This document shows, in pieces, positions 1 to 64,000 of a stretch of 64,000 nt of DNA; the stretch's first letter is position 1, and every line of letters starts with the position of its first letter. The DNA is from Anaeromyxobacter diazotrophicus. Its GTDB lineage: Bacteria; Myxococcota; Myxococcia; Myxococcales; Anaeromyxobacteraceae. Both the position numbers and the translations under genes were made by a program. The notes beneath the pieces were generated by a model. That model had not been told where the DNA came from, did no database searches, and saw nothing but the letters and a program-made list of their open reading frames with translations. The stretch covers positions 1-64,000 of the forward strand of contig NZ_BJTG01000002.1 of NCBI RefSeq assembly GCF_013340205.1, in the 5' to 3' direction.

Positions 1-2
1 TG

Positions 3-890
3 CCGGACATCGCGGCCCCGGACGTCCGCTTCTACGAGACCGCCACCGCCCAGGAGGTGGACGGCCGACTGCGGGAGCTCGCCGCCCTGCGGGCGGAGTG
101 GGAGGACCTCGTCGGCTACTGCGCCCTCGCGGTCCGGAAGAGCCAGCTGTACCGGCTCGTCGGGTTCGCGAGCTTCCGCCAGTACAGCGAGGAGCGGCTG
201 GGGCTCGCGGCGCGCTCGATCGAGGAGCGGGCCAAGGTCGAGGAGCGGCGCTGGGCCTCGCCGGCGCTCCAGGAGGCGAAGCGCGAGGGGCTGGCGTTCG
301 AGAAGCTGCGGCTCCTCGCGAAGCTGCCCGAGCCGGAGATCGCCCGCTGGACCCCACGGGCGAAGGGCCTCACCTGCGTCGCGCTCCGGCGCGAGCTCGA
401 GGGCGAGGCCGAGCGGCGGATGCGTGCGCAGGGGAGGCTGGCCGTCCCGCTGGCGCTCCGGATGGCGGCGGTGCTCGCCGCCGCGGTGCAGGCCGTGCGC
501 GACCTGACCGGGAGGCCGCTGCCGCTCGGGACCTGCCTCGCCGTCCTCGCGCGGCACTTCCTCGACACCTGGAAGAGCTTCTGCAAGCGCACCCGAAGCC
601 GCTCGCGGAAGGTCCGGGAGCGGGACGAGGGCCATTGCCAGGTCCCCGGCTGCAGCCGCCGCGCGACGCACGCGCACCACGTCCTCTTCCGCTCCCACGG
701 CGGCGGGGACGAGCTCGACAACCAGCTCGGCCTCTGCGCGTTCCACCACCTCCGCTGCATCCACGCCGGCCACCTGCGCGTGGTGGGGCGGGCGCCTGAG
801 GCGCTGCGGTGGTTCCTGGGCGGGAAGGCGTGGAGCGGGCCGGAGCCCGCGAGGCGGTCCGGCGGGGGCGTGGAGGTTTCGGCGGGGTGA
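3..890 (+). CDS. HNH endonuclease domain protein, 5' end outside window
   Basis: The frame is open from the first bases of the window, so the true start is probably upstream; a GTG at 57 is only an internal candidate. About 295 residues are visible. The N-terminal two thirds is helical and Arg/Glu-rich. The C-terminal part has an HNH-type zinc and nuclease site: a CQVPGC pair, then HAHHV, then a conserved N in DELDNQ and a CAFHH pair. HNH domains bind a divalent metal and nick or cut DNA. Multi-copy HNH proteins of this layout are common in high-GC bacteria and their biological role is usually unknown. Nothing nearby indicates a restriction system or a phage. The next gene lies on the other strand and is unrelated. 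The HNH assignment is firm; the role is not known. Confidence 0.8.
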   Translation, partial: PDIAAPDVRFYETATAQEVDGRLRELAALRAEWEDLVGYCALAVRKSQLYRLVGFASFRQYSEERLGLAARSIEERAKVEERRWASPALQEAKREGLAFEKLRLLAKLPEPEIARWTPRAKGLTCVALRRELEGEAERRMRAQGRLAVPLALRMAAVLAAAVQAVRDLTGRPLPLGTCLAVLARHFLDTWKSFCKRTRSRSRKVRERDEGHCQVPGCSRRATHAHHVLFRSHGGGDELDNQLGLCAFHHLRCIHAGHLRVVGRAPEALRWFLGGKAWSGPEPARRSGGGVEVSAG

Positions 891-976
891 GGGCTGCGGG
901 GTGCGGCGGAGGCCAACCCTGACGCTCGTTCGGAACTGCTGCCAGTGTCTTGCGGGGCCTGGCGGGGTTGAGCGGC

Positions 977-1032
977 CCCTCTCCCCCGGCTCCCCGCTGC
1001 GCTCCCGCTTCGCGAGGCGAGGGAGAAGAGGG
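977..1032. repeat. Intergenic inverted repeat, CCCTCTCCC type
   Basis: The spacer between the HNH gene and the convergent helicase gene carries CCCTCTCCC at 977-985 and GGGAGAAGAGGG at 1021-1032, which can pair with small bulges. A related copy with perfect 8-base arms occurs at 14642-14679, and a one-armed copy at 45772-45797. The position between gene ends suggests a dispersed palindromic repeat or a bidirectional terminator. Confidence 0.45.
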
Positions 1033-1055
1033 ACGCGTGCGCGGCTCCGCCTCGC

Positions 1056-3611
1056 TCACGTCCCCGCGCGCACCAGCTCGAGCAGCGGCGCGTCGCCCGG
1101 GCGGTCCACCGCGAGGTCGATCGTGCAGTCGAGCACCCAGTCCACCTCGCCCTCGGGGTCCACCAGGCGCTGCTGGGCGGAGTAGGTGCGGGGGCCGGTC
1201 TTCTGGAGCAGGGTGTTGTGGGGGGCGCGCGCCACCGGGCGCGTGTCGACGGCGCCGTGCTCGGCGAAGTATGGGGCGAGCTCGGCCTGGAGGCGCGCCG
1301 GCGGCCAGGCGCCGTCCGGATCCCACAGCGCGGCGGCGGCGGCGTCCCAGCGCTGCTGCGCCACCGCGACCAGCAGCCGGTGCAGCTCGTGGCGGACGCG
1401 GGCGGCGAAGGCGCGCGGGTCGTCGTCGGGCTGCGCGACCCGCGGCGGCAGGGCCGCCAGCGCGGCGCGCTGGTCGGCCGGCGCGGCGCGGTAGGAGGGG
1501 TCGCGCATCCGCTCCCACTCGTCCAGCAGCGAGGCGTCGGCGCCGCGCACGGTGGCGCGCAGGAAGACGAGCAGGTCGTCCACGCGCTCGTCGCGGTACG
1601 CCTCGGGCACGCCCTGGACCAGCGTCTTGAACGCGTCGGAGAGGTACCGGAGGAGGAGGCCCTCGGAGCGCTCCAGGCCGTACTCGCTCACGTACTCGTT
1701 GAACGTCATGTACCGCTCGGCCAGCTCGCGGGCGACCGACTTCGGCCGGATGTTCTCCTGGCCCACCCACGGGTGGCGCTCCGCGAAGGCGTTGAACGTC
1801 GCGTACACGAAGTCGGCGTGCGGCTTCGGGTACTCGACCTTCTCCAGCTCCGCCATCCGCTCGTCGTACTCCATGCCCTTCGCCTTCATCTCCGCGATCG
1901 CCTTGCCGCGCGCCACGTCGAGCTGCTTCCAGAGCACCGGGTCGGGGTTCTCCAGGATCGACTCGCACAGCGTGAGGACGTCCAGGGCGTAGCTCTCGCC
2001 CTCGCGCGGCACCTGCGGGAGGGTGTCGAGCAGCCAGAGCGAGAGCGTCTGCCGGAGCGAGAAGTCGCGCTGCAGCCCGGGCGCGGGCCGGACGTAGCGG
2101 CCGCGGTAGCCCTCCACCTCCCGCAGCTCGATCAGCCCGGCGCGTCGCAGGGTGCGGAAGCGCGCCGCGGCCAGGCGGCGCAGCTTGGTGCGGCCGTACG
2201 GCGTCTCGTGCGCCCGGCCGATCATCTGCACCAGCCGGCCGTAGCCGCCGCCGCGCTGGGTGGTCGCGCTCTGCACCAGGTCGAGGAGCAGCCCGAAGCC
2301 CACCTCGAAGCGGGCGGTGAGCGCCTCCGGCTCCTTGGTCTGCAGCCGCTCGAAGGTGGTCCGGTCCCACGGGACGTAGCCCTTCTGCGGCGGCTGCTTC
2401 TTCACCACCTTCTTGCCGGCGGCGGCCTTCTCGGCGAGCCGCTTGTTCTCGACCACGTGCTCCGGGGCCTGGGCCACCACGTAGCCGCGCTCGTCGAAGC
2501 CCTTGCGCCCGGCGCGCCCGGAGATCTGGTGGAAGTCGCGGGCGGAGAGGAGGGCGGTCTTCTCACCGTCGAACTTGCAGAGCTGCGTGAAGAGCACCGT
2601 CCGGATCGGGATGTTGACGCCCATCCCCAGCGTGTCGGTGCCGGAGACGACCTTGAGCAGGCCGCCCTGGGCGAGCTTCTCGACCGCGAGCCGGTAGCGC
2701 GGCAGGAGCCCGGCGTGGTGGAGGCCCACGCCGTGCCGGAGGAAGCGCGAGAGGTCCTTCCCGTAGGGCGTGTCGAAGCGGACGCCGTCCAGGGCGGCGC
2801 GGATGCGCTCCTTGTCCTCGCGCGAGGAGAAGTTGGCGCTCATGAGGTTCTGCGCCTGCTCGGCGGCCGCCTTCTGGGTGAAGTTCACCAGGTAGACGGG
2901 CGCCTTCCCCGCCTCGACCAGCGCCTCGAGCGTCTCGTGCAGCGGCGTCTCGCGCCACTCGAACTCGAGCGGCACCGGGCGCACCGCGCTGCGGACGTCG
3001 GCCACCGCTCGCCCGGTGAGCTCGCGCAGCCCCTCCTTCACCCCCGACACGTCGCCCAGCGTGGCCGACATGAGCAGGTAGGTCGTGTCCTCGAGCAGGA
3101 GCAGCGGCACCTGCCAGGCCTGCCCCCGCTCGCGGTCGCCGTAGTAGTGGAACTCGTCCATCACCACCGCGTCGGCCCGCGGGCGCGCCTCGCGCAGCGC
3201 CATGCTGGCCAGGATCTCGGCCGTGCAGCACAGCACGGGCGCGTCCGGGTTGATGGCGGCGTCGCCGGTGGTCATGCCGACGTTCTCCGCCCCGAAGAGC
3301 TGGCAGAGCGCGAAGAACTTCTCGTTCACGAGCGCCTTGATGGGGCAGGTGTAGATGGAGCGCTTCCCCTCCGCCATCGCCTTCCAGTGGAGGAAGGTGG
3401 CGACGAGCGACTTGCCCGAGCCGGTCGGCGTCGCGAGCACCACGTGCTGCCCGTCGAGGAGCGCCAGGATCGCCTCCTCCTGCGCCGGGTAGAGGGAGAG
3501 GCCGGTCGAGCCGACCCAGGCGACGAACCGGTCGAGGATGGCGTCGGGCGAGAGCGGGCCGCCGTCGGGCGGCGCGAGCGGCGCGGCCAGCGCGGAAGGG
3601 GAGGTGACCAT
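1056..3611 (-). CDS. Ski2-like DEAD/DEAH-box helicase with DUF3516 C-terminus
   Basis: This 851-residue protein is an ATP-dependent nucleic acid helicase. Walker A is TPTGSGKS at residues 61-68, the DExH box is DEFH at 152-155, motif III is SAT at 182-184 and motif VI is QISGRAGRKG at 362-371. The last motif is typical of the Ski2/Mtr4/Brr2 branch, which acts mostly on RNA. Residues from about 420 to the end match the layout of the DUF3516 helicases found in actinobacteria and myxobacteria. An Ala/Lys-rich stretch (AAAGKKVVKKQ) joins the two halves. The ATG at 3611 is chosen because the helicase fold begins some 40 residues later; a longer open frame upstream has no family resemblance. The gene is divergent from the deacetylase-like gene at 3709. 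An RNA-related role is inferred, not shown. Confidence 0.85.
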   Translation of the reverse strand: MVTSPSALAAPLAPPDGGPLSPDAILDRFVAWVGSTGLSLYPAQEEAILALLDGQHVVLATPTGSGKSLVATFLHWKAMAEGKRSIYTCPIKALVNEKFFALCQLFGAENVGMTTGDAAINPDAPVLCCTAEILASMALREARPRADAVVMDEFHYYGDRERGQAWQVPLLLLEDTTYLLMSATLGDVSGVKEGLRELTGRAVADVRSAVRPVPLEFEWRETPLHETLEALVEAGKAPVYLVNFTQKAAAEQAQNLMSANFSSREDKERIRAALDGVRFDTPYGKDLSRFLRHGVGLHHAGLLPRYRLAVEKLAQGGLLKVVSGTDTLGMGVNIPIRTVLFTQLCKFDGEKTALLSARDFHQISGRAGRKGFDERGYVVAQAPEHVVENKRLAEKAAAGKKVVKKQPPQKGYVPWDRTTFERLQTKEPEALTARFEVGFGLLLDLVQSATTQRGGGYGRLVQMIGRAHETPYGRTKLRRLAAARFRTLRRAGLIELREVEGYRGRYVRPAPGLQRDFSLRQTLSLWLLDTLPQVPREGESYALDVLTLCESILENPDPVLWKQLDVARGKAIAEMKAKGMEYDERMAELEKVEYPKPHADFVYATFNAFAERHPWVGQENIRPKSVARELAERYMTFNEYVSEYGLERSEGLLLRYLSDAFKTLVQGVPEAYRDERVDDLLVFLRATVRGADASLLDEWERMRDPSYRAAPADQRAALAALPPRVAQPDDDPRAFAARVRHELHRLLVAVAQQRWDAAAAALWDPDGAWPPARLQAELAPYFAEHGAVDTRPVARAPHNTLLQKTGPRTYSAQQRLVDPEGEVDWVLDCTIDLAVDRPGDAPLLELVRAGT

Positions 3612-3708
3612 CGGACGCAGACCTACCCCGGCTGCCCGGAAAAAGCGAAGCCTCCGCGCGCGGCGCGTTGCGGGGCCGCGGGGGCGCATGGGATCATCCG
3701 CGCCGCGC

Positions 3709-5553
3709 ATGCTCCTCGCCCCGCTCGCCGCGCTGCAGCTCGCCGCCCTCGCGGCGGCCCCGCCCGCCGCCCTCCACCTCGGGGGCGCGCCGGTGCGCGC
3801 CCGGCTGGAGGTGGTGGCCACGCCCGCCGCGCCCAGCCCCGCCTTCACCTGGCGGAGCGAGGGGGCGGAGCGGGTGGGCGTCGCCGAGGACGCGCGGCTG
3901 CGGGCCACCGTGCGCGTCGCGCCGGCCGGCCCGGGCGCCTTCGAGCTGCGCCTCACCGTCGCCTGGCGGGTGGCGGCGGAGGTGGAGCGCGAGGCGGTGC
4001 GGCTCGTCCTCCCCGGCCCGGCCCGCGCGCTGGGGCGCGACCTCGAGCTCGCCCCGCTGCGCGGGCCCCTGCGGGTGGACCGGGGGACGCCCATCGCCGC
4101 GCTCACCCCGGCGCTGGCGCTGGTCGGCGGGCCGGGGCTCGCCGCCGCGCGCTACACGCCGGCGGGGCGCGAGCTGGAGGTCGACCTCGTCCTCGACGAC
4201 GCCGGGGCGCACCCGTTCGCCGTCTACCCGAGCTGCCTCCCGAGCCTCCCCGGCCTGGCCGAGGGCGCGCCCATCGACTTCGGCCGGCTGGAGCACAAGA
4301 CGTTCCTCGGCCGGACGCACCGCCGCGCCGGGGAGACGGTGGAGGCCCGCGCGACGCTCTTCGCGCTGGCGCCGGGCGCGCCCGCCCACCCGCTCGTGCC
4401 GGAGCGCTGGCCCTCGGGGGCGCAGGCGGCGGTGGTGTTCACCGACCACGCCGACCGCACCGATCCGGCGGCGCTGCGGGCGGTGCTCTACGGCTCGTCG
4501 GCGGCGCCGGGGCCGGTCCCGGTGCGGGGCGGGTTCATCGGGCACGGGGTGCGGCTGACGAAGAGCTTCTTCGTGCGCGCCCGGCGCGGCGGGCTCGAGA
4601 CCGACCCGGAGGCGCGCGCGCTCGCCGAGGCGCTCCGCGCCGCCGGCTCCGAGGTCGCCTCGCACTCCATCACCGGCGGCCCCGACGACCGCGCTGCCGT
4701 CCAGGGCGGGCTCGCGGCGCTCCGGGCGCTAGGCGTGGTGACCTGGATCGACCACGAGCCCTACACGAACTGCGAGGCCATCTCGAGCGAGGGCTGGCGC
4801 GCCGACGGGCGCTACGGGATCCGCGATCTCCTGGCGGGAGCGGGCTTCCGCTGGGTGTGGGAGGCCGGCGACCTGGGGGGCTTCCGGCGCGCCGAGGTGG
4901 TGGACCTCTTCTCGGCGCGGCCGCCGCGCGAGCCGGCGCCGCCCATCTACCCGCTGCCGGTCGACCCGCGCCTGTGGGTGTTCGAGTCGAGCATGTTCTA
5001 CGCGCCGCCGGCGGAGCTGGGGGCGGCGCTCTCCGACGCCGCGCTCGACCGGCTGGAGGCGCGCCGCGGGCTGTTCGTGGCGCACACCTACCTGTCGGCC
5101 TCAGCGCGCACCACCACCCGTCCCGAGCACCTGGCGCGCCTGGCGGTGCGGCCGGGGCCCGGCGGCGCGCTGGTCATCGACCCGGCGCTGGACGCGGCGC
5201 TGGGGCGGCTCGGGGCCCGGGCGCGGGCCGGCCGGCTCGCCTCGCTGACCTGGGCGGAGGCCGGCGACCGGCTGCGCGCGCTCGGCGACCTGCACGTCGC
5301 CTACCTGCCCGACGGCGCCGCCCGGGTCGAGAACCGGGGGCAGGGGCCGCTGCTCGGGCTCACGCTGGCCGCGCCCGCCGAGGTGGAGCTGGCGGTCGAA
5401 GGCGCGGAGGTGATCGGGCGGTCCGTCGGCCCCGGCCGGGCCCGGGTGTGGCTCGACCTCGCGCCGGGGGCGAGCGCGACCGTCCGGGCGCGGCGCGGCG
5501 GGGCACCAGCGCCCTTCCTGCCGGTGGACGCCGGCGCTAGGCTCACCCCGTGA
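3709..5553 (+). CDS. Secreted polysaccharide-deacetylase-like protein
   Basis: The 614-residue product begins with a signal peptide (MLLAPLAALQLAALAAAPPAA), so it is probably exported. An in-frame ATG at 3688 would add seven residues; 3709 is preferred because it puts the hydrophobic core at the N-terminus. Residues 20-230 look like a beta-rich domain. The middle part resembles a NodB/carbohydrate-esterase-4 barrel: VVFTDHADRTD supplies acidic and histidine residues at the end of a strand, and VASHSITGG has the SHS variant of the usual SHT/SHS metal motif. A later HTYLSA segment may give another active-site histidine. The C-terminus is a beta domain. The substrate is unknown. The stop overlaps the GTG of the GNAT gene, so the two are probably translationally coupled. 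The family call is moderate because the catalytic motifs are degenerate. Confidence 0.6.
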   Translation: MLLAPLAALQLAALAAAPPAALHLGGAPVRARLEVVATPAAPSPAFTWRSEGAERVGVAEDARLRATVRVAPAGPGAFELRLTVAWRVAAEVEREAVRLVLPGPARALGRDLELAPLRGPLRVDRGTPIAALTPALALVGGPGLAAARYTPAGRELEVDLVLDDAGAHPFAVYPSCLPSLPGLAEGAPIDFGRLEHKTFLGRTHRRAGETVEARATLFALAPGAPAHPLVPERWPSGAQAAVVFTDHADRTDPAALRAVLYGSSAAPGPVPVRGGFIGHGVRLTKSFFVRARRGGLETDPEARALAEALRAAGSEVASHSITGGPDDRAAVQGGLAALRALGVVTWIDHEPYTNCEAISSEGWRADGRYGIRDLLAGAGFRWVWEAGDLGGFRRAEVVDLFSARPPREPAPPIYPLPVDPRLWVFESSMFYAPPAELGAALSDAALDRLEARRGLFVAHTYLSASARTTTRPEHLARLAVRPGPGGALVIDPALDAALGRLGARARAGRLASLTWAEAGDRLRALGDLHVAYLPDGAARVENRGQGPLLGLTLAAPAEVELAVEGAEVIGRSVGPGRARVWLDLAPGASATVRARRGGAPAPFLPVDAGARLTP

Positions 5554-6008
5554 GCGTTCGCCCGCTGCGCCCCGCCGACGTCCCCGCGCTCGCGCCTGCG
5601 CTGGCCGCGCTGCCGCTCATGGCGCGCTACCGGCGGAGCGCGGACGCGATCGCCGCCGACCTGGCCGCGGCGCTGGCGCGCGGCGACGGGCTCCTCGCCT
5701 GGGAGGCCGGCGGCGAGGCGCGGGGGCTCGCCTGGTTCCTGCGCGAGGGCACGCTGGGGGTGGGCGGGTACCTGCGCCTCATCGCGCTCGCCGAGGGGGC
5801 GCAGGGCGGCGGAGCCGGCGCGGCGCTGCTGGCCGCCTTCGAGGCGGAGGTGGCGAAGGCGAGCCGCCACGCCTTCCTGCTCGTCTCCGACTTCAACGAG
5901 GCGGCCCAGCGCTTCTACGAGCGCCACGGCTACGCCCGCGTCGGCGCGCTGCCAGGGTTCGTGCTGCCGGAGGTGGCGGAGCTCGTCTACTGGCGGCGGC
6001 TCCGCTGA
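5550..6008 (+). CDS. GNAT-family N-acetyltransferase
   Basis: The 152-residue protein has the GCN5-related acetyltransferase fold. The acetyl-CoA pyrophosphate loop is visible as EGAQGGGAGAALL near residues 88-100. A C-terminal block FYERHGYARVG is typical of motif B. These enzymes move an acetyl group from acetyl-CoA to an amine on a small molecule or protein; the acceptor here is unknown. The GTG start shares four bases with the stop of the preceding deacetylase-like gene, which implies coupling and perhaps a shared pathway. A possible -10 element (TAGGCT at 5538-5543) inside the upstream gene could give an additional, nearly leaderless transcript. A perfect hairpin follows the stop. Confidence 0.85.
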   Translation: MSVRPLRPADVPALAPALAALPLMARYRRSADAIAADLAAALARGDGLLAWEAGGEARGLAWFLREGTLGVGGYLRLIALAEGAQGGGAGAALLAAFEAEVAKASRHAFLLVSDFNEAAQRFYERHGYARVGALPGFVLPEVAELVYWRRLR

Positions 6009-6032
6009 CGCCCGGCGCACGCCGCGCGATCG

Positions 6033-6057
6033 CCCGCCGCCGAGGAGCGGCGGCGGG
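6033..6057 (+). terminator. Hairpin after the GNAT gene
   Basis: A perfect 10-base-pair stem (CCCGCCGCCG with CGGCGGCGGG) closes an AGGAG loop 24 bases after the GNAT stop. The T-tract is weak (GGTTCCC), so efficient intrinsic termination is uncertain. The rest of the 249-base gap holds a second imperfect inverted repeat (CCGCAGACCCC at 6092-6102 with GGGGTGCGG at 6123-6131) but no gene. Confidence 0.5.
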
Positions 6058-6257
6058 TTCCCCCGTGCACCTCGCTGGCTGCGTCCAGAAGCCGCAGACC
6101 CCACCGCGTGGTGACTCCGCGCGGGGTGCGGCCGAGGAGCGCGCGCCCAGACGCCTCCCCCCGTCGAGGTCGGCGCGGCGCACGATGGGTGGACGCGGAC
6201 GGGGCGGACGCCCACGCGCGCGGAGCAGGACACCGATCCACCGGGGAGGGAAGGGAC

Positions 6258-8231
6258 ATGCGACACGAGGTCACGAACGCCCTGAGAGGCGCGCTGGCCG
6301 TGGTCGTGGTGCTGGGGGCGAGCTCGGCCCTCGCCAGCGCCGCGAAGCCGGGGCCCAGGCAAGACGTGCCGGCCGCGGCCGAGATGCCGGAGCCGCGCAC
6401 GCTCGAGGGCTACGTCGAGCAGGAGAAGGAGTTCCACGCGTTCCTGAAGAAGAACCACCCGCTCTTCAAGTACGAGCAGGAGGGGCGGCTGGTCGGCAAG
6501 TACCAGATCAGCGACCGCGAGGAGGAGTTCGTCGAATTCGGCGGCGGCAAGGAGTACGAGAAGGAGAACAACCGCCAGGCCTCCATCACCTACCGCCTCG
6601 GGCAGGAGTCCATCCTCGACCTGCCGAACAGGTTCGTCGGCTCGAAGAAGTGCGGGGAGTGCCACCCGGTGCAGTACGAGAAGTGGCTGCGCTCCCGCCA
6701 CAACCTGGTGGTGCGCTTCCCGGACGAGGTGACCGAGGCCCCCGACCTCACCAAGAACCTGTACGGCCAGGCGTCGGTGCTGCCGGACGGCATCACGCCC
6801 GACATGGTCTACGCGGTCATCGGCACCCCGCGCACCAAGTACGGCTTCCTCGACGCGTGGCTCGTGCGCGGCACCTACCACGTCGAGGGCGGCACGCTCC
6901 GCGACCGGACCGGCACGCTGGTCGCGGGCGGGAACCAGAGCTCCCGCACCTGGGCCGAGTCGATCACGCCGGAGGTGGCGAAGACCATCGCCTCCTACGT
7001 CCCGGGCTTCCCCACCAAGCTCGAGGACTTCGGCGACAACGGCTCCGGCCGCTGGGGCATGACCTCCTACGGCGCGAAGAACCGCAAGAGCATGCTCTTC
7101 CAGCCGGCCAGCTCGTACTGCGAGGTCTGCCACTCCTTCAAGTTCGACTTCAAGTCGCAGGCCGAGCTGCTGGCCGCGCTGGGCAATCCGGCCGAGCTGC
7201 GCAAGCACACCATCAACAAGGGCATCAGCTGCGAGGAGTGCCACGGGGCGGGCGCCCACCTCCTCGGCGCGCGCGGCGTCAGCGAGTCGAACTGCGAGCG
7301 CTGCCACCAGCGGTTCGCCTGGTACAAGGACGACGCCGCGAAGGATCCGAAGCGCGGGTTCAACGCCTACTTCAAGAGCCGCTGCCCGTCCTGCGGCACC
7401 GAGGGCTCGCAGTCCTACTACACCGCCCACTCCGACAAGGGTATGCGGTGCGGGACCTGCCACGATCCGCACGAGGTCACCGCCAACGACTGGAAGGACC
7501 CGTACACGGTCCCGGGCCTCAAGAAGCAGTGCCAGGACTGCCACAAGGACCAGCTGGCGTTCTTCGGCAAGAACGACGTCCACGGCGCGAACCGCTGCAC
7601 CAGCTGCCACATGCCGGTGATGATGAGCTGCGAGAACTTCGGCACCATCCAGTTCCCGGACCACGGCGGCTTCGACACCCAGCGCACCTCGCACATCTGG
7701 AAGATCCTGGTGGATCCGGAGGCGAAGACGCTCAACCCGCCCCCGGGCAAGGCGCGCGACGACAAGACCGTCCCGTGGCGGCTCGCCAAGAAGGACGGCA
7801 AGCCGTACCTCGACCTGATGTGGTCCTGCGGTCGCACGAGCTGGGGTGACTCCAGCCTGGCGCAGGCGGGCGGCTGCCACAGCGCCGCCATCTCGAAGCT
7901 GCCCCAGGAGCTGCACTTCAAGAGCCAGCGCCAGATCTACGACAAGGTCATGACCTGGCAGCAGCCGGTGAAGGACGGGCTGAAGCAGGCGAAGGGCGAG
8001 CTGGCCGCGGCCCGCAAGGCGCTCGGCGCGGCGAAGCAGCCCAAGGCGAAGCTGGCCCAGGTGCAGCTGATGGTGAACCAGGCCCAGGAGATCGTCGACG
8101 CGGTCCAGCGCGATGGCTCGTGGGGCGTGCACGCGCCGGCGTACACCCTGCAGCGGGTGAAGGAGGCGCAGCTCCTCGCCGAGGGCGCCCGGGCGACGCT
8201 CTCGGGCAAGGAGAAGCTGGCCACGAGGTGA
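6258..8231 (+). CDS. MccA/SirA-like octaheme c-type cytochrome, putative sulfite reductase
   Basis: The 657-residue product has a Sec signal peptide (hydrophobic run ALAVVVVLGASSALA), so it is periplasmic. Seven CXXCH heme sites start at residues 132, 288, 325, 346, 398, 425 and 447. An eighth site has the unusual form C524-X15-C540-H541. Seven CXXCH sites plus one late CX15CH site is the signature of MccA, the heme c-copper sulfite reductase of Wolinella succinogenes, and of related SirA proteins. Extra cysteines (C376 and C379 in CPSCG, and C458 in SCENFG) could include the copper ligands; this is inference. The C-terminal 110 residues form a long helical region, as in other multiheme reductases. 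The ATG at 6258 has a strong purine-rich ribosome site (GGGAGGGAAGGG). The genes on either side are unrelated, and no cytochrome-specific heme lyase is present. Activity on sulfite is predicted, not shown. Confidence 0.75.
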   Translation: MRHEVTNALRGALAVVVVLGASSALASAAKPGPRQDVPAAAEMPEPRTLEGYVEQEKEFHAFLKKNHPLFKYEQEGRLVGKYQISDREEEFVEFGGGKEYEKENNRQASITYRLGQESILDLPNRFVGSKKCGECHPVQYEKWLRSRHNLVVRFPDEVTEAPDLTKNLYGQASVLPDGITPDMVYAVIGTPRTKYGFLDAWLVRGTYHVEGGTLRDRTGTLVAGGNQSSRTWAESITPEVAKTIASYVPGFPTKLEDFGDNGSGRWGMTSYGAKNRKSMLFQPASSYCEVCHSFKFDFKSQAELLAALGNPAELRKHTINKGISCEECHGAGAHLLGARGVSESNCERCHQRFAWYKDDAAKDPKRGFNAYFKSRCPSCGTEGSQSYYTAHSDKGMRCGTCHDPHEVTANDWKDPYTVPGLKKQCQDCHKDQLAFFGKNDVHGANRCTSCHMPVMMSCENFGTIQFPDHGGFDTQRTSHIWKILVDPEAKTLNPPPGKARDDKTVPWRLAKKDGKPYLDLMWSCGRTSWGDSSLAQAGGCHSAAISKLPQELHFKSQRQIYDKVMTWQQPVKDGLKQAKGELAAARKALGAAKQPKAKLAQVQLMVNQAQEIVDAVQRDGSWGVHAPAYTLQRVKEAQLLAEGARATLSGKEKLATR

Positions 8232-8238
8232 GGCGAGG

Positions 8239-8274
8239 GCGGTCGCGGGGCGCCGCCGTGCGCCCCGCGACCGC
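8239..8274. terminator. Bidirectional hairpin between convergent genes
   Basis: A perfect 15-base-pair stem (8239-8253 with 8260-8274) closes a CGCCGT loop seven bases after the cytochrome stop and twelve before the yfcF stop. There is no T-tract on the plus strand. The position and stability suggest it separates two converging transcripts. Confidence 0.6.
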
Positions 8275-8286
8275 GCCGCCCGGCGC

Positions 8287-8928
8287 TCAGCGCCCCTTCG
8301 GCACGCGCGCCCGCCAGTCCTTCACGCTCGGGCGGTCCCAGACCCGGTGCGCGTAGTCGCGCAGGCGATCCGGCACCGGGTCGCCGTTCGCGACCAGCCG
8401 CTGCAGCATGAGGCCGAGGTCGGCGTCGGCGACGCCGAAGTCGCCGAAGAGCCAGGTGGCGCCCGCGGGCAGGAGCGCCTCGGCGGCGCGCACGACGCGC
8501 TCGGCGGCGGCGCGGCCCGCGGCGCTGAGCGGCTTCACCGGCTCCTTCATGAACACGCTCGAGGTGGGGCGCTCCTCGCGCAGCGGCATGAGATCGCTGC
8601 GGACCCAGGCCTGGACCTGCCGGGCGCGGGCGCGCTCCGCCGGGCGCGCGGGGTACAGGCGCGCGTACCGCGGCGGCGGGAAGACCTCCTCCAGGTACTC
8701 GTCGATGGCGGACGACTCCGCCAGCCAGAGCTCGCCGTGCTGGAGCGAGGGCACGCGGCCGGTGATCGAGCGCGCGCCGTAGTCGCCCTGCCGGTGCTCG
8801 CCGGCGGACAGGTCGAACGTGCGCACCTCGAACGGCAGCCCCTTCTCGGCGAGCGCCACGAAGCAGGAGAACACGTACGGGCTGTAGTAGTTCTTCTCGC
8901 CCCACAGGATCAGCTTCTCTTCCGCCAT
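8287..8928 (-). CDS. yfcF: YfcF-type glutathione S-transferase
   Basis: This 213-residue protein matches Escherichia coli YfcF closely in remembered sequence. Shared blocks include FFSPYV-like YYSPYV near the start, GEHRQGDY, the glutathione-binding ESSAIDEYLE, and QAWVRSDLMPLREERPT. YfcF-type enzymes bind glutathione through an N-terminal thioredoxin fold and have disulfide-bond reductase or peroxidase activity in oxidative stress; they act in the cytoplasm. The ATG at 8928 has a good ribosome site (GGAGGAG). The gene lies 22 bases downstream of the barrel-protein gene and is probably the last gene of a minus-strand operon that also holds the FKBP gene. Confidence 0.9.
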   Translation of the reverse strand: MAEEKLILWGEKNYYSPYVFSCFVALAEKGLPFEVRTFDLSAGEHRQGDYGARSITGRVPSLQHGELWLAESSAIDEYLEEVFPPPRYARLYPARPAERARARQVQAWVRSDLMPLREERPTSSVFMKEPVKPLSAAGRAAAERVVRAAEALLPAGATWLFGDFGVADADLGLMLQRLVANGDPVPDRLRDYAHRVWDRPSVKDWRARVPKGR

Positions 8929-8950
8929 TGGGTGCTCCTCCGAGGCCGCG

Positions 8951-9733
8951 CTAGAAGCCGCGGCCGATGATGGTCTTCACGATGAGCTGCTGGTCGGCGC
9001 CGCGCCCGAGGCCGCCGCCGACCGCCAGGTTGATCTCCCACGGCGAGCTGGGCCGGCCGTGCGCCTCCACCAGGTCCACCACGCCGAAGAGGTAATGCGC
9101 CTGCTCGCGCAGCGGCAGGAGGGCGTCCACGAACCCGAGCTCGGCGTAGTACTCGACCCCCACCGCGAAGCCGAGCTGGGAGTTCACGGCCACCTTCGCG
9201 GCCGGCTCCAGCGCCACCCGGAACGCGTCCTTCCCCGACAGCGCGTAGCCGATGATGGGGTTGAGGTCGACGAGCAGCCACCGCCCCTCCCAGCCGACGA
9301 ACGGCCGGAGCTCGTTCGCCCACTGGTCCTGCTCGACCTCGGCCGGCACCCGCCCGACCTCGACGTTCACGCCCAGGAACGAGCCCTCGCCGAACGGGCG
9401 CGGCGCGAGGAACTTGGCCCGCAGCTTCGACCCGGCGTAGCGCACGCCGCGGCCGGGCGCGTCCAGGAGCTGGAGGTAGGCGCCGAGCTCGAGCCAGGGG
9501 GTGACGCCCAGCGCCGGCTCCAGCGTCATCCGGGCGCTGTGCCAGGGCGGGATCTCGCCCGGAAACCCGGGCTGCCGCGCGCCGCGCGCCGTGTAGTTCG
9601 TGTGCAGCTCCAGGCCGAGGTGGCCAGGCTCCTGGAGGTCGCCCTGGTAGACCTGGATCTCGTAGCGGTCGAAGGCGGCGGCCGGCAGGGCGAGGAGCGC
9701 CAGCAGGGCGGCGGTCAGGGGTCGCGCGCGCAT
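8951..9733 (-). CDS. Outer-membrane beta-barrel protein, function unknown
   Basis: The 260-residue product starts with a signal peptide (LTAALLALLALPAAAF) and ends in phenylalanine (IIGRGF), a common last residue of BamA-assembled barrels. The body alternates short amphipathic strands with Gly/Asp turns, for example LELGAYLQLLD and LGFAVGVEYYAELGF. It resembles the small barrels often labelled transporter or MetA-pathway of phenol degradation type, but I recognise no specific family. It lies between an FKBP isomerase gene 25 bases upstream and yfcF 22 bases downstream on the same strand, consistent with one operon. A periplasmic FKBP could help fold it; this is inference. Confidence 0.65.
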   Translation of the reverse strand: MRARPLTAALLALLALPAAAFDRYEIQVYQGDLQEPGHLGLELHTNYTARGARQPGFPGEIPPWHSARMTLEPALGVTPWLELGAYLQLLDAPGRGVRYAGSKLRAKFLAPRPFGEGSFLGVNVEVGRVPAEVEQDQWANELRPFVGWEGRWLLVDLNPIIGYALSGKDAFRVALEPAAKVAVNSQLGFAVGVEYYAELGFVDALLPLREQAHYLFGVVDLVEAHGRPSSPWEINLAVGGGLGRGADQQLIVKTIIGRGF

Positions 9734-9758
9734 GCTCCTCCGCCCCGCCGGCGATCCG

Positions 9759-10421
9759 TCACTTCTTGATGTCGAGGAGCTCGACCTCGAAGACGAGCGT
9801 CGCGCCGCCCGGGATGGTCGGCGGCCGGCCCTCGTCGCCGTACGCGATCGCCGACGGGCACACGAGCTTCGCCTTGCCGCCCACCTTCATCTTGCCCACG
9901 CCCTCGGTCCAGCACTTGATGACCTGGTTGAGGGGGAACTCGGCCGGCTGCCCGCGCTTCACGGAGCTGTCGAAGACCTTCCCGTCGGTGAGGGTGCCGG
10001 TGTAGTGCACCTTCACGGTGTCGGTCGGCTTGGGCTGCGCGCCCTTGCCCTCGTGGATGGGCACGTAGACGAGGCCGGAGGGGCTCTTCTGCGCGCCCTT
10101 CTCCTTGGCGGCCTGGTCCAGGAACGCCTTCGACTTCTCCTTCTGCTTCTCGGCGGTGATCTTCATGCGCGCCTGGGCGAGCTGGTTGATCTTCGGCTGG
10201 TACGCCTCGGGCTCGACCGCCAGCTTCTTCCCGGCGGCGTTGTCGTCGAGGCCCTGCTTCACCATCGCGAACTCGGCCGGCGACAGCCCGAAGACGTCGA
10301 GCTGCTTCCCGATCAGGACGCCGATCGCGTAGAGCGTCTTCTGATCTTCGGACTGGGGCGACTGCGCGCTCGCGCCGGTGGCGAGCGTGAGCGCCAGGGC
10401 GGAGAGGAGGAGCCTGCGCAT
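9759..10421 (-). CDS. FKBP-type peptidyl-prolyl cis-trans isomerase, exported
   Basis: The 220-residue protein has a signal peptide (LLLSALALTLATGASA), an N-terminal helical part with a Lys-rich helix, and a C-terminal FKBP domain from about residue 110. FKBP landmarks are VKVHYTGTLTDGKVFDSS, QVIKCWTEG and the closing IPGGATLVFEVELLDI. This layout is that of Mip/FkpA, dimeric periplasmic chaperones that isomerise X-Pro bonds. ATG 10421 is chosen over an upstream GTG because it is preceded by AAAGGA and starts the signal peptide. Downstream, 25 bases away, is a barrel-protein gene it may serve. Upstream is acs, separated by a terminator-like hairpin. Confidence 0.9.
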   Translation of the reverse strand: MRRLLLSALALTLATGASAQSPQSEDQKTLYAIGVLIGKQLDVFGLSPAEFAMVKQGLDDNAAGKKLAVEPEAYQPKINQLAQARMKITAEKQKEKSKAFLDQAAKEKGAQKSPSGLVYVPIHEGKGAQPKPTDTVKVHYTGTLTDGKVFDSSVKRGQPAEFPLNQVIKCWTEGVGKMKVGGKAKLVCPSAIAYGDEGRPPTIPGGATLVFEVELLDIKK

Positions 10422-10525
10422 CGGGGATCCTTTCGGGGTCGTCCGGCCGTCCGGCCCGACCACACGGAGAGTAGAAATGGCGGCGGCTCATCATGGCCCG
10501 CCGCCGCCGCCGCCGCAACGAAATC

Positions 10526-10545
10526 GCGCCCGCGCGGGCGGGCGC
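10526..10545 (-). terminator. Hairpin after acs
   Basis: On the minus strand an 8-base-pair stem (GCGCCCGC with GCGGGCGC) with a four-base loop is followed by GATTTCGTTG. It lies 24 bases past the acs stop and before the FKBP gene. The T-tract is short, so some read-through is possible. Confidence 0.45.
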
Positions 10546-10568
10546 GCGGGCCGCAGGCGCGGGGCGCC

Positions 10569-12467
10569 TCACTCCTCCAGCGTCGAGACGTCCCCCTCGG
10601 GCAGCCCCTGGGCCCGCGCCTTCAGCACGCGCCGCATGATCTTCCCGGAGCGGGTCTTGGGGAGCGCGTCGACGAAGGTGACCTTCTCCGGCCGGACGAT
10701 GGGGCCGAGGTGCGTCGCGACGTGCTGCTTCACCTCGTCCTCCAGCTCCGGCGACGGCTTGAAGCCCTGTCGCAGCAGGCAGTAGCAGTGGATGGCCTGC
10801 CCCTTCACCTCGTGCGGGAGCCCGATCACCGCCGCCTCGGCCACCGCGGGGTGCGACACCAGCGCGCTCTCGATCTCGGCCGTTCCGAGGCGGTAGCCCG
10901 AGACCTTGATCACGTCGTCGGTGCGCCCGATGACCCAGAAGTACCCGTCCTTGTCGCGCTTGGCCGCGTCACCTGCGGTGTACTTGCCCGGGTACTTCGA
11001 CCAGTACTGCTTCGCCATCCGCTCCGGGTCCTTGTAGATGGTCGACATCATCGCCGGCCACGGGCGCTTGAGGACGAGGTAGCCCTCCTCGCCGTCGGGC
11101 ACCGGCTTGCCCGCGTCGTCGAGGATCTCCGCCTCCTGCCCGAAGAACGGGCGCGTCGCGGAGCCGGGCTTGAGGGGCATGGTGGGGACGGGCGTGATCA
11201 TGAACATGCCGGTCTCGGTCTGCCACCAGGTGTCCATGATCGGGCAGCGGCCCTTGCCGATGACGCGGTGGTACCACTTCCACGCCTCGGGGTTGATGGG
11301 CTCGCCGACCGAGCCGAGCAGCCGCAGGGTGGAGAGGTCGTGGCGGTTGGGCCAGCTCTCGCCGAAGCGCATCAGCCCGCGGATGGCGGTGGGGGCGGTG
11401 TAGAGGATGGTGAGGCCGTACTTCTCGACGAGGTGCCACCAGCGGTTCGGGTACGGGTAGGTGGGGGCGCCCTCGTACATGAACGTGGTCGCGCCGCACA
11501 GGAGCGGGCCGTAGACGATGTAGCTGTGCCCGGTCACCCAGCCCGGATCGGCGGCGCACCAGTAGCGGTCCTCGTCCTTCACGTCGAAGACGTACTTGAG
11601 GGTGGCGTAGATGCCCACCATGTACCCGCCGTGCGCGTGGACGATGCCCTTCGGCTTGCCGGTGGTGCCGGAGGTGTAGAGCACGTACAGCGGGTCGGTG
11701 CTCTCCATCACCTCGGTCGGGCAGTGGCCCGAGGCGAGGGGGAGCTTCATGAGGTCGTGGTACCAGTAGTCCCGGCCCGCCTCCATCTTCACCTCGTGGC
11801 CGGTGCGCTGGACCACGATGACGGTCTCGACGGTGGGGCAGCGCCGGACCGCGTCGTCGACGGTCCTCTTGAGCTCGACCACCTTCCCGTTCATGAACCC
11901 GCCGTCGGCGGTGATCACGACCCGCGACTCCGAGTCCTCGATCCGGCCTTGCAGCGCGTCGACGCTGAAGCCGCCGTAGACCACCGAGTGGACCGCGCCG
12001 ATCTTGGCGGAGGCCAGCATGGCGATGACGATCTCGGGGACGCGCGGCATGTAGATGGTGACGCGGTCGCCGCGCCTCACCCCCATGGCCTTCAGCACGT
12101 TGGCGAACTTCGAGACGTCGCGGTTGAGCGCGAAGTACGAGTAGGTGCGGACGTCGCCCTTCTCGCCCACCCACACCAGGGACAGCTTGTTCTTGCGCCA
12201 GGTCCGCTGGTGCCGGTCGAGGCAGTTCTGGACGATGTTCGTCTGGCCGCCGGCGAACCACTTGAAGAAGGGCTTGTCGGAGTCGTCGAGGACCTTGTCC
12301 CACTTGCGGGTCCACTCGAGCTCCTCCGCCTCGGCGCCCCAGAAGCCGGTGAGATCGTTCGCCGCCCGCCGGGCCAGCGCTTCCCAGTCCTTGACCCGCG
12401 CGCCCGCCACCACCTCGGCCGACGGGTAGAACACTTCGCCTTCGAAAGTGGGGCGCTGCTCGCTCAT
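10569..12467 (-). CDS. acs: Acetyl-coenzyme A synthetase
   Basis: The 632-residue enzyme converts acetate, ATP and CoA to acetyl-CoA through acetyl-AMP in the cytoplasm. The phosphate-binding loop is YTSGTTGKPKG, the adenylate motif is WWQTETG, and the hinge and C-terminal domain show DGYFWVIGRTDDVIKVSGYR. The end has PKTRSGKIMRR, whose lysine is the one acetylated in regulated Acs proteins. The length fits the AMP-forming family (about 650). The ATG at 12467 is followed by the usual short N-terminal segment. A minus-strand promoter lies about 45 bases upstream. The enzyme would allow acetate, a common donor for anaerobic respirers, to feed central metabolism. No acetyltransferase or deacetylase control gene is adjacent. 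Confidence 0.96.
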   Translation of the reverse strand: MSEQRPTFEGEVFYPSAEVVAGARVKDWEALARRAANDLTGFWGAEAEELEWTRKWDKVLDDSDKPFFKWFAGGQTNIVQNCLDRHQRTWRKNKLSLVWVGEKGDVRTYSYFALNRDVSKFANVLKAMGVRRGDRVTIYMPRVPEIVIAMLASAKIGAVHSVVYGGFSVDALQGRIEDSESRVVITADGGFMNGKVVELKRTVDDAVRRCPTVETVIVVQRTGHEVKMEAGRDYWYHDLMKLPLASGHCPTEVMESTDPLYVLYTSGTTGKPKGIVHAHGGYMVGIYATLKYVFDVKDEDRYWCAADPGWVTGHSYIVYGPLLCGATTFMYEGAPTYPYPNRWWHLVEKYGLTILYTAPTAIRGLMRFGESWPNRHDLSTLRLLGSVGEPINPEAWKWYHRVIGKGRCPIMDTWWQTETGMFMITPVPTMPLKPGSATRPFFGQEAEILDDAGKPVPDGEEGYLVLKRPWPAMMSTIYKDPERMAKQYWSKYPGKYTAGDAAKRDKDGYFWVIGRTDDVIKVSGYRLGTAEIESALVSHPAVAEAAVIGLPHEVKGQAIHCYCLLRQGFKPSPELEDEVKQHVATHLGPIVRPEKVTFVDALPKTRSGKIMRRVLKARAQGLPEGDVSTLEE

Positions 12468-12510
12468 GCCGGACGCTCCTGGGGTTGGAACCCGCGGGGG
12501 AAGAGTCCGT

Positions 12511-12540
12511 TACGTAGAGAGTATTCGCGCGAGGTGTCAA
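12511..12540 (-). promoter_or_regulatory. Sigma-70-type promoter for acs
   Basis: The minus strand reads a consensus TTGACA (12540-12535), an 18-base spacer and TACGTA (12516-12511). The -10 match is weak, the -35 is perfect. Transcription would start about 35-40 bases before the acs ATG. Confidence 0.6.
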
Positions 12541-12601
12541 CGTCCGTGTCGGCACCGGATGGGGTCGCTCCCGGGCGGCGGCGGGGTTATCCTGCCGGCG
12601 C

Positions 12602-13549
12602 TTGATCCGGCCCCCGCACCTCCGCCCCGGCGACGTGGTCCACGTGGTAGCGCCCTCCGGCCCGGTCGATCCCGCCAACCTGGCGGCGGGGGTCGCCGTG
12701 CTGCGGGACGTCATGGGCCTCGACGTGCGCATGCGCCCCGACGTCGAGGCGCGCCGCGGCTACCTCGCCGGCGACGACGGCCGGCGGCTGGCCGAGTGGC
12801 GCGAGGCGGCGAGCGACCGCGAGGCGCGGGCCATCTTCTGCGCGCGCGGGGGCTACGGCGCGATGCACCTCCTGCCGCGGCTCGAGCCGGCCCGGCTGCT
12901 GCACCCGCCGAAGTGGGTGGTCGGCTTCTCCGACGTGACCGTCCTCCACGCGGCGCTCAACCGCGCCGGGCTCGTCACCCTGCACGGGCCGCTCGTCACC
13001 ACGCTCGGCCGCGCCACCCCCGAGGCGCTCGCGCACCTGCGCGCGCTGCTCTTCGGGACGGAAGCGCCCGCGCCGGACGGGCGGGGCGTGCCCGGGCCGG
13101 GGCAGGGGTGCGTGGGCACCGCCGTCATCCGCCCCGGTCGCGCCGCCGGGACGCTCCTCGGCGGCTCGCTCACGCTGCTCGCGCACCTGTGCGGCACGCC
13201 GTGGCTGCCGCCGCTCCAGGGCGCGGTGCTCTTCCTGGAGGACGTGGGCGAGAAGCCGTACCGGCTCGACCGCTACCTGACGCAGCTCCGGCTGGCCGGC
13301 GCGCTCGACGGCGTGCGGGCGGTGGTGGTCGGTCACCTCACCGCCTGCGACGCGGACGGGCTGACCGGCGCCGAGGTCGTGCGCGAGCTCGTCCACGCGC
13401 TCGGCGTGCCGGCCATCGAAGGGGTGGCGGCCGGGCACGCCGACCACAACCTCGCCCTGCCGCTCGGGTCGGTGGTGACGCTGGTGGCGCCGGAGCCCGG
13501 CGAGGAGGGCCCGCCGCGGCTCCTCTTCGACCCGGGGACCGCGGCGTGA
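12602..13549 (+). CDS. ldcA: Muramoyltetrapeptide LD-carboxypeptidase (peptidase S66)
   Basis: The 315-residue product matches S66 peptidases, which remove the terminal D-Ala from cytoplasmic murein tetrapeptides during recycling. The start RPPHLRPGDVVHVVAPSGP is the family N-terminus. The nucleophile is S110 in GFSDVT, the Glu lies in FLEDVGEKPYRLDR and the His in AGHADHNLALPLG. The start is TTG at 12602, supported because alignment of the N-terminus leaves no later start; a -10 element TATCCT ends eight bases before it. The stop overlaps the GTG of the next gene by four bases. Together with mpl downstream it forms a likely murein-recycling cluster. Confidence 0.9.
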   Translation: MIRPPHLRPGDVVHVVAPSGPVDPANLAAGVAVLRDVMGLDVRMRPDVEARRGYLAGDDGRRLAEWREAASDREARAIFCARGGYGAMHLLPRLEPARLLHPPKWVVGFSDVTVLHAALNRAGLVTLHGPLVTTLGRATPEALAHLRALLFGTEAPAPDGRGVPGPGQGCVGTAVIRPGRAAGTLLGGSLTLLAHLCGTPWLPPLQGAVLFLEDVGEKPYRLDRYLTQLRLAGALDGVRAVVVGHLTACDADGLTGAEVVRELVHALGVPAIEGVAAGHADHNLALPLGSVVTLVAPEPGEEGPPRLLFDPGTAA

Positions 13550-14640
13550 CCGCGGGCCGGCTCGAGCTGGTCGCGGAGGTGCTGGAGCAGGCCCGGCGCG
13601 ACGGCGTCGCCCCGGCGCTCGCGGCGGAGGTGAGGGCCGAGGGGCGCGTCGTGCACGCGAGCCTCCACGGCGACGCGCAGCTCGTCCCGGAGCGGCGGCC
13701 GGCCGGGCCGGCCACCCTGTTCGACGTCGCCTCGCTGACCAAGGTCATGGCGACCACCTCCCTGGCGGCGCTGCTCGCCGACGCGGGCGCGCTCGACCTG
13801 GACGCGCCGGCGCGGCGCTGGCTGCCCGAGCTGCCGCCCGACAAGGCGGCGCTCACCGCGCGGCTGCTGCTCGCCCACGCCAGCGGGCTCCCCGCCTGGC
13901 GGCCGCTCCACGCGGCGGCCGCCGGCGCCCGGGACGTGCTCGCGGCGGCGGCCGCGACGCCGCTCGAGGCGCCCCCCGGCGCGCGGGCGGTCTACTCCGA
14001 CCTCGGGTTCATCCTCCTCGGGGCGCTCGTCGAGCGCTGCGGCGGCGCGCCCCTCGACGAGGCGTTCGAGGCGCGGGTGGCGCGCCCGCTCGGGCTCGCG
14101 TCCACCTTCTTCCTGCGCGCCGGCTCGACGGCCGCGCGCGAGCGGTGCGCCCGGCACGACTTCGCCGCCGCCCGCCGCACGCCCGCTCGCGGCGTCATCG
14201 CCGGCGCGGTGGACGACGACAACGCGTTCGCGATGGGCGGCGTGGCCGGGCACGCCGGGCTGTTCTCGAGCGCGGCCGACGTGGCGGCGCTGGGGCAGGC
14301 CTGGCTCGACGCCCTGGGCGGCCGCTCGCGCTGGCTCTCGGCCGCCGCCGCCGCCCGCTTCGCCGCGCGCGACCCCACGCCGGGCAGCGAGCGCGCGCTG
14401 GGGTGGGACACCCCCTCGCGCGAGGGCTCGTCGCTGGGCGGGCGGCTCGGCCGCGGTCCGCGCGGCGCGCTCGGGCACCTCGGGTTCACGGGCTGCTCGC
14501 TCTGGCTCGACCGCGACCGTGAGCTGGTCTGCGCGCTCCTCACCAACCACGTTCACCCAGCCGGGCCGGATCGGCCCCGGCTGAAGGCGCTCCGGGCCCG
14601 CTTCCACGACGCGGTGGCCGCGGGGCTCGGCATCGGATAG
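13546..14640 (+). CDS. Beta-lactamase-fold serine hydrolase, no signal peptide
   Basis: This 364-residue protein belongs to the class C beta-lactamase / DD-peptidase-like superfamily. The SxxK motif is S63-L-T-K66, the second motif is Y150-S-D152 in place of YxN, and the third is the HxG type in GHLGFTG. The predicted N-terminus (VTAGRLELVAEVLEQ) is not a signal peptide, so the enzyme is probably cytoplasmic, unlike true beta-lactamases. It is translationally coupled to ldcA through GTGA and is followed after 51 bases by mpl. A role in trimming recycled muropeptides is an inference from this context. An esterase or peptidase with another substrate is equally possible from sequence alone. Confidence 0.8.
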   Translation: MTAGRLELVAEVLEQARRDGVAPALAAEVRAEGRVVHASLHGDAQLVPERRPAGPATLFDVASLTKVMATTSLAALLADAGALDLDAPARRWLPELPPDKAALTARLLLAHASGLPAWRPLHAAAAGARDVLAAAAATPLEAPPGARAVYSDLGFILLGALVERCGGAPLDEAFEARVARPLGLASTFFLRAGSTAARERCARHDFAAARRTPARGVIAGAVDDDNAFAMGGVAGHAGLFSSAADVAALGQAWLDALGGRSRWLSAAAAARFAARDPTPGSERALGWDTPSREGSSLGGRLGRGPRGALGHLGFTGCSLWLDRDRELVCALLTNHVHPAGPDRPRLKALRARFHDAVAAGLGIG

Positions 14641-14641
14641 T

Positions 14642-14679
14642 CCCTCTCCCCGCGGCGGCGGGGCGAGGCCCGGAGAGGG
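14642..14679. repeat. Intergenic inverted repeat, CCCTCTCC type
   Basis: Perfect 8-base arms CCCTCTCC (14642-14649) and GGAGAGGG (14672-14679) fill most of the 51-base gap between the serine hydrolase gene and mpl. It matches the element at 977-1032. The element could attenuate transcription between the two genes. Confidence 0.5.
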
Positions 14680-14691
14680 GCGGCGGTTTCC

Positions 14692-16104
14692 ATGGACTAC
14701 AAGGGCGTGAAGCGGATCCACCTCATCGGCGTGGCCGGCACCGGCATGGGCAGCTTCGCCGGGATGCTGAAGGCGGCGGGGTACGAGGTGACGGGCTCGG
14801 ACGAGAACGTCTACCCGCCCATGTCGACGCAGCTCGAGCGGTGGGGCATCGAGGTCATGACGCCCTACGCGCCCGGGAACCTCGACCGCGCCCGGCCGGA
14901 CCTGGTGGTGGTGGGGAACGTGGTGCGCGCGGTGAACCCGGAGGCGACCGCCATGCGCGAGCGCGGGCTCGCCCACGTCTCCTTCCCGCAGGCGCTGGGC
15001 GATCTCTTCATCGCGCCGCGGCACGGGGTGGTGGTGGTCGGCACGCACGGCAAGACCACCACCACCGCCATGATGGGCGCCCTCCTCCACCACGCCGGGC
15101 GCGATCCTTCTTTCCTGGTGGGCGGGGTGACCCGCGACTTCGAGTCGAACTTCCGGCTGGGGGCGGGGCCGCACTTCGCGGTCGAGGGGGACGAGTACGA
15201 CACGGCCTACTTCGACAAGGGCCCCAAGTTCCTGCACTACCACCCGCGCACCGCCATCTTCACGAGCTGCGAGCTCGACCACGCCGACATCTACCGCGAC
15301 GAGGCGCACTACGAGAGCGCCTTCGAGCGGTTCGCCGAGCTCCTGCCGGCGGACGGCTTCCTGGCGGCCTGCGCCGCCTACGAGAGCGTGCTGCGCATCG
15401 CGAAGCGGGCCCGCTGCGAGGTGGAGACCTACGCCGTAGGCCGGCCCGCCGACTGGGAGGCGCGCGCGCTCGAGCTCCGCCCCGACGGCGCGCACTTCGA
15501 CCTCGTCCGCGGTGGCCGCACCCTGCTCCGCGCGCGGCTGGCGGTGGGGGGCGCGCACAACGTCGAGAACGCGCTCGGCGTCGCGGCCGCGGCGACCCGG
15601 CTGGGCCTCTCGCCCGAGGAGATCGCGGCCGGGTTCGCGGACTTCCGCGGCGTGAAGCGGCGGCAGGAGGTGCGCGGGGTGGCGGGCGGCGTGACGGTGG
15701 TGGACGACTTCGCCCACCACCCCACCGCGGTCGCGAAGACGCTGCAGGCGATCCGCGGCACCTTCCCGGAGGGCCGCATCCTCGCCTGCTTCGAGCCGCG
15801 CTCGAACACGAGCCGCCGCAACCTCCACCAGCACGAGTACGTGACCGCCTGGCCCTGCGCGGCCGAGGTGTTCATCCTGCGGCCGGCGCCGACCGATCGC
15901 GTGCCGGAGGCGGAGCGGCTCGACGTGGACCGGCTGGCGCGCGAGATCTCCGCCGCGGGGCCGCCCGCGCACGCCTGCGCCAGCGTCGAGGAGGTCGTGG
16001 CGGGGGTGGTGCGGAGCGCCCGGCCGGGCGACGTGGTGGTCGCCATGTCGAACGGCGCGTTCGGCGGGATCTGGGACAAGCTGCTCGCGGCGCTCGGGCG
16101 CTGA
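14692..16104 (+). CDS. mpl: UDP-N-acetylmuramate:L-Ala-gamma-D-Glu-meso-DAP ligase
   Basis: The 470-residue protein is a Mur ligase of the Mpl type. It joins the recycled tripeptide L-Ala-D-Glu-meso-DAP to UDP-MurNAc with ATP, bypassing three synthesis steps. Key parts are the N-terminal Rossmann loop HLIGVAGTGMGSFAGML, the ATP loop GTHGKTTTTAMMG and the central LDHADIY. The start HLIGVAGT with GxGM distinguishes Mpl and MurC from MurD/E/F; the VTGSDENVYPPMSTQL stretch and the GDEYDTAYFDKGPKF block fit Mpl rather than MurC. The ATG at 14692 follows a GGCGGTTTCC leader with no clear ribosome site. Upstream ldcA makes the tripeptide this enzyme uses, so substrate supply and use are encoded together. 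Confidence 0.93.
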   Translation: MDYKGVKRIHLIGVAGTGMGSFAGMLKAAGYEVTGSDENVYPPMSTQLERWGIEVMTPYAPGNLDRARPDLVVVGNVVRAVNPEATAMRERGLAHVSFPQALGDLFIAPRHGVVVVGTHGKTTTTAMMGALLHHAGRDPSFLVGGVTRDFESNFRLGAGPHFAVEGDEYDTAYFDKGPKFLHYHPRTAIFTSCELDHADIYRDEAHYESAFERFAELLPADGFLAACAAYESVLRIAKRARCEVETYAVGRPADWEARALELRPDGAHFDLVRGGRTLLRARLAVGGAHNVENALGVAAAATRLGLSPEEIAAGFADFRGVKRRQEVRGVAGGVTVVDDFAHHPTAVAKTLQAIRGTFPEGRILACFEPRSNTSRRNLHQHEYVTAWPCAAEVFILRPAPTDRVPEAERLDVDRLAREISAAGPPAHACASVEEVVAGVVRSARPGDVVVAMSNGAFGGIWDKLLAALGR

Positions 16105-16152
16105 AGGCCGCCGGAAGAACGCCCGTGCGATGGGCGGAGCGGTTCCGAGCGC

Positions 16153-16370
16153 GGCGGCGGGGTGGCCCTCCGGCGTCGCTCCGGACGACCTGGCGGCTGG
16201 ATCGGGCGGCTGGTTCGGAAACGCTTCGGGCTGAGCAACGCATCGTGCCGCGCCGACAGGGCGCACGAGGTCCGCGCGTCGGCGCGGCACCGGCGTTGCT
16301 GGCGGCAGTATGGCGGGCCGTCGTCTCACGCAGGTCGGCCTGCGCTCCTTAGGAGGGCCACCCCGCCGCC
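16153..16370. repeat. 218-base palindromic element with perfect 19-base inverted ends
   Basis: The first arm is at 16153-16171 (GGCGGCGGGGTGGCCCTCC) and its exact complement is at 16352-16370. Inside are two more nested matches: AGCAACGC 16234-16241 with GCGTTGCT 16293-16300, and a perfect 13-base pair at 16245-16257 with 16278-16290. The centre is a 20-base loop. No coding frame with protein character is seen and no clear target duplication flanks it. It lies between the convergent mpl and 12-heme cytochrome genes. It could be a non-autonomous mobile repeat or a structured RNA. Confidence 0.6.
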
Positions 16371-16394
16371 TGCTGACGGGCGTGGCTGGCAGCG

Positions 16395-16488
16395 GGTCGC
16401 GGTCGGTCGCGGTCGAGGTCGAGGTCGCGGTCGAGGTCGCGGTCGAGGTCGCGGTCGAGGTCGCGGTCGAGGTCGCGGTCGAGGTCGC
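16395..16488. repeat. Tandem GGTCGA/GGTCGC hexamer array
   Basis: From 16411 to 16488 there are 13 consecutive hexamers, almost all alternating GGTCGA and GGTCGC, so the last 72 bases hold six perfect 12-base units. Less regular units extend back to 16395. The array sits just downstream of the cytochrome terminator in the 443-base gap between mpl and the 12-heme cytochrome gene. A degenerate array of the same hexamer is at 36955-37010. Such arrays mutate by slippage and have no spacers, so this is not CRISPR. Confidence 0.9.
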
Positions 16489-16523
16489 AAAAGAAGAGGC
16501 CCCGGCGCGGACGCCGGGGCCTC
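16489..16523 (-). terminator. Intrinsic terminator of the porin-cytochrome operon
   Basis: On the minus strand a perfect 12-base-pair stem (GAGGCCCCGGCG with its complement, 16496-16523) with a four-base loop is followed by CTTCTTTTG. It starts 25 bases after the 12-heme cytochrome stop. This is the clearest intrinsic terminator in the window. Confidence 0.88.
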
Positions 16524-16547
16524 GGGAACTTCAGCGAGCGCTCGGCG

Positions 16548-17675
16548 CTAGCCGTTCGTGTGGCACGCCATGCACATCGCGTTCTTCCGGATGTCCCCGT
16601 GGTTGTGCTTCGACAGGAAGCTCGACGGGTGGATGTTCACGTTGGCGATGCCGGGGACGCGGTGGCAGTTGACGCAGATGGCCGCGGGGCCCTGGTCGTG
16701 GCAGGCGGCGCAGGCCACGATGTTCTGGCGAGCGGCGGTGCCGTGGAACTCTGCCCCCTTGCTCGTGTCGTTGGCCCAGCCGAGCGGGTGCGGGTTGCGC
16801 GCGGTGCGGCCGCCCACGTTGCTGCGCGGGGAGACGCCCTGCTCCTTGTGGCAGCTGTCGCAGAAGAAGGAGCCGTGGCACTTGCGGCAGCTGGCCGGGT
16901 CGGCCGAGGCCTCGATCTGGTGCCGGGAGACGTAGTCACCGCGGTGGATGAAGTCGGCCTCGACGCGCTCGGGGAAGCGGATCTCCGGGCGGAAGGGGAC
17001 GGTCGCGGTGGCGTGGCAGGTCGCGCAGTAGGTCTGGTCGTGGCACTGGGCGCAGGTCTCGGCGCCGTTCTTGGCGACGTTGCGGTGCTCGCGGATCCAG
17101 TTGCCCTGGTGCGACATGGCCGCCAGCGCCTCGATCGGCTTCAGCGGATAGCGGCGCAGGCTCACGTGGCACGGCGAGCACTTCGCCTGGGCCACGTCCT
17201 GCTGGTGCTGGTGGCAGGCGGTGCAGGTCGCCATGGCCGGCGTGATGTCGCGGACCGTCCCGGCCTCGGGCAGCACCTTGTGGCAGGTCGCGCAGGCCTG
17301 GTTGATCTCCTTGGTCTTGATCCGCTTCAGGTGGTCGTCGTGGTTGAAGCTGATCTGGTACTCGCGCACCGGGCGCTGGCTCGCGGCGGCGGCGGCGGCC
17401 GCGGCCTTGCGGGTCGGCTCGTCGGTGGGCTTCGAGATCTCCGGGTGGCACTCCTCGCACTTCACCACCGAGGGCAGCTTCGCCTCACCGAGCTTCTGCG
17501 CCTTGGGGATGCCGGTGTGGCAGTCGACGCAGTCGAACCCGCCGTGCTTCTCGTGGGTGAAGAGGCTCGCGCGCGCCTCCTCGTGCGTGTCGGCCGAGAC
17601 GGGGCGCGTGTTCTTGCACCCCGAGACGAGGCCGACGGCGAGGGCGGCCAGCATGAGCGTGCGGACGGTCTTCAT
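16548..17675 (-). CDS. Dodecaheme (12-heme) c-type cytochrome lipoprotein
   Basis: The 375-residue protein has a lipoprotein signal (LMLAALAVGLVSGC, lipobox LVSGC) and twelve CXXCH heme sites, in order CVDCH, CEECH, CATCH, CTACH, CSPCH, CAQCH, CATCH, CRKCH, CDSCH, CAACH, CVNCH and CMACH. Many extra histidines (for example SFNHDDH, FTHEKH) can serve as distal heme ligands. Twelve-heme lipoproteins such as Geobacter OmcB sit on the outer membrane in porin-cytochrome conduits that carry electrons to extracellular acceptors. The start ATG at 17675 shares one base with the stop of the porin gene (TGATG), so the two proteins are coupled. An Ala-rich run (residues 90-98) is a flexible linker. There is no separate periplasmic cytochrome gene beside it. 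Surface exposure and substrate are inferred. Confidence 0.88.
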   Translation of the reverse strand: MKTVRTLMLAALAVGLVSGCKNTRPVSADTHEEARASLFTHEKHGGFDCVDCHTGIPKAQKLGEAKLPSVVKCEECHPEISKPTDEPTRKAAAAAAAASQRPVREYQISFNHDDHLKRIKTKEINQACATCHKVLPEAGTVRDITPAMATCTACHQHQQDVAQAKCSPCHVSLRRYPLKPIEALAAMSHQGNWIREHRNVAKNGAETCAQCHDQTYCATCHATATVPFRPEIRFPERVEADFIHRGDYVSRHQIEASADPASCRKCHGSFFCDSCHKEQGVSPRSNVGGRTARNPHPLGWANDTSKGAEFHGTAARQNIVACAACHDQGPAAICVNCHRVPGIANVNIHPSSFLSKHNHGDIRKNAMCMACHTNG

Positions 17676-18976
17676 CACCGCACCTCCCGCACCGCGTAGG
17701 TCTGGTCGTAGACGAGCTTGGCCATGACGTCGAACTGGCTCTCCATGTATGGCGTGGTGCCGACGGATCCGGCGACCGCCGCGCGCCAGCCCTGCCACAG
17801 CGGGTAGCCGAGGGTGGCGGTGGCGAGGAGCGACTTCTTCACGCCGTTGATCGCGCCGTCGTAGAAGTAACCGTTGAGGTCGAGAGTGCCGGTCACCTGG
17901 TAGAGCTGCTTGGCGCCGAAGAGCCGGACCTGCTTGTAGCCGTTGTCGAGCGAGGCGGCGTTCTTCAGGTAGCCGAGCTCGAGGCCGGCGGTGGTGGAGG
18001 CGCCGCCCGGGTGCGCGGTGCCCTTCACGCGCGCCCAGTGGCCGTGGCCCGCGTCCTCGATGAGGAAGTGGTAGTCGGCGTCGATCGCGACCAGCTTGAG
18101 GCCGGTGAAGTGGACCGCGCCGCCCACGTCGTTGCGCTTGTCGGCGGCGAAGACCGCCAGGATGGAGTTGCGCGCCAGGAACAGGTCGGGCTCGACGTGC
18201 CGGTAGTCGACCGTGACGTCGAGGTGCTGCACGGGGAAGACCTGCGCCGCGACGGCCGCCTCGCCGATCCGGTCCTCGAACAGGCTCCAGAAGCCGGAGC
18301 CGGTGAGGGCGACGAGGTGGTGCGGGGTGAGCTTGAAGTCCACGCCGACGTCCTGCCGGGCCCAGTCGCCGTGGTCGGTCGCCATCGCGACCGACGCGCC
18401 GACGTCGAGCAGCCCGGGGTAGCGCCAGGCGGCGCGGCCGCCGGTGGTGAACGTGGCGCCGAGGTTTCCGACCACCTCGGTGCCGCCGCGGGTGCTGAAG
18501 CGCGGCGCGACCGGGGACCCCGCGTACCCCGACAGCGTGAAGTTGGCGGGGAGCCTCACCTCGGCCGACCCGCCGTCGATCTGGACCATCCGGGCCGTGC
18601 CGTCGGCGATGAGCTGGCGGCCCAGGCGGAGCGTCAGCGCGCGGTCGAGGACGTCCGCGCGGATGAACCCGACGTTCACGTCGCCCGTGAAGCGGCTGTC
18701 GGTGAGCGCGCCGCCCTGCCAGAAGCGCTTGTCGGCGAGATCGATCGAGCCCCAGCTCGAGAGCGCCACCTCGAAGTCGGCGTAGCGCGTGTGGACGTCG
18801 CTCGCGGCGACGTCGATGAGCTCGTAGGCCGGGACCGCCGTGATGGTGCTGCCATCTCGGAAGTCCTGCCGGCCGAGCAGCATGGTCGTCGAGCTGGCCC
18901 GCACCGTGTCGGCGCTGGCAGCGCCGGCGACCGCGAGCGCGGCGGCGAACACTGTGAGTCGAAGCCGGTTCATCAT
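17675..18976 (-). CDS. Outer-membrane porin-like protein of a cytochrome conduit
   Basis: The 433-residue protein has a signal peptide (LTVFAAALAVAGAASA) and long alternating amphipathic strands, for example HLDVTVDYRHVEPDLFL and GLKLVAIDADYHFLIED, ending in a strand LVYDQTYAVREVR. It has no CXXC or heme motif, so it is not MtrB with its CXXC. Its strand density fits a barrel of 16 or more strands. It is directly coupled to the 12-heme lipoprotein gene, which is the arrangement of porin-cytochrome conduits that insulate heme chains across the outer membrane. ATG 18976 has GAGGA eight bases upstream; a second ATG follows directly. Specific family membership was not tested. Confidence 0.7.
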   Translation of the reverse strand: MMNRLRLTVFAAALAVAGAASADTVRASSTTMLLGRQDFRDGSTITAVPAYELIDVAASDVHTRYADFEVALSSWGSIDLADKRFWQGGALTDSRFTGDVNVGFIRADVLDRALTLRLGRQLIADGTARMVQIDGGSAEVRLPANFTLSGYAGSPVAPRFSTRGGTEVVGNLGATFTTGGRAAWRYPGLLDVGASVAMATDHGDWARQDVGVDFKLTPHHLVALTGSGFWSLFEDRIGEAAVAAQVFPVQHLDVTVDYRHVEPDLFLARNSILAVFAADKRNDVGGAVHFTGLKLVAIDADYHFLIEDAGHGHWARVKGTAHPGGASTTAGLELGYLKNAASLDNGYKQVRLFGAKQLYQVTGTLDLNGYFYDGAINGVKKSLLATATLGYPLWQGWRAAVAGSVGTTPYMESQFDVMAKLVYDQTYAVREVR

Positions 18977-19195
18977 CGGTGGTATCCTCGAGTGAATCGC
19001 GACGTGCCCTCGAGCGGTCGTCGTCCGGGCCGCCCAGGCCAGGGATTCAGCCCCCTGGATCGAAGCGAGCGCTCGCTCCGGCCAGGGCGGGTCGGACGAT
19101 GGCATAGTGGGCTCCACCGTTTCCTGACCAAAATCAATTCACTGCGTGTTTCCTCACGAATTCTCGGGGCGTGACCCATGGGTTCGCGCTAACAT
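18977..19195. promoter_or_regulatory. Divergent control region of porin-cytochrome and thioredoxin genes
   Basis: This 219-base gap holds the start regions of two divergent transcripts. It contains one of the more AT-rich stretches of the window (around 19125-19165, including CAAAATCAATTCA). On the plus strand TAACAT at 19190-19195 is a possible -10 element just before the thioredoxin start. I find no convincing operator palindrome or sigma-54 site. Confidence 0.5.
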
Positions 19196-19741
19196 GTGGT
19201 CGTGACGAATCGCTCCGCGGTCGCTGTGCGTACAGCCCTCCATGGGGGGTTCGCCCTCGTCCTGGCCGCCGCGATGGCCTGCGCGGGCCCACGCGCGGCG
19301 GAGCGGAGCTCGCGCGACGTGGGGCGCCCGCTCACCCTGGCCGCGCCGGGGCTGGACGGCCAGCCGGTCGACGTCGGCGCCGAGCGCGGGCGGGTGCGCA
19401 TCGTCGACTTCTGGGCCACCTGGTGCGAGCCGTGCCGCGACGCGCTGCCGGCCCTCGACGCGCTCGCGCGCGACCTGGGGCCGCGCGGCCTCTCCGTCTA
19501 CGGCGTGTCCATCGACGCCGACCGCGGCCAGATCGCGCGCTTCCTGGAGCAGCACCCGGTGGCCTTCCCGGTGCTGTGGGACAAGGACGCCGTGCTGGTC
19601 GGCCGCTTCGACGTGACCACCATGCCGGCGACGCTGATCGTCGACCGCGGCGGGGTGATCCGGCACGTGCACCAGGGCTGGGAGAAGGGCCGCGCCGCGC
19701 TCGAGCGGCGCGAGGTGGAGGCGCTCCTCGCGGAGCCCTGA
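19196..19741 (+). CDS. TlpA/ResA-like thioredoxin-fold lipoprotein
   Basis: The 181-residue product has a hydrophobic export segment ending in a likely lipobox (LAAAMAC), then a redoxin domain with the active site WCEPC in DFWATWCEPCRDALPALDALA and a cis-proline TTMPATLIVDR. TlpA/ResA proteins keep heme-site cysteines reduced for cytochrome c maturation or reduce other periplasmic thiols. The gene faces away from the porin-cytochrome operon and shares its control region, so a role in maturing those 12-heme proteins is plausible. The GTG at 19196 and a GTG at 19202 are both possible starts. A -10 element ending at 19195 would place the transcript start at or near 19202 and favour the second. 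Confidence 0.85.
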   Translation: MVVTNRSAVAVRTALHGGFALVLAAAMACAGPRAAERSSRDVGRPLTLAAPGLDGQPVDVGAERGRVRIVDFWATWCEPCRDALPALDALARDLGPRGLSVYGVSIDADRGQIARFLEQHPVAFPVLWDKDAVLVGRFDVTTMPATLIVDRGGVIRHVHQGWEKGRAALERREVEALLAEP

Positions 19742-19768
19742 GGCGCCGCGCCGCGGCCCTCTCCGGCG

Positions 19769-21511
19769 CTACGCGCTCCGCACCGTGAACCGCCTGCGCT
19801 CGCGCTCCCGCGCCACCGCCTCCGCGCGCCCGTCGTCCACGGGCCGCTTGGGCCAGTAGGCCATCTCGTCCGCCTCCCAGGCGTAGGGCTGCCCGTCGAG
19901 CAGGACGCGGCCCTGGGCGACCGCCTCGGAGGCGGCCGCCAGCTCGAGGTGCGACAGGTCGCGCACGAGCGCCTCGAACCGCCCCTGACGACCCGGGTCC
20001 ACGAAGACGAAGTGGTGGCGGGCGGAGAAGGCGGTGTGGAAGTGCGCGGGGCGGAAGACCACCCCGGCGAGCTCGAGCCGCCGGGCGATGGCGGCGAGCA
20101 GCTCGCCCACCTCGCGCGCCAGCCCCAGCCCCGGCACGTCCTGCCCGGGGAGCCGCGGGTGGACCGCGCTGAAGTGCGCCCGCGGGTGGCGCAGGGACAG
20201 CCAGTGGACGTACAGCACCTCGGCGCCGAGCACCTTCTTCCGCTCGAGCACGAGCTCGATGAGGAGGTGCTCGCGCCCGTCCGCCTCGCCGTGGACGCGC
20301 AGCCGCTCCCCGGTGCCGTCGCTGTCGAGCGCCACCCGGAAGCTGCCGTAGCCGAGCCGCCGCAGGTGCTCGAGGAACCCGTAGCGGTGCAGCACCTGCT
20401 CCAGCCCGGCCGCGGTGTAATACCCGAGGAACAGCCGCTGGCCTCGCCGGCGCTCCAGCCCGAGCGCCTCTTCCAGGTCGGCCGTGCTGAAGTCCACCTC
20501 GCCCAGCTCCTGCAGCGAGAGCTGGCCGAAGATGCCGCTGAAGCGTCGGCTGAGCGGGTCGTAGGCGGGCGGGATGGGCGCCTCCGAGCGCGCCGCCAGC
20601 ACCATCCCGGTCCCGGCCAGCACCCGCCAGGCGTCGCGGCTGTAGCCCCCCGCCGGCAGCCACACCGACGGCGCCGAGGCCAGCGCCCGCGCCACCGCGG
20701 CGTCGCGGCGGCGCGCGCCGCCGAGCGTGAGCGCGAGGCGGCCGAAGCGGTCGCCCGCGAGGACGTCGCCGCCGGCCAGCACGAAGGCGAGCGCCGGGCG
20801 CGGCATGCGCCCGAGCAGCGCGGAGAGCGCGGAGAGGTAGAGCGCGTCGGAGGCGCCCTCGCGCAGCACCGTCTCGTCCACCGAGGGCAAGGGCCCCCAG
20901 TCCGAGCCGGAGATGGAGCCGATCCAGGCGGAGGGGTCGTGCTGGAGGCAGCCGGCGAGGCCGTCCGGAGGGTGGGCGTCCAGGTCGAGGACCACCACCC
21001 GGCCCCCGAACCCCTCCGCCCGCAGCGCCGCGATCGCCACCGCCACGTCGTTCACCGGGCAGAAGCCGCCGGCCGAGCCCGGGCCGGCGTGGTGGAACCC
21101 GCCCTGGAGGTTGAGGGTGGGGCCGCGCCGGCGCAGCGCCTCCCGGGCCGCCTCGAGCGTCCCGCCGCAGGCGAGGCGGACCGTGGTGAGGAGCTCGTCG
21201 ACGTGCACGTCCGAGGGGTCGACGGCGAAGATGCGGGCCAGGGTCTCGGGCCGGCCCAGCGACTCGAGCAGCTCCAGCGTGTGCACGCGGTCGAGGTCGT
21301 CCCAGGTGACGAGTCGCGGGGTGCGCAGGCACTCCGGCGCGAGCGCCTGGCTGTCCTGGAGCCACCAGCTCACGTAGTCGGCGCGGCGCGGCTCGAGCCC
21401 CACCGCCGCCCCCAGCCCGCTCAGGGGCAGGCGGTAGGCGGGCGAGTACCAGACCGGCAGGGCGCGGCGGGTGAGGCGGTTGCGGAGCCGGTGGAGGACG
21501 CGCGGGGGCAA
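19769..21511 (-). CDS. Histone deacetylase-fold protein with extra C-terminal domain
   Basis: The 580-residue protein has an arginase/deacetylase-fold domain over residues 20-330. Visible catalytic blocks are GGFHHAGPGSAGGFCPVND (HH pair and FCxxND), DLDAHPPDG (Asp and His metal ligands) and LAGGDVLAGD (second metal Asp), then LPAGGYS. Bacterial members deacetylate acetyl-lysine, acetylpolyamines or acetoin-pathway targets. The remaining 250 residues (from about 330) have no family I recognise; they include LYVHWLSLRHPRAHFSAVHPR and a second part with HFHTAFSARHHFVFVDPG. The start codon is TTG at 21511 and has no ribosome site, so the exact start is uncertain. The gene follows a small membrane-protein gene by 15 bases on the same strand. 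Confidence 0.78.
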   Translation of the reverse strand: MPPRVLHRLRNRLTRRALPVWYSPAYRLPLSGLGAAVGLEPRRADYVSWWLQDSQALAPECLRTPRLVTWDDLDRVHTLELLESLGRPETLARIFAVDPSDVHVDELLTTVRLACGGTLEAAREALRRRGPTLNLQGGFHHAGPGSAGGFCPVNDVAVAIAALRAEGFGGRVVVLDLDAHPPDGLAGCLQHDPSAWIGSISGSDWGPLPSVDETVLREGASDALYLSALSALLGRMPRPALAFVLAGGDVLAGDRFGRLALTLGGARRRDAAVARALASAPSVWLPAGGYSRDAWRVLAGTGMVLAARSEAPIPPAYDPLSRRFSGIFGQLSLQELGEVDFSTADLEEALGLERRRGQRLFLGYYTAAGLEQVLHRYGFLEHLRRLGYGSFRVALDSDGTGERLRVHGEADGREHLLIELVLERKKVLGAEVLYVHWLSLRHPRAHFSAVHPRLPGQDVPGLGLAREVGELLAAIARRLELAGVVFRPAHFHTAFSARHHFVFVDPGRQGRFEALVRDLSHLELAAASEAVAQGRVLLDGQPYAWEADEMAYWPKRPVDDGRAEAVARERERRRFTVRSA

Positions 21512-21526
21512 AGGGGCGCCCGCGCC

Positions 21527-21808
21527 TCAGCGCACCGGCGGCGGCGGCGGGGCGGCGGAGGCCGGAGCGGCCGGCGCCGGAGGGCGCGGGCGGCGGCGCG
21601 CCAGGAGCCAGCCGGCCACCGTCTCGAGCGCGATCCAGGCGATCGCGATCCAGGCGGCGCGCATCACGAGGTTGAGGCTGGTCGAGCAGCGCGCGTACTG
21701 CTCGTCGAAGGTGTTCGCCACGCTCGTGAAGACGGGCATGGCCCGGACGGTGTAGCCCACGATGAAGACGAGGAACACCGTCCGCAGCACGGCCAGTGTC
21801 TTGTACAT
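21527..21808 (-). CDS. Small membrane protein, function unknown
   Basis: The 93-residue protein has a hydrophobic N-terminal helix (VLRTVFLVFIVGYTV) and a second one (LVMRAAWIAIAWIALETVAGWLL), then a Pro/Ala tail. It is probably an inner-membrane protein with two spans. No family is recognised. ATG 21808 is preferred to a GTG four codons earlier. It is 15 bases upstream of the deacetylase-fold gene and likely cotranscribed with it. It is divergent from the inositol-phosphatase-family gene. Confidence 0.6.
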   Translation of the reverse strand: MYKTLAVLRTVFLVFIVGYTVRAMPVFTSVANTFDEQYARCSTSLNLVMRAAWIAIAWIALETVAGWLLARRRPRPPAPAAPASAAPPPPPVR

Positions 21809-21851
21809 GGCGCACACTCTAGCAAGCGCCTATCTTGCGCGGGGAGACCGA

Positions 21852-22658
21852 ATGTCGGAGGCGAAGGAGCTCGAGGGGGTCTGCGCGGAGGCGGCGCGGC
21901 GGGGTGGGGCGGTGCTGCGCGAGGCGTTCGGCCGCCGCCGGACCATCTCCTACAAGGGAGGCATCGACCTCGTCACCGACGCCGACCACGCCAGCGAGGC
22001 GGTGCTGCTGGAGTTCCTGGCCGCGCGCTGCCCGGGGGCGGCGGTGCTGGCCGAGGAGTCGGGCGCCTCGGGCCCGACCGGCGGGCGGCTGCGCTTCATC
22101 GTCGACCCGCTCGACGGCACCACCAACTACGCGCACGGGCTGCCGCACTTCGCGGTCAACGTGGGGGTGGAGGACGAGCGCGGGCTCCTCGCCGGCGCCA
22201 CCTACGACCCCCTGCGCGATGAGCTGTTCCTGGCGGCGCGCGGCGAGGGCGCCCGGCTCGGCGGCGAGCCGATCGCCACCTCGGGGAGCGCCCAGCTCGA
22301 CCGGGCGCTGCTCTGCACGGGCTTCCCCTACGACATCCACCAGCGCCCGGAGGTGCCGCTGCACCTGTTCGCCGCCTACCTCAAGCGGGCGCGCGCCATC
22401 CGGCGCATGGGGAGCGCCGCCCTCGACCTCGCCTACGTCGCCTGCGGCCGCTTCGACGGGTTCTGGGAGATGAAGCTCAAGCCCTGGGACCTCGCCCCCG
22501 GCATCCTCCTCGTGCGCGAGGCGGGCGGGGTGGTGACCGACTTCGGCGGCGGGGACGCGATGCTCGCCTCGGGCGAGATCTGCGCCGCCAACCGCCCTCT
22601 CCACCCCGAGCTCCTGGCGGTGCTCGCCGAGGCGCGCGCGGCGCCGGAGCAGCCCTGA
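21852..22658 (+). CDS. Inositol monophosphatase family protein
   Basis: The 268-residue enzyme has the metal-binding motifs of the family: EES in VLAEESG, DPLDGTTNYAHG and WDLAPGILLVREAGG. Members hydrolyse inositol-1-phosphate, histidinol phosphate or 3'-phosphoadenosine-5'-phosphate with magnesium. The substrate is not clear from sequence; the overall pattern is closest to SuhB/IMPase. The ATG at 21852 is preceded by GGGGAG and a TATCTT -10 candidate at 21831-21836. The gene converges with the M23 peptidase gene; 16 bases separate the stops. Confidence 0.9.
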   Translation: MSEAKELEGVCAEAARRGGAVLREAFGRRRTISYKGGIDLVTDADHASEAVLLEFLAARCPGAAVLAEESGASGPTGGRLRFIVDPLDGTTNYAHGLPHFAVNVGVEDERGLLAGATYDPLRDELFLAARGEGARLGGEPIATSGSAQLDRALLCTGFPYDIHQRPEVPLHLFAAYLKRARAIRRMGSAALDLAYVACGRFDGFWEMKLKPWDLAPGILLVREAGGVVTDFGGGDAMLASGEICAANRPLHPELLAVLAEARAAPEQP

Positions 22659-22674
22659 GACGCCGCCGCCCCCG

Positions 22675-23538
22675 CTACCACGGCCAGCGCAGGCGCAGGA
22701 CCGAGCGCGGGTCGACGTAGAGGTCGCCCACCCGCACCCCCCAGTGCAGGTGCGGGCCGCTCACCCGGCCGGTCGCTCCCACCTCGCCCAGCTTCTGGCC
22801 GCGCCGCACCCGCTGCCCCTCCGCCACGGCGGCGCGGGCGAGGTGGAAGTAGGTCGTGTAGAGGCCGGCGCCGTGCCAGAGGATGACCGTCTTGCCCGAG
22901 GCCCAGCAGTCGCGCACCAGCACGACGCGTCCGTCGTTGGCGGCGCCCACCGGGGCGCCCGCCGGTCCGGCGAGGTCGAGGCCGTAGTGCTGGGACGGCT
23001 TCACCCCGTTCAGGGTGCGCTGCTCCCCGTAGCCGGCGGTGACGCGCGCCCGCCTCGGCCAGGCGAACGCGCCGGCGAAGAGCGGCGGCTCCTCGGGCTG
23101 GGCGAAGGCGCGCGCGAAGGCGGCCCGGTCGGCGTCGATCCGGCGCTGCAGCTCGGGCGGCGGTGGCTCGACGAACTCCCGCTGCACGGCCAGGGCGCGG
23201 CTCGGGAACTCCGGCGCGGCGACGTCGAGCGCGGCGCGCAAGGGCAGCGCCTGGCGCTCCCCCCCGCGCTCCGCCTCCGCCCACACCGTGACCTCGAGCG
23301 GGCCCGCCGGCGTCTCGACGGGCAGCCCCGCCACCGCCACCTGGCCGTGCCGCCCGGGGAAGAAGGCCAGGTCGCGGCCGGCCACCGCGCCGGCCGGCGG
23401 GGCGGCGAGCTCGCCGCGGACGTGGACCAGGAACGCGTCGCCCGGCCGGGCCCGCGCCGGCAGGAGCTCCAGCGCGGGGGCGGGCTCCGCCGCGGCGGAG
23501 AGGGTGGCGAGGCCGGCGAGCGCGAGCGCGAGGATCAT
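22675..23538 (-). CDS. M23-family (LytM) metallopeptidase, exported
   Basis: The 287-residue product has a short signal peptide (ILALALAGLATLSAAA), a beta-sandwich-like region and a C-terminal LytM domain. The zinc-binding motifs are HYGLD (HxxxD) and HLHW (HxH), with GATGRVSGPHLHWGV typical of active enzymes. Such peptidases cut peptide cross-links of murein. The intact zinc ligands suggest an active enzyme rather than an EnvC-like regulator. A -10 element TAAGAT on the minus strand (23553-23548) lies nine bases before the ATG. Confidence 0.9.
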   Translation of the reverse strand: MILALALAGLATLSAAAEPAPALELLPARARPGDAFLVHVRGELAAPPAGAVAGRDLAFFPGRHGQVAVAGLPVETPAGPLEVTVWAEAERGGERQALPLRAALDVAAPEFPSRALAVQREFVEPPPPELQRRIDADRAAFARAFAQPEEPPLFAGAFAWPRRARVTAGYGEQRTLNGVKPSQHYGLDLAGPAGAPVGAANDGRVVLVRDCWASGKTVILWHGAGLYTTYFHLARAAVAEGQRVRRGQKLGEVGATGRVSGPHLHWGVRVGDLYVDPRSVLRLRWPW

Positions 23539-23552
23539 CGCGGCGCCATCTT

Positions 23553-24104
23553 ATGCCGGCCGCGGCTCCGGTCATGATCCTGCGCCACGCCAGGCTCGCC
23601 TCGCAGCTCGCGCCGCCGCTCGCGGAGGCGCTCGCGCGCGTCCTCCCGCCCCGCGCGCGGGTCCTGGAGCTGGGCTGCGGGACGGGCGAGCTGGCGGTCG
23701 AGGTCAGCCGCCGGCTCCCGGGCGTCACCTGGCGCCCCTCCGACCCCGACGCGGCGAGCCGCGCCAGCGCCGCCGGCTGGGCGGCGCGCGCCGGCGCGGC
23801 CCGCGTGCTGCCCCCGCTCGCGCTCGACCTGTTCGCCCCGGCGTGGCGCCTCCAGCCGTGCGACGCGGTGGTGGCGGTGAACGTCCTCCACGCCGCCGGG
23901 GAGGGCGCCGCCGAGGCGCTCCTGGCGGGCGCGGCGGCCGCGCTGCCGCCGGGCGGGTGGCTGGTGGCGGTGGGCCTCTCGCGCGCGCCCCTCGACGCGC
24001 CGCTCGCGGGCCTGAGAGCCGGGGCCTACGGGCACGGCTTCGCGCTCCGGCACGACGCCCTGCTCGCCGCCGGGTGCCGGCTGCTCCTGCTGCAGCGCGA
24101 GTGA
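23553..24104 (+). CDS. Class I SAM-dependent methyltransferase (DUF938-like)
   Basis: The 183-residue protein has the SAM-binding loop VLELGCGTGELAVEV and a later VVAVNVLHAAGEGAAEAL block. The opening APVMILRHARLASQLAPPLAEAL resembles DUF938 proteins, which are methyltransferases of unknown target. The length is somewhat short for that group (about 200). An internal ATG at 23574 (ILRHARLAS follows) could be the true start. The 5' end overlaps the -10 region of the divergent M23 peptidase gene. Confidence 0.7.
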   Translation: MPAAAPVMILRHARLASQLAPPLAEALARVLPPRARVLELGCGTGELAVEVSRRLPGVTWRPSDPDAASRASAAGWAARAGAARVLPPLALDLFAPAWRLQPCDAVVAVNVLHAAGEGAAEALLAGAAAALPPGGWLVAVGLSRAPLDAPLAGLRAGAYGHGFALRHDALLAAGCRLLLLQRE

Positions 24105-24182
24105 AGCGGCGGTCGCCGCATCGCTCGGGCTCGAGCTCGCCTTCGGCGGCCAACCCCGTTCGGGTATGATGCGCCGCGGGAG

Positions 24183-26471
24183 GTGGACTTGGGGCTCGCC
24201 AGCCTGCGGTTCCGACTGCTCGTGCTGGTGATGGTGGCGGTGCTGCCGAGCATCGGCCTCCTGCTGGCGGCTGCCCGCGAGGGCGAGCGCCGCGCCGAGG
24301 TGGCGCTGCGGGGCGACGCCGAGCGGCTCGCCCAGCTCGTGTCCGAGGACCAGAAGCGGTCGGTCGAGTCGGCGGAGGGGCTCCTGACCGGCGTCTCGCG
24401 GATGGCCGCGCTCGCCCACCCCATCGATCCGGTGCGCTGCCAGCGCACCCTGGCCGACATCCGGGCTCAGATCCCGGGCTTCAACAACCTGTCGCTGGTG
24501 GACGAGGGCGGGAACGTGATGTGCGCGGCCACGCCGTTCTCGAGCCCCATCAGCATCGCCCACCGGGCGCACTTCCGGAACGCGATCGGGAGCGGCGCCT
24601 TCGCGGCCGGCGAGTACCTCCTCGCCCAGATCAACTCCCGCCCGAGCTACTACTTCGCGGCGCCGGTGTTCGGGCCGGACCGGCGCCTGCAGGGCGTCGT
24701 CACCGCGGGCCTGGACCTGGGCGCGATGCAGCGGCGGCTGGAGGGGCACGCGCTCCCGGCCGAGGCGGTGGCGGTCGTCACCGACGCGACGGGGCGGGTG
24801 CTGGCGCGGCAGCCCGCGCCGGTGCGCGCCGGCGAGCGGTTCGAGAGCCCGCTGCTCGCCGCCATGCTGCGCGGGGCGAGCGGCCTCACCCGGCAGCGCG
24901 ACGGCGACGGGGTGGAGCGGCTCTACGCGCACCGCCCGGTCCGCGGGCCGGGCGATCGCCCGGTCATGTTCGTCGCGGTGGGGCTCCCCACCGAGCTGGC
25001 GCGGGCGCAGGTCCGGGGGATCTTCCTCCACACCATGGCCGGCTTCGGCGGGGTGGCGCTGCTCGCGATCGCGGTGGCGCTGGCGATGGGGGAGCGGCTC
25101 CTGGCGGCCCCGCTCGACCGCATCATCGGGGCCGCGCGCCGGCTCTCGGGCGGCGACCTCTCGGCGCGCACCGGCCTCTCGCGGCGCCGGGGCGAGATCG
25201 GCGAGCTGGCCGCCACCTTCGACGAGATGGCGAGCTCGCTGGAGGCCGACGCCGCCGCGCGCCGCCGGCTGGAGGAGCAGTTCCGCCACGCGCAGAAGAT
25301 GGAGGCGCTCGGTCAGCTCGCGGGCGGCGTCGCCCACGACTTCAACAACCTGCTCACCGCCATCCTCTCCTTCGGCCGCTTCGTCCGGGCCGACCTGGGC
25401 GAGGGCCACCCGAGCCGGCCGGACGTGGAGGAGATCCTGGCCTCGGCCGAGCGCGCGGCGACCCTCACCCGGCAGCTCCTCGCCTTCTCCCGCCGCCAGG
25501 TGCTCGAGCCGCGCGTGCTCGACCTCGGCGAGAGCGTGCGCGGGGTGGAGAAGATGCTGCGCCGGCTCATCGGCGAGGACGTGCAGCTCGAGACCCGCAT
25601 CGCCCCGGGCACCGGCCCCGTGCTCGCCGACCCCGGGCACGTGGAGCAGGTCATCCTGAACCTCGCGCTCAACGCGCGCGACGCGATGCCCGGCGGCGGC
25701 CGGCTCATCCTCGAGGTGGCCGAGGTCCCGGCCGGTGCGCCGGAGCGGGGCGGGGACCCCGAGCTGCCGCCCGGGCCGCTCGTGCGGCTCACCCTGACCG
25801 ACACCGGCGTGGGGATGGACGAGGCCACGCTCCCCCGCATCTTCGAGCCCTTCTTCACCACCAAGCCGGCGGGCAAGGGCACCGGCCTCGGGCTCTCGAC
25901 CGTGTACGGCATCGTGGTCCAGAGCGGCGGCGCCATCCGGGTGAGGAGCGCGCCCGGGCAGGGCTCCACCTTCACCGTCTACCTGCCGCGGGCGCCGGAG
26001 CACGCCGCCGCGGCCGCCGCGCCCGCGGGCACGGCGCGGCGCGGCCGCGGCGGCACCGAGACGGTGCTGCTCGTCGAGGACGACGCCTCGGTGCGCGCCC
26101 TGGCGCGGCGGGCGCTCGCGCAGGCGGGCTACCAGGTGCTGGAGGCCTCGCGGCCCAGCGAGGCGCGCGCCCTCGTGCGCCGCGGCGCCGCGCCCCTCCA
26201 CCTGCTCCTCACCGACGTCATCCTGCCGGAGACGAACGGCCCGGCGCTGGCGCGCGAGCTGCTCGAGCTGCGGCCCGGCCTGCGCGTGCTCTACACCTCC
26301 GGTTACACGGCCGGTCACCTGGCCGGGGACGACGTGACGGCCTCGGGGCACGCCTTCCTCCCGAAGCCGTTCACGCCGGAGCTGCTCGTCGAGCGCGTGC
26401 GCGAGGTGCTGGACGGGCCGCCGCCCGCGCAGCGCACGCAGCTGCACCCGCTCGCGGGCCCCATCAGCTGA
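24183..26471 (+). CDS. Membrane hybrid sensor histidine kinase (sensor-HAMP-HisKA-HATPase-REC)
   Basis: The 762-residue protein has a first transmembrane helix at about residues 10-29, a periplasmic sensor domain of roughly 250 residues (probably dCache-like), a second helix at about 280-302 and a HAMP linker. The phosphorylated histidine is H385 in GGVAHDFNNLL, followed by an ATPase domain with N-box NLALNARDAMP and G-boxes DTGVGMD and GTGLGLS. A C-terminal receiver domain has its phospho-acceptor at D678 in LLTDV. No response regulator lies next to it. The GTG at 24183 overlaps a GGGAGG ribosome-site-like run, so TTG at 24189 may be the true start. TATGAT at 24165-24170 is a good -10. The signal is unknown. 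Confidence 0.92.
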   Translation: MDLGLASLRFRLLVLVMVAVLPSIGLLLAAAREGERRAEVALRGDAERLAQLVSEDQKRSVESAEGLLTGVSRMAALAHPIDPVRCQRTLADIRAQIPGFNNLSLVDEGGNVMCAATPFSSPISIAHRAHFRNAIGSGAFAAGEYLLAQINSRPSYYFAAPVFGPDRRLQGVVTAGLDLGAMQRRLEGHALPAEAVAVVTDATGRVLARQPAPVRAGERFESPLLAAMLRGASGLTRQRDGDGVERLYAHRPVRGPGDRPVMFVAVGLPTELARAQVRGIFLHTMAGFGGVALLAIAVALAMGERLLAAPLDRIIGAARRLSGGDLSARTGLSRRRGEIGELAATFDEMASSLEADAAARRRLEEQFRHAQKMEALGQLAGGVAHDFNNLLTAILSFGRFVRADLGEGHPSRPDVEEILASAERAATLTRQLLAFSRRQVLEPRVLDLGESVRGVEKMLRRLIGEDVQLETRIAPGTGPVLADPGHVEQVILNLALNARDAMPGGGRLILEVAEVPAGAPERGGDPELPPGPLVRLTLTDTGVGMDEATLPRIFEPFFTTKPAGKGTGLGLSTVYGIVVQSGGAIRVRSAPGQGSTFTVYLPRAPEHAAAAAAPAGTARRGRGGTETVLLVEDDASVRALARRALAQAGYQVLEASRPSEARALVRRGAAPLHLLLTDVILPETNGPALARELLELRPGLRVLYTSGYTAGHLAGDDVTASGHAFLPKPFTPELLVERVREVLDGPPPAQRTQLHPLAGPIS

Positions 26472-26545
26472 CCCGCGGCGCCGCCCGCGCGCCAGGAAGT
26501 CAAGTCTTGCCCGGCCGCGGCGCCGGTGGGAGAACGCGCCCCCGA

Positions 26546-26705
26546 GGGTTGTCCAAGATGCCCGTCCCGTCGCCGCGGCGCGCGATCCGCGTCGCATCAC
26601 TTCGTTGCTCCTCCCTCACATGCCCTACGGGTATGCTCGGTCGTCGCGCCTCGCGCTGCTCGCGTCTCGCCCGCCTGGCTCGGTCCCGGGCATCCTGAAC
26701 AACCC
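26546..26705. repeat. 160-base element with 19-base inverted ends and central hairpin
   Basis: The left end GGGTTGTCCAAGATGCCCG (26546-26564) pairs with CGGGCATCCTGAACAACCC (26687-26705) at 17 of 19 positions. The exact centre holds a hairpin CATGCCC-TAC-GGGTATG (26619-26635). It fills most of the 239-base gap before the UvrD/Rep helicase gene and ends six bases before its GTG. It looks like a small non-autonomous element or a regulatory leader. No clear target duplication is seen. Confidence 0.5.
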
Positions 26706-26710
26706 TGCCC

Positions 26711-28729
26711 GTGGTCGACCTCTCCACCCTCAACCCGCCGCAGCGCGAGGCCGTCACCACCACCGAGGGGCCGCTGCTCGTGCTGGCCGGCGCCGGCTCG
26801 GGCAAGACGCGCGTCATCGCGCACCGGGTGGCGTGGCTCCTCGTGCAGGGCGTGCAGCCGGAGCGCGTGCTCGCCGTCACCTTCACCAACAAGGCGGCGG
26901 AGGAGATGAAGGAGCGGGTGAGCGCGCTGGCCGGCCCGCCCGGCCGGGCGGTCTTCGTCTCCACCTTCCACAGCTTCGGGCTGTGGCTCCTGCAGGAGGA
27001 GCACCGGGCGGCGGGGCTGCCCCGCCGCTTCGGGATCTGCGACGCCGGCGACCAGGCGGCGCTGGTGAAGCGCTGCATGCGCGAGGTGAACGTGGACGAC
27101 CGCGCCTTCGACGCGCGGCGCGTGCTCTTCCTCCTCTCCGCGGCCAAGAACGCGCTGCAGAAGGGCGTCAAGGTGCGCCCGGAGGGGCAGGGGGACGACT
27201 ACGACCTCGTCGCCGCCGAGGTCTACCCCCGGTACCAGGCGGCGCTCCGGGCGCAGCGGGCGGTGGACTTCGACGACCTCATCGCCCTCCCGGTCGAGCT
27301 CCTGCGGGCCCACGCGGCGCTGCGGGCGAAGTACCAGGAGCGCTTCCGGTACCTCCTCGTCGACGAGTACCAGGACACGAACTGCTGCCAGCTCGAGCTC
27401 CTGAAGCTGCTCGCCGGGGAGCGGAAGAACGTCTGCGCGGTGGGGGACGACGACCAGGCGATCTACGGCTGGCGCGGCGCCGAGGTGAAGAACATCCTCC
27501 GCTTCGAGCGGCACTTCCCCGGGGCGAAGGAGGTCCGGCTCGAGCAGAACTACCGCTCGACCGGACGCATCCTGGCCTGCGCCAACGGGGTCATCGCCAA
27601 GAACCCGCAGCGCAAGGCGAAGCGGCTCTGGACGTCGGCGGGGGAGGGCGCCCCGGTCAAGGTGGCCGCCCTCGCGGGCGAGGAGGAGGAGGCGCGCCAC
27701 GTGACCGACCGCATCGTGCGCGGGCGCGCCGAGGGCCGGCCCTGGGCGCACTTCGCGGTGCTGTACCGGCTCAACGCGCAGTCGCGGCCGATCGAGGAGG
27801 CGCTCCGGGAGGCCTCGGTCCCGTACCGCGTCGCCGGCGGCCCGGCCTTCTTCGACCGCGCCGAGGTGCGCGACCTGCTCGCCTACCTCAAGGTGTGCGT
27901 GGAGCGCGAGGACGACGTGTCGCTGGCGCGCATCGTGAACGTGCCGGCGCGCGGCCTGGGCGACGCGACGCTCGAGCGGGTCCACGCCCACGCGCTCGCG
28001 CACCGGCTCCCGCTCTTCGAGGCGCTGCGGCGCTCGGCCGAGGTGCCGGACCTGCCCCGGGGCGCCGCGGAGCGCATGCTCGCCTTCGTGGACCTGATCG
28101 ACCGCTACGCCTTCGCCTTCGACCGGCAGCCCATCGGCGAGGTGGCGAGGCGGCTGGTGGCGGAGGTGGACCTGCACGCGCACGCCCGGGCGGGCGTGAA
28201 GTCGGCCGAGGCGGCGCAGCGCAAGGTGGAGGCGATCGAGAGCGTGCTCCGCTCGATCGAGGGCTGGGCCTCGCGCACCGGCAAGAAGCCCACCCTGCCC
28301 AACTACCTCGCCAAGCTGGCGCTCGACTCGCGCGAGGACGAGGACGAGGACGCGGAGGACGGGGTGGCGCTCATGAGCCTCCACGCCGCCAAGGGGCTGG
28401 AGTTCCCGGTGGTGTTCCTGATCGGGATGGAGGAGGACCTGCTCCCGTGCTCCGGGATCCAGGGCGAGGCGCGCGACCTCGAGGAGGAGCGGCGGCTCGC
28501 GTACGTCGGCATCACCCGCGCCCGCGAGGAGCTGCACCTCACGCGCGCCCAGGCCCGGACCAAACGGGGCAAGCTGGAGCCCCGGACGCCGAGCCGCTTC
28601 CTGCAAGATCTCCCCGAGGCCGCGTTCGTGCTATACGACCCGGCGAAGGACGTGCAGCCGCCGGAAGTGGTGGCCGCCCGGTCGGCCGAGGTCCTCGCGG
28701 CGCTCAAGGCGCGGTTTGCCCGCGGCTGA
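26711..28729 (+). CDS. UvrD/Rep-family ATP-dependent DNA helicase
   Basis: The 672-residue superfamily 1A helicase has motif I GAGSGKTR, motif Ia TFTNKAAEEM, the Walker B block VDEYQDTN, GDDDQAIYGWRGA, QNYRS, and motif V-VI SLHAAKGLEFPVVFLIGME and YVGITRARE. It translocates 3' to 5' on single-stranded DNA in repair and replication restart. The length and the QREAV/GPLLVLAGAGSGKT start fit Rep/PcrA rather than the longer UvrD or AddA. An acidic run (DEDEDAED) sits before motif V. The GTG at 26711 is preceded by the inverted end of the element above and lacks a ribosome site. A gene symbol is withheld because Rep, PcrA and UvrD cannot be told apart by eye. Confidence 0.92.
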   Translation: MVDLSTLNPPQREAVTTTEGPLLVLAGAGSGKTRVIAHRVAWLLVQGVQPERVLAVTFTNKAAEEMKERVSALAGPPGRAVFVSTFHSFGLWLLQEEHRAAGLPRRFGICDAGDQAALVKRCMREVNVDDRAFDARRVLFLLSAAKNALQKGVKVRPEGQGDDYDLVAAEVYPRYQAALRAQRAVDFDDLIALPVELLRAHAALRAKYQERFRYLLVDEYQDTNCCQLELLKLLAGERKNVCAVGDDDQAIYGWRGAEVKNILRFERHFPGAKEVRLEQNYRSTGRILACANGVIAKNPQRKAKRLWTSAGEGAPVKVAALAGEEEEARHVTDRIVRGRAEGRPWAHFAVLYRLNAQSRPIEEALREASVPYRVAGGPAFFDRAEVRDLLAYLKVCVEREDDVSLARIVNVPARGLGDATLERVHAHALAHRLPLFEALRRSAEVPDLPRGAAERMLAFVDLIDRYAFAFDRQPIGEVARRLVAEVDLHAHARAGVKSAEAAQRKVEAIESVLRSIEGWASRTGKKPTLPNYLAKLALDSREDEDEDAEDGVALMSLHAAKGLEFPVVFLIGMEEDLLPCSGIQGEARDLEEERRLAYVGITRAREELHLTRAQARTKRGKLEPRTPSRFLQDLPEAAFVLYDPAKDVQPPEVVAARSAEVLAALKARFARG

Positions 28730-28740
28730 CCGCGTGTCCC

Positions 28741-28769
28741 TTGACATTCCCCGCGCGCTCTTCTAAAAG
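28741..28769 (+). promoter_or_regulatory. Strong sigma-70 promoter for rplM-rpsI
   Basis: Consensus TTGACA (28741-28746), a 17-base spacer and TAAAAG (28764-28769) lie just after the helicase stop. Transcription would start near 28776, giving a 30-base leader before the L13 ATG. A consensus -35 is expected for a ribosomal protein operon. Confidence 0.85.
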
Positions 28770-28806
28770 GCGCATTTCCAAATTCCGGACACCCGTAGGT
28801 TTTTCC

Positions 28807-29253
28807 ATGCACAACGGCACCCACAGCGCGACGAAGAGCGAGGCCCTCCAGGGCCGGAAGTGGTGGGTCGTGGACGTGGCCGACGCCCCCGTCGGCCGCG
28901 CCGCGAGCCAGGTCGCGACCCTCCTCAAGGGCAAGCACAAGCCCAGCTACACGCCCTCCATGGACGTGGGCGACTTCGTCGTGGTCCTCAACGCGGAGAA
29001 GGTGCGCTTCACGGGCAAGAAGGAGACCGAGAAGCTGTACTTCACGCACACGATGCACCCGGGCGGCGCGAAGCTGACGCCCCCGCACAAGCTCCGCGCC
29101 CGCCACCCGGACGCCATCTTCCTGAACGCGGTGAAGCGCATGCTGCCGCGCTCCGCCCTCGGCCGCGACATGATGCGCAAGCTCAAGGTCTACGCCGGGA
29201 GCGAGCACCCGCACGCCGCCCAGAAGCCCGAGAAGCGCGCGCTTTCGCTGTAA
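28807..29253 (+). CDS. rplM: 50S ribosomal protein L13
   Basis: The 148-residue protein carries the L13 signature: [28 protein letters not shown] and the middle block [26 protein letters not shown]13 binds 23S rRNA early in large-subunit assembly. The ATG at 28807 starts [19 protein letters not shown]; upstream there is no ribosome site, only TTTTTCC. rpsI follows after ten bases, the usual L13-S9 operon. The promoter lies about 40 bases upstream. Confidence 0.97.
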
Positions 29254-29263
29254 GAGGATCGAG

Positions 29264-29653
29264 ATGCCCCAGCTCCAGATCAACGTCGGCCGTCGCAAGG
29301 AGTCCGTCGCCCGCGTGAGGATCACGCCCGGCACGGGCAACATCACCATCAACGGCCGCACCATGGACGCCTACTTCGGCCGCGAGACGTCGAAGATGAT
29401 CCTGGTCGAGCCGCTCAAGATCGTCGACCAGATGGGCAAGCTGGACGTGTTCGTGAACGCGCACGGCGGCGGCCTGTCCGGCCAGGCCGGCGCGATCCGC
29501 CACGGCATCACCCGGGCGCTCATGGAGCTCAACCCGGACTACCGGCCGCTCCTCAAGAAGGCCGGGTTCGTCACCCGCGACGCCCGCGCGGTCGAGCGCA
29601 AGAAGTACGGCCGCCCCGGCGCCCGCAAGCGCTTCCAGTTCTCGAAGCGCTAG
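29264..29653 (+). CDS. rpsI: 30S ribosomal protein S9
   Basis: The 129-residue protein has the S9 core: [44 protein letters not shown] and the C-terminal tail [13 protein letters not shown], whose last arginine and lysine contact the P-site tRNA. It has a good ribosome site (GAGGATCGAG) before the ATG. It is the second gene of the rplM operon. Three stacked hairpins follow the stop. Confidence 0.98.
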
Positions 29654-29660
29654 AGAGGTA

Positions 29661-29758
29661 CGCGCTCGCGCCCGCGAGCGCGCGACGGAGCCCGGCCGCC
29701 GCACGGCGGCCGCGCTCGCGCAGCGGCGACGGCCGGCCCCTCGGGGTCGGCCGTTCGC
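29661..29758 (+). terminator. Three consecutive hairpins ending the rplM-rpsI operon
   Basis: The first stem pairs CGCGCTCGC (29661-29669) with 29674-29682, the second CGGCCGCCG (29693-29701) with 29704-29712, and the third a 12-pair stem with one wobble at 29729-29740 and 29743-29754. The third ends in TTCGCGTTTCT and is the best intrinsic terminator. The first two may stabilise the mRNA 3' end. Confidence 0.7.
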
Positions 29759-29873
29759 GTTTCTACTCTCCGTGTCGGTGGGAGCGTTCACCACTCGTGG
29801 CGCGAGGTGCGCCTTCGTGCGCCTCGGCCGTCCGTGGCGACGCTCGCCCGGCCGGTGATACGCTCGCGCCGCC

Positions 29874-31139
29874 ATGGAGCTGAACGAGATCCTGCAGGTC
29901 GCCCTGCGCGCGAACGCGAGCGACATCCACCTCAAGGCGGGCCTCCCGCCGATGTTCCGGGTGGACGGCCACCTCGTGCCCCTCAAGGACGGCCGCCGCC
30001 TGCCGCCGGAGGAGGTGGCGCGGATGGCGTTCGGCACGATGAGCGACTTCCAGAAGGAGAAGTTCAAGCAGACGAACGAGGTGGACCTCGCCTACGGCGT
30101 GCCGGGCCTGGGCCGCTTCCGCGTCAACATCTTCCAGCAGCGCGGGACGGTGGGCGGCGTGTTCCGCGTCATCCCGTTCAAGATCCAGACGATCGAGCAG
30201 CTCATGCTGCCGAAGGTGATCGAGAAGCTGGCCGGCGAGCAGCGCGGCCTCATCCTCGTCACCGGCACCACCGGCTCCGGCAAGTCGACCACGCTCGCGG
30301 CGATGGTGGACCACGTCAACGCCACCGAGACGTGCCACATCATGACGATCGAGGATCCGATCGAGTTCCTCATCCGCGACAAGCGCTCGATCGTGAACCA
30401 GCGCGAGGTCGGCGTCGACACGATGAGCTTCGGGCAGGCGCTGAAGAGCGCGCTGCGGCAGGACCCCGACGTCATCCTGGTGGGCGAGATGCGCGACCTC
30501 GAGACCATCGAGACCGCCCTCACCGCCGCGGAGACCGGCCACCTCGTCATGTCGACGCTGCACACGCTCGACGCGACCGAGACCATCAACCGCATCATCT
30601 CGGCCTTCCCGCCCTACCAGCAGAAGCAGGTGCGGCTCCAGCTCGGCTCGGTGCTGCGGGGCGTGGTGAGCCAGCGGCTCGTGCCGCGCGCCGACGGGAA
30701 GGGGCGCGTCCCGGCCACCGAGGTGCTGCTCGCCACCGGCCGCGTCCGCGAGCTCATCGAGGACAAGGACCGCACCAAGGAGATCCCCGACGCCATCGCG
30801 CAGGGCAACGTCTCCTACGGCATGCAGACGTTCGACCAGTCGCTCATGTGGCTGCTCAAGTCGGGCGTCATCACCTACGAGGAGGCGCTGCGGCAGGCGA
30901 CCAACGCCGACGACTTCGCGCTGCGCGTCTCCGGCATCTCGGGCACGAGCGACTCGAAGTGGGACGGCTTCGACGCGGCCCCCGCGCCGCCCGCCGCCGC
31001 CGCGCCCGCGCCGACCCCCGCCCCGGCGCGCCCGCCGCCGGCCCCCGCCGCCGCGCGCCCGCCGAGCGGGCCGCCGCCGGCGAAGGCGGCCGTCGCCGCG
31101 GCCCCCGCCGAGGACGACTTCCAGATCGAGCGGTTCTGA
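29874..31139 (+). CDS. pilT: Type IV pilus retraction ATPase PilT
   Basis: The 421-residue hexameric ATPase drives pilus disassembly and twitching. The N-terminus (LNEILQVALRANASDIHLKAG) is typical. Walker A is TGTTGSGKSTTL, the Asp box is MTIEDPIEF, Walker B is DPDVILVGEMRDLETI, and the His box is GHLVMSTLHT. The AIRNLIRE-type retraction motif is changed: GRVRELIEDKDRTKEIPDAIAQG aligns where that motif lies. Residues from about 355 form a long Pro/Ala tail (about 50 residues) that PilT of other bacteria lacks or has shorter, ending EDDFQIERF. The ATG is nine bases after a TACGCT element. recX follows 17 bases later. Confidence 0.96.
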   Translation: MELNEILQVALRANASDIHLKAGLPPMFRVDGHLVPLKDGRRLPPEEVARMAFGTMSDFQKEKFKQTNEVDLAYGVPGLGRFRVNIFQQRGTVGGVFRVIPFKIQTIEQLMLPKVIEKLAGEQRGLILVTGTTGSGKSTTLAAMVDHVNATETCHIMTIEDPIEFLIRDKRSIVNQREVGVDTMSFGQALKSALRQDPDVILVGEMRDLETIETALTAAETGHLVMSTLHTLDATETINRIISAFPPYQQKQVRLQLGSVLRGVVSQRLVPRADGKGRVPATEVLLATGRVRELIEDKDRTKEIPDAIAQGNVSYGMQTFDQSLMWLLKSGVITYEEALRQATNADDFALRVSGISGTSDSKWDGFDAAPAPPAAAAPAPTPAPARPPPAPAAARPPSGPPPAKAAVAAAPAEDDFQIERF

Positions 31140-31156
31140 CGCGCGGCCGCCGGCTC

Positions 31157-31732
31157 TTGCGCGCGCGCACGCCAGCGAGGCCCGGGGCAGGCGGGACGAG
31201 CCCCGCGTCGCGGAGGCGCGCCCGCGCCCCCGCCGGCACCCCGCTCGAGCAGGCGAAGGCGCTCGCGCTCCGCGTGCTCGCCTTCCACGCCCGCAGCCAG
31301 GCCCAGCTCCGGGCGCGGCTCGCCCGCGCCGGGTTCGAGCCGCAGGCGGACGAGGTGATCGCCTGGGCGGCGAGGCTCGGCTACCTCGACGACGCGGCGT
31401 ACGCCCGGGCCCGGGCACGCGCGCTCCTCGGCGCCCGGGGCGTCGGCCCGCGCCGCGCCGAGGAGCGGCTGCGCGCGGCCGGCATCGACGCCGCGCGCGC
31501 CCGCGCCGCCGTCGCCGCGGCGGCGGAGGAGCGCGCCGAGGACCGCCGCGACGGCGAGCCGGCCGAGCTCGCGCTGTGCCGCGAGGCGCTGGCGCGGAAG
31601 CTGCGGGGGCGCGAGCTCGCGGGGCTCGACGAGCGGGAGCGCGCGCGGCTGGCCCGGTTCCTCCTGGGCCGGGGCTTCTCCTCCTCCGCCGTGGGCCGGC
31701 TCGTCCCGCTCCGGGGGGACGGCGACCCGTAG
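31157..31732 (+). CDS. recX: Regulatory protein RecX
   Basis: The roughly 190-residue protein has the repeated three-helix RecX fold: LALRVLAFHARSQAQLRARLARAGFE, then YLDDAAYARARARALLGARGVGPRRAEERLRAAGID, and a C-terminal RFLLGRGFSSSAVGRL. RecX binds and blocks RecA filament extension. Eight Ala/Arg-rich stretches are normal for this GC content. No ATG or clear ribosome site is present. The TTG at 31157 is chosen as the first start after pilT, but a later start is possible because residues 2-30 look unstructured. recA is not in the window. Confidence 0.8.
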   Translation: MRARTPARPGAGGTSPASRRRARAPAGTPLEQAKALALRVLAFHARSQAQLRARLARAGFEPQADEVIAWAARLGYLDDAAYARARARALLGARGVGPRRAEERLRAAGIDAARARAAVAAAAEERAEDRRDGEPAELALCREALARKLRGRELAGLDERERARLARFLLGRGFSSSAVGRLVPLRGDGDP

Positions 31733-31809
31733 CGCCTCGCCCCCGGGCGGCGCCGGGCGGCGCGACGGCGCCTGCGCCGCCGCCGATTTTCGGCTATCTT
31801 CCGCGCTCC

Positions 31810-32577
31810 ATGCGCCTCCGCCTCCTCCCCCTCCTCGTGGCCCTCTCCGCCTGCGCGCACGGCGCCTTCGGCGGCGACTCGAAGTACGGCAAGTCGGCCG
31901 AGGAGGACTACCAGACCGGGGTCGAGGAGCTCCGGACCCACAACTACCTCGAGGCCGCGCGCTACTTCGAGCACGTGAAGACGAAGTACCCGTTCTCGAA
32001 GTACGCCGCGCTCTCCGAGCTCCGGCTGGCCGACGCGAAGTACGACCAGGACCACGCCATCGAGGCGGCCGAGGCCTACCAGCAGTTCGTCAAGCTGCAC
32101 CCGAACCACGAGGAGGCCGACTACGCCGCCTACCGGGCCGGCCTCGCCGCCTGGAAGGACGGGCCGAGCGACTTCTTCCTCTTCCCCCCGCCGGCGGAGA
32201 AGGACCTCGCCCAGGTGCGCGCCGCGGCGAAGTCGCTCGCGAGCTTCCTGGAGAAGTACCCCGCCTCCAAGTACCGGCCGGACGCCGAGAAGCTGCTGGC
32301 GCGGGCGCGCGGAATGCTCGCCGACCACGAGTGGTACGTGGCGGAGTTCTACGCCAAGCGCGGGCGGTGGGCGGGCGCGGCCGGGCGGCTCGAGGGGCTG
32401 GTGCGCGACTACCCGGGCTCCCCGCGCGAGCCGGCCGCGCTCCTCGAGCTCGCGCAGGCCTACCTCAAGGTGGACGAGAAGTTCCGGGCGCAGCAGGCGC
32501 TGCAGCAGCTCATCGTGAAGCACCCGGAGGACCCGCGGCGGCCGGAGGCGGAGAAGCTCCTTGCCTCGCTCCGGTAG
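31810..32577 (+). CDS. bamD: Outer membrane assembly lipoprotein BamD
   Basis: The 255-residue lipoprotein has a signal ending in LVALSAC and five tetratricopeptide repeats. The opening YGKSAEEDYQTGVEELRTHNYLEAARYFEHVKTKYPFSKYA is the BamD hallmark. BamD works with BamA to insert outer-membrane proteins. Middle parts such as AYQQFVKLHPNHEEADYAAYRAGLA continue the repeats. A -10 element TATCTT ends nine bases before the ATG. The gene ends overlapping the next one by 17 bases. Confidence 0.92.
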   Translation: MRLRLLPLLVALSACAHGAFGGDSKYGKSAEEDYQTGVEELRTHNYLEAARYFEHVKTKYPFSKYAALSELRLADAKYDQDHAIEAAEAYQQFVKLHPNHEEADYAAYRAGLAAWKDGPSDFFLFPPPAEKDLAQVRAAAKSLASFLEKYPASKYRPDAEKLLARARGMLADHEWYVAEFYAKRGRWAGAAGRLEGLVRDYPGSPREPAALLELAQAYLKVDEKFRAQQALQQLIVKHPEDPRRPEAEKLLASLR

Positions 32578-33373
32578 GCCGCCGGCGCCGCGCGGGAGCG
32601 CGGCGGGCGATCTCTCGCGCATCGGCGTCTCGAGCCGGCGGGAGCGCGGCTTCCGCACCGGCGCGCCCTACCTCGTCCCGGCGGCGCTGGCGCTCGCCGC
32701 GGCGGTGGCGGCCTGGCTCTCGTGGGGGCGGCTGGCCTCGCTGGGCGCCTCGCTCGGCACCCCCGAGACGCAGATCCGGCAGGCGCTGGCCGCCCAGGAG
32801 CGGGCGCACCTCGACGACGTGTACGGGTTCCACGCGGGCGGCACGGTCGAGCTGTACGGGACCCGCTACGAGGACGTGGTGCCGCTCGTCGAGGGCGGCC
32901 GGGCGACCGTGGTCGCCATGCTCACCGCCCAGGGGCGGGTGGCCTGGCGGGGCGAGGCGGCCCAGCTCGCCTACGTCGGGCGCGAGCGCTTCCACATGCG
33001 GCCCTGCACCATCGCCCGCTGGTGCGGCGAGGGCGACCAGTTCGACCGGCTGCGCGGCGTGCTGCTCCTGCTCTTCCGCCGCCACGACGCGGCGGAGCGG
33101 GCCGACCTCGACGCCTACGGGCGCCTGCTCGCCCCCGACTACCGCGACGGCGGCGAGGACCGCGCGGCCGCCCTGGCCCGGCTCGCCGGCGAGCTGGCCG
33201 CGGGCCCGGGGCGGACCCGCGTCTCCGCCTGGCAGATCCGCGTCGAGCGCGATCGCGCCGAGGTGGGCGAGGACCGCGAGGTGTCCGCGCCGGGCGCGCC
33301 GCCGCGGCAGGAGCGGCGCGTCTACCGGCTGGCGCGCGAGGGAGAGCGCTGGCTGCTGGTGGGCGGGGTGTAG
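32561..33373 (+). CDS. Single-span membrane protein with NTF2-like domain, unknown
   Basis: The 270-residue protein has an Arg-rich N-terminus, one membrane span (YLVPAALALAAAVAAWLSW, residues 36-54), a region with a paired cysteine segment (MRPCTIARWCGEG) and an alpha-beta C-terminus that resembles the SnoaL/NTF2-like fold (LDAYGRLLAPDYRDGGEDRAAALARLA, then strands to LLVGGV). No catalytic motif is seen. The TTG start at 32561 overlaps bamD by 17 bases and may be wrong; later starts are possible. It is followed by a TPR gene with its own promoter. The role is unknown. Confidence 0.6.
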   Translation: MPRSGRPPAPRGSAAGDLSRIGVSSRRERGFRTGAPYLVPAALALAAAVAAWLSWGRLASLGASLGTPETQIRQALAAQERAHLDDVYGFHAGGTVELYGTRYEDVVPLVEGGRATVVAMLTAQGRVAWRGEAAQLAYVGRERFHMRPCTIARWCGEGDQFDRLRGVLLLLFRRHDAAERADLDAYGRLLAPDYRDGGEDRAAALARLAGELAAGPGRTRVSAWQIRVERDRAEVGEDREVSAPGAPPRQERRVYRLAREGERWLLVGGV

Positions 33374-33394
33374 GTGTGCCCCTGCATCACGGAC

Positions 33395-33423
33395 TTCGAC
33401 GGGCGATCGGGCTGGAGTAGACT
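33395..33423 (+). promoter_or_regulatory. Promoter just before the TPR gene, short leader
   Basis: TTCGAC (33395-33400), a 17-base spacer and TAGACT (33418-33423) precede the ATG at 33434 by ten bases. Transcription starting 6-8 bases after the -10 would give a leader of only a few bases. It is one of several such arrangements in the window. Confidence 0.55.
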
Positions 33424-33433
33424 CGCGGCCGAA

Positions 33434-34168
33434 ATGACCGAGCTCGACGACGCCCTCAAGCAGGCTCTCACGCTGGGCCGCGCCTACTACCTCAAGAAGG
33501 AGTACGCGCGGGCCGAGCCGTACCTGGTGCAGGTGGTGGAGCAGCACCAGTCGTTCGCCGACGTCTACAACATGCTCGGGATCGTCTACCACGACCAGGG
33601 GCAGTACCAGCGGGCGCAGCGCGCCTTCGAGGCCGCGCTCCGCATCAACCCGGGCTACACCGACGCGGCGCTCAACCTGGCCGTGCTCTACAACGACACC
33701 GGCAAGTACCAGGCGGCGCGCGACGTCTACCGGCAGGCGCTCGACCACTCCGGCGCCGCCCCCGGCCAGCTCGACCGCTTCGTGAAGGGCAAGCTCGCCA
33801 ACATGTACGCCGATCTGGGCGAGGTGTGGCTCTCGGCGGGGCTCTACCCGGAGGCCGTGCGCGAGTACCAGCGCGCGCTGGAGCTGTGCCCGACCTTCGT
33901 CGACATCCGGGCCAAGCTCGCCAACGCGCACCGCGACTCGGGGGCCCGCGACCTCGCCATCGCCGAGTACGAGGAGATCGTCCGGCAGAACCCCGGGTTC
34001 ATCCCGGCGCGGCTGTCGCTCGGCCTGGCGCTCCAGGCGGCGGGCCGCCGCGACGAGGCGGTCGGCCACTGGCGGGCGGTGCTCGACCTGTCGCCGGGCA
34101 ACCGCAGCGCCGAGATGTACCTCAAGCTGGCCGGCGCTGACGGCGCCGGAGAAGGCCGCGCTCCCTGA
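33434..34168 (+). CDS. Tetratricopeptide repeat protein
   Basis: The 244-residue protein consists of about six TPR units with no signal peptide or membrane span, so it is cytoplasmic. Units include FADVYNMLGIVYHDQGQYQRAQRAFEAALRINP, ALNLAVLYNDTGKYQAARDVY and ARLSLGLALQAAGRRDEAVGHW. TPR proteins are scaffolds for protein partners. The stop overlaps the FHA-DUF4388 ATG (TGATG), so the two proteins are made together and may act together. Partners are unknown. Confidence 0.85.
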   Translation: MTELDDALKQALTLGRAYYLKKEYARAEPYLVQVVEQHQSFADVYNMLGIVYHDQGQYQRAQRAFEAALRINPGYTDAALNLAVLYNDTGKYQAARDVYRQALDHSGAAPGQLDRFVKGKLANMYADLGEVWLSAGLYPEAVREYQRALELCPTFVDIRAKLANAHRDSGARDLAIAEYEEIVRQNPGFIPARLSLGLALQAAGRRDEAVGHWRAVLDLSPGNRSAEMYLKLAGADGAGEGRAP

Positions 34169-35082
34169 TGCCCGCGCGCCGCCCGCTCGCGCTGCGCTTC
34201 CTCTCTGGACGCTTCCAGGGCGGGGTGGTGCCGATCGACCCGAGCCGGCCCATGCTGCTCGGCCGCCAGCAGGGCTCGGACCTGCTCCTGCCCGAGGAGC
34301 TCGTCTCGCGCCGCCACGCGCGGCTGGCCTACGAGGGCGACGAGCTGGTGCTCGAGGACCTCGGCTCCACGAACGGCACCTACCTGAACGGCGTGCGGGT
34401 CACCCGCGCGCGCGTGGCCGAGGGCGACCGCGTGCTGCTCGGCCAGTCCATCCTCAAGGTGGTCGCGCGCGAGCCCGCCCCGGCCCAGACGGCCGAGGAG
34501 GTCCGGGCGGGCCTGGAGCGCGCGTCGGTCACCGCCGAGCCGCGCCGCGCCGCCGCCATGCAGGGGCGCATCGAGGAGGTGCCGCTGCCCGACCTCCTGC
34601 AGCTCTTCGGCACCTCGCGCAAGACCGGCCTCCTGGTGGTGCAGGGCGACGGGCACGCGGCCGAGGTGCGCCTCGACAAGGGGCGGGTGGTGGGCTGCGT
34701 CATCGACGGGCGCGAGGAGCTCGCGGCGGAAAAGAGCTTCTACCGGCTCCTCGGCTGGAGCCACGGCCACTTCGAGCTGAAGCCGGCCGCCCCAGGCGGC
34801 GCCGGCCTCCGGCCCATCGCCGCGTCGATGGAGGGCCTGCTCATGGAGGGCATGCGGCAGACCGACGAGCTGCGCCGGCTCCGGCAGGCGCTCCCGCTGC
34901 GCTTCGCGGTGGTGGCCGGGGGGAGCGAGGGCCTCGACGCGACCGACCGCGCGCTGCTCGCCCTGGCCGCGCAGCACGGCGCGCTGGAGGGCGTCCTCGA
35001 CGCCGCCCAGCTGCCCGACCTCGCCGCCGCCGAGCGGCTCGAGCGGCTGGTCCAGCGCGGGCTCCTCGTCGCGGTGCAGTGA
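34168..35082 (+). CDS. FHA domain plus DUF4388 (PATAN-like) protein
   Basis: The 304-residue cytoplasmic protein has an N-terminal FHA domain (about residues 8-95; LGRQQGSDLLLPEELVSRRHARL and LGSTNGTYLNGVRV), which binds phosphothreonine peptides. Residues 130-210 form a DUF4388 domain (MQGRIEEVPLPDLLQLFGTSRKTGLLVVQG), seen in gliding and signalling proteins of myxobacteria. The C-terminal part is helical. Its ATG overlaps the TPR gene stop by one base. The pair may link a Ser/Thr kinase signal to an adaptor; no kinase gene is present here. Confidence 0.85.
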   Translation: MPARRPLALRFLSGRFQGGVVPIDPSRPMLLGRQQGSDLLLPEELVSRRHARLAYEGDELVLEDLGSTNGTYLNGVRVTRARVAEGDRVLLGQSILKVVAREPAPAQTAEEVRAGLERASVTAEPRRAAAMQGRIEEVPLPDLLQLFGTSRKTGLLVVQGDGHAAEVRLDKGRVVGCVIDGREELAAEKSFYRLLGWSHGHFELKPAAPGGAGLRPIAASMEGLLMEGMRQTDELRRLRQALPLRFAVVAGGSEGLDATDRALLALAAQHGALEGVLDAAQLPDLAAAERLERLVQRGLLVAVQ

Positions 35083-35096
35083 GCCGCGTTCTCGCG

Positions 35097-35125
35097 TTGC
35101 CGCGGCGACCCGGCGCGGCTAGGGT
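35097..35125 (+). promoter_or_regulatory. Promoter candidate before selD, short leader
   Basis: TTGCCG (35097-35102), a 17-base spacer and TAGGGT (35120-35125) end seven bases before the selD ATG. The match is partial. If used, the transcript would begin at or next to the start codon. Confidence 0.45.
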
Positions 35126-35132
35126 CTCCCCC

Positions 35133-36188
35133 ATGTCGGGTCAGGACCAGGTGCGGCTCACGACGCTCAGCCACGGCGCGGGTTGAGCCTGCAAGATCCG
35201 CCCGGCGGATCTGGCGCAGGTCCTGCGCCACCTACCCAGGACGCGCGACCCGCGCGCGCTCGTCGGCCACGAGACGAGCGACGACGCCGCGGTGTACCAG
35301 CTCTCGGCCACCGAGGCGGTGGTCGAGACGGTCGACTTCTTCACGCCGGTGGTGGACGACCCGTTCCTCTTCGGCCGCATCGCCGCTGCGAACGCGTTCT
35401 CCGACATCTGGGCCATGGGCGCGCGGCCGCTCTTCGCGCTCAACCTGGTGGCCTTCCCGGTGGGCAAGCTCCCCATGGAGACCCTGGGCGAGATCCTGCG
35501 CGGCGGGGCCGCGGCGGCGGCCGAGGCGGGCGCCCCCATCCTGGGAGGCCACAGCATCGACGACCCGGAGCCGAAGTACGGCATGGCCGTCACCGGGCTC
35601 GTCCACCCCGACCGCGTCCTGCGCAACGTCGGGGCGCGGCCGGGCGATCGGATCCTCCTGACGAAGCCGCTCGGCTCCGGGATCGTGACCACCGCCATCA
35701 AGCGCGGGGAGGCCGACCCGGCGCTGGTGGACCGCGCGGTCGGGGTCATGGCGGCCCTCAACCGCGCCGCGGGCGAGGTGCTGGCGGCGAGCGGCGCGGT
35801 CCACGCGCTCACCGACGTCACCGGCTTCGGGCTGCTCGGGCACGCGCTCGAGATGGCGCAGGGCTCGGGGGTGACGCTCCGGCTCGACGCCCGGGCGGTG
35901 CCCATCCTGGAAGGCGTGCGAGCGCTCGCCGAGCGCGACGTGGCGCCGGGAGGCTCGCGCGCGAACCTGGCCTGGGTGGCGCCCCACGTGCGCTTCGACG
36001 CCTCCCTGGACGCGCCGGCGCGCCTGGTGCTCGCCGACGCCCAGACGAACGGCGGCCTGCTGGCGGCGGTCGCGCCGGAGCGGCTGGACGAGTTGGCGGC
36101 GGCGCTGAAGCAGGCGGGCGTGCAGGCGGCGGTGGTGGGCGCGTGCGCGCCGGCGTCCGACGTCTGGATCGAGGTCGGGGCGAGCTAG
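35133..36188 (+). CDS. selD: Selenide, water dikinase SelD with selenocysteine at position 18
   Basis: Read with TGA at 35184-35186 as selenocysteine, the frame from ATG 35133 encodes 351 residues. The active-site segment becomes HGAGU18ACK, where SelD proteins have GxGC(C/U)xCK with a catalytic Cys or Sec. The rest is clearly SelD: DFFTPVVDDPFLFGRIAAANAFSDIWAMGARPLFALN, LGGHSIDDPEPKYGMAVTG and TDVTGFGLLGHALEMA. SelD makes selenophosphate from selenide and ATP for Sec-tRNA and selenouridine. Two hairpins directly after the TGA can serve as the SECIS. If TGA is read as stop, only 17 residues would be made and the conserved frame would be orphaned. An internal GTG at 35292 is what simple ORF calling would report. 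selA, selB and selC are not in the window, so their presence elsewhere is predicted. Confidence 0.93.
35194..35230 (+). promoter_or_regulatory. Bacterial SECIS-like hairpins after the selD UGA
   Basis: Two adjacent hairpins follow the UGA (35184-35186). The first pairs AGATCCG (35194-35200) with CGGATCT (35206-35212). The second pairs TGGCGCAG (35212-35219) with CTGCGCCA (35223-35230). Its loop region reads CAGGUCCUG and contains the GGUC seen in the apical loop of the E. coli fdhF SECIS, which SelB binds. The GGUC starts about 32 bases after the UGA, within the range reported for bacterial SECIS elements. The two stems share base 35212, so they compete at one pair. Confidence 0.75.
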
Positions 36189-36197
36189 AATGCGCGC

Positions 36198-36950
36198 GTG
36201 CTCCGCGCGCTCTTCCTCCTGACGCTCCTCTCCGCCCGGGCGGCCGCGGCCGCGCCCGAGCCGGCCTTCGTGGTGGTGGTGGACCCGGGCCACGGGGGTG
36301 AGAAGGACGGCGCGGTGGGGCCGTCGGGGCTGCGCGAGAAGGATCTCACGCTCCAGATCGCGCGCCGGGTGGCGGCGCGGCTCGCGGCGCAGGGGGGCCG
36401 GGCGGTGCTCACCCGCGACGCCGACCGCGCCGTGCCGCTGGCGGCCCGCGCCGCGCTCGCCAACGCGCGTCAGGCCGACCTGTTCGTCTCCATCCACCTC
36501 AACGCGATGCCCGGCCCGGCGCGCGGCCGCGCGCACGGCGTCGAGACCTACTTCCTCTCGGCCGACGCCAGCGACGCCTCCGCGACCGCGGTGGCGGCGC
36601 GCGAGAACGCCGACCGCCTGGCGGGCGAGCCGGAGCCGGATCCGCGCGACCCGGTCTCGGGGATCCTGCAGGACCTGGCCGACAAGGACGCCCTGTCCGA
36701 GAGCTCGCGCCTGGCCTACGCCGTCCACGAGCGCCTGGTGCACGGGCTGGGCGCCGAGGATCGCGGCGTGAAGCAGGCGCCGTTCTACGTCCTGGCGGGC
36801 GCGAGGATGCCGGCGGTGCTGCTCGAGGTGGGCTTCGTCTCGAACGCCGCCGAGGCGCGCCGCCTGGCGACGCCGGCGTACCAGGACCAGGTGGCCCGCG
36901 CCATCGCCGAGGGCGTCGCCGCCTGGCGCTCCGCCCTCGCGGCCCGCTGA
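36198..36950 (+). CDS. N-acetylmuramoyl-L-alanine amidase (Amidase_3), exported
   Basis: The 250-residue protein has a signal peptide (ALFLLTLLSARAAAAA) and one catalytic domain. Zinc ligands are His in DPGHGGEKDGA, Glu in LREKDLTL and His in SIHLNAMP; the catalytic Glu is in VLLEVGFVSN. It cleaves the amide between MurNAc and the stem peptide, as AmiA/B/C do in cell separation. No AMIN or murein-binding domain is present, and a 35-residue insert follows SADASDAS. The GTG start is six bases after TAGAAT, which overlaps the selD stop. The hexamer array follows the gene. Confidence 0.93.
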   Translation: MLRALFLLTLLSARAAAAAPEPAFVVVVDPGHGGEKDGAVGPSGLREKDLTLQIARRVAARLAAQGGRAVLTRDADRAVPLAARAALANARQADLFVSIHLNAMPGPARGRAHGVETYFLSADASDASATAVAARENADRLAGEPEPDPRDPVSGILQDLADKDALSESSRLAYAVHERLVHGLGAEDRGVKQAPFYVLAGARMPAVLLEVGFVSNAAEARRLATPAYQDQVARAIAEGVAAWRSALAAR

Positions 36951-36954
36951 CCCG

Positions 36955-37010
36955 AGGTCGAGCGGTCGTGGTCGGTCGCGGTCGCCGTCGCGGTCGTGGT
37001 CGCGGTCGAG
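36955..37010. repeat. Degenerate GGTCGC hexamer array
   Basis: Between the amidase stop and rph lies a run of GGTCG-based hexamers (GGTCGT, GGTCGC, GTCGCC, GGTCGA) that is less regular than the array at 16395-16488 but built from the same unit. It occupies about half of the 108-base gap. It has no hairpin ends. Confidence 0.75.
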
Positions 37011-37058
37011 CTTCGCCTCTGGCCGCCCCGCAGTCCGACCGTTAAGATGCCCGCCCTC

Positions 37059-37787
37059 ATGCCCTCCCGAACGAACGGCCGCGCCGACCTGGACCTCCGC
37101 GCCCTCTCCCTCGAGCCTGGCTTCTCGAAGCACGCCGAGGGCTCGTGCCTCATCCGCTGCGGCGACACCCAGGTGCTCTGCACGGCCTCGGTGGAGGACC
37201 GCGTGCCGCCGCACGTCTACGGGACGGGGGCGGGCTGGGTCACCGCCGAGTACGGCATGCTGCCGCGCTCCACCCACGAGCGCATGGCGCGCGAGGCGGC
37301 CAAGGGGAAGCAAGGGGGACGCACCCTCGAGATCCAGCGCCTCATCGGGCGGGCCCTGCGCGCGGCGGTCGATCTGCGCGCGCTCGGACCGCGCACCATC
37401 ACCGTGGACTGCGACGTCCTCCAGGCCGACGGCGGGACGCGCACCGCCGCCATCACCGGCGGCTTCGTGGCGCTCGCGCTGGCGGTGAAGGCGCTCAAGG
37501 CCTCGCGCAAGATCTCCACCGCGCCGGTGAAGCGCCACGTGGCGGCCGTGTCGGTCGGGATCCTCGACGGCGCGGTCCGGCTCGACCTCGACTACGGCGA
37601 GGACTCGACCGCCGAGGTGGACATGAACGTCGTCGCCACCGGCGAGGGGGAGCTGGTCGAGGTGCAGGGGACCGCCGAGGGCAAGGCCTTCCGGCGCGAC
37701 CAGCTCGATCAGATGATCGACGCTGCCCTGGCGGGCATCGCGCGCCTGAAGGAGGCGCAGGCGCGGGCGCTCGAGGTGAGGGGCTGA
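37059..37787 (+). CDS. rph: Ribonuclease PH
   Basis: The 242-residue phosphorolytic 3'-exonuclease trims tRNA 3' ends. Family blocks include [83 protein letters not shown] and [18 protein letters not shown]. The ATG at 37059 ([14 protein letters not shown]) aligns with the family start; an ATG at 37047 would add four residues. rdgB follows after three bases. A tRNA gene cluster lies just downstream, which fits the function. Confidence 0.97.
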
Positions 37788-37790
37788 TCG

Positions 37791-38522
37791 ATGGAGCTCT
37801 TCTTCGCGACCACCAACCGCGGCAAGCTGCGCGAGCTGCGCCGGCTGGTGGAGGGGCTGCCGGTGACCGTGATCTCGCCGGAGGAGCTGGGGCGGCCGCT
37901 GCCCGAGGTGGTGGAGGACGGCCGGACCTTCCGCGAGAACGCGGAGAAGAAGGCGGCGGCCTACGCCCGCTTCTCGGGGCTGCACGCCGTCGCCGACGAC
38001 TCGGGGCTGTGCGTGGACGCGCTGGGCGGCGCGCCGGGCGTCTACTCGGCGCGCTGGTCCGAGCTCGACGACGGCTTCGCCAGCCCGGCCTGCGCGCTGC
38101 CGCGGGTGGCGGACCGCGAGCTCGGCCCGGAGCTGGCCCGGGCCGCCCGCGACGAGGCGAACAACGACAAGCTGCTGGCGGCGCTCGCCGGCCGGGAGGG
38201 CGCGGCTCGCGACGGCGGGTACGTGGCGGCGCTGGCGCTGGCGGCGCCCGACGGGCGCATGCTGGCGTGCGTCGAGGGCGCCTGCCGCGGCCGGATCGGG
38301 CACGTGCGCAGGGGTACGCACGGCTTCGGCTACGACCCGCTCTTCCTGCCCGAGTCCGAGCTGGCGCGCCTCCGCGCGCCGGCCGGGGCGGGGCACCGGG
38401 GCGGCCCGCCCCGCACCATGGCCGAGCTCGAGCCGGCGGAGAAGGACGCCCTGTCGCACCGCGGCGCCGCCTTCCGCGCCCTGCGCCCGATCCTCGAGCG
38501 CCTCGCGCGCGGAGCCCTTTGA
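37791..38522 (+). CDS. rdgB: XTP/dITP diphosphatase (RdgB/HAM1 family)
   Basis: The 243-residue enzyme removes deaminated purine nucleoside triphosphates from the pool. Motifs are ATTNRGKLRELRRL, DDSGLCVDALGGAPGVYSARW, GTHGFGYDPLF and the C-terminal SHRGAAFRAL. It is longer than the usual 200 residues because of inserts after SARWSELDD (about 20) and before the last helix. It follows rph by three bases (rph-rdgB order is common). Its stop codon is part of the TTGACA of the tRNA promoter. Confidence 0.95.
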   Translation: MELFFATTNRGKLRELRRLVEGLPVTVISPEELGRPLPEVVEDGRTFRENAEKKAAAYARFSGLHAVADDSGLCVDALGGAPGVYSARWSELDDGFASPACALPRVADRELGPELARAARDEANNDKLLAALAGREGAARDGGYVAALALAAPDGRMLACVEGACRGRIGHVRRGTHGFGYDPLFLPESELARLRAPAGAGHRGGPPRTMAELEPAEKDALSHRGAAFRALRPILERLARGAL

Positions 38523-38547
38523 CAAAAACCAGCCGTGAGGCTAGTTA
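38519..38547 (+). promoter_or_regulatory. Promoter of the tRNA operon, overlapping rdgB stop
   Basis: TTGACA (38519-38524), a 17-base spacer and TAGTTA (38542-38547) precede the first tRNA by about 40 bases. The -35 is consensus; its TGA is the rdgB stop codon. The -10 is weak. Confidence 0.7.
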
Positions 38548-38586
38548 CTGCGCTCTTGGTTGGGCGGCTGGGGCGGCCGCGACTTT

Positions 38587-38660
38587 CGGGGCGTAGCGCA
38601 GCCTGGTAGCGCGCCTGCCTTGGGCGCAGGAGGTCGCGGGTCCGAATCCCGCCGCCCCGA
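38587..38660 (+). tRNA. tRNA-Pro (UGG)
   Basis: The 74-base cloverleaf has acceptor CGGGGCG paired with CGCCCCG, and a stem-loop CCTGCCTTGGGCGCAGG with anticodon TGG. The T-arm is GCGGGTCCGAATCCCGC. The encoded 3' end is A73 with no CCA. Confidence 0.95.
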
Positions 38661-38703
38661 CTCTTTGAAAACAGGGGTGGACGGTGGAAGCCCGGCGGGT
38701 CTG

Positions 38704-38780
38704 TGCGCCCGTAGCTCAGCTGGATAGAGCAGCGGCCTTCTAAGCCGCGGGTCGGGGGTTCGACTCCCTCCGGGCGCGCC
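38704..38780 (+). tRNA. tRNA-Arg (UCU)
   Basis: Acceptor GCGCCCG pairs with CGGGCGC. The anticodon loop CTTCTAA gives TCT, which reads AGA. T-arm is GGGGGTTCGACTCCCTC. The 3' CCA is encoded. The body is nearly identical to the second tRNA-Arg at 38892. Confidence 0.95.
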
Positions 38781-38788
38781 AAATTTTA

Positions 38789-38865
38789 CGGTGAGTGTAG
38801 CTCAATCGGTAGAGCACTGGACTGTGGATCCGGGGGTTAAGGGTTCGAGCCCCTTCACTCACCCC
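38789..38865 (+). tRNA. tRNA-His (GUG)
   Basis: The anticodon loop CTGTGGA gives GTG. The acceptor GTGAGTG pairs with CACTCAC and an extra G at 38789 provides the G-1 unique to tRNA-His. CCA is encoded at 38863-38865. Confidence 0.95.
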
Positions 38866-38891
38866 ATGCTTCTCTCCACGCGCCGCCCTCC

Positions 38892-38968
<77 letters not shown>

Positions 38969-39074
38969 GCTGGCGGCGCGAGACAGGGGGGCCGGCGAGA
39001 TGTTCGCCGGGCCGCGTTGCAGGCGTTGACACCCGGAGGGCGCCGTTGTAGATCCGCCACCCTTTGCAGGGCCA

Positions 39075-39147
39075 GGGCGCATAGCTCAACTGGCAGAGCA
39101 ATGGACTCTTAATCCATAGGTTGAAGGTTCGATTCCTTCTGCGCTCA
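39075..39147 (+). tRNA. tRNA-Lys (CUU)
   Basis: Acceptor GGGCGCA pairs with TGCGCTC (one G-T pair). The anticodon loop CTCTTAA gives CTT. T-arm is GAAGGTTCGATTCCTTC. A73 is the last encoded base, with no CCA. The preceding 106-base gap holds no gene. It is the last tRNA of the cluster and is followed by a terminator. Confidence 0.95.
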
Positions 39148-39158
39148 CTGAAGAAGAG

Positions 39159-39191
39159 ACGGGGACCCGGCGACGGGTCCCCGTTTCGTTT
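39159..39191 (+). terminator. Intrinsic terminator of the tRNA cluster
   Basis: A perfect 10-pair stem (ACGGGGACCC with GGGTCCCCGT, 39159-39168 and 39175-39184) with loop GGCGAC is followed by TTCGTTT. It starts 12 bases after tRNA-Lys. Confidence 0.88.
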
Positions 39192-39225
39192 CCGGGCTTC
39201 CGGGCAGGGCTCGCGCGCGGCGAGG

Positions 39226-39642
39226 CTAGTCGCCGTCGTCCTTCTTGCCGCCGGCGATGACCTGGAAGCGGGGCCGGCGGCGCGGGGGCGCCCGCAGCAC
39301 GCCCGCCAGGATCGCGTCCCAGGGGACCGCGCAGTCGAGGCGGCGGCCGCGGAACGTGAGCGAGCAGCGCAGGCCCCAGTCGTCCATGAGCAGCTCCGGC
39401 GTGTCGCGGCCGACCACCAGGTTGAGGCGCACGAGCTGCTCCTCGCCCAGGTACTCCGGGAGCTCCACGCCGGGGGTGGCGGGGTTCACGATGATCGACT
39501 CCACCGCCTCGGCCGCCTGGCAGGCGGCCAGCATGTCGGCGTACCGGCGCTGCAGCGCGAAGAGCTGGAGTGCGCCCTCGGACCAGCCGGGGCAGGTCGG
39601 GGGGCAGGCCGCCTCCGGGGGGTGTTGGTGCTGAGCGTCCAC
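39226..39642 (-). CDS. SspB-like ClpXP adaptor
   Basis: The 138-residue protein shows the SspB fold in sequence order: a helix (LFALQRRYADMLAACQAAE), a strand (ESIIVNPATPGVELPEYL), LVRLNLVVGRDTPELLMDDWGLRCSLTFRGRRLDCAVPWDAILAGV. In SspB the pattern PGVxVP, LNL, LSFxG and VPWxAI forms the tag-binding groove that delivers ssrA-tagged proteins to ClpXP. The C-terminal tail (VIAGGKKDDGD) is short and lacks an obvious ClpX-binding motif such as VVRVVK, though the RFQVIAGGKK segment is in the right place. The start is GTG 39642. It lies in the gap between tRNA genes, opposite tig, clpP, clpX and lon. The assignment is by pattern only. Confidence 0.72.
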   Translation of the reverse strand: MDAQHQHPPEAACPPTCPGWSEGALQLFALQRRYADMLAACQAAEAVESIIVNPATPGVELPEYLGEEQLVRLNLVVGRDTPELLMDDWGLRCSLTFRGRRLDCAVPWDAILAGVLRAPPRRRPRFQVIAGGKKDDGD

Positions 39643-39708
39643 GACGGAATGTTTACTACGGTTTCGCGCCGCGGTTCAGGGGAGCCTCGGCGTGGTACAC
39701 GGTGCTCG

Positions 39709-39789
39709 GGGCGGGTGGCGGAACGGCAGACGCGCCGGACTTAGGATCCGGTGCCGCGAGGCGTGAGGGTTCGAGTCCCTCCCCGCCCA
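39709..39789 (+). tRNA. tRNA-Leu (UAG)
   Basis: Class II tRNA of 81 bases with a long variable arm. Acceptor GGGCGGG pairs with CCCGCCC. The anticodon loop CTTAGGA gives TAG, which reads CUA. T-arm GAGGGTTCGAGTCCCTC. No CCA is encoded. Its 3' end is six bases before the tig promoter. Confidence 0.95.
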
Positions 39790-39795
39790 TTTCCC

Positions 39796-39824
39796 TTGAC
39801 CCGACGCGGCAGTGCACGTACCTA
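39796..39824 (+). promoter_or_regulatory. Promoter of the tig-clpP-clpX operon
   Basis: TTGACC (39796-39801), a 17-base spacer and TACCTA (39819-39824) lie 40 bases before the tig ATG. The -35 differs from consensus at one base. No heat-shock-type inverted repeat (CIRCE) is seen. Confidence 0.65.
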
Positions 39825-39863
39825 CCGACCCGCCTTTTCCACCCCAGTCGCGAGAAAGAAGCC

Positions 39864-41153
39864 ATGAAGATCGAGGTCGAAGCCCTCTCCCCCGTGGAGA
39901 AGAAGGTCACCGTCGAGGTGGACCCGGAGCGCGTCGCGGCGGAGCTCGATCGCGCCTACGCCTCCCTGGGCCGGCGCGTGAAGCTGCGCGGCTTCCGCGC
40001 GGGGAAGGTGCCGCGCAAGGTGCTGGAGCGGAACTTCAAGGACGAGGTGGAGCGCGACGTGGTGGAGAAGCTCGTCTCGGCGACCTTCTCCGACGCGGTC
40101 CGCGAGCACGCCCTCGAGGCGGTCGCCCCCCCGCGCGTCGACGTGGCCGAGGAGGGTCTGCAGCAGGCGCAGCCGTTCCGGTTCACGGCCCGGGTCGAGG
40201 TGAAGCCCAAGCTCGAGCCGAAGGACTACCAGCAGCTCGAGGTCTCGCGCCGGCCGGTCGAGGTGACCGACGCGATGGTGGCGGAGGAGCTCGGCAAGCT
40301 GCAGGAGAGCCTGGCGCAGCTCGTCCCGGTGGAGGGGCGCGCGGAGGCGCAGGCGGCCGACTACGCGACCATCGACTTCGAGGGGACCATCGACGGCCAG
40401 CCCTTCGAGGGCAACCGCGCCGAGGGCGTCACCGCGCGCGTCGACCCCGGCGAGTTCCTGGAGGGCTTCCTGCCCCAGCTGGCCGGGAAGAAGCTCGGCG
40501 AGACGACGGAGCTCGACCAGGCGTTCCCGGCGGACTACCGCGTCGCGCAGCTGCGCGGGAAGACGGCGCACTTCGTCGTCACCCTCAAGGGCCTCAAGGT
40601 CCGGCAGCTCCCCGCCCTGGACGACGAGCTGGCGAAGGACGCGGGTGTGGAGGGCGCCGACACGCTCGAGAAGCTGCGCGCGCGCGTCCGCGAGGACCTC
40701 GAGAAGCGCGAGAAGCGGCGCTCGGAGTCGGAGCTCAAGGACGCGCTGGTGAAGGCGGCGCTGGCGAAGAACGACTTCGAGGTGCCGCCGGCGCTGGTGG
40801 AACGCGCCATCGACGCGATGATCCAGGGCGCCGCCGACCGCTTCGCGCGCCAGGGGCTCGACTTCCGGCAGATGGGCCTCGACGTGCCGCGCATCCGGGC
40901 CGACCTGCGCGAGCAGGCGCTGCTCCAGGTGAAGGGCGCGCTGCTGCTCGAGGCGATCGCCGACCGCGAGAAGATCGAGGTCACCGACGACGACGTGCAG
41001 GCCGAGATCGCGCGCACCGCGACCGAGCTCAACCTGCCGCTCGCGCGCGTCCAGCAGGAGCTGCGGGGCGGCGAGGGCCGCCGGGCCCTCCAGAGCCGCG
41101 TCCGGGAGGACAAGGCGCTTGCCTTCCTGACCTCCTCCGCTAACTTCAAGTAG
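39864..41153 (+). CDS. tig: Trigger factor, ribosome-associated chaperone
   Basis: The 429-residue protein binds nascent chains at the ribosome exit. The ribosome-binding signature is [15 protein letters not shown] (GFRxGxxP). A PPIase domain lies at about residues 160-250 ([22 protein letters not shown] and [17 protein letters not shown]), and the C-terminal helical arms fill the rest. ATG 39864 has a purine-rich site (AGAAAGAAG). clpP follows after 37 bases; tig-clpP-clpX is a standard operon. Confidence 0.96.
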
Positions 41154-41190
41154 TCGCAGGAACCGCCGCGAAACGGCGAGGGAGAAACCC

Positions 41191-41811
41191 ATGCCTTACA
41201 TCCCCATGCCGTACGTGGTGGAGCAGACGCACCGGGGTGAGCGCAGCTACGACATCTACTCGCGCCTGCTGAAGGACCGGATCGTCTTCCTGGGCACGCC
41301 CGTCGACGACGACGTGGCGAACGTCATCATCGCCCAGCTCCTGTTCCTCGAGTCGGAGGACCCGGACAAGGACATCTCGCTCTACATCAACAGCCCGGGG
41401 GGGTCGGTGACCGCCGGCCTCGCGATCTACGACACCATGCAGTACGTGAAGCCCCAGGTGTCCACCATCTGCCTCGGGCAGGCGGCCTCCATGGGCGCCT
41501 TCCTGCTCGCCGGCGGCGCGCACGGCAAGCGGTTCGCGGTGCCGAACGCGCGCATCATGATCCACCAGCTCTCGGGCGGCTTCCAGGGGCAGGGCACGGA
41601 CATCGAGATCCACGCCCGCGAGGCGCTGCGGCTCAAGCAGCGGCTGAACGAGATCCTGGCCCGCCACACCGGGCAGCCGATCGAGCGCATCGAGAAGGAC
41701 ACCGAGCGCGACTACTTCATGGGCCCAGGTGAGGCGAAGGAGTACGGCCTGCTCGACGACGTGATCGTCCACCGGCACCGCGCCGGGCAAGCAGAGCCGA
41801 AGAAGCCTTAG
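41191..41811 (+). CDS. clpP: ATP-dependent Clp protease proteolytic subunit
   Basis: The 206-residue serine protease forms the ClpXP chamber. The catalytic triad is Ser in GQAASMGAF, His in IHQLSGG and Asp in ERDYFM. The N-terminus ([25 protein letters not shown]) and [19 protein letters not shown] are full matches to the family. The ribosome site GAGGGAG lies before the ATG. clpX starts 54 bases after the stop. Confidence 0.98.
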
Positions 41812-41865
41812 TAGAATGAGGATCGGGGCCGCCGGTGGCCCCCCGGGCCACGCCAGGAGGCGCCT

Positions 41866-43104
<1,239 letters not shown>

Positions 43105-43134
43105 GCCGCCGTCCGACCTCTCCTGCCACGCCTC

Positions 43135-43163
43135 GGCCGGGCTCCTGCCCGGCCTTCGCCTTT
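43135..43163 (+). terminator. Terminator after clpX
   Basis: A perfect 8-pair stem GGCCGGGC with GCCCGGCC (43135-43142, 43147-43154) and loop TCCT is followed by TTCGCCTTT. It starts 31 bases after the clpX stop, so lon probably has its own promoter. A TTGACG at 43185-43190 could be its -35. Confidence 0.75.
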
Positions 43164-43280
43164 CCGGGCGGTCCCTCGAACTCCTTTGACGGACGGCCCG
43201 GCCTGGAACAAGAAGACCGGGTCCGCAGTTTCGGGATGCTAGTGTCGGGTGGGGACCCTTCCGAAGGAGCGAAGCGCGCG

Positions 43281-45734
<2,454 letters not shown>

Positions 45735-45802
45735 GCGAGGTGGGCGCCGCGCCGTGGACTCGCGGTGCGGACCCTCTCCCCGCTGCCCTCGGCGAGGCCT
45801 CC

Positions 45803-46573
45803 TCAACCCTCCGCCGCCACCCGGGCATACACCCGCTCCGCTCCCCGGGCGCTCGGCAGCGGGCTGAGCCCGAGGCGAACCAGATCCCAGCCCGGCGTCC
45901 CGTCCTTCACCACCACCCACCGGCGCGCGACCTGACGGGCGCGGGCCAGCGTCTCCGGCGCGAGCGGGCGCGGATCGGCGAGCCGGCGCACGAGGTCGAA
46001 GCCGGAGGCCCCCGCCCGCCCGAAGCGGAACATCGGGTCGAAGGCCACCACGTCGACGCTCCGCTCGGGCAGCGAGGCGAGGAGCGCCGCCGCGTCGGCT
46101 CGGACGACCTCCACCCGCCGGGCCGCCTCGAGCTCGCAGCGCGCCAGCCCCTCGGCGGTGAGCGCCGCCAGCGCCGGGGACGCCTCCACCCCCAGCACCC
46201 GCCCGCCGGGCCCGGCTGCCGCCGCGGCCACGAGCGCGTCCATGCCCAGCCCGAGCGTCGCGTCGAGCACCGCATCGCCGGGGCGGAGCTGGGCGGCCTC
46301 GAGGAAGCCGTCCCGCGTCGAGCGCTCGCCCTGGAGCAGGCGCTTCACCCGCAGCGCGGCCATGCCCGCGCGCCAGGGGTGCTCGGCGCCGTCGAGGTAG
46401 AGCGCGGCGCGGCTGCGCGACACGACGAGCAGGGCGTCGGCGCCGCTCGCGGCCGCCACCTCCGCCAGCGGCCGGCCCGTGCGCGCGGCGAAGGGGAGGC
46501 CGTGACGCGCCGCGGCGGCGCGGGCGGCGGCGTCGCCGGCGGCATCGAGGGGGGAGGTGACGGCGAGCTGCAC
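45803..46573 (-). CDS. Class I SAM methyltransferase, RsmJ-like
   Basis: The 256-residue protein has a SAM loop VLDATLGLGMDALVAAAA, a VLGVEASPALAALTAEGLA block and the motif DVVAFDPMFRFG, where DPMF/DPPF resembles the DPPY of base methyltransferases. RsmJ (16S rRNA G1516 N2-methyltransferase) has the DATxGLGxD and DPM pattern. N-terminal residues (VTSPLDAAGDAAARAAAARHGLPF) are not in canonical RsmJ, so this may be a related family with another RNA target. The GTG at 46573 is the first start after a divergent AT-rich control region. Confidence 0.72.
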   Translation of the reverse strand: MQLAVTSPLDAAGDAAARAAAARHGLPFAARTGRPLAEVAAASGADALLVVSRSRAALYLDGAEHPWRAGMAALRVKRLLQGERSTRDGFLEAAQLRPGDAVLDATLGLGMDALVAAAAAGPGGRVLGVEASPALAALTAEGLARCELEAARRVEVVRADAAALLASLPERSVDVVAFDPMFRFGRAGASGFDLVRRLADPRPLAPETLARARQVARRWVVVKDGTPGWDLVRLGLSPLPSARGAERVYARVAAEG

Positions 46574-46634
46574 GGGAGATCGGCCGGAGGCTCGGGGTTG
46601 CGCCGCGGCGGGCGGCTCGGTTAGACTACGAAAA

Positions 46635-46644
46635 GTTATATAAC
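46635..46644. promoter_or_regulatory. AT-rich palindrome, likely promoter and operator before the RHH-nadA genes
   Basis: GTTATATAAC is a perfect 10-base palindrome in a very AT-rich 25-base stretch. It contains TATAAC (46639-46644), which matches five of six -10 positions, and ends four bases before the ATG. Its symmetry suits a dimeric ribbon-helix-helix protein. No clear -35 is found on the plus strand. Confidence 0.6.
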
Positions 46645-46648
46645 AGTT

Positions 46649-46858
46649 ATGAAAAAGAGCAACGGCCGCGCGGCCAAGGTCCGCAGCTTCTCCGCTACCG
46701 ACGAGGACGTCGCCATGCTGGAGGCGGTGGCCGCCTACCACGGCCACACCAAGAGCGGCGCCATCGTCGGCCTGGTCCGGCGCGAGTTCTGGCGCCTCTT
46801 CCCCGCCGGGACGGGCGCCATCCGGCCCGCGCACGGCGCGAGGGTGAAGACCTCATGA
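46649..46858 (+). CDS. Small ribbon-helix-helix-like protein, nadA operon leader gene
   Basis: The 69-residue protein has a strand-like VRSFSATDED, a helix DVAMLEAVAAYHGHT and a second helix KSGAIVGLVRREFWRLF, which is the size and order of Arc/MetJ-type DNA-binding proteins. The N-terminus is basic. The ATG is four bases after the -10 candidate and has no ribosome site, so the mRNA may be leaderless. The stop overlaps the nadA ATG by four bases. A role as regulator of nadA, perhaps acting on the palindrome just upstream, is an inference. No toxin-like partner is present, since the next gene is nadA. Confidence 0.7.
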   Translation: MKKSNGRAAKVRSFSATDEDVAMLEAVAAYHGHTKSGAIVGLVRREFWRLFPAGTGAIRPAHGARVKTS

Positions 46859-47859
46859 GCCTGCCCGTCCTTCCCATGCACGACCCGGTGGCGAGCCCCG
46901 TCGCCGGCAGCGATCTCTCCCCCGCCTCGGCGCGCGAGCTCCACGAGGAGATCCGGGCCCTGGCGCGCGCGCGCGACGCCGTCATCCTGGCCCACAACTA
47001 CCAGGTGCCCGAGGTCCAGGCCGTGGCGGACTTCGTGGGGGACTCGCTGCAGCTGGCGGTCGAGGCGCAGAAGGCGGCGCAGTCCACCATCGTGTTCTGC
47101 GGCGTCCACTTCATGGCCGAGTCGGCCAAGGTGCTGAACCCGAAGAAGCGCGTGCTCCTCCCGAACCTCTCCGCCGGCTGCTCGCTGGCCGACTCCATCA
47201 CCGCCGAGACGCTGGAGGACTGGAAGGCGCGCTACCCCGGTCACGCGGTGGTCACCTACGTGAACTCGACGGCGGAGGTGAAGGCGCTCTCGGACATCTG
47301 CTGCACGAGCGCCAACGCCGCCAGCGTGGTGCGCTCGCTGCCGCAGCGGAAGATCCTGTTCACCCCCGACAAGAACCTCGGGCGCTGGGTGGCGGCGCAG
47401 GTCCCGGAGAAGGAGGTCGTGGTCTACGACGGGTGCTGCCCGGTGCACGACGTCCTGCGGGCCTCCTCGGTGGGCAAGGCGCGCGCTGGCCACCCGGACG
47501 CGGTCGTCATCGCGCACCCCGAGTGCCGGCAGGACGTGGTCGAGCTGGCGGACGAGGTCTGCTCCACCACCGCCATGCTCGCGGCGGTGGCGCGCCACCC
47601 GGCCGCCAAGACCTTCATCGTGGCGACCGAGCACGGCATCGTGCACCAGCTCCGCCAGCGCTGGCCGGACAAGGAGTTCGTGGTCGCCGACGGCTGCCTC
47701 GGCTGCCGCATGCACTGCCCGTACATGAAGATGATCGACCTCGTCATGGTCCGCGACGCGCTCGTGCGCGGCCGGCACGAGGTGGACGTGCCGCCGGACG
47801 TGGCCGCGGGGGCGCGCCGCGCCCTGGAGCGCATGATCGCGGTGCCCCGGGACGCCTGA
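46855..47859 (+). CDS. nadA: Quinolinate synthase
   Basis: The 334-residue enzyme condenses iminoaspartate with dihydroxyacetone phosphate to quinolinate, the first NAD ring step. Motifs include ILAHNYQVPEVQAVADFVGDSLQLA, FCGVHFMAESAKVL, and [4Fe-4S] cysteines in SAGCSLAD, HPECRQDV and GCLGCRMHCPYMKM. NadB, which makes iminoaspartate, is not in the window. The ATG overlaps the RHH stop (ATGA). An ATG 21 bases later is a second option. The oxygen-sensitive cluster fits an anaerobe-capable host. Confidence 0.96.
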   Translation: MSLPVLPMHDPVASPVAGSDLSPASARELHEEIRALARARDAVILAHNYQVPEVQAVADFVGDSLQLAVEAQKAAQSTIVFCGVHFMAESAKVLNPKKRVLLPNLSAGCSLADSITAETLEDWKARYPGHAVVTYVNSTAEVKALSDICCTSANAASVVRSLPQRKILFTPDKNLGRWVAAQVPEKEVVVYDGCCPVHDVLRASSVGKARAGHPDAVVIAHPECRQDVVELADEVCSTTAMLAAVARHPAAKTFIVATEHGIVHQLRQRWPDKEFVVADGCLGCRMHCPYMKMIDLVMVRDALVRGRHEVDVPPDVAAGARRALERMIAVPRDA

Positions 47860-47941
47860 TCGGGTGCGACGTGGCGCCCCGGTGTGCCGGAAAGGGGCAG
47901 GGTGACCCCCTTCTGATACACTCGCCCCAAGAGAGGGGCGC

Positions 47942-50356
<2,415 letters not shown>

Positions 50357-50369
50357 AGGCGGGGAGGGA

Positions 50370-50392
50370 GCGGCGCCCGACGCGGGCGCCGC
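50370..50392. terminator. Hairpin between convergent kinase and S46 peptidase genes
   Basis: GCGGCGCCC (50370-50378) pairs with GGGCGCCGC (50384-50392) around a GACGC loop. It lies between two converging stops. There is no T-tract on either side, so it is a structural candidate only. Confidence 0.5.
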
Positions 50393-50408
50393 CCGGCCGC
50401 GACCCTCC

Positions 50409-52478
50409 TCAGCGCGCGGCCGACGACCGCAGCTCCTGCACCAGCCGGTCGGCGCGGTAGACCTTCGCGAGCGCCTCCAGGATGGCGGCGCCGTGCACCG
50501 CCACCGCCCGGTTCTGCGCGGGGTCGAAGCCGTAGTCCCCGCCGAGCGACTGGATGTTGCCGTCGAAGACGAGCCCCACCACGCGCGCGTCGCGGTCGAC
50601 CACCGGCGAGCCGGAGTTGCCCCCGATGATGTCGTTGGTGGTCGCCATGTCGAACGGGGTGGCGAGGTCGAGCCGGGCCCGGGCGTCGAGCCAGCTCTGC
50701 GGCAGCGCGTACGGCTCGCGGCCGGTCGCCCGCTCGAAGGCGCCGCCGAGCGTGGTGAGCGGCCGCACCTCCCGGCCGTTCTCCTGGTACCCCTTGACGG
50801 TGCCGTAGGAGAGCCGCGGCGTGAAGGTCGCGTCGGGGTAGGTGTTCGTCCCCTCCGTCTCGAAGCGCGCCTTCGCGATGAGCTCCGCGTTCCGCTTCGT
50901 CACCGCCTCCACGCCGTCCTCGTACCGCTTGCGCACGGCGCGGGCGTCGGGGTCGACGCGCAGCGCCAGCGCGATCATCGCGTCGTCCTCGGCCGCCTTC
51001 GCGACGGCGGCCTGGCCGCCCTCCCACAGCTTGCGCCGGTAGCCGACGTCGGCGAGCTTCGTCCCGTTCACCAGCCGCTCGGCCAGCTCCTCCGGCGAGG
51101 CCTGGCCCAGCACCTTCTTCACCGCCGGGTCGTCGGCGCCGAGCGCCTCGCGCAGCTTCTCGAGGGAGAAGGCGAGCTGGAACTTCTCGAACTCGGGGTA
51201 GATGGGGGCCGGGCTGAACAGCGCCTGGGTGACGGCCGGCAGCGCCGAGTCGCGGAACTCGCGCAGCCGCTGCCCGTTGGGCTTGGGCCGCTCCTCGGCG
51301 CCGCGCACGAGCTGCCGGGCGAGGCGGAACAGGTCGCCCGAGAAGGCCAGCCCGCGCTCGAGCTGGTTGAGCGGGCGGCGGAGCTGCTTCAGGTCGGCCT
51401 GGGCGCGAGCGATGGCGTCGAAGGCGGGGAGGTACCGCTGCGCGCGCGCGGGGTCCTTCGCCAGGTCGGCGCGGAGCTTCCCCTCGGCCGCCACCTTCGA
51501 GGCGAAGAAGGTCTTGTCCTGGAGCGCCTCCAGCCGCCCGCGCAGCGCCTTGTAGCTGTTCTCCACGTAGAAGAGGTCGGCGTTCGAGTGGCGGGCCTGC
51601 TCGGCGCCGCGGTGGCGGTACTCGGCGAGCCGGCCGCGCAGCTCGGCCAGGCGCAGGAGCGCGTCCGGCAGGCCGACGTCGCGGGCGTACTCGAGCTGGG
51701 CCACCGTGAGCTGGCGGGAGGTGCCGCCGGGGTTGCCCGAGACGAAGGTGAGGTCGCCCTCCTTCGCGCCGCGCTCCGACCAGCGGAAGAAGTGCTCCAT
51801 CCTGGCCGGCTGGCCGTCCTCGTAGACGCGCAGGAAGGCGACGTCGAGGTCGTAGCGGGGGAACATGAAGTTGTCGGGATCGCCGCCGAAGAACGCGATG
51901 GCGAACTCGGGCGCGAACGCGAGCCGCACGTCCTGGTACCGCTTGTACTTGTAGAGGTCGTACACGCCGCCCTGGTAGAGCGTGACCACCTCGCACCGCA
52001 GCCGGTCCGAGGTCTGGCACTCCTTCTCCACCCGCGCCATCTCCGCCCGCTGCGCCTCGCCGTACGCGGCCCCCTCCTTGCCGGCGGTGGCGGCGTTCAG
52101 CCGGGCGGTGACGTCGGTGATCTCCACGAGCTGGTTCACCTCCAGCGCCGGGCACTTCGGCTCCTCGGCCTGCGTGCGCGCGTAGAACCCGCTCTTCACG
52201 TAGTCGCGCTGGCCGGTGGAGAGCTGCTCGATGCAGACGTGCGCGCAGTGGTGGTTCGTCAGCACGAGCCCCTGGCTCGACACGAAGCTCGCCGAGCAGC
52301 CCTGGGCCAGCCGCGCCGAGGCGAGCCGGACCTGGTCGAGCCACGCCGGGGTGGGGCGGAACCCGTACTGCTGCTCCACCTTCTGGGAGGGAAAGTTGTT
52401 GAAGGTCCACATCCCCTCGTCGGCGCGGGCGGCGCCGAGGCCGGCGGCGAGGGAGAGGGCGGCGGCGAGCATCTTCAT
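50409..52478 (-). CDS. S46-family dipeptidyl peptidase, exported
   Basis: The 689-residue protein has a signal peptide (MLAAALSLAAGLGAARA) and the chymotrypsin-like S46 fold interrupted by a large helical domain. The catalytic His is in LVLTNHHCAH, the Ser in DIIGGNSGSPVVD, and the beginning DEGMWTFNNFP is the S46 N-terminal signature that binds the substrate amino group. DPP7/DPP11 remove dipeptides from extracellular peptides. Specificity (hydrophobic versus acidic) cannot be judged without the residue after the GGNSGS block being aligned. The ATG at 52478 is preferred over an upstream ATG. A predatory or peptide-scavenging role is plausible. Confidence 0.92.
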   Translation of the reverse strand: MKMLAAALSLAAGLGAARADEGMWTFNNFPSQKVEQQYGFRPTPAWLDQVRLASARLAQGCSASFVSSQGLVLTNHHCAHVCIEQLSTGQRDYVKSGFYARTQAEEPKCPALEVNQLVEITDVTARLNAATAGKEGAAYGEAQRAEMARVEKECQTSDRLRCEVVTLYQGGVYDLYKYKRYQDVRLAFAPEFAIAFFGGDPDNFMFPRYDLDVAFLRVYEDGQPARMEHFFRWSERGAKEGDLTFVSGNPGGTSRQLTVAQLEYARDVGLPDALLRLAELRGRLAEYRHRGAEQARHSNADLFYVENSYKALRGRLEALQDKTFFASKVAAEGKLRADLAKDPARAQRYLPAFDAIARAQADLKQLRRPLNQLERGLAFSGDLFRLARQLVRGAEERPKPNGQRLREFRDSALPAVTQALFSPAPIYPEFEKFQLAFSLEKLREALGADDPAVKKVLGQASPEELAERLVNGTKLADVGYRRKLWEGGQAAVAKAAEDDAMIALALRVDPDARAVRKRYEDGVEAVTKRNAELIAKARFETEGTNTYPDATFTPRLSYGTVKGYQENGREVRPLTTLGGAFERATGREPYALPQSWLDARARLDLATPFDMATTNDIIGGNSGSPVVDRDARVVGLVFDGNIQSLGGDYGFDPAQNRAVAVHGAAILEALAKVYRADRLVQELRSSAAR

Positions 52479-52596
52479 GGGCGAGCGGCTCCAGGGCGCG
52501 GGAGAGAGGACGAGAGCGCGCATGAGAGCGCGCGGGCGGGGGGTGGTCAAGCGCCTCGCGACGCCCTGCGGCAGCGAGGCGCGAGGGTCTGGCGGT

Positions 52597-52625
52597 TTGA
52601 CCGGTCCGGAGGCGCGCGCTATGAC
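52597..52625 (+). promoter_or_regulatory. Sigma-70 promoter for the MXAN_5187-type gene, near-leaderless
   Basis: TTGACC (52597-52602), a 17-base spacer and TATGAC (52620-52625) match consensus well. The ATG is at 52635, nine bases after the -10, so the transcript would begin within a few bases of the start codon. Confidence 0.75.
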
Positions 52626-52634
52626 CGCCGGGCG

Positions 52635-54020
52635 ATGAATCGACTCAAGGTCCTCGTCTACGTCGCGCTCGTCATCGCCGCGGGCGCCGCCGGCGTCCAC
52701 CTCTTCTCGCAGTGGGCGGCCGAACGCACGCTGCGCCAGCTCGATCGCGACCTCGCGGCCGCGGCCGGCTCGCTCCAGGGGCGCGCGCCGTCGCTGGGCC
52801 CCGACGGGCTCGCCGGCGCCGAGACCCTGCGCGGGCTCCGGCGCGAGCTGGGGGCCGACGTCACCTCCATCTCGGACGGGCGGGTGGTGCAGAGCACCCT
52901 CCCGCCCCAGGAGGCGGCGATGGTGGCGAGCGCCGGGCGCGACGCAGGGGGCCGGCCGGCCTCGGCGGGGACGCTCGCGCCGCAGCGGCCGATCTTCGAC
53001 CTGCCGTTCCCGGTGCCCCCGCTGCCGCTCCTCCTGGTGCAGGCGCCCGCGCACCGCGTGCTCACCGTCCCGTCGCCCGCCGGCGCCGGTCTCGTGGCGC
53101 TCTCGGTCTCGACCGCCGCCGCGCTCGGGCCGGTGCTGAGCGGCCAGTGGCTCGGGCTCGCCACCCTGCTCCTCCTCTCCCTGGCCGGCCTCGTCCTCGT
53201 CCTCGCCGTGACCGACGAGCAGCGGACGGTGCTGCCGCGCGAGCTGGTGGCCGCCGCCGACCGGGTGGCGCGGGGCGACTTCAGCGCGCGCGCGCCGATC
53301 ATGGCCGGGCGCCTCGGCACGGTCGCGGCAGCGCTCAACCGCGCCGCCGAGGCGGCGACGGCCGCGGCGGCGCCGCACCCGCCCGCCGCCACCGGCGCCG
53401 CGCCGCTCTCGCCCGACCAGCTCGCCGAGCTGCCGGCGCCTCGCCCCCGGCGCGCCCCCGCCCCGCCGCCCCCCACCGCGCCCGAGCCGGAGCCGCTGGC
53501 CGCGCTCGACGAGCCCGCCCCGGAGGCCCCGGCCGCCGCCGGGGGCTGGCCCGCGCGCGCCGCCGAGCCCGCGCCGGCCGAGCTGTCGGAGCTCTCGGCG
53601 CCGGAGCCGGCGCCGCTGGCCGCCCCGGACCCGCCTCGCGAGGAGGAGGACGCGACCGCGCGCGACTTCTTCGCCGCGCCGGCCGGGGCGTCATCGCTCT
53701 TCGACGCCGCGCCGCCCGAGGCGCCGGCCCCGGTCGCTCCCGCGCCGGCCGCCCCGGCGCCGGTCGAGCCCCCCGCCCGCACGCAGGCGTGGGTCGCCGG
53801 CGACGAGGACGAGGAGCACTGGAAGGCCACCTACCAGGACTTCCAGCGCGTCCGGGCGGAGTGCGGCGAGGCGCGCGACGGCGTCGGGTACGAGCGGTTC
53901 CGGGAGAAGCTGCAGAAGAACCGCGACCAGCTCGTCGAGCGCTACGGCTGCCGCACCGTGCGGTTCCAGGTCTACGTGAAGGAAGGCAAGGCCGCGCTCA
54001 AGGCGTCGCCGGTGCGGTAG
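52635..54020 (+). CDS. MXAN_5187-type membrane protein with HAMP-like region
   Basis: The 461-residue protein has an N-terminal membrane helix (VLVYVALVIAAGAAGVHLF), a small sensor-like domain (DLAAAAGSLQGRAP to VALSVS), a second span (WLGLATLLLLSLAGLVLVLAV, about residues 172-192), a HAMP-like stretch (LPRELVAAADRVARGDFSARAP), a Pro/Ala/Glu-rich linker of over 130 residues and a C-terminal domain of about 75 residues. That domain (WKATYQDFQRVRAECGE to VYVKEGKAALKASPVR) matches the MXAN_5187 C-terminal family known from myxobacteria; this is recall of the family, not a search. No kinase domain is present. The function is unknown. Confidence 0.7.
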   Translation: MNRLKVLVYVALVIAAGAAGVHLFSQWAAERTLRQLDRDLAAAAGSLQGRAPSLGPDGLAGAETLRGLRRELGADVTSISDGRVVQSTLPPQEAAMVASAGRDAGGRPASAGTLAPQRPIFDLPFPVPPLPLLLVQAPAHRVLTVPSPAGAGLVALSVSTAAALGPVLSGQWLGLATLLLLSLAGLVLVLAVTDEQRTVLPRELVAAADRVARGDFSARAPIMAGRLGTVAAALNRAAEAATAAAAPHPPAATGAAPLSPDQLAELPAPRPRRAPAPPPPTAPEPEPLAALDEPAPEAPAAAGGWPARAAEPAPAELSELSAPEPAPLAAPDPPREEEDATARDFFAAPAGASSLFDAAPPEAPAPVAPAPAAPAPVEPPARTQAWVAGDEDEEHWKATYQDFQRVRAECGEARDGVGYERFREKLQKNRDQLVERYGCRTVRFQVYVKEGKAALKASPVR

Positions 54021-54042
54021 GGCGCGAGGCCGCGCTCGACCG

Positions 54043-56718
54043 TCAGTGATCGTCCATGAAGAAGTTCTGCGGCGCCGAGCCCGGCGGCGGCTCGGCCGCG
54101 CTGTGCTGCGGCGCGGTGCCGCTCACGAAGGGCACCAGCACGGCGTCGGCCGCGGCGGGGTCGGCGAGCAGACCCGTCTTCGGGTCGACGCGCGCCAGCT
54201 CCACGCCCGCCGGCGCCTGGAAGTCCGCCGGCGGCCGGCGCGACAGCGCCTCGCGCATGAAGCTCACCCACGCCGGCAGGGCGGCGCCCGCGCCCGTCTC
54301 GTGGGCCCCGAGCGGCTCGTGCGAGTCGAAGCCCACCCAGACGCCCGCCGCGAGCTCGGGAGAGAAGCCCACGAACCACGCGTCGCGGTGGTCCTGCGCG
54401 GTGCCGGTCTTCCCCGCCAGCGGGCGGCCCAGCGCCCGCGCGGCCTGGCCGGTGCCGTAGTCGATCACGTCGCGCATCATCGAGGCGAGCACGAAGGCGA
54501 CCTCCGGCTCGAGCCCGGTCTCCGGGAGCGCCCGCGCCGGGGCCGGGGCCGCCGGGGAGACGGCCGCGGGGGCGCCGTTCGGATCCGCGCTCGGGATGGG
54601 CGCCGCCGGGGCGGTCCCGGTCGCCGCCGCCTGGACGACGGCCGGCGCCGGAGCGTAGGCCTCCGGCGCGGCCAGCGGGCGGTGCTCCTCGAGCACCTGC
54701 CCCTTGCGATCGCGCACGCGCAGCACGAGCACCGGCCGGGCGGCGAACCCCCGCGCGGCGATGGTGGCGTACGCGTTCACGAGCTCGAGCGGGGTGACCT
54801 CGCCCACGCCCAGCGCGAGCGAGAGGGTGCGCGGCAGCTCCTGCTCCACCCCGCTGCGGTGCGCGAACTGGATGACGGCGTCGACCCCCAGCGCGTCGAC
54901 CAGCTTGGCGGAGACGGTGTTCTTCGAGTGCGCCAGCGCCTGCTTGAGGAGCAGCGGCCCGTCGTAGGCGTCGCGCTCGAAGTTCTGCGGCTTCCACTCC
55001 TTGCCGGTCCACGGGTCGCGGTAGAGGTCGGGCGTGTCGTAGACCAGCGTCGCCGGGGTGTAGCGGCGCGACTCGACCGCGGCGCCCCACACGAACGGCT
55101 TGAAGGCCGAGCCCGGCTGGCGCTTCGCCTGCAGCGCGCGGTTGAACTGCGAGAGCGCGTAGTCGTAGCCGCCCACCAGCGCGCGGATGCCGCGGCTCGG
55201 CACGTCCACCGCGACCAGCGCGCCCTGCACCTTGGGGACCTGCTCCAGCGCGAGCGGGATGGGCTTGCCGGCGCGGGCCAGCTCGGCCGGGCTCACCTTC
55301 CCGCCCAGCGCGCGCACCAGCACGACGTCGCCCGGCTTCACGACGTCCTTCATGCGGCGCGGGGAGGCGGTGGCGGAGGCCGGGTTGTACTTGCGCGCCC
55401 ACCCGACGTCGGCGAGCGTCAGCGTGCCGCGGGCGTCGCCGAGGTCCACCTGCGCCGAGCGGTCGGTCACCTGCGTGACGAGCCCGTCGTAGAGGTGCTC
55501 GGGCAGGAGCGGCTTCACGCGCATCATGCGGCGCACGTCGCCGTGGTTCTCGGCGCCGGGCTCGACGTCGTCGGGGGAGACGCGGCCCAGGTCCCAGACC
55601 AGCACCTCGCCCGCGCGCGGCTGCGCCGCCTTGAGCCGCTCCCGCCAGAGCGGCATGGCGCCCGTCACCTGGCCCGGCTCGAGGTGGGCCACCGCCCCGC
55701 GCCAGCCCTGGCGCTTGTCCACCGCGCGGAGCTGCGCCTCCATCGCCTCCTCGGCCGCCCGCTGCTGCTGCGGGTCCATCGCCACGTCCACCACCAGCCC
55801 GTCGGTCTCGACGCGATCCGCCCCGTACGCCTCGTCCAGGTAGCGCCGGACCGCGTCCGCGTACCAGGCGCCCGGCGGGTCCTCGTCGCGCCGGGCGACG
55901 GCGATGGGCCTCGCCATCTCCGCCTCGGCCACCTGGCGCGAGATGAAGCCCTCCTCCGCCATGCGGCGCAGCACGTACTTCTGGCGCTCCTTGGCCGCCT
56001 GCGGGTGCTTCACCGGCGAGAGCCGCTCGGGGGACTGCACCACGCCCGCGATCATGGCCGCCTCACCCACCGTGAGCTGGCGCACGCCCTTGCCGAAGTA
56101 GAAGCGGGAGGCCTCCTCGACGCCGTAGCGCCGGTGCCCGAAGTAGATCTGGTTGAGGTACAGGAAGAGGATCTCGTCCTTGGAGAGGTTCCGCTCCAGC
56201 CGCGGGGCGAGCACGAGCTCCTTGAGCTTGCGCTTCGGGCGCCACTCGCTCTGGAGCAGGAACGTCTTCACCACCTGCTGCGTGATGGTCGAGCCGCCGC
56301 AGCCGAAGTGCCCGCGGAACACCCCCTTCACCGCGCAGCGGGCGATGGCGAGGTAGTTGACGCCGCCGTGCTCGTAGAACTTGGCGTCCTCCGAGGCGAG
56401 CACCGCCTTCTTGACCACGTCCGGGATCTGCTCGAACGGCACCACCGTCCGCCGCTCGCGCGCGAACTCGAAGACCTCGCTGCCGTCCACCCCGTAGACG
56501 CGGGTGGCGAGCAGCGGCTGGTAGTCCTTGAGCGTGTCGAAGGCCGGGAGCCCGTGGGTGGCCCCCCACAGGAACCCCCCGCCGCCCAGGCCGAGCAGGG
56601 CGATCGCGAGGGCGGCGAGCGGTCGCCGGTGGCGGCCGAGCGCGCCGCGGACGCGCGCGAGGGGAGAGGGGAGGGCGAGCGGGGTCACGGCCGAGACGTG
56701 CTGGACAGGCGTTTCCAA
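54043..56718 (-). CDS. Bifunctional penicillin-binding protein 1A
   Basis: The 891-residue murein synthase has an N-terminal membrane anchor, a GT51 glycosyltransferase domain with the catalytic Glu E110 in ASEDAKFYEHGG and the motif GGSTITQQVVKTFLL, and a transpeptidase with nucleophile S537 in QPGSAFKPF, SKN motif in AHSKNTVS and KTG K770. It polymerises glycan strands and cross-links peptides. A Pro/Ala-rich insert lies between the SKN and KTG boxes. The TTG start at 56718 has no ribosome site; later GTG codons are possible. The gene converges with the MXAN_5187-type gene, 22 bases apart. Confidence 0.94.
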   Translation of the reverse strand: METPVQHVSAVTPLALPSPLARVRGALGRHRRPLAALAIALLGLGGGGFLWGATHGLPAFDTLKDYQPLLATRVYGVDGSEVFEFARERRTVVPFEQIPDVVKKAVLASEDAKFYEHGGVNYLAIARCAVKGVFRGHFGCGGSTITQQVVKTFLLQSEWRPKRKLKELVLAPRLERNLSKDEILFLYLNQIYFGHRRYGVEEASRFYFGKGVRQLTVGEAAMIAGVVQSPERLSPVKHPQAAKERQKYVLRRMAEEGFISRQVAEAEMARPIAVARRDEDPPGAWYADAVRRYLDEAYGADRVETDGLVVDVAMDPQQQRAAEEAMEAQLRAVDKRQGWRGAVAHLEPGQVTGAMPLWRERLKAAQPRAGEVLVWDLGRVSPDDVEPGAENHGDVRRMMRVKPLLPEHLYDGLVTQVTDRSAQVDLGDARGTLTLADVGWARKYNPASATASPRRMKDVVKPGDVVLVRALGGKVSPAELARAGKPIPLALEQVPKVQGALVAVDVPSRGIRALVGGYDYALSQFNRALQAKRQPGSAFKPFVWGAAVESRRYTPATLVYDTPDLYRDPWTGKEWKPQNFERDAYDGPLLLKQALAHSKNTVSAKLVDALGVDAVIQFAHRSGVEQELPRTLSLALGVGEVTPLELVNAYATIAARGFAARPVLVLRVRDRKGQVLEEHRPLAAPEAYAPAPAVVQAAATGTAPAAPIPSADPNGAPAAVSPAAPAPARALPETGLEPEVAFVLASMMRDVIDYGTGQAARALGRPLAGKTGTAQDHRDAWFVGFSPELAAGVWVGFDSHEPLGAHETGAGAALPAWVSFMREALSRRPPADFQAPAGVELARVDPKTGLLADPAAADAVLVPFVSGTAPQHSAAEPPPGSAPQNFFMDDH

Positions 56719-56898
56719 GGCGCACCGAACCTATACGACAAACGGGCGGGCAGGGAATTCCGCCCGGTGCCCGGCCGGGCAGGCGCGGGCGGCGGCGCCC
56801 GGCCGGGGTGGGCCGCCGCGAGGTTTTCCTTTGACACGCGCGGCGAACGGAGGGAGATCACCCCCCATTCCCAAGGACACGCCGTCGAAGGAGAAGAA

Positions 56899-57645
56899 AT
56901 GAATCGCATCTTCCTGCTTTCGCTTTGCATGACCGCGCTCGTCGCGGCGGGCTGTCCCTCGAAGCCCCAGAACGGTGAGTGCAAGTCGAGCGACGACTGC
57001 AAGGACCAGCAGGGCTACGGCAAGGTGTGCGTGCAGGGCCGCTGCCAGGAGTGCGGCGCCGACACGGACTGCCAGGCCGGGTTCGTCTGCAAGGAGAACA
57101 AGTGCGCCCCGCGCCCCGAGTGCTCCCAGGACGCCGACTGCGGCGCCGGCAAGGCTTGCCAGGCGGGCCGCTGCATCGCCGCCGCCCCGAAGGCGGAGTG
57201 TGACAGCGACGCGCAGTGCGGCGCGAACCAGAGCTGCCAGGCCGGCAAGTGCGTCGCCAAGGCGGCGCCCTCGGGCGCCGAGGCGGCCGCCGCGTGCACC
57301 GGCGAGGCGCACGCGGTCCACTTCGCTTTCAACAAGGCCGATCTCGACGCCGACGCGCGCGGCACGCTCGACACCATGGCGGCGTGCCTGAAGGCGGCCG
57401 GCAACGTCGCGCTCTCGGTCGAGGGTCACTGCGACGAGCGCGGCACGACCGAGTACAACCTCCACCTCGGCGAGCGCCGGGCCGAGTCGGTCCGGAAGTA
57501 CCTCGTGAACCTGGGCGTCGACGCCAAGTCCGTGAAGGCGGTCAGCTACGGCAAGGAGCGCCCGGTGTGCAGCGAGGCCACCGAGGACTGCTACGCGAAG
57601 AACCGCCGCGGCGTCGTGACGCCGGGTGGGGCCAACCGCTCGTGA
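56899..57645 (+). CDS. Pal-type OmpA-domain lipoprotein with Cys-rich repeats
   Basis: The 248-residue lipoprotein has a signal ending in LVAAGC, then a 100-residue Cys-rich region with about four repeats of the form C-x5-DC-x(n)-C-x4-C (KSSDDC, ADTDC, SQDADC, SDAQC), and a C-terminal OmpA/Pal domain with murein-binding residues in FNKADLDADARGTLD and EGHCDERGTTEYNLHLGERRAESV. Pal ties the outer membrane to murein. The Cys-rich insert is not part of ordinary Pal. ATG 56899 has AAGGAG. A TTGACA at 56831 could be its -35, with no good -10. The next gene overlaps by four bases. Confidence 0.85.
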   Translation: MNRIFLLSLCMTALVAAGCPSKPQNGECKSSDDCKDQQGYGKVCVQGRCQECGADTDCQAGFVCKENKCAPRPECSQDADCGAGKACQAGRCIAAAPKAECDSDAQCGANQSCQAGKCVAKAAPSGAEAAAACTGEAHAVHFAFNKADLDADARGTLDTMAACLKAAGNVALSVEGHCDERGTTEYNLHLGERRAESVRKYLVNLGVDAKSVKAVSYGKERPVCSEATEDCYAKNRRGVVTPGGANRS

Positions 57646-58499
57646 AGCGAGCCTCGCTCCTCGCCCTCCTCCTCGCCTCCGCCTGCTGGGTCCCCGTCGA
57701 GCGGGGCCGGCAGATGGAGGCGCGCATCCAGAGGCTGGAGGGCGAGAGCGAGCTCTCGGCGCGGCAGCTGGAAGAGCAGCGCGCCGTGCTGCGCGACCGG
57801 ATCGCCGCGGCGGACGGGAAGATCGCCGAGGTCCAGAAGAAGCTCGACGAGCTCAACGCCACCGCGCACCGGACCGGCGCCGACCTGGCGGTGAACCAGG
57901 ACCGCCTGGTCGAGGACGTGCGCCGGCTCTCCGGGACCCTGGAGGAGCTGGCGCACCGCCTCGATCTCGTCGATCAGGCGCTGGCGCAGCAGAAGAGCGA
58001 CACCGACGCGCGCTTCGCCGCCCTCAAGGGCTCCGGCGCGCTCGACGAGCTCGAGGCCCGGCGGAAGGTGGAGCAGCTCAAGCTCCCCTCCGACAAGGGC
58101 GAGTTCCTCGCCCTGGCGCAGGCCCAGGAGGCCAAGGGAGAGCGCGCGGTCGCCCGCGTGCTCTACGAGGACTTCGTGAAGCGCTGGCCGAGCGACCCCC
58201 GCGCGGCCGACGCCCACTTCCGCCTGGGCGAGCTGTGGTACGGGGACAAGCGCTGGCGCGAGGCCATCCTCGAGTACGGCAAGGTGGCGCAGGACTTCCC
58301 CCGCTCGGACAAGGCCCCGGACGCGCTCCTGCGCACCGGCGAGTCGATGCTGGCGCTCGACCTCAAGGACGACGCGCGCGGCCTGTTCGAGGAGGTGGTG
58401 AGCCGGTACCCGCGCTCGACCGCCGCCCAGCGCGCCAAGGCGCGCCTGCACGACCTCGCGGCCGGCGGCAAGAAGAAGCCGGCCCCGAAGAGGCGCTGA
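57642..58499 (+). CDS. cpoB: CpoB/YbgF-type Tol-Pal periplasmic lipoprotein
   Basis: The 285-residue protein has a lipoprotein signal (LLALLLASAC), a coiled-coil (RIQRLEGESELSARQLEEQRAVLRDRIAA, residues 25-140) and C-terminal TPR repeats (ALAQAQEAKGERAVARVLYEDFVKRWP, AADAHFRLGELWYGDKRWREAILEY). CpoB couples murein synthesis to Tol-Pal at division; the E. coli protein is not acylated, so the lipobox is a difference. GTG overlaps the pal stop. TolA, TolB, TolQ and TolR are not in the window. Confidence 0.85.
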   Translation: MKRASLLALLLASACWVPVERGRQMEARIQRLEGESELSARQLEEQRAVLRDRIAAADGKIAEVQKKLDELNATAHRTGADLAVNQDRLVEDVRRLSGTLEELAHRLDLVDQALAQQKSDTDARFAALKGSGALDELEARRKVEQLKLPSDKGEFLALAQAQEAKGERAVARVLYEDFVKRWPSDPRAADAHFRLGELWYGDKRWREAILEYGKVAQDFPRSDKAPDALLRTGESMLALDLKDDARGLFEEVVSRYPRSTAAQRAKARLHDLAAGGKKKPAPKRR

Positions 58500-58520
58500 C
58501 CGGCTGCGCAGGCGCGGCCG

Positions 58521-58889
58521 TCAGTCGACGGGGAGGCTCTTCCCGTCGAAAGGCCTCACCGGGATCGAGGCCACGTCGACGCCCTCGAGGCAGCGCACGT
58601 TGACCGCCACCATCGGCGTGCCGTCCGGCTGCGCGCCGCGCGCGAAGGATCGGATGCCGCAGCGGCTGCAGAAGAGGTGGTGGATCTTGCGCTTGCCGAA
58701 CTGGTAATCCGAGAGCGCCTCCTGACCGCCGAGGAGCTCGAAGTCCGCGGCCGGGGCGAAGGCGAGCAGCGTGCCGGTCTTGGAGCAGATGGAGCAGTTG
58801 CACGCCGCCACCCGCTCCAGCTTCATCTTCACGCGGTAGCGCACCGCGCCGCAGTGGCAGCCCCCGCTGTACGTCGTGGTCTCGCTCAT
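58521..58889 (-). CDS. GFA/CENP-V-fold zinc protein
   Basis: The 122-residue protein has two zinc sites: CHC in GGCHCGAVRYRV, CNCSIC in AACNCSICSKTG and CSRC in HLFCSRCGIRSF. This family is called glutathione-dependent formaldehyde-activating enzyme, though activity is doubtful for many members. Small size and intact cysteines fit the family. It is convergent with cpoB and 64 bases downstream of the sigma-54 activator's end region. The substrate is unknown. Confidence 0.9.
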   Translation of the reverse strand: MSETTTYSGGCHCGAVRYRVKMKLERVAACNCSICSKTGTLLAFAPAADFELLGGQEALSDYQFGKRKIHHLFCSRCGIRSFARGAQPDGTPMVAVNVRCLEGVDVASIPVRPFDGKSLPVD

Positions 58890-58953
58890 GAGCTCCTCCT
58901 CCGCCGCGGAGGCTTAACCCCACCGCGGCGCCGGTTCCACCCGCGCGTCGCCG

Positions 58954-60600
58954 TCAGTCCTCCTCGTCCGGCAGGCTCAGCGCCGGGTCGCGCCCCTCGT
59001 CCTGCAGGCTCCACTGGGCGATGCGCTTCATCACCGTGCTCTTCGCGATGGCGAGCTCCTTCACCACCGCGGCGCGCTTGCCGCGGTGGCGCCGCAGGGA
59101 GAGGCGGATCGCCTCGCGCTCCAGGTCCTCCATGGTGAGGCCGCGCACGAACAGGGTGTCGTGGTCGCCGGCGCCGGCCGAGGCGCCGCGCGCGTCCTCG
59201 AAGGTGACGGCGGAGGGCGGGATGACGAGGCCCTGCCCCCGGAAGAGCAGCGCCCGCTGCACCACGTTCTTGAGCTGTCGCACGTTCCCTGGCCACTCGT
59301 AGCGGGAGAGCTTCTCGAGCGCCTCGTCGGAGAAGCGCACCGGGAGCCCGCGCGGCGCCGCGCGGGCGAGGAAGTGCGCCGCCAGCGGGCCCACGTCGCC
59401 CGCGCGCGCGCGCAGCGGCGGGATGGTGAGCGGCACCACGCACAGCCGGTAGTACAGGTCCTCGCGGAACTTGCCGGCGCGGACCTGGGCCTGCAGGTCG
59501 CGGTGGGTGGCCGCCACGATCCGGACGTTCACGGTGAGCGGCCGGGAGGCGCCCACCCGCTTCACCTCGCCCAGCTCCAGCGTGCGGAGCAGCTTCGGCT
59601 GCAGGTCGATGGGCAGCTCGCCGATCTCGTCCAGGAAGATGGTCCCGCCGTCCGCCTCCTCGAAGGCGCCCTTGCGCAGCCGGTCGGCGCCGGAGAAGGC
59701 GCCCTTCTCGTGCCCGAACAGCTCGCTCTCGATGAGCGACTCGGCGATGGCGGAGCAGTTGACGGGGATGAAGGCGCGGTCGCGGCGGCTCGAGAGCCGG
59801 TGCAGCGCGCGCGCGACGAGCTCCTTCCCCGTGCCGGTCTCGCCCAGGATGGTCACCGCCGCGTCGGAGGGGGCGACCCGCTCGACGAGCTCGAAGAGCT
59901 GCCGCAGGGCCGGCGCCCCGGAGATCATGCCCTCGAAGGCGGCCTCCGCCGGGCGCGGCCGCGCCGCGCCCTCCAGCACGAGCTCGCTGTCCCCCAGCGC
60001 CACCGCCAGCCCCGGCGCGAGCTCCGCCTCCGCCACCCGCAGCCCGCCCACCAGCGTGCCGTTGGTGGAGCCGAGGTCGCGCAGGTGCCAGCGCGCCCCC
60101 CGGCGCTCCAGCCGCAGGTGCCGCGCCGAGACGAACGGGTCGTCGAGCACCACGTCGGCCGAGGGGTCCTTGCCGACCACCAGCCGGTCGCCGTCGAGGT
60201 CGATCACGCGCTCGCGGGCCCGCTCGCGGATGCGCAGGCGCGCCGCCGGGGCCGGCTCCGGGCCGGCCGCCCGCAGGGCCGTCAGGCCGCCGCGCCGGGT
60301 GAGCCCGTCGTCGCCCCCGGGGCCGGCGCGGAAGAGCGCGCGCCAGGCGCCGAGCGCGATCTCGGTGCCGTCGGTGAGCGGGGCCTCGCTCCTCACCTCG
60401 GCGCCGACGCGCGTCCCGCGCCCGGAGCGGTCGACGAGCACGAAGCCGTCGCCGCGCCGCTCGACCTCGGCCTGCAGCCGCGACAGGGCGGGGTCGGGGA
60501 GGCAGACGTCGCAGTCGGGGGCGCGCCCCACGCTGGTGCGATCGGCGAGCGCCACGCGCAGGAGCTCCTCGCCGTGGCGGAAGAAGGCGAGCTCGGGCAT
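58954..60600 (-). CDS. Sigma-54-dependent transcriptional activator with two FHA domains
   Basis: The 548-residue protein has two FHA domains (about residues 10-95, and 125-215 with VVGKDPSADVVLDDPFVSARHLRL and LGSTNGTLVGG), a central AAA+ domain (Walker A GETGTGKE, LFGHEKGAFSGA, Walker B GGTIFLDEIGEL) and a C-terminal Fis-type helix-turn-helix (AVVKELAIAKSTVMKRI). The sigma-54 contact loop is GAFSGA (residues 300-305) rather than GAFTGA. One FHA domain is common in myxobacterial activators; two are unusual. FHA sensing suggests control by a Ser/Thr kinase. The target promoter is unknown. A TPR gene lies immediately upstream on the same strand. Confidence 0.93.
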   Translation of the reverse strand: MPELAFFRHGEELLRVALADRTSVGRAPDCDVCLPDPALSRLQAEVERRGDGFVLVDRSGRGTRVGAEVRSEAPLTDGTEIALGAWRALFRAGPGGDDGLTRRGGLTALRAAGPEPAPAARLRIRERARERVIDLDGDRLVVGKDPSADVVLDDPFVSARHLRLERRGARWHLRDLGSTNGTLVGGLRVAEAELAPGLAVALGDSELVLEGAARPRPAEAAFEGMISGAPALRQLFELVERVAPSDAAVTILGETGTGKELVARALHRLSSRRDRAFIPVNCSAIAESLIESELFGHEKGAFSGADRLRKGAFEEADGGTIFLDEIGELPIDLQPKLLRTLELGEVKRVGASRPLTVNVRIVAATHRDLQAQVRAGKFREDLYYRLCVVPLTIPPLRARAGDVGPLAAHFLARAAPRGLPVRFSDEALEKLSRYEWPGNVRQLKNVVQRALLFRGQGLVIPPSAVTFEDARGASAGAGDHDTLFVRGLTMEDLEREAIRLSLRRHRGKRAAVVKELAIAKSTVMKRIAQWSLQDEGRDPALSLPDEED

Positions 60601-60655
60601 CCCCCGACGTTAGCGCAGCCCAGCCGGATAGTGAAGCGATCGATCGCTCCGCCGA

Positions 60656-61480
60656 TCACGGACCGTGCACGAGCTCCTCGAAGTCCGGCCGACCCTTCAG
60701 CGCGTCGAACATGGGGTCCGAGGCGAGCCACTGGCGCACCTTGCCGCCGTCGGTGGCGAGGGCCCGGCGCAGCGCGTCCAGCGCCGGGGCGGGGCGGCCC
60801 CACAGCGCGTACAGCGCCGCCAGGTTGTAGTTGAGGAGCAGGTCGTCCGGGGACAGCTCGCCCGCCCGGGCGTAAGCGCGCTCCGCCTCGGCGTAGAACC
60901 CCTTCTGCGCGTAGCAGATGCCGAGGTCGAGGTGCGCCTCGAAGCCGTCGGGCTCGAGCCGCACCACCTCCTTGAGCAGCGCGATCGCCTCGCGGTAGTC
61001 GCCCTCGTCCATGAGCAGCGCCGCCAGCTCGTGGCGCGGGAACGGATCGGCGGGGGCCAGCTCCACGGCGACCTCGAGCTCCTTCCTGGCCTCCTCGGGC
61101 TTCCCCTGGTCGGCCCAGGTCAGGCCGAGGTTCAGGTGCGCGTCGGGGTACTCGGGGTCGAGCTGGATGGCCTGCTGGTACTCGGCCACCGCCATGTCCG
61201 GCCCGTGCGTGGCGAGGAAGCAGGCCAGGTTGTAGTGCGCGGTGGCGCTCTCCGGCTCGAGGGCGAGCGCGGTGAGGTACTCCTGGAGCGCCTCGCGGTG
61301 CAGCTTCTTCTCGGAGTAGACGGTGGCGAGGTTGTCGTGCGCGTGCGCGGAGCGCGGGTCGAGCTCGATGGCCTTCAGGAACTCCTTGATGGCCTCGTCC
61401 AGCCAGCCGCGGTCGGCCAGCTCGATGCCGCGCGCGTTGTGCGCGTCGGAGAGGGCGGTGGGATCGCGGTCGCGGCTCAC
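60656..61480 (-). CDS. Tetratricopeptide repeat protein
   Basis: The 274-residue cytoplasmic protein is built of seven or so TPR units, such as NARGIELADRGWLDEAIKEFLKAIELDP, NLATVYSEKKLHREALQEY and LDLGICYAQKGFYAEAERAY. No signal or membrane span. The GTG at 61480 is followed by SRDRDP. It ends 55 bases before the FHA activator gene and is probably cotranscribed with it. Partner unknown; the activator is a candidate. Confidence 0.82.
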   Translation of the reverse strand: MSRDRDPTALSDAHNARGIELADRGWLDEAIKEFLKAIELDPRSAHAHDNLATVYSEKKLHREALQEYLTALALEPESATAHYNLACFLATHGPDMAVAEYQQAIQLDPEYPDAHLNLGLTWADQGKPEEARKELEVAVELAPADPFPRHELAALLMDEGDYREAIALLKEVVRLEPDGFEAHLDLGICYAQKGFYAEAERAYARAGELSPDDLLLNYNLAALYALWGRPAPALDALRRALATDGGKVRQWLASDPMFDALKGRPDFEELVHGP

Positions 61481-61588
61481 GCGTCGAGTCTAGCCGCCCG
61501 GCGGCCGGCGCGCAGGTCCGCAGCATGCGCGTTGACGGCCCGGGCGCCGATCGGCATGCTCCTCCCCCTTCCCGCACCTCGGATCGCG

Positions 61589-62557
61589 ATGGCCCTCTAC
61601 ACGCCCCTCTCCGACGCGCAGCTCGCGCAGGTCCTGTCGCGCTACGGCCTGCCGCCGCCGGAGCGCGCGCTGCCCGAGCCGAAGGGGAGCGTCAACACGA
61701 ACTACCACCTGTGGTCGGGCGGGCGGCGCTGGTTCCTGCGGCTCAACGAGGGGAAGACCGTCGAGGACGTGGCGTTCGAGGCGGAGGTGCTGCGCTTCCT
61801 GGCGCGGGAGGGCTTCCCGGGGGCGCCGCTCGTGCTCACCCGCGACGGCGCGGCGCAGACCGAGGTCGCCGGCCGGCCGGCCATGCTGTTCGCCTTCGCG
61901 GAGGGCGAGGAGCTGGAGCGCGCCGACGTGACGCCCGCCCGCTGCGAGCGCATCGGCGCAGAGCTCGGGCGCCTGCACGCGCTGGCGCCGCGCTTCGCGC
62001 CGGCGCGGCCGAACCCGTACCGCTGGGCGCGGGTGGACGCCTGGCTGCGCGAGCTGGGGCCGGAGGGCGACGGCGACCCCCTGGTCGCGGCCGCCATGCC
62101 CATGCTGCTCGACGAGCTGGCGCACGCGCGCACCCTGCCGCCCGGCCCGGCCGGCCTGGTCCACGGCGACCTGTTCCTCGACAACGTGCTGTGGGTGGGC
62201 GAGCGGGTCTCGGCCCTGCTCGACTGGGAGATGAGCTGCGTCGACGCCTTCGCCTACGACCTCGGCGTGGCCGTGAACGCGTGGTGCTACGGCGAGCGGC
62301 ACGAGCCGGCGCTGGCGCGGGCACTGCTGGCCGGCTACCAGGCGGAGCGCCCCCTCGACGCCGCCACCGCCGGCGCGCTCTACGCGCACACCCGCTACGT
62401 GGCGCTGCGCTACACCGCCTCCCGCATCCACGCGTTCCACCGCGCGACGCTCTCGGCCGACCGGCTGGCCTGGAAGGACTGGACGCGCTACCGGGACCGC
62501 CTGGCGGCGCTGCGCGCGCTCGGCGAGCCCGCCTTCCGCGCGCTCCTGGGCCTGTAG
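61589..62557 (+). CDS. Homoserine kinase-like aminoglycoside phosphotransferase-fold enzyme
   Basis: The 322-residue protein has the protein-kinase-like fold of ThrB type II. Motifs: NTNYHLWSGGRRWFLRL (ATP strand and Lys), the catalytic loop VHGDLFLDNVLW and the metal Asp in LLDWEMSCVDAFAYDLGVAVNAWCYG. Homoserine kinase of this type starts with a similar YTPLSDAQLAQVLSRYGL. It would make O-phosphohomoserine for threonine synthesis. No other threonine gene is adjacent. The ATG at 61589 has no ribosome site. Confidence 0.78.
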   Translation: MALYTPLSDAQLAQVLSRYGLPPPERALPEPKGSVNTNYHLWSGGRRWFLRLNEGKTVEDVAFEAEVLRFLAREGFPGAPLVLTRDGAAQTEVAGRPAMLFAFAEGEELERADVTPARCERIGAELGRLHALAPRFAPARPNPYRWARVDAWLRELGPEGDGDPLVAAAMPMLLDELAHARTLPPGPAGLVHGDLFLDNVLWVGERVSALLDWEMSCVDAFAYDLGVAVNAWCYGERHEPALARALLAGYQAERPLDAATAGALYAHTRYVALRYTASRIHAFHRATLSADRLAWKDWTRYRDRLAALRALGEPAFRALLGL

Positions 62558-62588
62558 CGGCGAGCGTAGGGGCAGCCGAAGGAGGCTG

Positions 62589-63050
62589 CTACAACCCGCT
62601 GACGAACTTCCACTGCCCGTCCTCGCGGACGAGCTGCATGCGCTGGGTGTCGCTGGCGGACTTCGCCACCTCGCCGGTCCGGGTCTGGATCCGGAAGTGC
62701 TCGTCGTAGAAGACGTAGGCCGCCGCGCGGTCGCCCTTCACCTCGACCCGGCGGACGCCGATGTCGAGCCGCAGCGCGGTGATCTTCGCGTAGTCGGCGG
62801 TGAGGCGCTTCACGAGCTGCGGGTAGTCGATGTCGTCGGCGGGGTCGGGGGTGCCGGCGTCGTCGAAGTACTGGCTGGAGGCGAGCGCCAGCACCGCCGG
62901 GGCGTCGCGCCGCTCCGCCGCCTGGCGGTAGGCCTCGATGGTCGCCACGATCGCGCGCGTGTCGGGCGTGTCGTCGATGGTGGTGCCGGGGATGCGGTGG
63001 GCCCCGCAGGCGAGCGCGAGGACGGCCAGGGTCGCGGCGAGGGAGCGCAT
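62589..63050 (-). CDS. SnoaL-like (NTF2-fold) lipoprotein, unknown
   Basis: The 153-residue protein has a lipoprotein signal (TLAVLALAC) and an NTF2-like domain: helix IVATIEAYRQAAERRDAPAVLALAS, then strands to VYFDEHF-like YVFYDEHFRIQT and QLVREDGQWKFVSGL. It resembles nuclear-transport-factor-like domains used in ligand binding or as stress proteins. The ATG at 63050 is preceded by no strong ribosome site. It converges with the homoserine-kinase-like gene. Function unknown. Confidence 0.65.
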   Translation of the reverse strand: MRSLAATLAVLALACGAHRIPGTTIDDTPDTRAIVATIEAYRQAAERRDAPAVLALASSQYFDDAGTPDPADDIDYPQLVKRLTADYAKITALRLDIGVRRVEVKGDRAAAYVFYDEHFRIQTRTGEVAKSASDTQRMQLVREDGQWKFVSGL

Positions 63051-63192
63051 GCCGCGTTTAAAGCGCGCCCGGCCTGCGCGCGTCAACTGCGGCGTGGCCC
63101 GGCCGGTGCCCGGCCGGCGCGCCGCCCGGGGCTCGCGAGGCGGGCCGGCGGTGGGCAGATTTCGCCCTCACCACCCGACGCGGGGGGAACTC

Positions 63193-63690
63193 ATGAAGCG
63201 CGCACTCAGCCTCATCGCCCTGGCGGCCGTCGCCTGCACGAACCGGGCGGCCACCTACTCGGGAGACACGTCCAGCGGCGCGGACACCGCCCGCGCCGCC
63301 TCCTCGGGTGCGGCGATCTCGCCCTCCCAGCTCTCGCCCGAGCAGGTGCGGCTCGTCCAGCGGTCGCTCATCGACCGCGGCTTCGCGGTGGACCCGACCG
63401 GCAACTTCGACGATCGGACCCAGACGGCGCTGGGCGACTTCCAGCGCGCGCGCGGCCTGCCGGCCACCGCCGCCCTCGATCGGCCCACGCTGGACGCGCT
63501 CGGCCTCGACCCGCGCGAGGTGACGCCGCCGGGCGGCCGCGCGGCGGCCCCGGCCAGCGGCCCCGCGACCGAGGAGGGGACGGGCGCCGGCACCGGTCAG
63601 ACGCCCGGGGTCAGCCCGTACGATCCGGCGAACTCGGGGCAGCCCGACTCGAGCCACCCCAGCCGCGACGGGGACGACACGGACAAGTGA
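63193..63690 (+). CDS. Lipoprotein with peptidoglycan-binding domain
   Basis: The 165-residue protein has a lipoprotein signal (LIALAAVAC), a Ser/Thr/Ala-rich spacer, one PG_binding_1 unit (VRLVQRSLIDRGFAVDPTGNFDDRTQTALGDFQRARGL, then LDRPTLDALGL) and a Gly/Pro/Ser-rich tail. It would anchor to murein from the outer membrane. ATG 63193 has GGGGGGAAC upstream. It is divergent from the SnoaL-like gene. Confidence 0.85.
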   Translation: MKRALSLIALAAVACTNRAATYSGDTSSGADTARAASSGAAISPSQLSPEQVRLVQRSLIDRGFAVDPTGNFDDRTQTALGDFQRARGLPATAALDRPTLDALGLDPREVTPPGGRAAAPASGPATEEGTGAGTGQTPGVSPYDPANSGQPDSSHPSRDGDDTDK

Positions 63691-63752
63691 CCGCCCCGGG
63701 CGAGGGGCGAGCAGGCTGCGGGGGCGGGATGGGGAGGGCGGCGCGGCGGCGC

Positions 63753-63781
63753 TTGTCAGGCCGGCCCCCGCTCTCTACATT
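63753..63781 (+). promoter_or_regulatory. Promoter for the SCP2-domain gene, near-leaderless
   Basis: TTGTCA (63753-63758), a 17-base spacer and TACATT (63776-63781) precede the ATG at 63790 by eight bases. Transcription would start at about the start codon. Confidence 0.65.
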
Positions 63782-63789
63782 CCGGCCGC

Positions 63790-64000
63790 ATGTCGACCGC
63801 GAGCTACGAGGCCCTGAAGAAGTTCTTCGAGACGTCGGCGGCGGCGCGCAAGGCCACGCGCCCGCTCCACGACGCGGCGGAGGTCGCGCTGCAGCTCGAC
63901 GGCGGGCCGGCGCACTTCAAGGTCGAGGGCGGGAAGGCGCAGGTCCACGAGGGACCGGCCGTGAACCCCGACTTCACGCTCCACCTCCCCGACGGCGCCG
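63790..64000 (+). CDS. SCP2 sterol-binding domain protein, 3' end outside window
   Basis: Seventy residues are visible. MSTASYEALKKFFETSAAARKA is followed by AEVALQLDGGPAHFKVEGGKAQVHEGPAVNPDFTLHL, the strand pattern of SCP2-like lipid-binding domains. Such domains bind lipids or CoA esters. The gene is cut by the window end. The ATG is eight bases after a -10 element. Function unknown. Confidence 0.6.
   Translation, partial: MSTASYEALKKFFETSAAARKATRPLHDAAEVALQLDGGPAHFKVEGGKAQVHEGPAVNPDFTLHLPDGA

Follow-up and report, generated by a model that had tools for sequence, protein, structure and literature searches.

A lone mccA-type octaheme cytochrome gene in Anaeromyxobacter diazotrophicus and a candidate distant synthase for its CX15CH haem site

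Background

A reading frame near one end of a contig of Anaeromyxobacter diazotrophicus was noticed, from the letters alone, to encode an octaheme cytochrome resembling the MccA sulfite reductase, with seven ordinary haem-attachment sites, one CX15CH site and no haem lyase gene beside it. Sites of this unusual kind need a dedicated synthase in the organisms in which they have been studied, namely CcsA1 in Wolinella and SirE in Shewanella (PMC6976685). The locus raises two questions: is the protein a true MccA, and, if so, which synthase attaches haem to its eighth site?

We analyzed the window (the whole stretch of 64,000 nucleotides, from contig C2 of the assembly) together with the rest of the source genome, which comprises 17 contigs and is estimated to be 100% complete. 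Our combined reading, drawn from sequence comparisons and given a probability of roughly 0.6, is that the gene would encode an MccA of the active type, that it arrived as a single-gene insertion and that its haem 8 would be attached by a fused CcsBA encoded on another contig.

Results and discussion

An MccA-type octaheme cytochrome

The gene, mccA, is a single intact open reading frame, and its coordinates and residue numbers agree with those first reported for it. Its features are as follows.

6243..6250, + strand: Shine-Dalgarno-like GGGGAGGG upstream of the mccA ATG at 6258 (from sequence)
6258..8231, + strand: mccA, octaheme cytochrome c of the MccA sulfite reductase family, 657 aa
7392..7394, + strand: codon of Cys379, first predicted Cu(I) ligand; aligned with 4rkm_A position 411, identical in 23 of 23 sequences
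7629..7631, + strand: codon of Cys458, second predicted Cu(I) ligand; aligned with 4rkm_A position 507, identical in 23 of 23
7827..7880, + strand: CX15CH haem-8 attachment site, C524-X15-C540-H541; aligned with Wolinella MccA, identical in 23 of 23
8239..8274, + strand: GC-rich hairpin with a perfect 15-bp stem, 3' of the mccA stop and between the convergent mccA and GST genes (from sequence and folding)

The seven CXXCH sites (CGECH, CEVCH, CEECH, CERCH, CGTCH, CQDCH and CTSCH) and the CX15CH site, eighth and last in sequence order, are present exactly as first described, and all eight align with those of Wolinella MccA. A chance origin of the CX15CH pattern is excluded by its site-for-site alignment with Wolinella MccA and by the identity of C524, C540 and H541 in all 23 MccA sequences. 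The copper-cysteine pair of MccA also has its counterpart: the positions of 4rkm_A with which Cys379 and Cys458 align are, after subtraction of a constant offset of 12, presumably the MccA copper ligands Cys399 and Cys495. Altogether, 18 cysteines (14 in CXXCH sites, two in the CX15CH site and two as copper ligands) are invariant across the 23 proteins wherever sequence is present. An extra cysteine, Cys376, varies among the same sequences and serves as an internal control.

The sole relative of the protein in the PDB is Wolinella MccA (4rkm/4rkn; E value 4e-198, 663 bits, residues 48-637), with about 52% identity over 590 residues; identity to three relatives is 71-72%. Judged by these alignments, which strongly support the assignment made in the sequence-only reading, the product truly belongs to the MccA family. 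The resemblance to MccA could be superficial and the protein could belong to another octaheme family (HAO, ONR or OTR), given that NrfA-type C-terminal helices are common to those families and MccA and that the protein has a weak match to Pfam Cytochrom_C552. We consider the probability of this to be negligible, and we rule these families out, because MccA is the only PDB match, at the E value given above, and because the CX15CH site and the copper-cysteine pair are both present and invariant. An AlphaFold model was poor (mean pLDDT 46.9) and was left unused.

With its apparent Sec-type signal peptide, the product looks like a secreted or periplasmic protein. The hairpin 3' of the stop codon (MFE -56.4 kcal/mol, z -3.6) is, from its sequence, a probable bidirectional terminator for mccA and the GST gene. 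Its location between the two convergent genes suggests that mccA is transcribed alone and is probably monocistronic.

A single gene at an otherwise conserved junction

The immediate neighbours of mccA are the following.

5550..6008, + strand: GNAT acetyltransferase, left flank of the mccA insertion (Pfam; adjoins the GST gene without mccA in the relative G007)
8287..8928, - strand: glutathione S-transferase (GST), right flank of the mccA insertion (Pfam; synteny with G007)
8951-9733: 260-aa protein with no Pfam or NCBIfam family match

The GNAT and GST genes named in the sequence-only reading are confirmed by Pfam, and the 260-aa protein is its third neighbour, there called a barrel protein. 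GNAT, which is part of the core synteny, and GST are probably unrelated to MccA function. In G007, a relative that has no MccA, genes for a deacetylase-like protein, GNAT and GST occur in the identical order, and alignments place only 18 bp between GNAT and GST. In the window, 2.3 kb with mccA separate the two genes at this junction. Carriers of mccA make up four of the 195 Myxococcota genomes searched: the source genome and three of another genus in the same family, including Anaeromyxobacter sp. PSR-1. In these other carriers, mccA is located at other sites. In its simplest reading, the locus looks like a single-gene gain of mccA between GNAT and GST; the empty site is seen in G007, and we infer the direction to be gain here rather than loss elsewhere. 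A check for plasmid carriage gave no match.

No lyase, NrfD or FeS gene adjoins mccA, and mccBCD are also absent there. A whole-genome search for the WWD/Cytochrom_C_asm family found matches only on contigs C5 and C6 and none on C2, so that the lack of an adjacent lyase, as first reported, holds true; with a WWD motif scan, this search also rules out a lyase hidden within the window. The window begins at the end of contig C2, with 6.2 kb upstream of mccA visible. A hidden adjacent lyase is unlikely, because the upstream genes are kept next to GST in the mccA-free G007.

Two further features of the window deserve mention. An FKBP-type peptidyl-prolyl isomerase gene (9759-10463, - strand) lies 1.5 kb from mccA, and its product has the same FKBP_N domain make-up as Sulfurospirillum MccB. 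We rejected it as an MccB: the FKBP gene and the acetyl-CoA synthetase (Acs) gene to the right of mccA are core synteny that is conserved also in MccA-negative relatives, and the proximity is probably coincidence. Farther along, a 416-aa protein with 12 CXXCH sites (16548-17798, - strand) is encoded beside a 480-aa protein without a Pfam match (17675-19117, - strand). PDB matches are weak and are to cytochrome c7-like chains; a multihaem conduit plus its partner is one possibility.

Lone mccA genes in other genomes

A pattern-based scan of a genome collection, which was not exhaustive (for example, no Shewanella was recovered), yielded 24 MccA loci. In Campylobacterota, a synthase of the CcsBA type (873-900 aa in complete copies) is encoded about 4.5 kb past the mccA start, downstream of genes for an FKBP-type isomerase, an FeS protein and an NrfD protein. 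Leminorella has a CcmF-type gene near mccA. No gene with a WWD motif occurs in the flanks, mostly of about 10 kb, of mccA in Anaeromyxobacter, five Holophagaceae, two Geobacteraceae, two other Acidobacteriota and Edwardsiella. A lone mccA is thus the rule in the MccA branch in which a tree places the present protein, and an adjacent haem lyase does not define the enzyme. Although the lyase is indeed missing from the locus, its absence is therefore no anomaly, since the arrangement recurs in loci of the same branch.

Several other neighbours of mccA were observed during the scan. In Edwardsiella hoshinae, the membrane gene (L067 9019-9807) next to that for MccA/SirA is of the cytochrome b561 type, not NrfD, and represents a different quinol connection. 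A C_GCAxxG_C_C redox protein is a recurring neighbour, encoded upstream of mccA in one Geobacteraceae locus (L062 9024-9845) and one Acidobacteriota locus (L064 7854-8636). In two Acidobacteriota (L064 12551-13507, L065 12677-13597), mccA is followed by a gene for a membrane protein of PF03601 (conserved hypothetical protein 698), for which sulfur oxyanion transport would be a guess. In one Geobacteraceae locus (L063 10057-11064), a PPIC-type prolyl isomerase gene follows mccA; its family differs from that of the FKBP-type MccB, and convergent use of a prolyl isomerase beside mccA is possible.

Haem synthases in the genome

The source genome has three Cytochrom_C_asm genes, two of which are System II synthases, both encoded on contigs other than C2. 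One of the two is a fused protein.

C6:206676-208955: fused CcsBA, 760 aa (Pfam ResB + Cytochrom_C_asm)

The other is a split ResB/CcsA pair on C5, and the third gene, on C6, encodes a HemX/CcmC-like protein of 289 aa. The whole-genome search for the Cytochrom_C_asm family found no CcmF. The fused CcsBA has an intact WWD motif (WGRYWGWD) and matches the solved CcsBA 7s9y at 3e-72.

Family NrfA proteins have five CXXCH sites and no CXXCK (those of G009 and G013 were not read cleanly), which argues against an NrfI role of the fused CcsBA at a CXXCK site. Some MccA-negative genomes have multihaem genes next to CcsBA, and these encode ordinary CXXCH sites only. In the source genome, the NrfA-type protein is encoded on C2 (G000:C2:259622-261121; L203 7608-9296) and is of the same type as those of the cleanly read relatives.

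A fused CcsBA that follows MccA

If mccA and a particular CcsBA were inherited together, the phylogeny of CcsBA should follow that of MccA. The fused CcsBAs of the four MccA-positive genomes are 70-72% identical between genera, and those of ten MccA-negative family members are only about 57-63% identical to the copy in the source genome. In another ten MccA-negative members, including the same-genus G001, a fused CcsBA was not found; for the near-complete genomes G021 and G022 of the PSR-1 genus, this absence refers to the matches listed at 1e-100 or better. In a tree, the CcsBA copies of the MccA-positive family members form one clade across genus lines (support 100/99) with no MccA-negative relative inside, and a tree that holds the PSR-1 genus together for CcsBA was rejected (p-AU 1.1e-5). 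The split CcsA, used as a control gene, keeps that genus together, albeit weakly (83/70). The MccA tree groups the same four genomes (support 94/97). In all four, mccA and ccsBA are not neighbours.

It appears that this particular CcsBA entered the genomes, or persisted in them, together with mccA; the sample is small, amounting effectively to two lineages, because the CcsBAs of three of the four are almost identical. On balance, we favour the fused CcsBA as the best candidate for attachment of haem 8. The sequence-only reading had left the site either to a general system or to a lyase encoded far away, and the match between the CcsBA and MccA phylogenies favours the latter.

A general synthase might nonetheless suffice. 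An active MccA could be loaded by the split ResB/CcsA at its CX15CH site as well as at its CXXCH sites, without a dedicated lyase, and the link with CcsBA would then be a by-product of shared ancestry or of co-acquired cytochromes. All family genomes checked have the split ResB/CcsA. Four of the five MccA-positive Holophagaceae MAGs show only non-fused CcsA-type genes, or none, so that either these MAGs are incomplete or a general synthase can suffice. The fifth has a fused CcsBA of a different clade; fused CcsBAs of other clades also occur in MccA-negative relatives, and the protein type is thus not specific to MccA. In some organisms, moreover, a general synthase serves atypical sites: the CXXCK site of NrfA in S. 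oneidensis seems to be handled by CcmF together with CcmI (PMC6976685). However, the synthases known for the site at issue, Wolinella CcsA1 and Shewanella SirE, are dedicated ones, and the CcsBA clade of MccA-positive genomes cuts across the genera just as MccA does. We regard loading by the general pair as less likely.

The fused CcsBA, our preferred candidate, lies outside the CcsA1 clade of Campylobacterota, on a separate branch with 100/100 support. It also shares no specificity residues with CcsA1 beyond those in the control (one versus two in the control). A tentative extension, on which we would not bet at even odds, is that the fused CcsBA of Anaeromyxobacteraceae represents a second, independently evolved class of System II synthase capable of acting on CX15CH, which gained its specificity separately, is unlinked to its substrate gene and travels with mccA between genera.

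Proposed function and electron supply

In the proposed mechanism, System II would supply seven haems to the CXXCH sites of a periplasmic MccA, and haem 8 would most likely be attached by the fused CcsBA. Electrons would pass through the haem chain to haem 2 and to Cu(I) held by Cys379 and Cys458, as in Wolinella, and sulfite would be reduced to sulfide in a six-electron reaction. In MccA, the catalytic haem is haem 2 (PMC6703420), which is not the one at the CX15CH site. That the protein would reduce sulfite is suggested by the conservation of every known cofactor-binding cysteine.

Because the mccBCD module is lacking, electrons from quinol would probably reach MccA via a shared periplasmic carrier, for example a tetraheme cytochrome of the NrfH/NapC type. 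A protein with four CXXCH sites is encoded next to the NrfA-type gene on C2 (L203); it may be a quinol oxidase of the NrfH type and serve MccA as well. The genome encodes just one MccD-like NrfD protein (31% identity, 9e-15), also on C2, and this was ruled out as an MccD, as it lies near and belongs with a PhsA-like molybdoenzyme.

The protein might resemble MccA without being a respiratory sulfite reductase in this organism: haem 8 might be missing, the substrate might be another oxyanion, the role might be detoxification or the gene might be a decaying passenger. The lack of an adjoining quinol-dehydrogenase module, the position of the sole NrfD-like MccD relative by a molybdoenzyme and the rare and patchy distribution of mccA would fit such a role. 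We consider it improbable, because every cysteine that would bind haem or copper is intact and invariant and because the gene is intact across two genera at 72% identity; this conservation argues for purifying selection on the MccA active site.

Respiratory or detoxifying, MccA-type sulfite reduction would be a little-recognised trait of this metal-reducing myxobacterial family, to which the enzyme type is here extended. The sequence-only reading held that it would be a new respiratory trait if confirmed, but within the family it would not be new, as Anaeromyxobacter sp. PSR-1 (L066) has the same gene. Our search of the open literature found nothing on MccA in Anaeromyxobacter, and an earlier mention is possible. 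The locus also shows that mccA can occur alone, without electron-transfer genes or a lyase, and that it can probably move between genomes in this form. The genome has just two synthases, of which one is found throughout the family and the other tracks MccA, so that acceptance of the CX15CH site is reduced to a two-gene question.

Comparison with known systems

The closest characterized relative, the haem c-copper sulfite reductase MccA of Wolinella succinogenes (4rkm, 4rkn), belongs to the same length class and has the same set of seven CXXCH sites, CX15CH site and copper-cysteine pair, at about 52% identity. In Campylobacterota, mccA is followed by genes for an FKBP-type isomerase (mccB), an FeS protein, an NrfD-type protein and CcsA1, whereas here mccA stands alone. 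Genes of the mccBCD or sirCD kind characterize the clusters that have been studied rather than the enzyme itself.

SirA of Shewanella oneidensis (sirACD, with maturation by SirEFG and CcmI), which we compared by description, is an octaheme sulfite reductase with an atypical site, CX12NKGCH, of the same spacing (PMC6976685). However, SirA relies on a System I component, the CcmF-type SirE, from its own cluster, whereas the source genome has no CcmF. The MccAs of Anaeromyxobacter sp. PSR-1 and of the Holophagaceae MAGs (L057-L061) are about 70% identical to the present protein, with all cofactor cysteines conserved; their loci, like that of the source genome, have no WWD lyase within about 10 kb, although their genomic neighbours differ.

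Among fused System II synthases (CcsBA 7s9y, Campylobacterota CcsA1, NrfI and CcsA2), the candidate on C6 has the same fusion of ResB with CcsA and the WWD motif. It differs from CcsA1 in forming its own clade, in being shorter (760 versus 870-900 aa) and in being unlinked to mccA. The enzyme is of a known kind, and a distant lyase for it is a plausible proposal.
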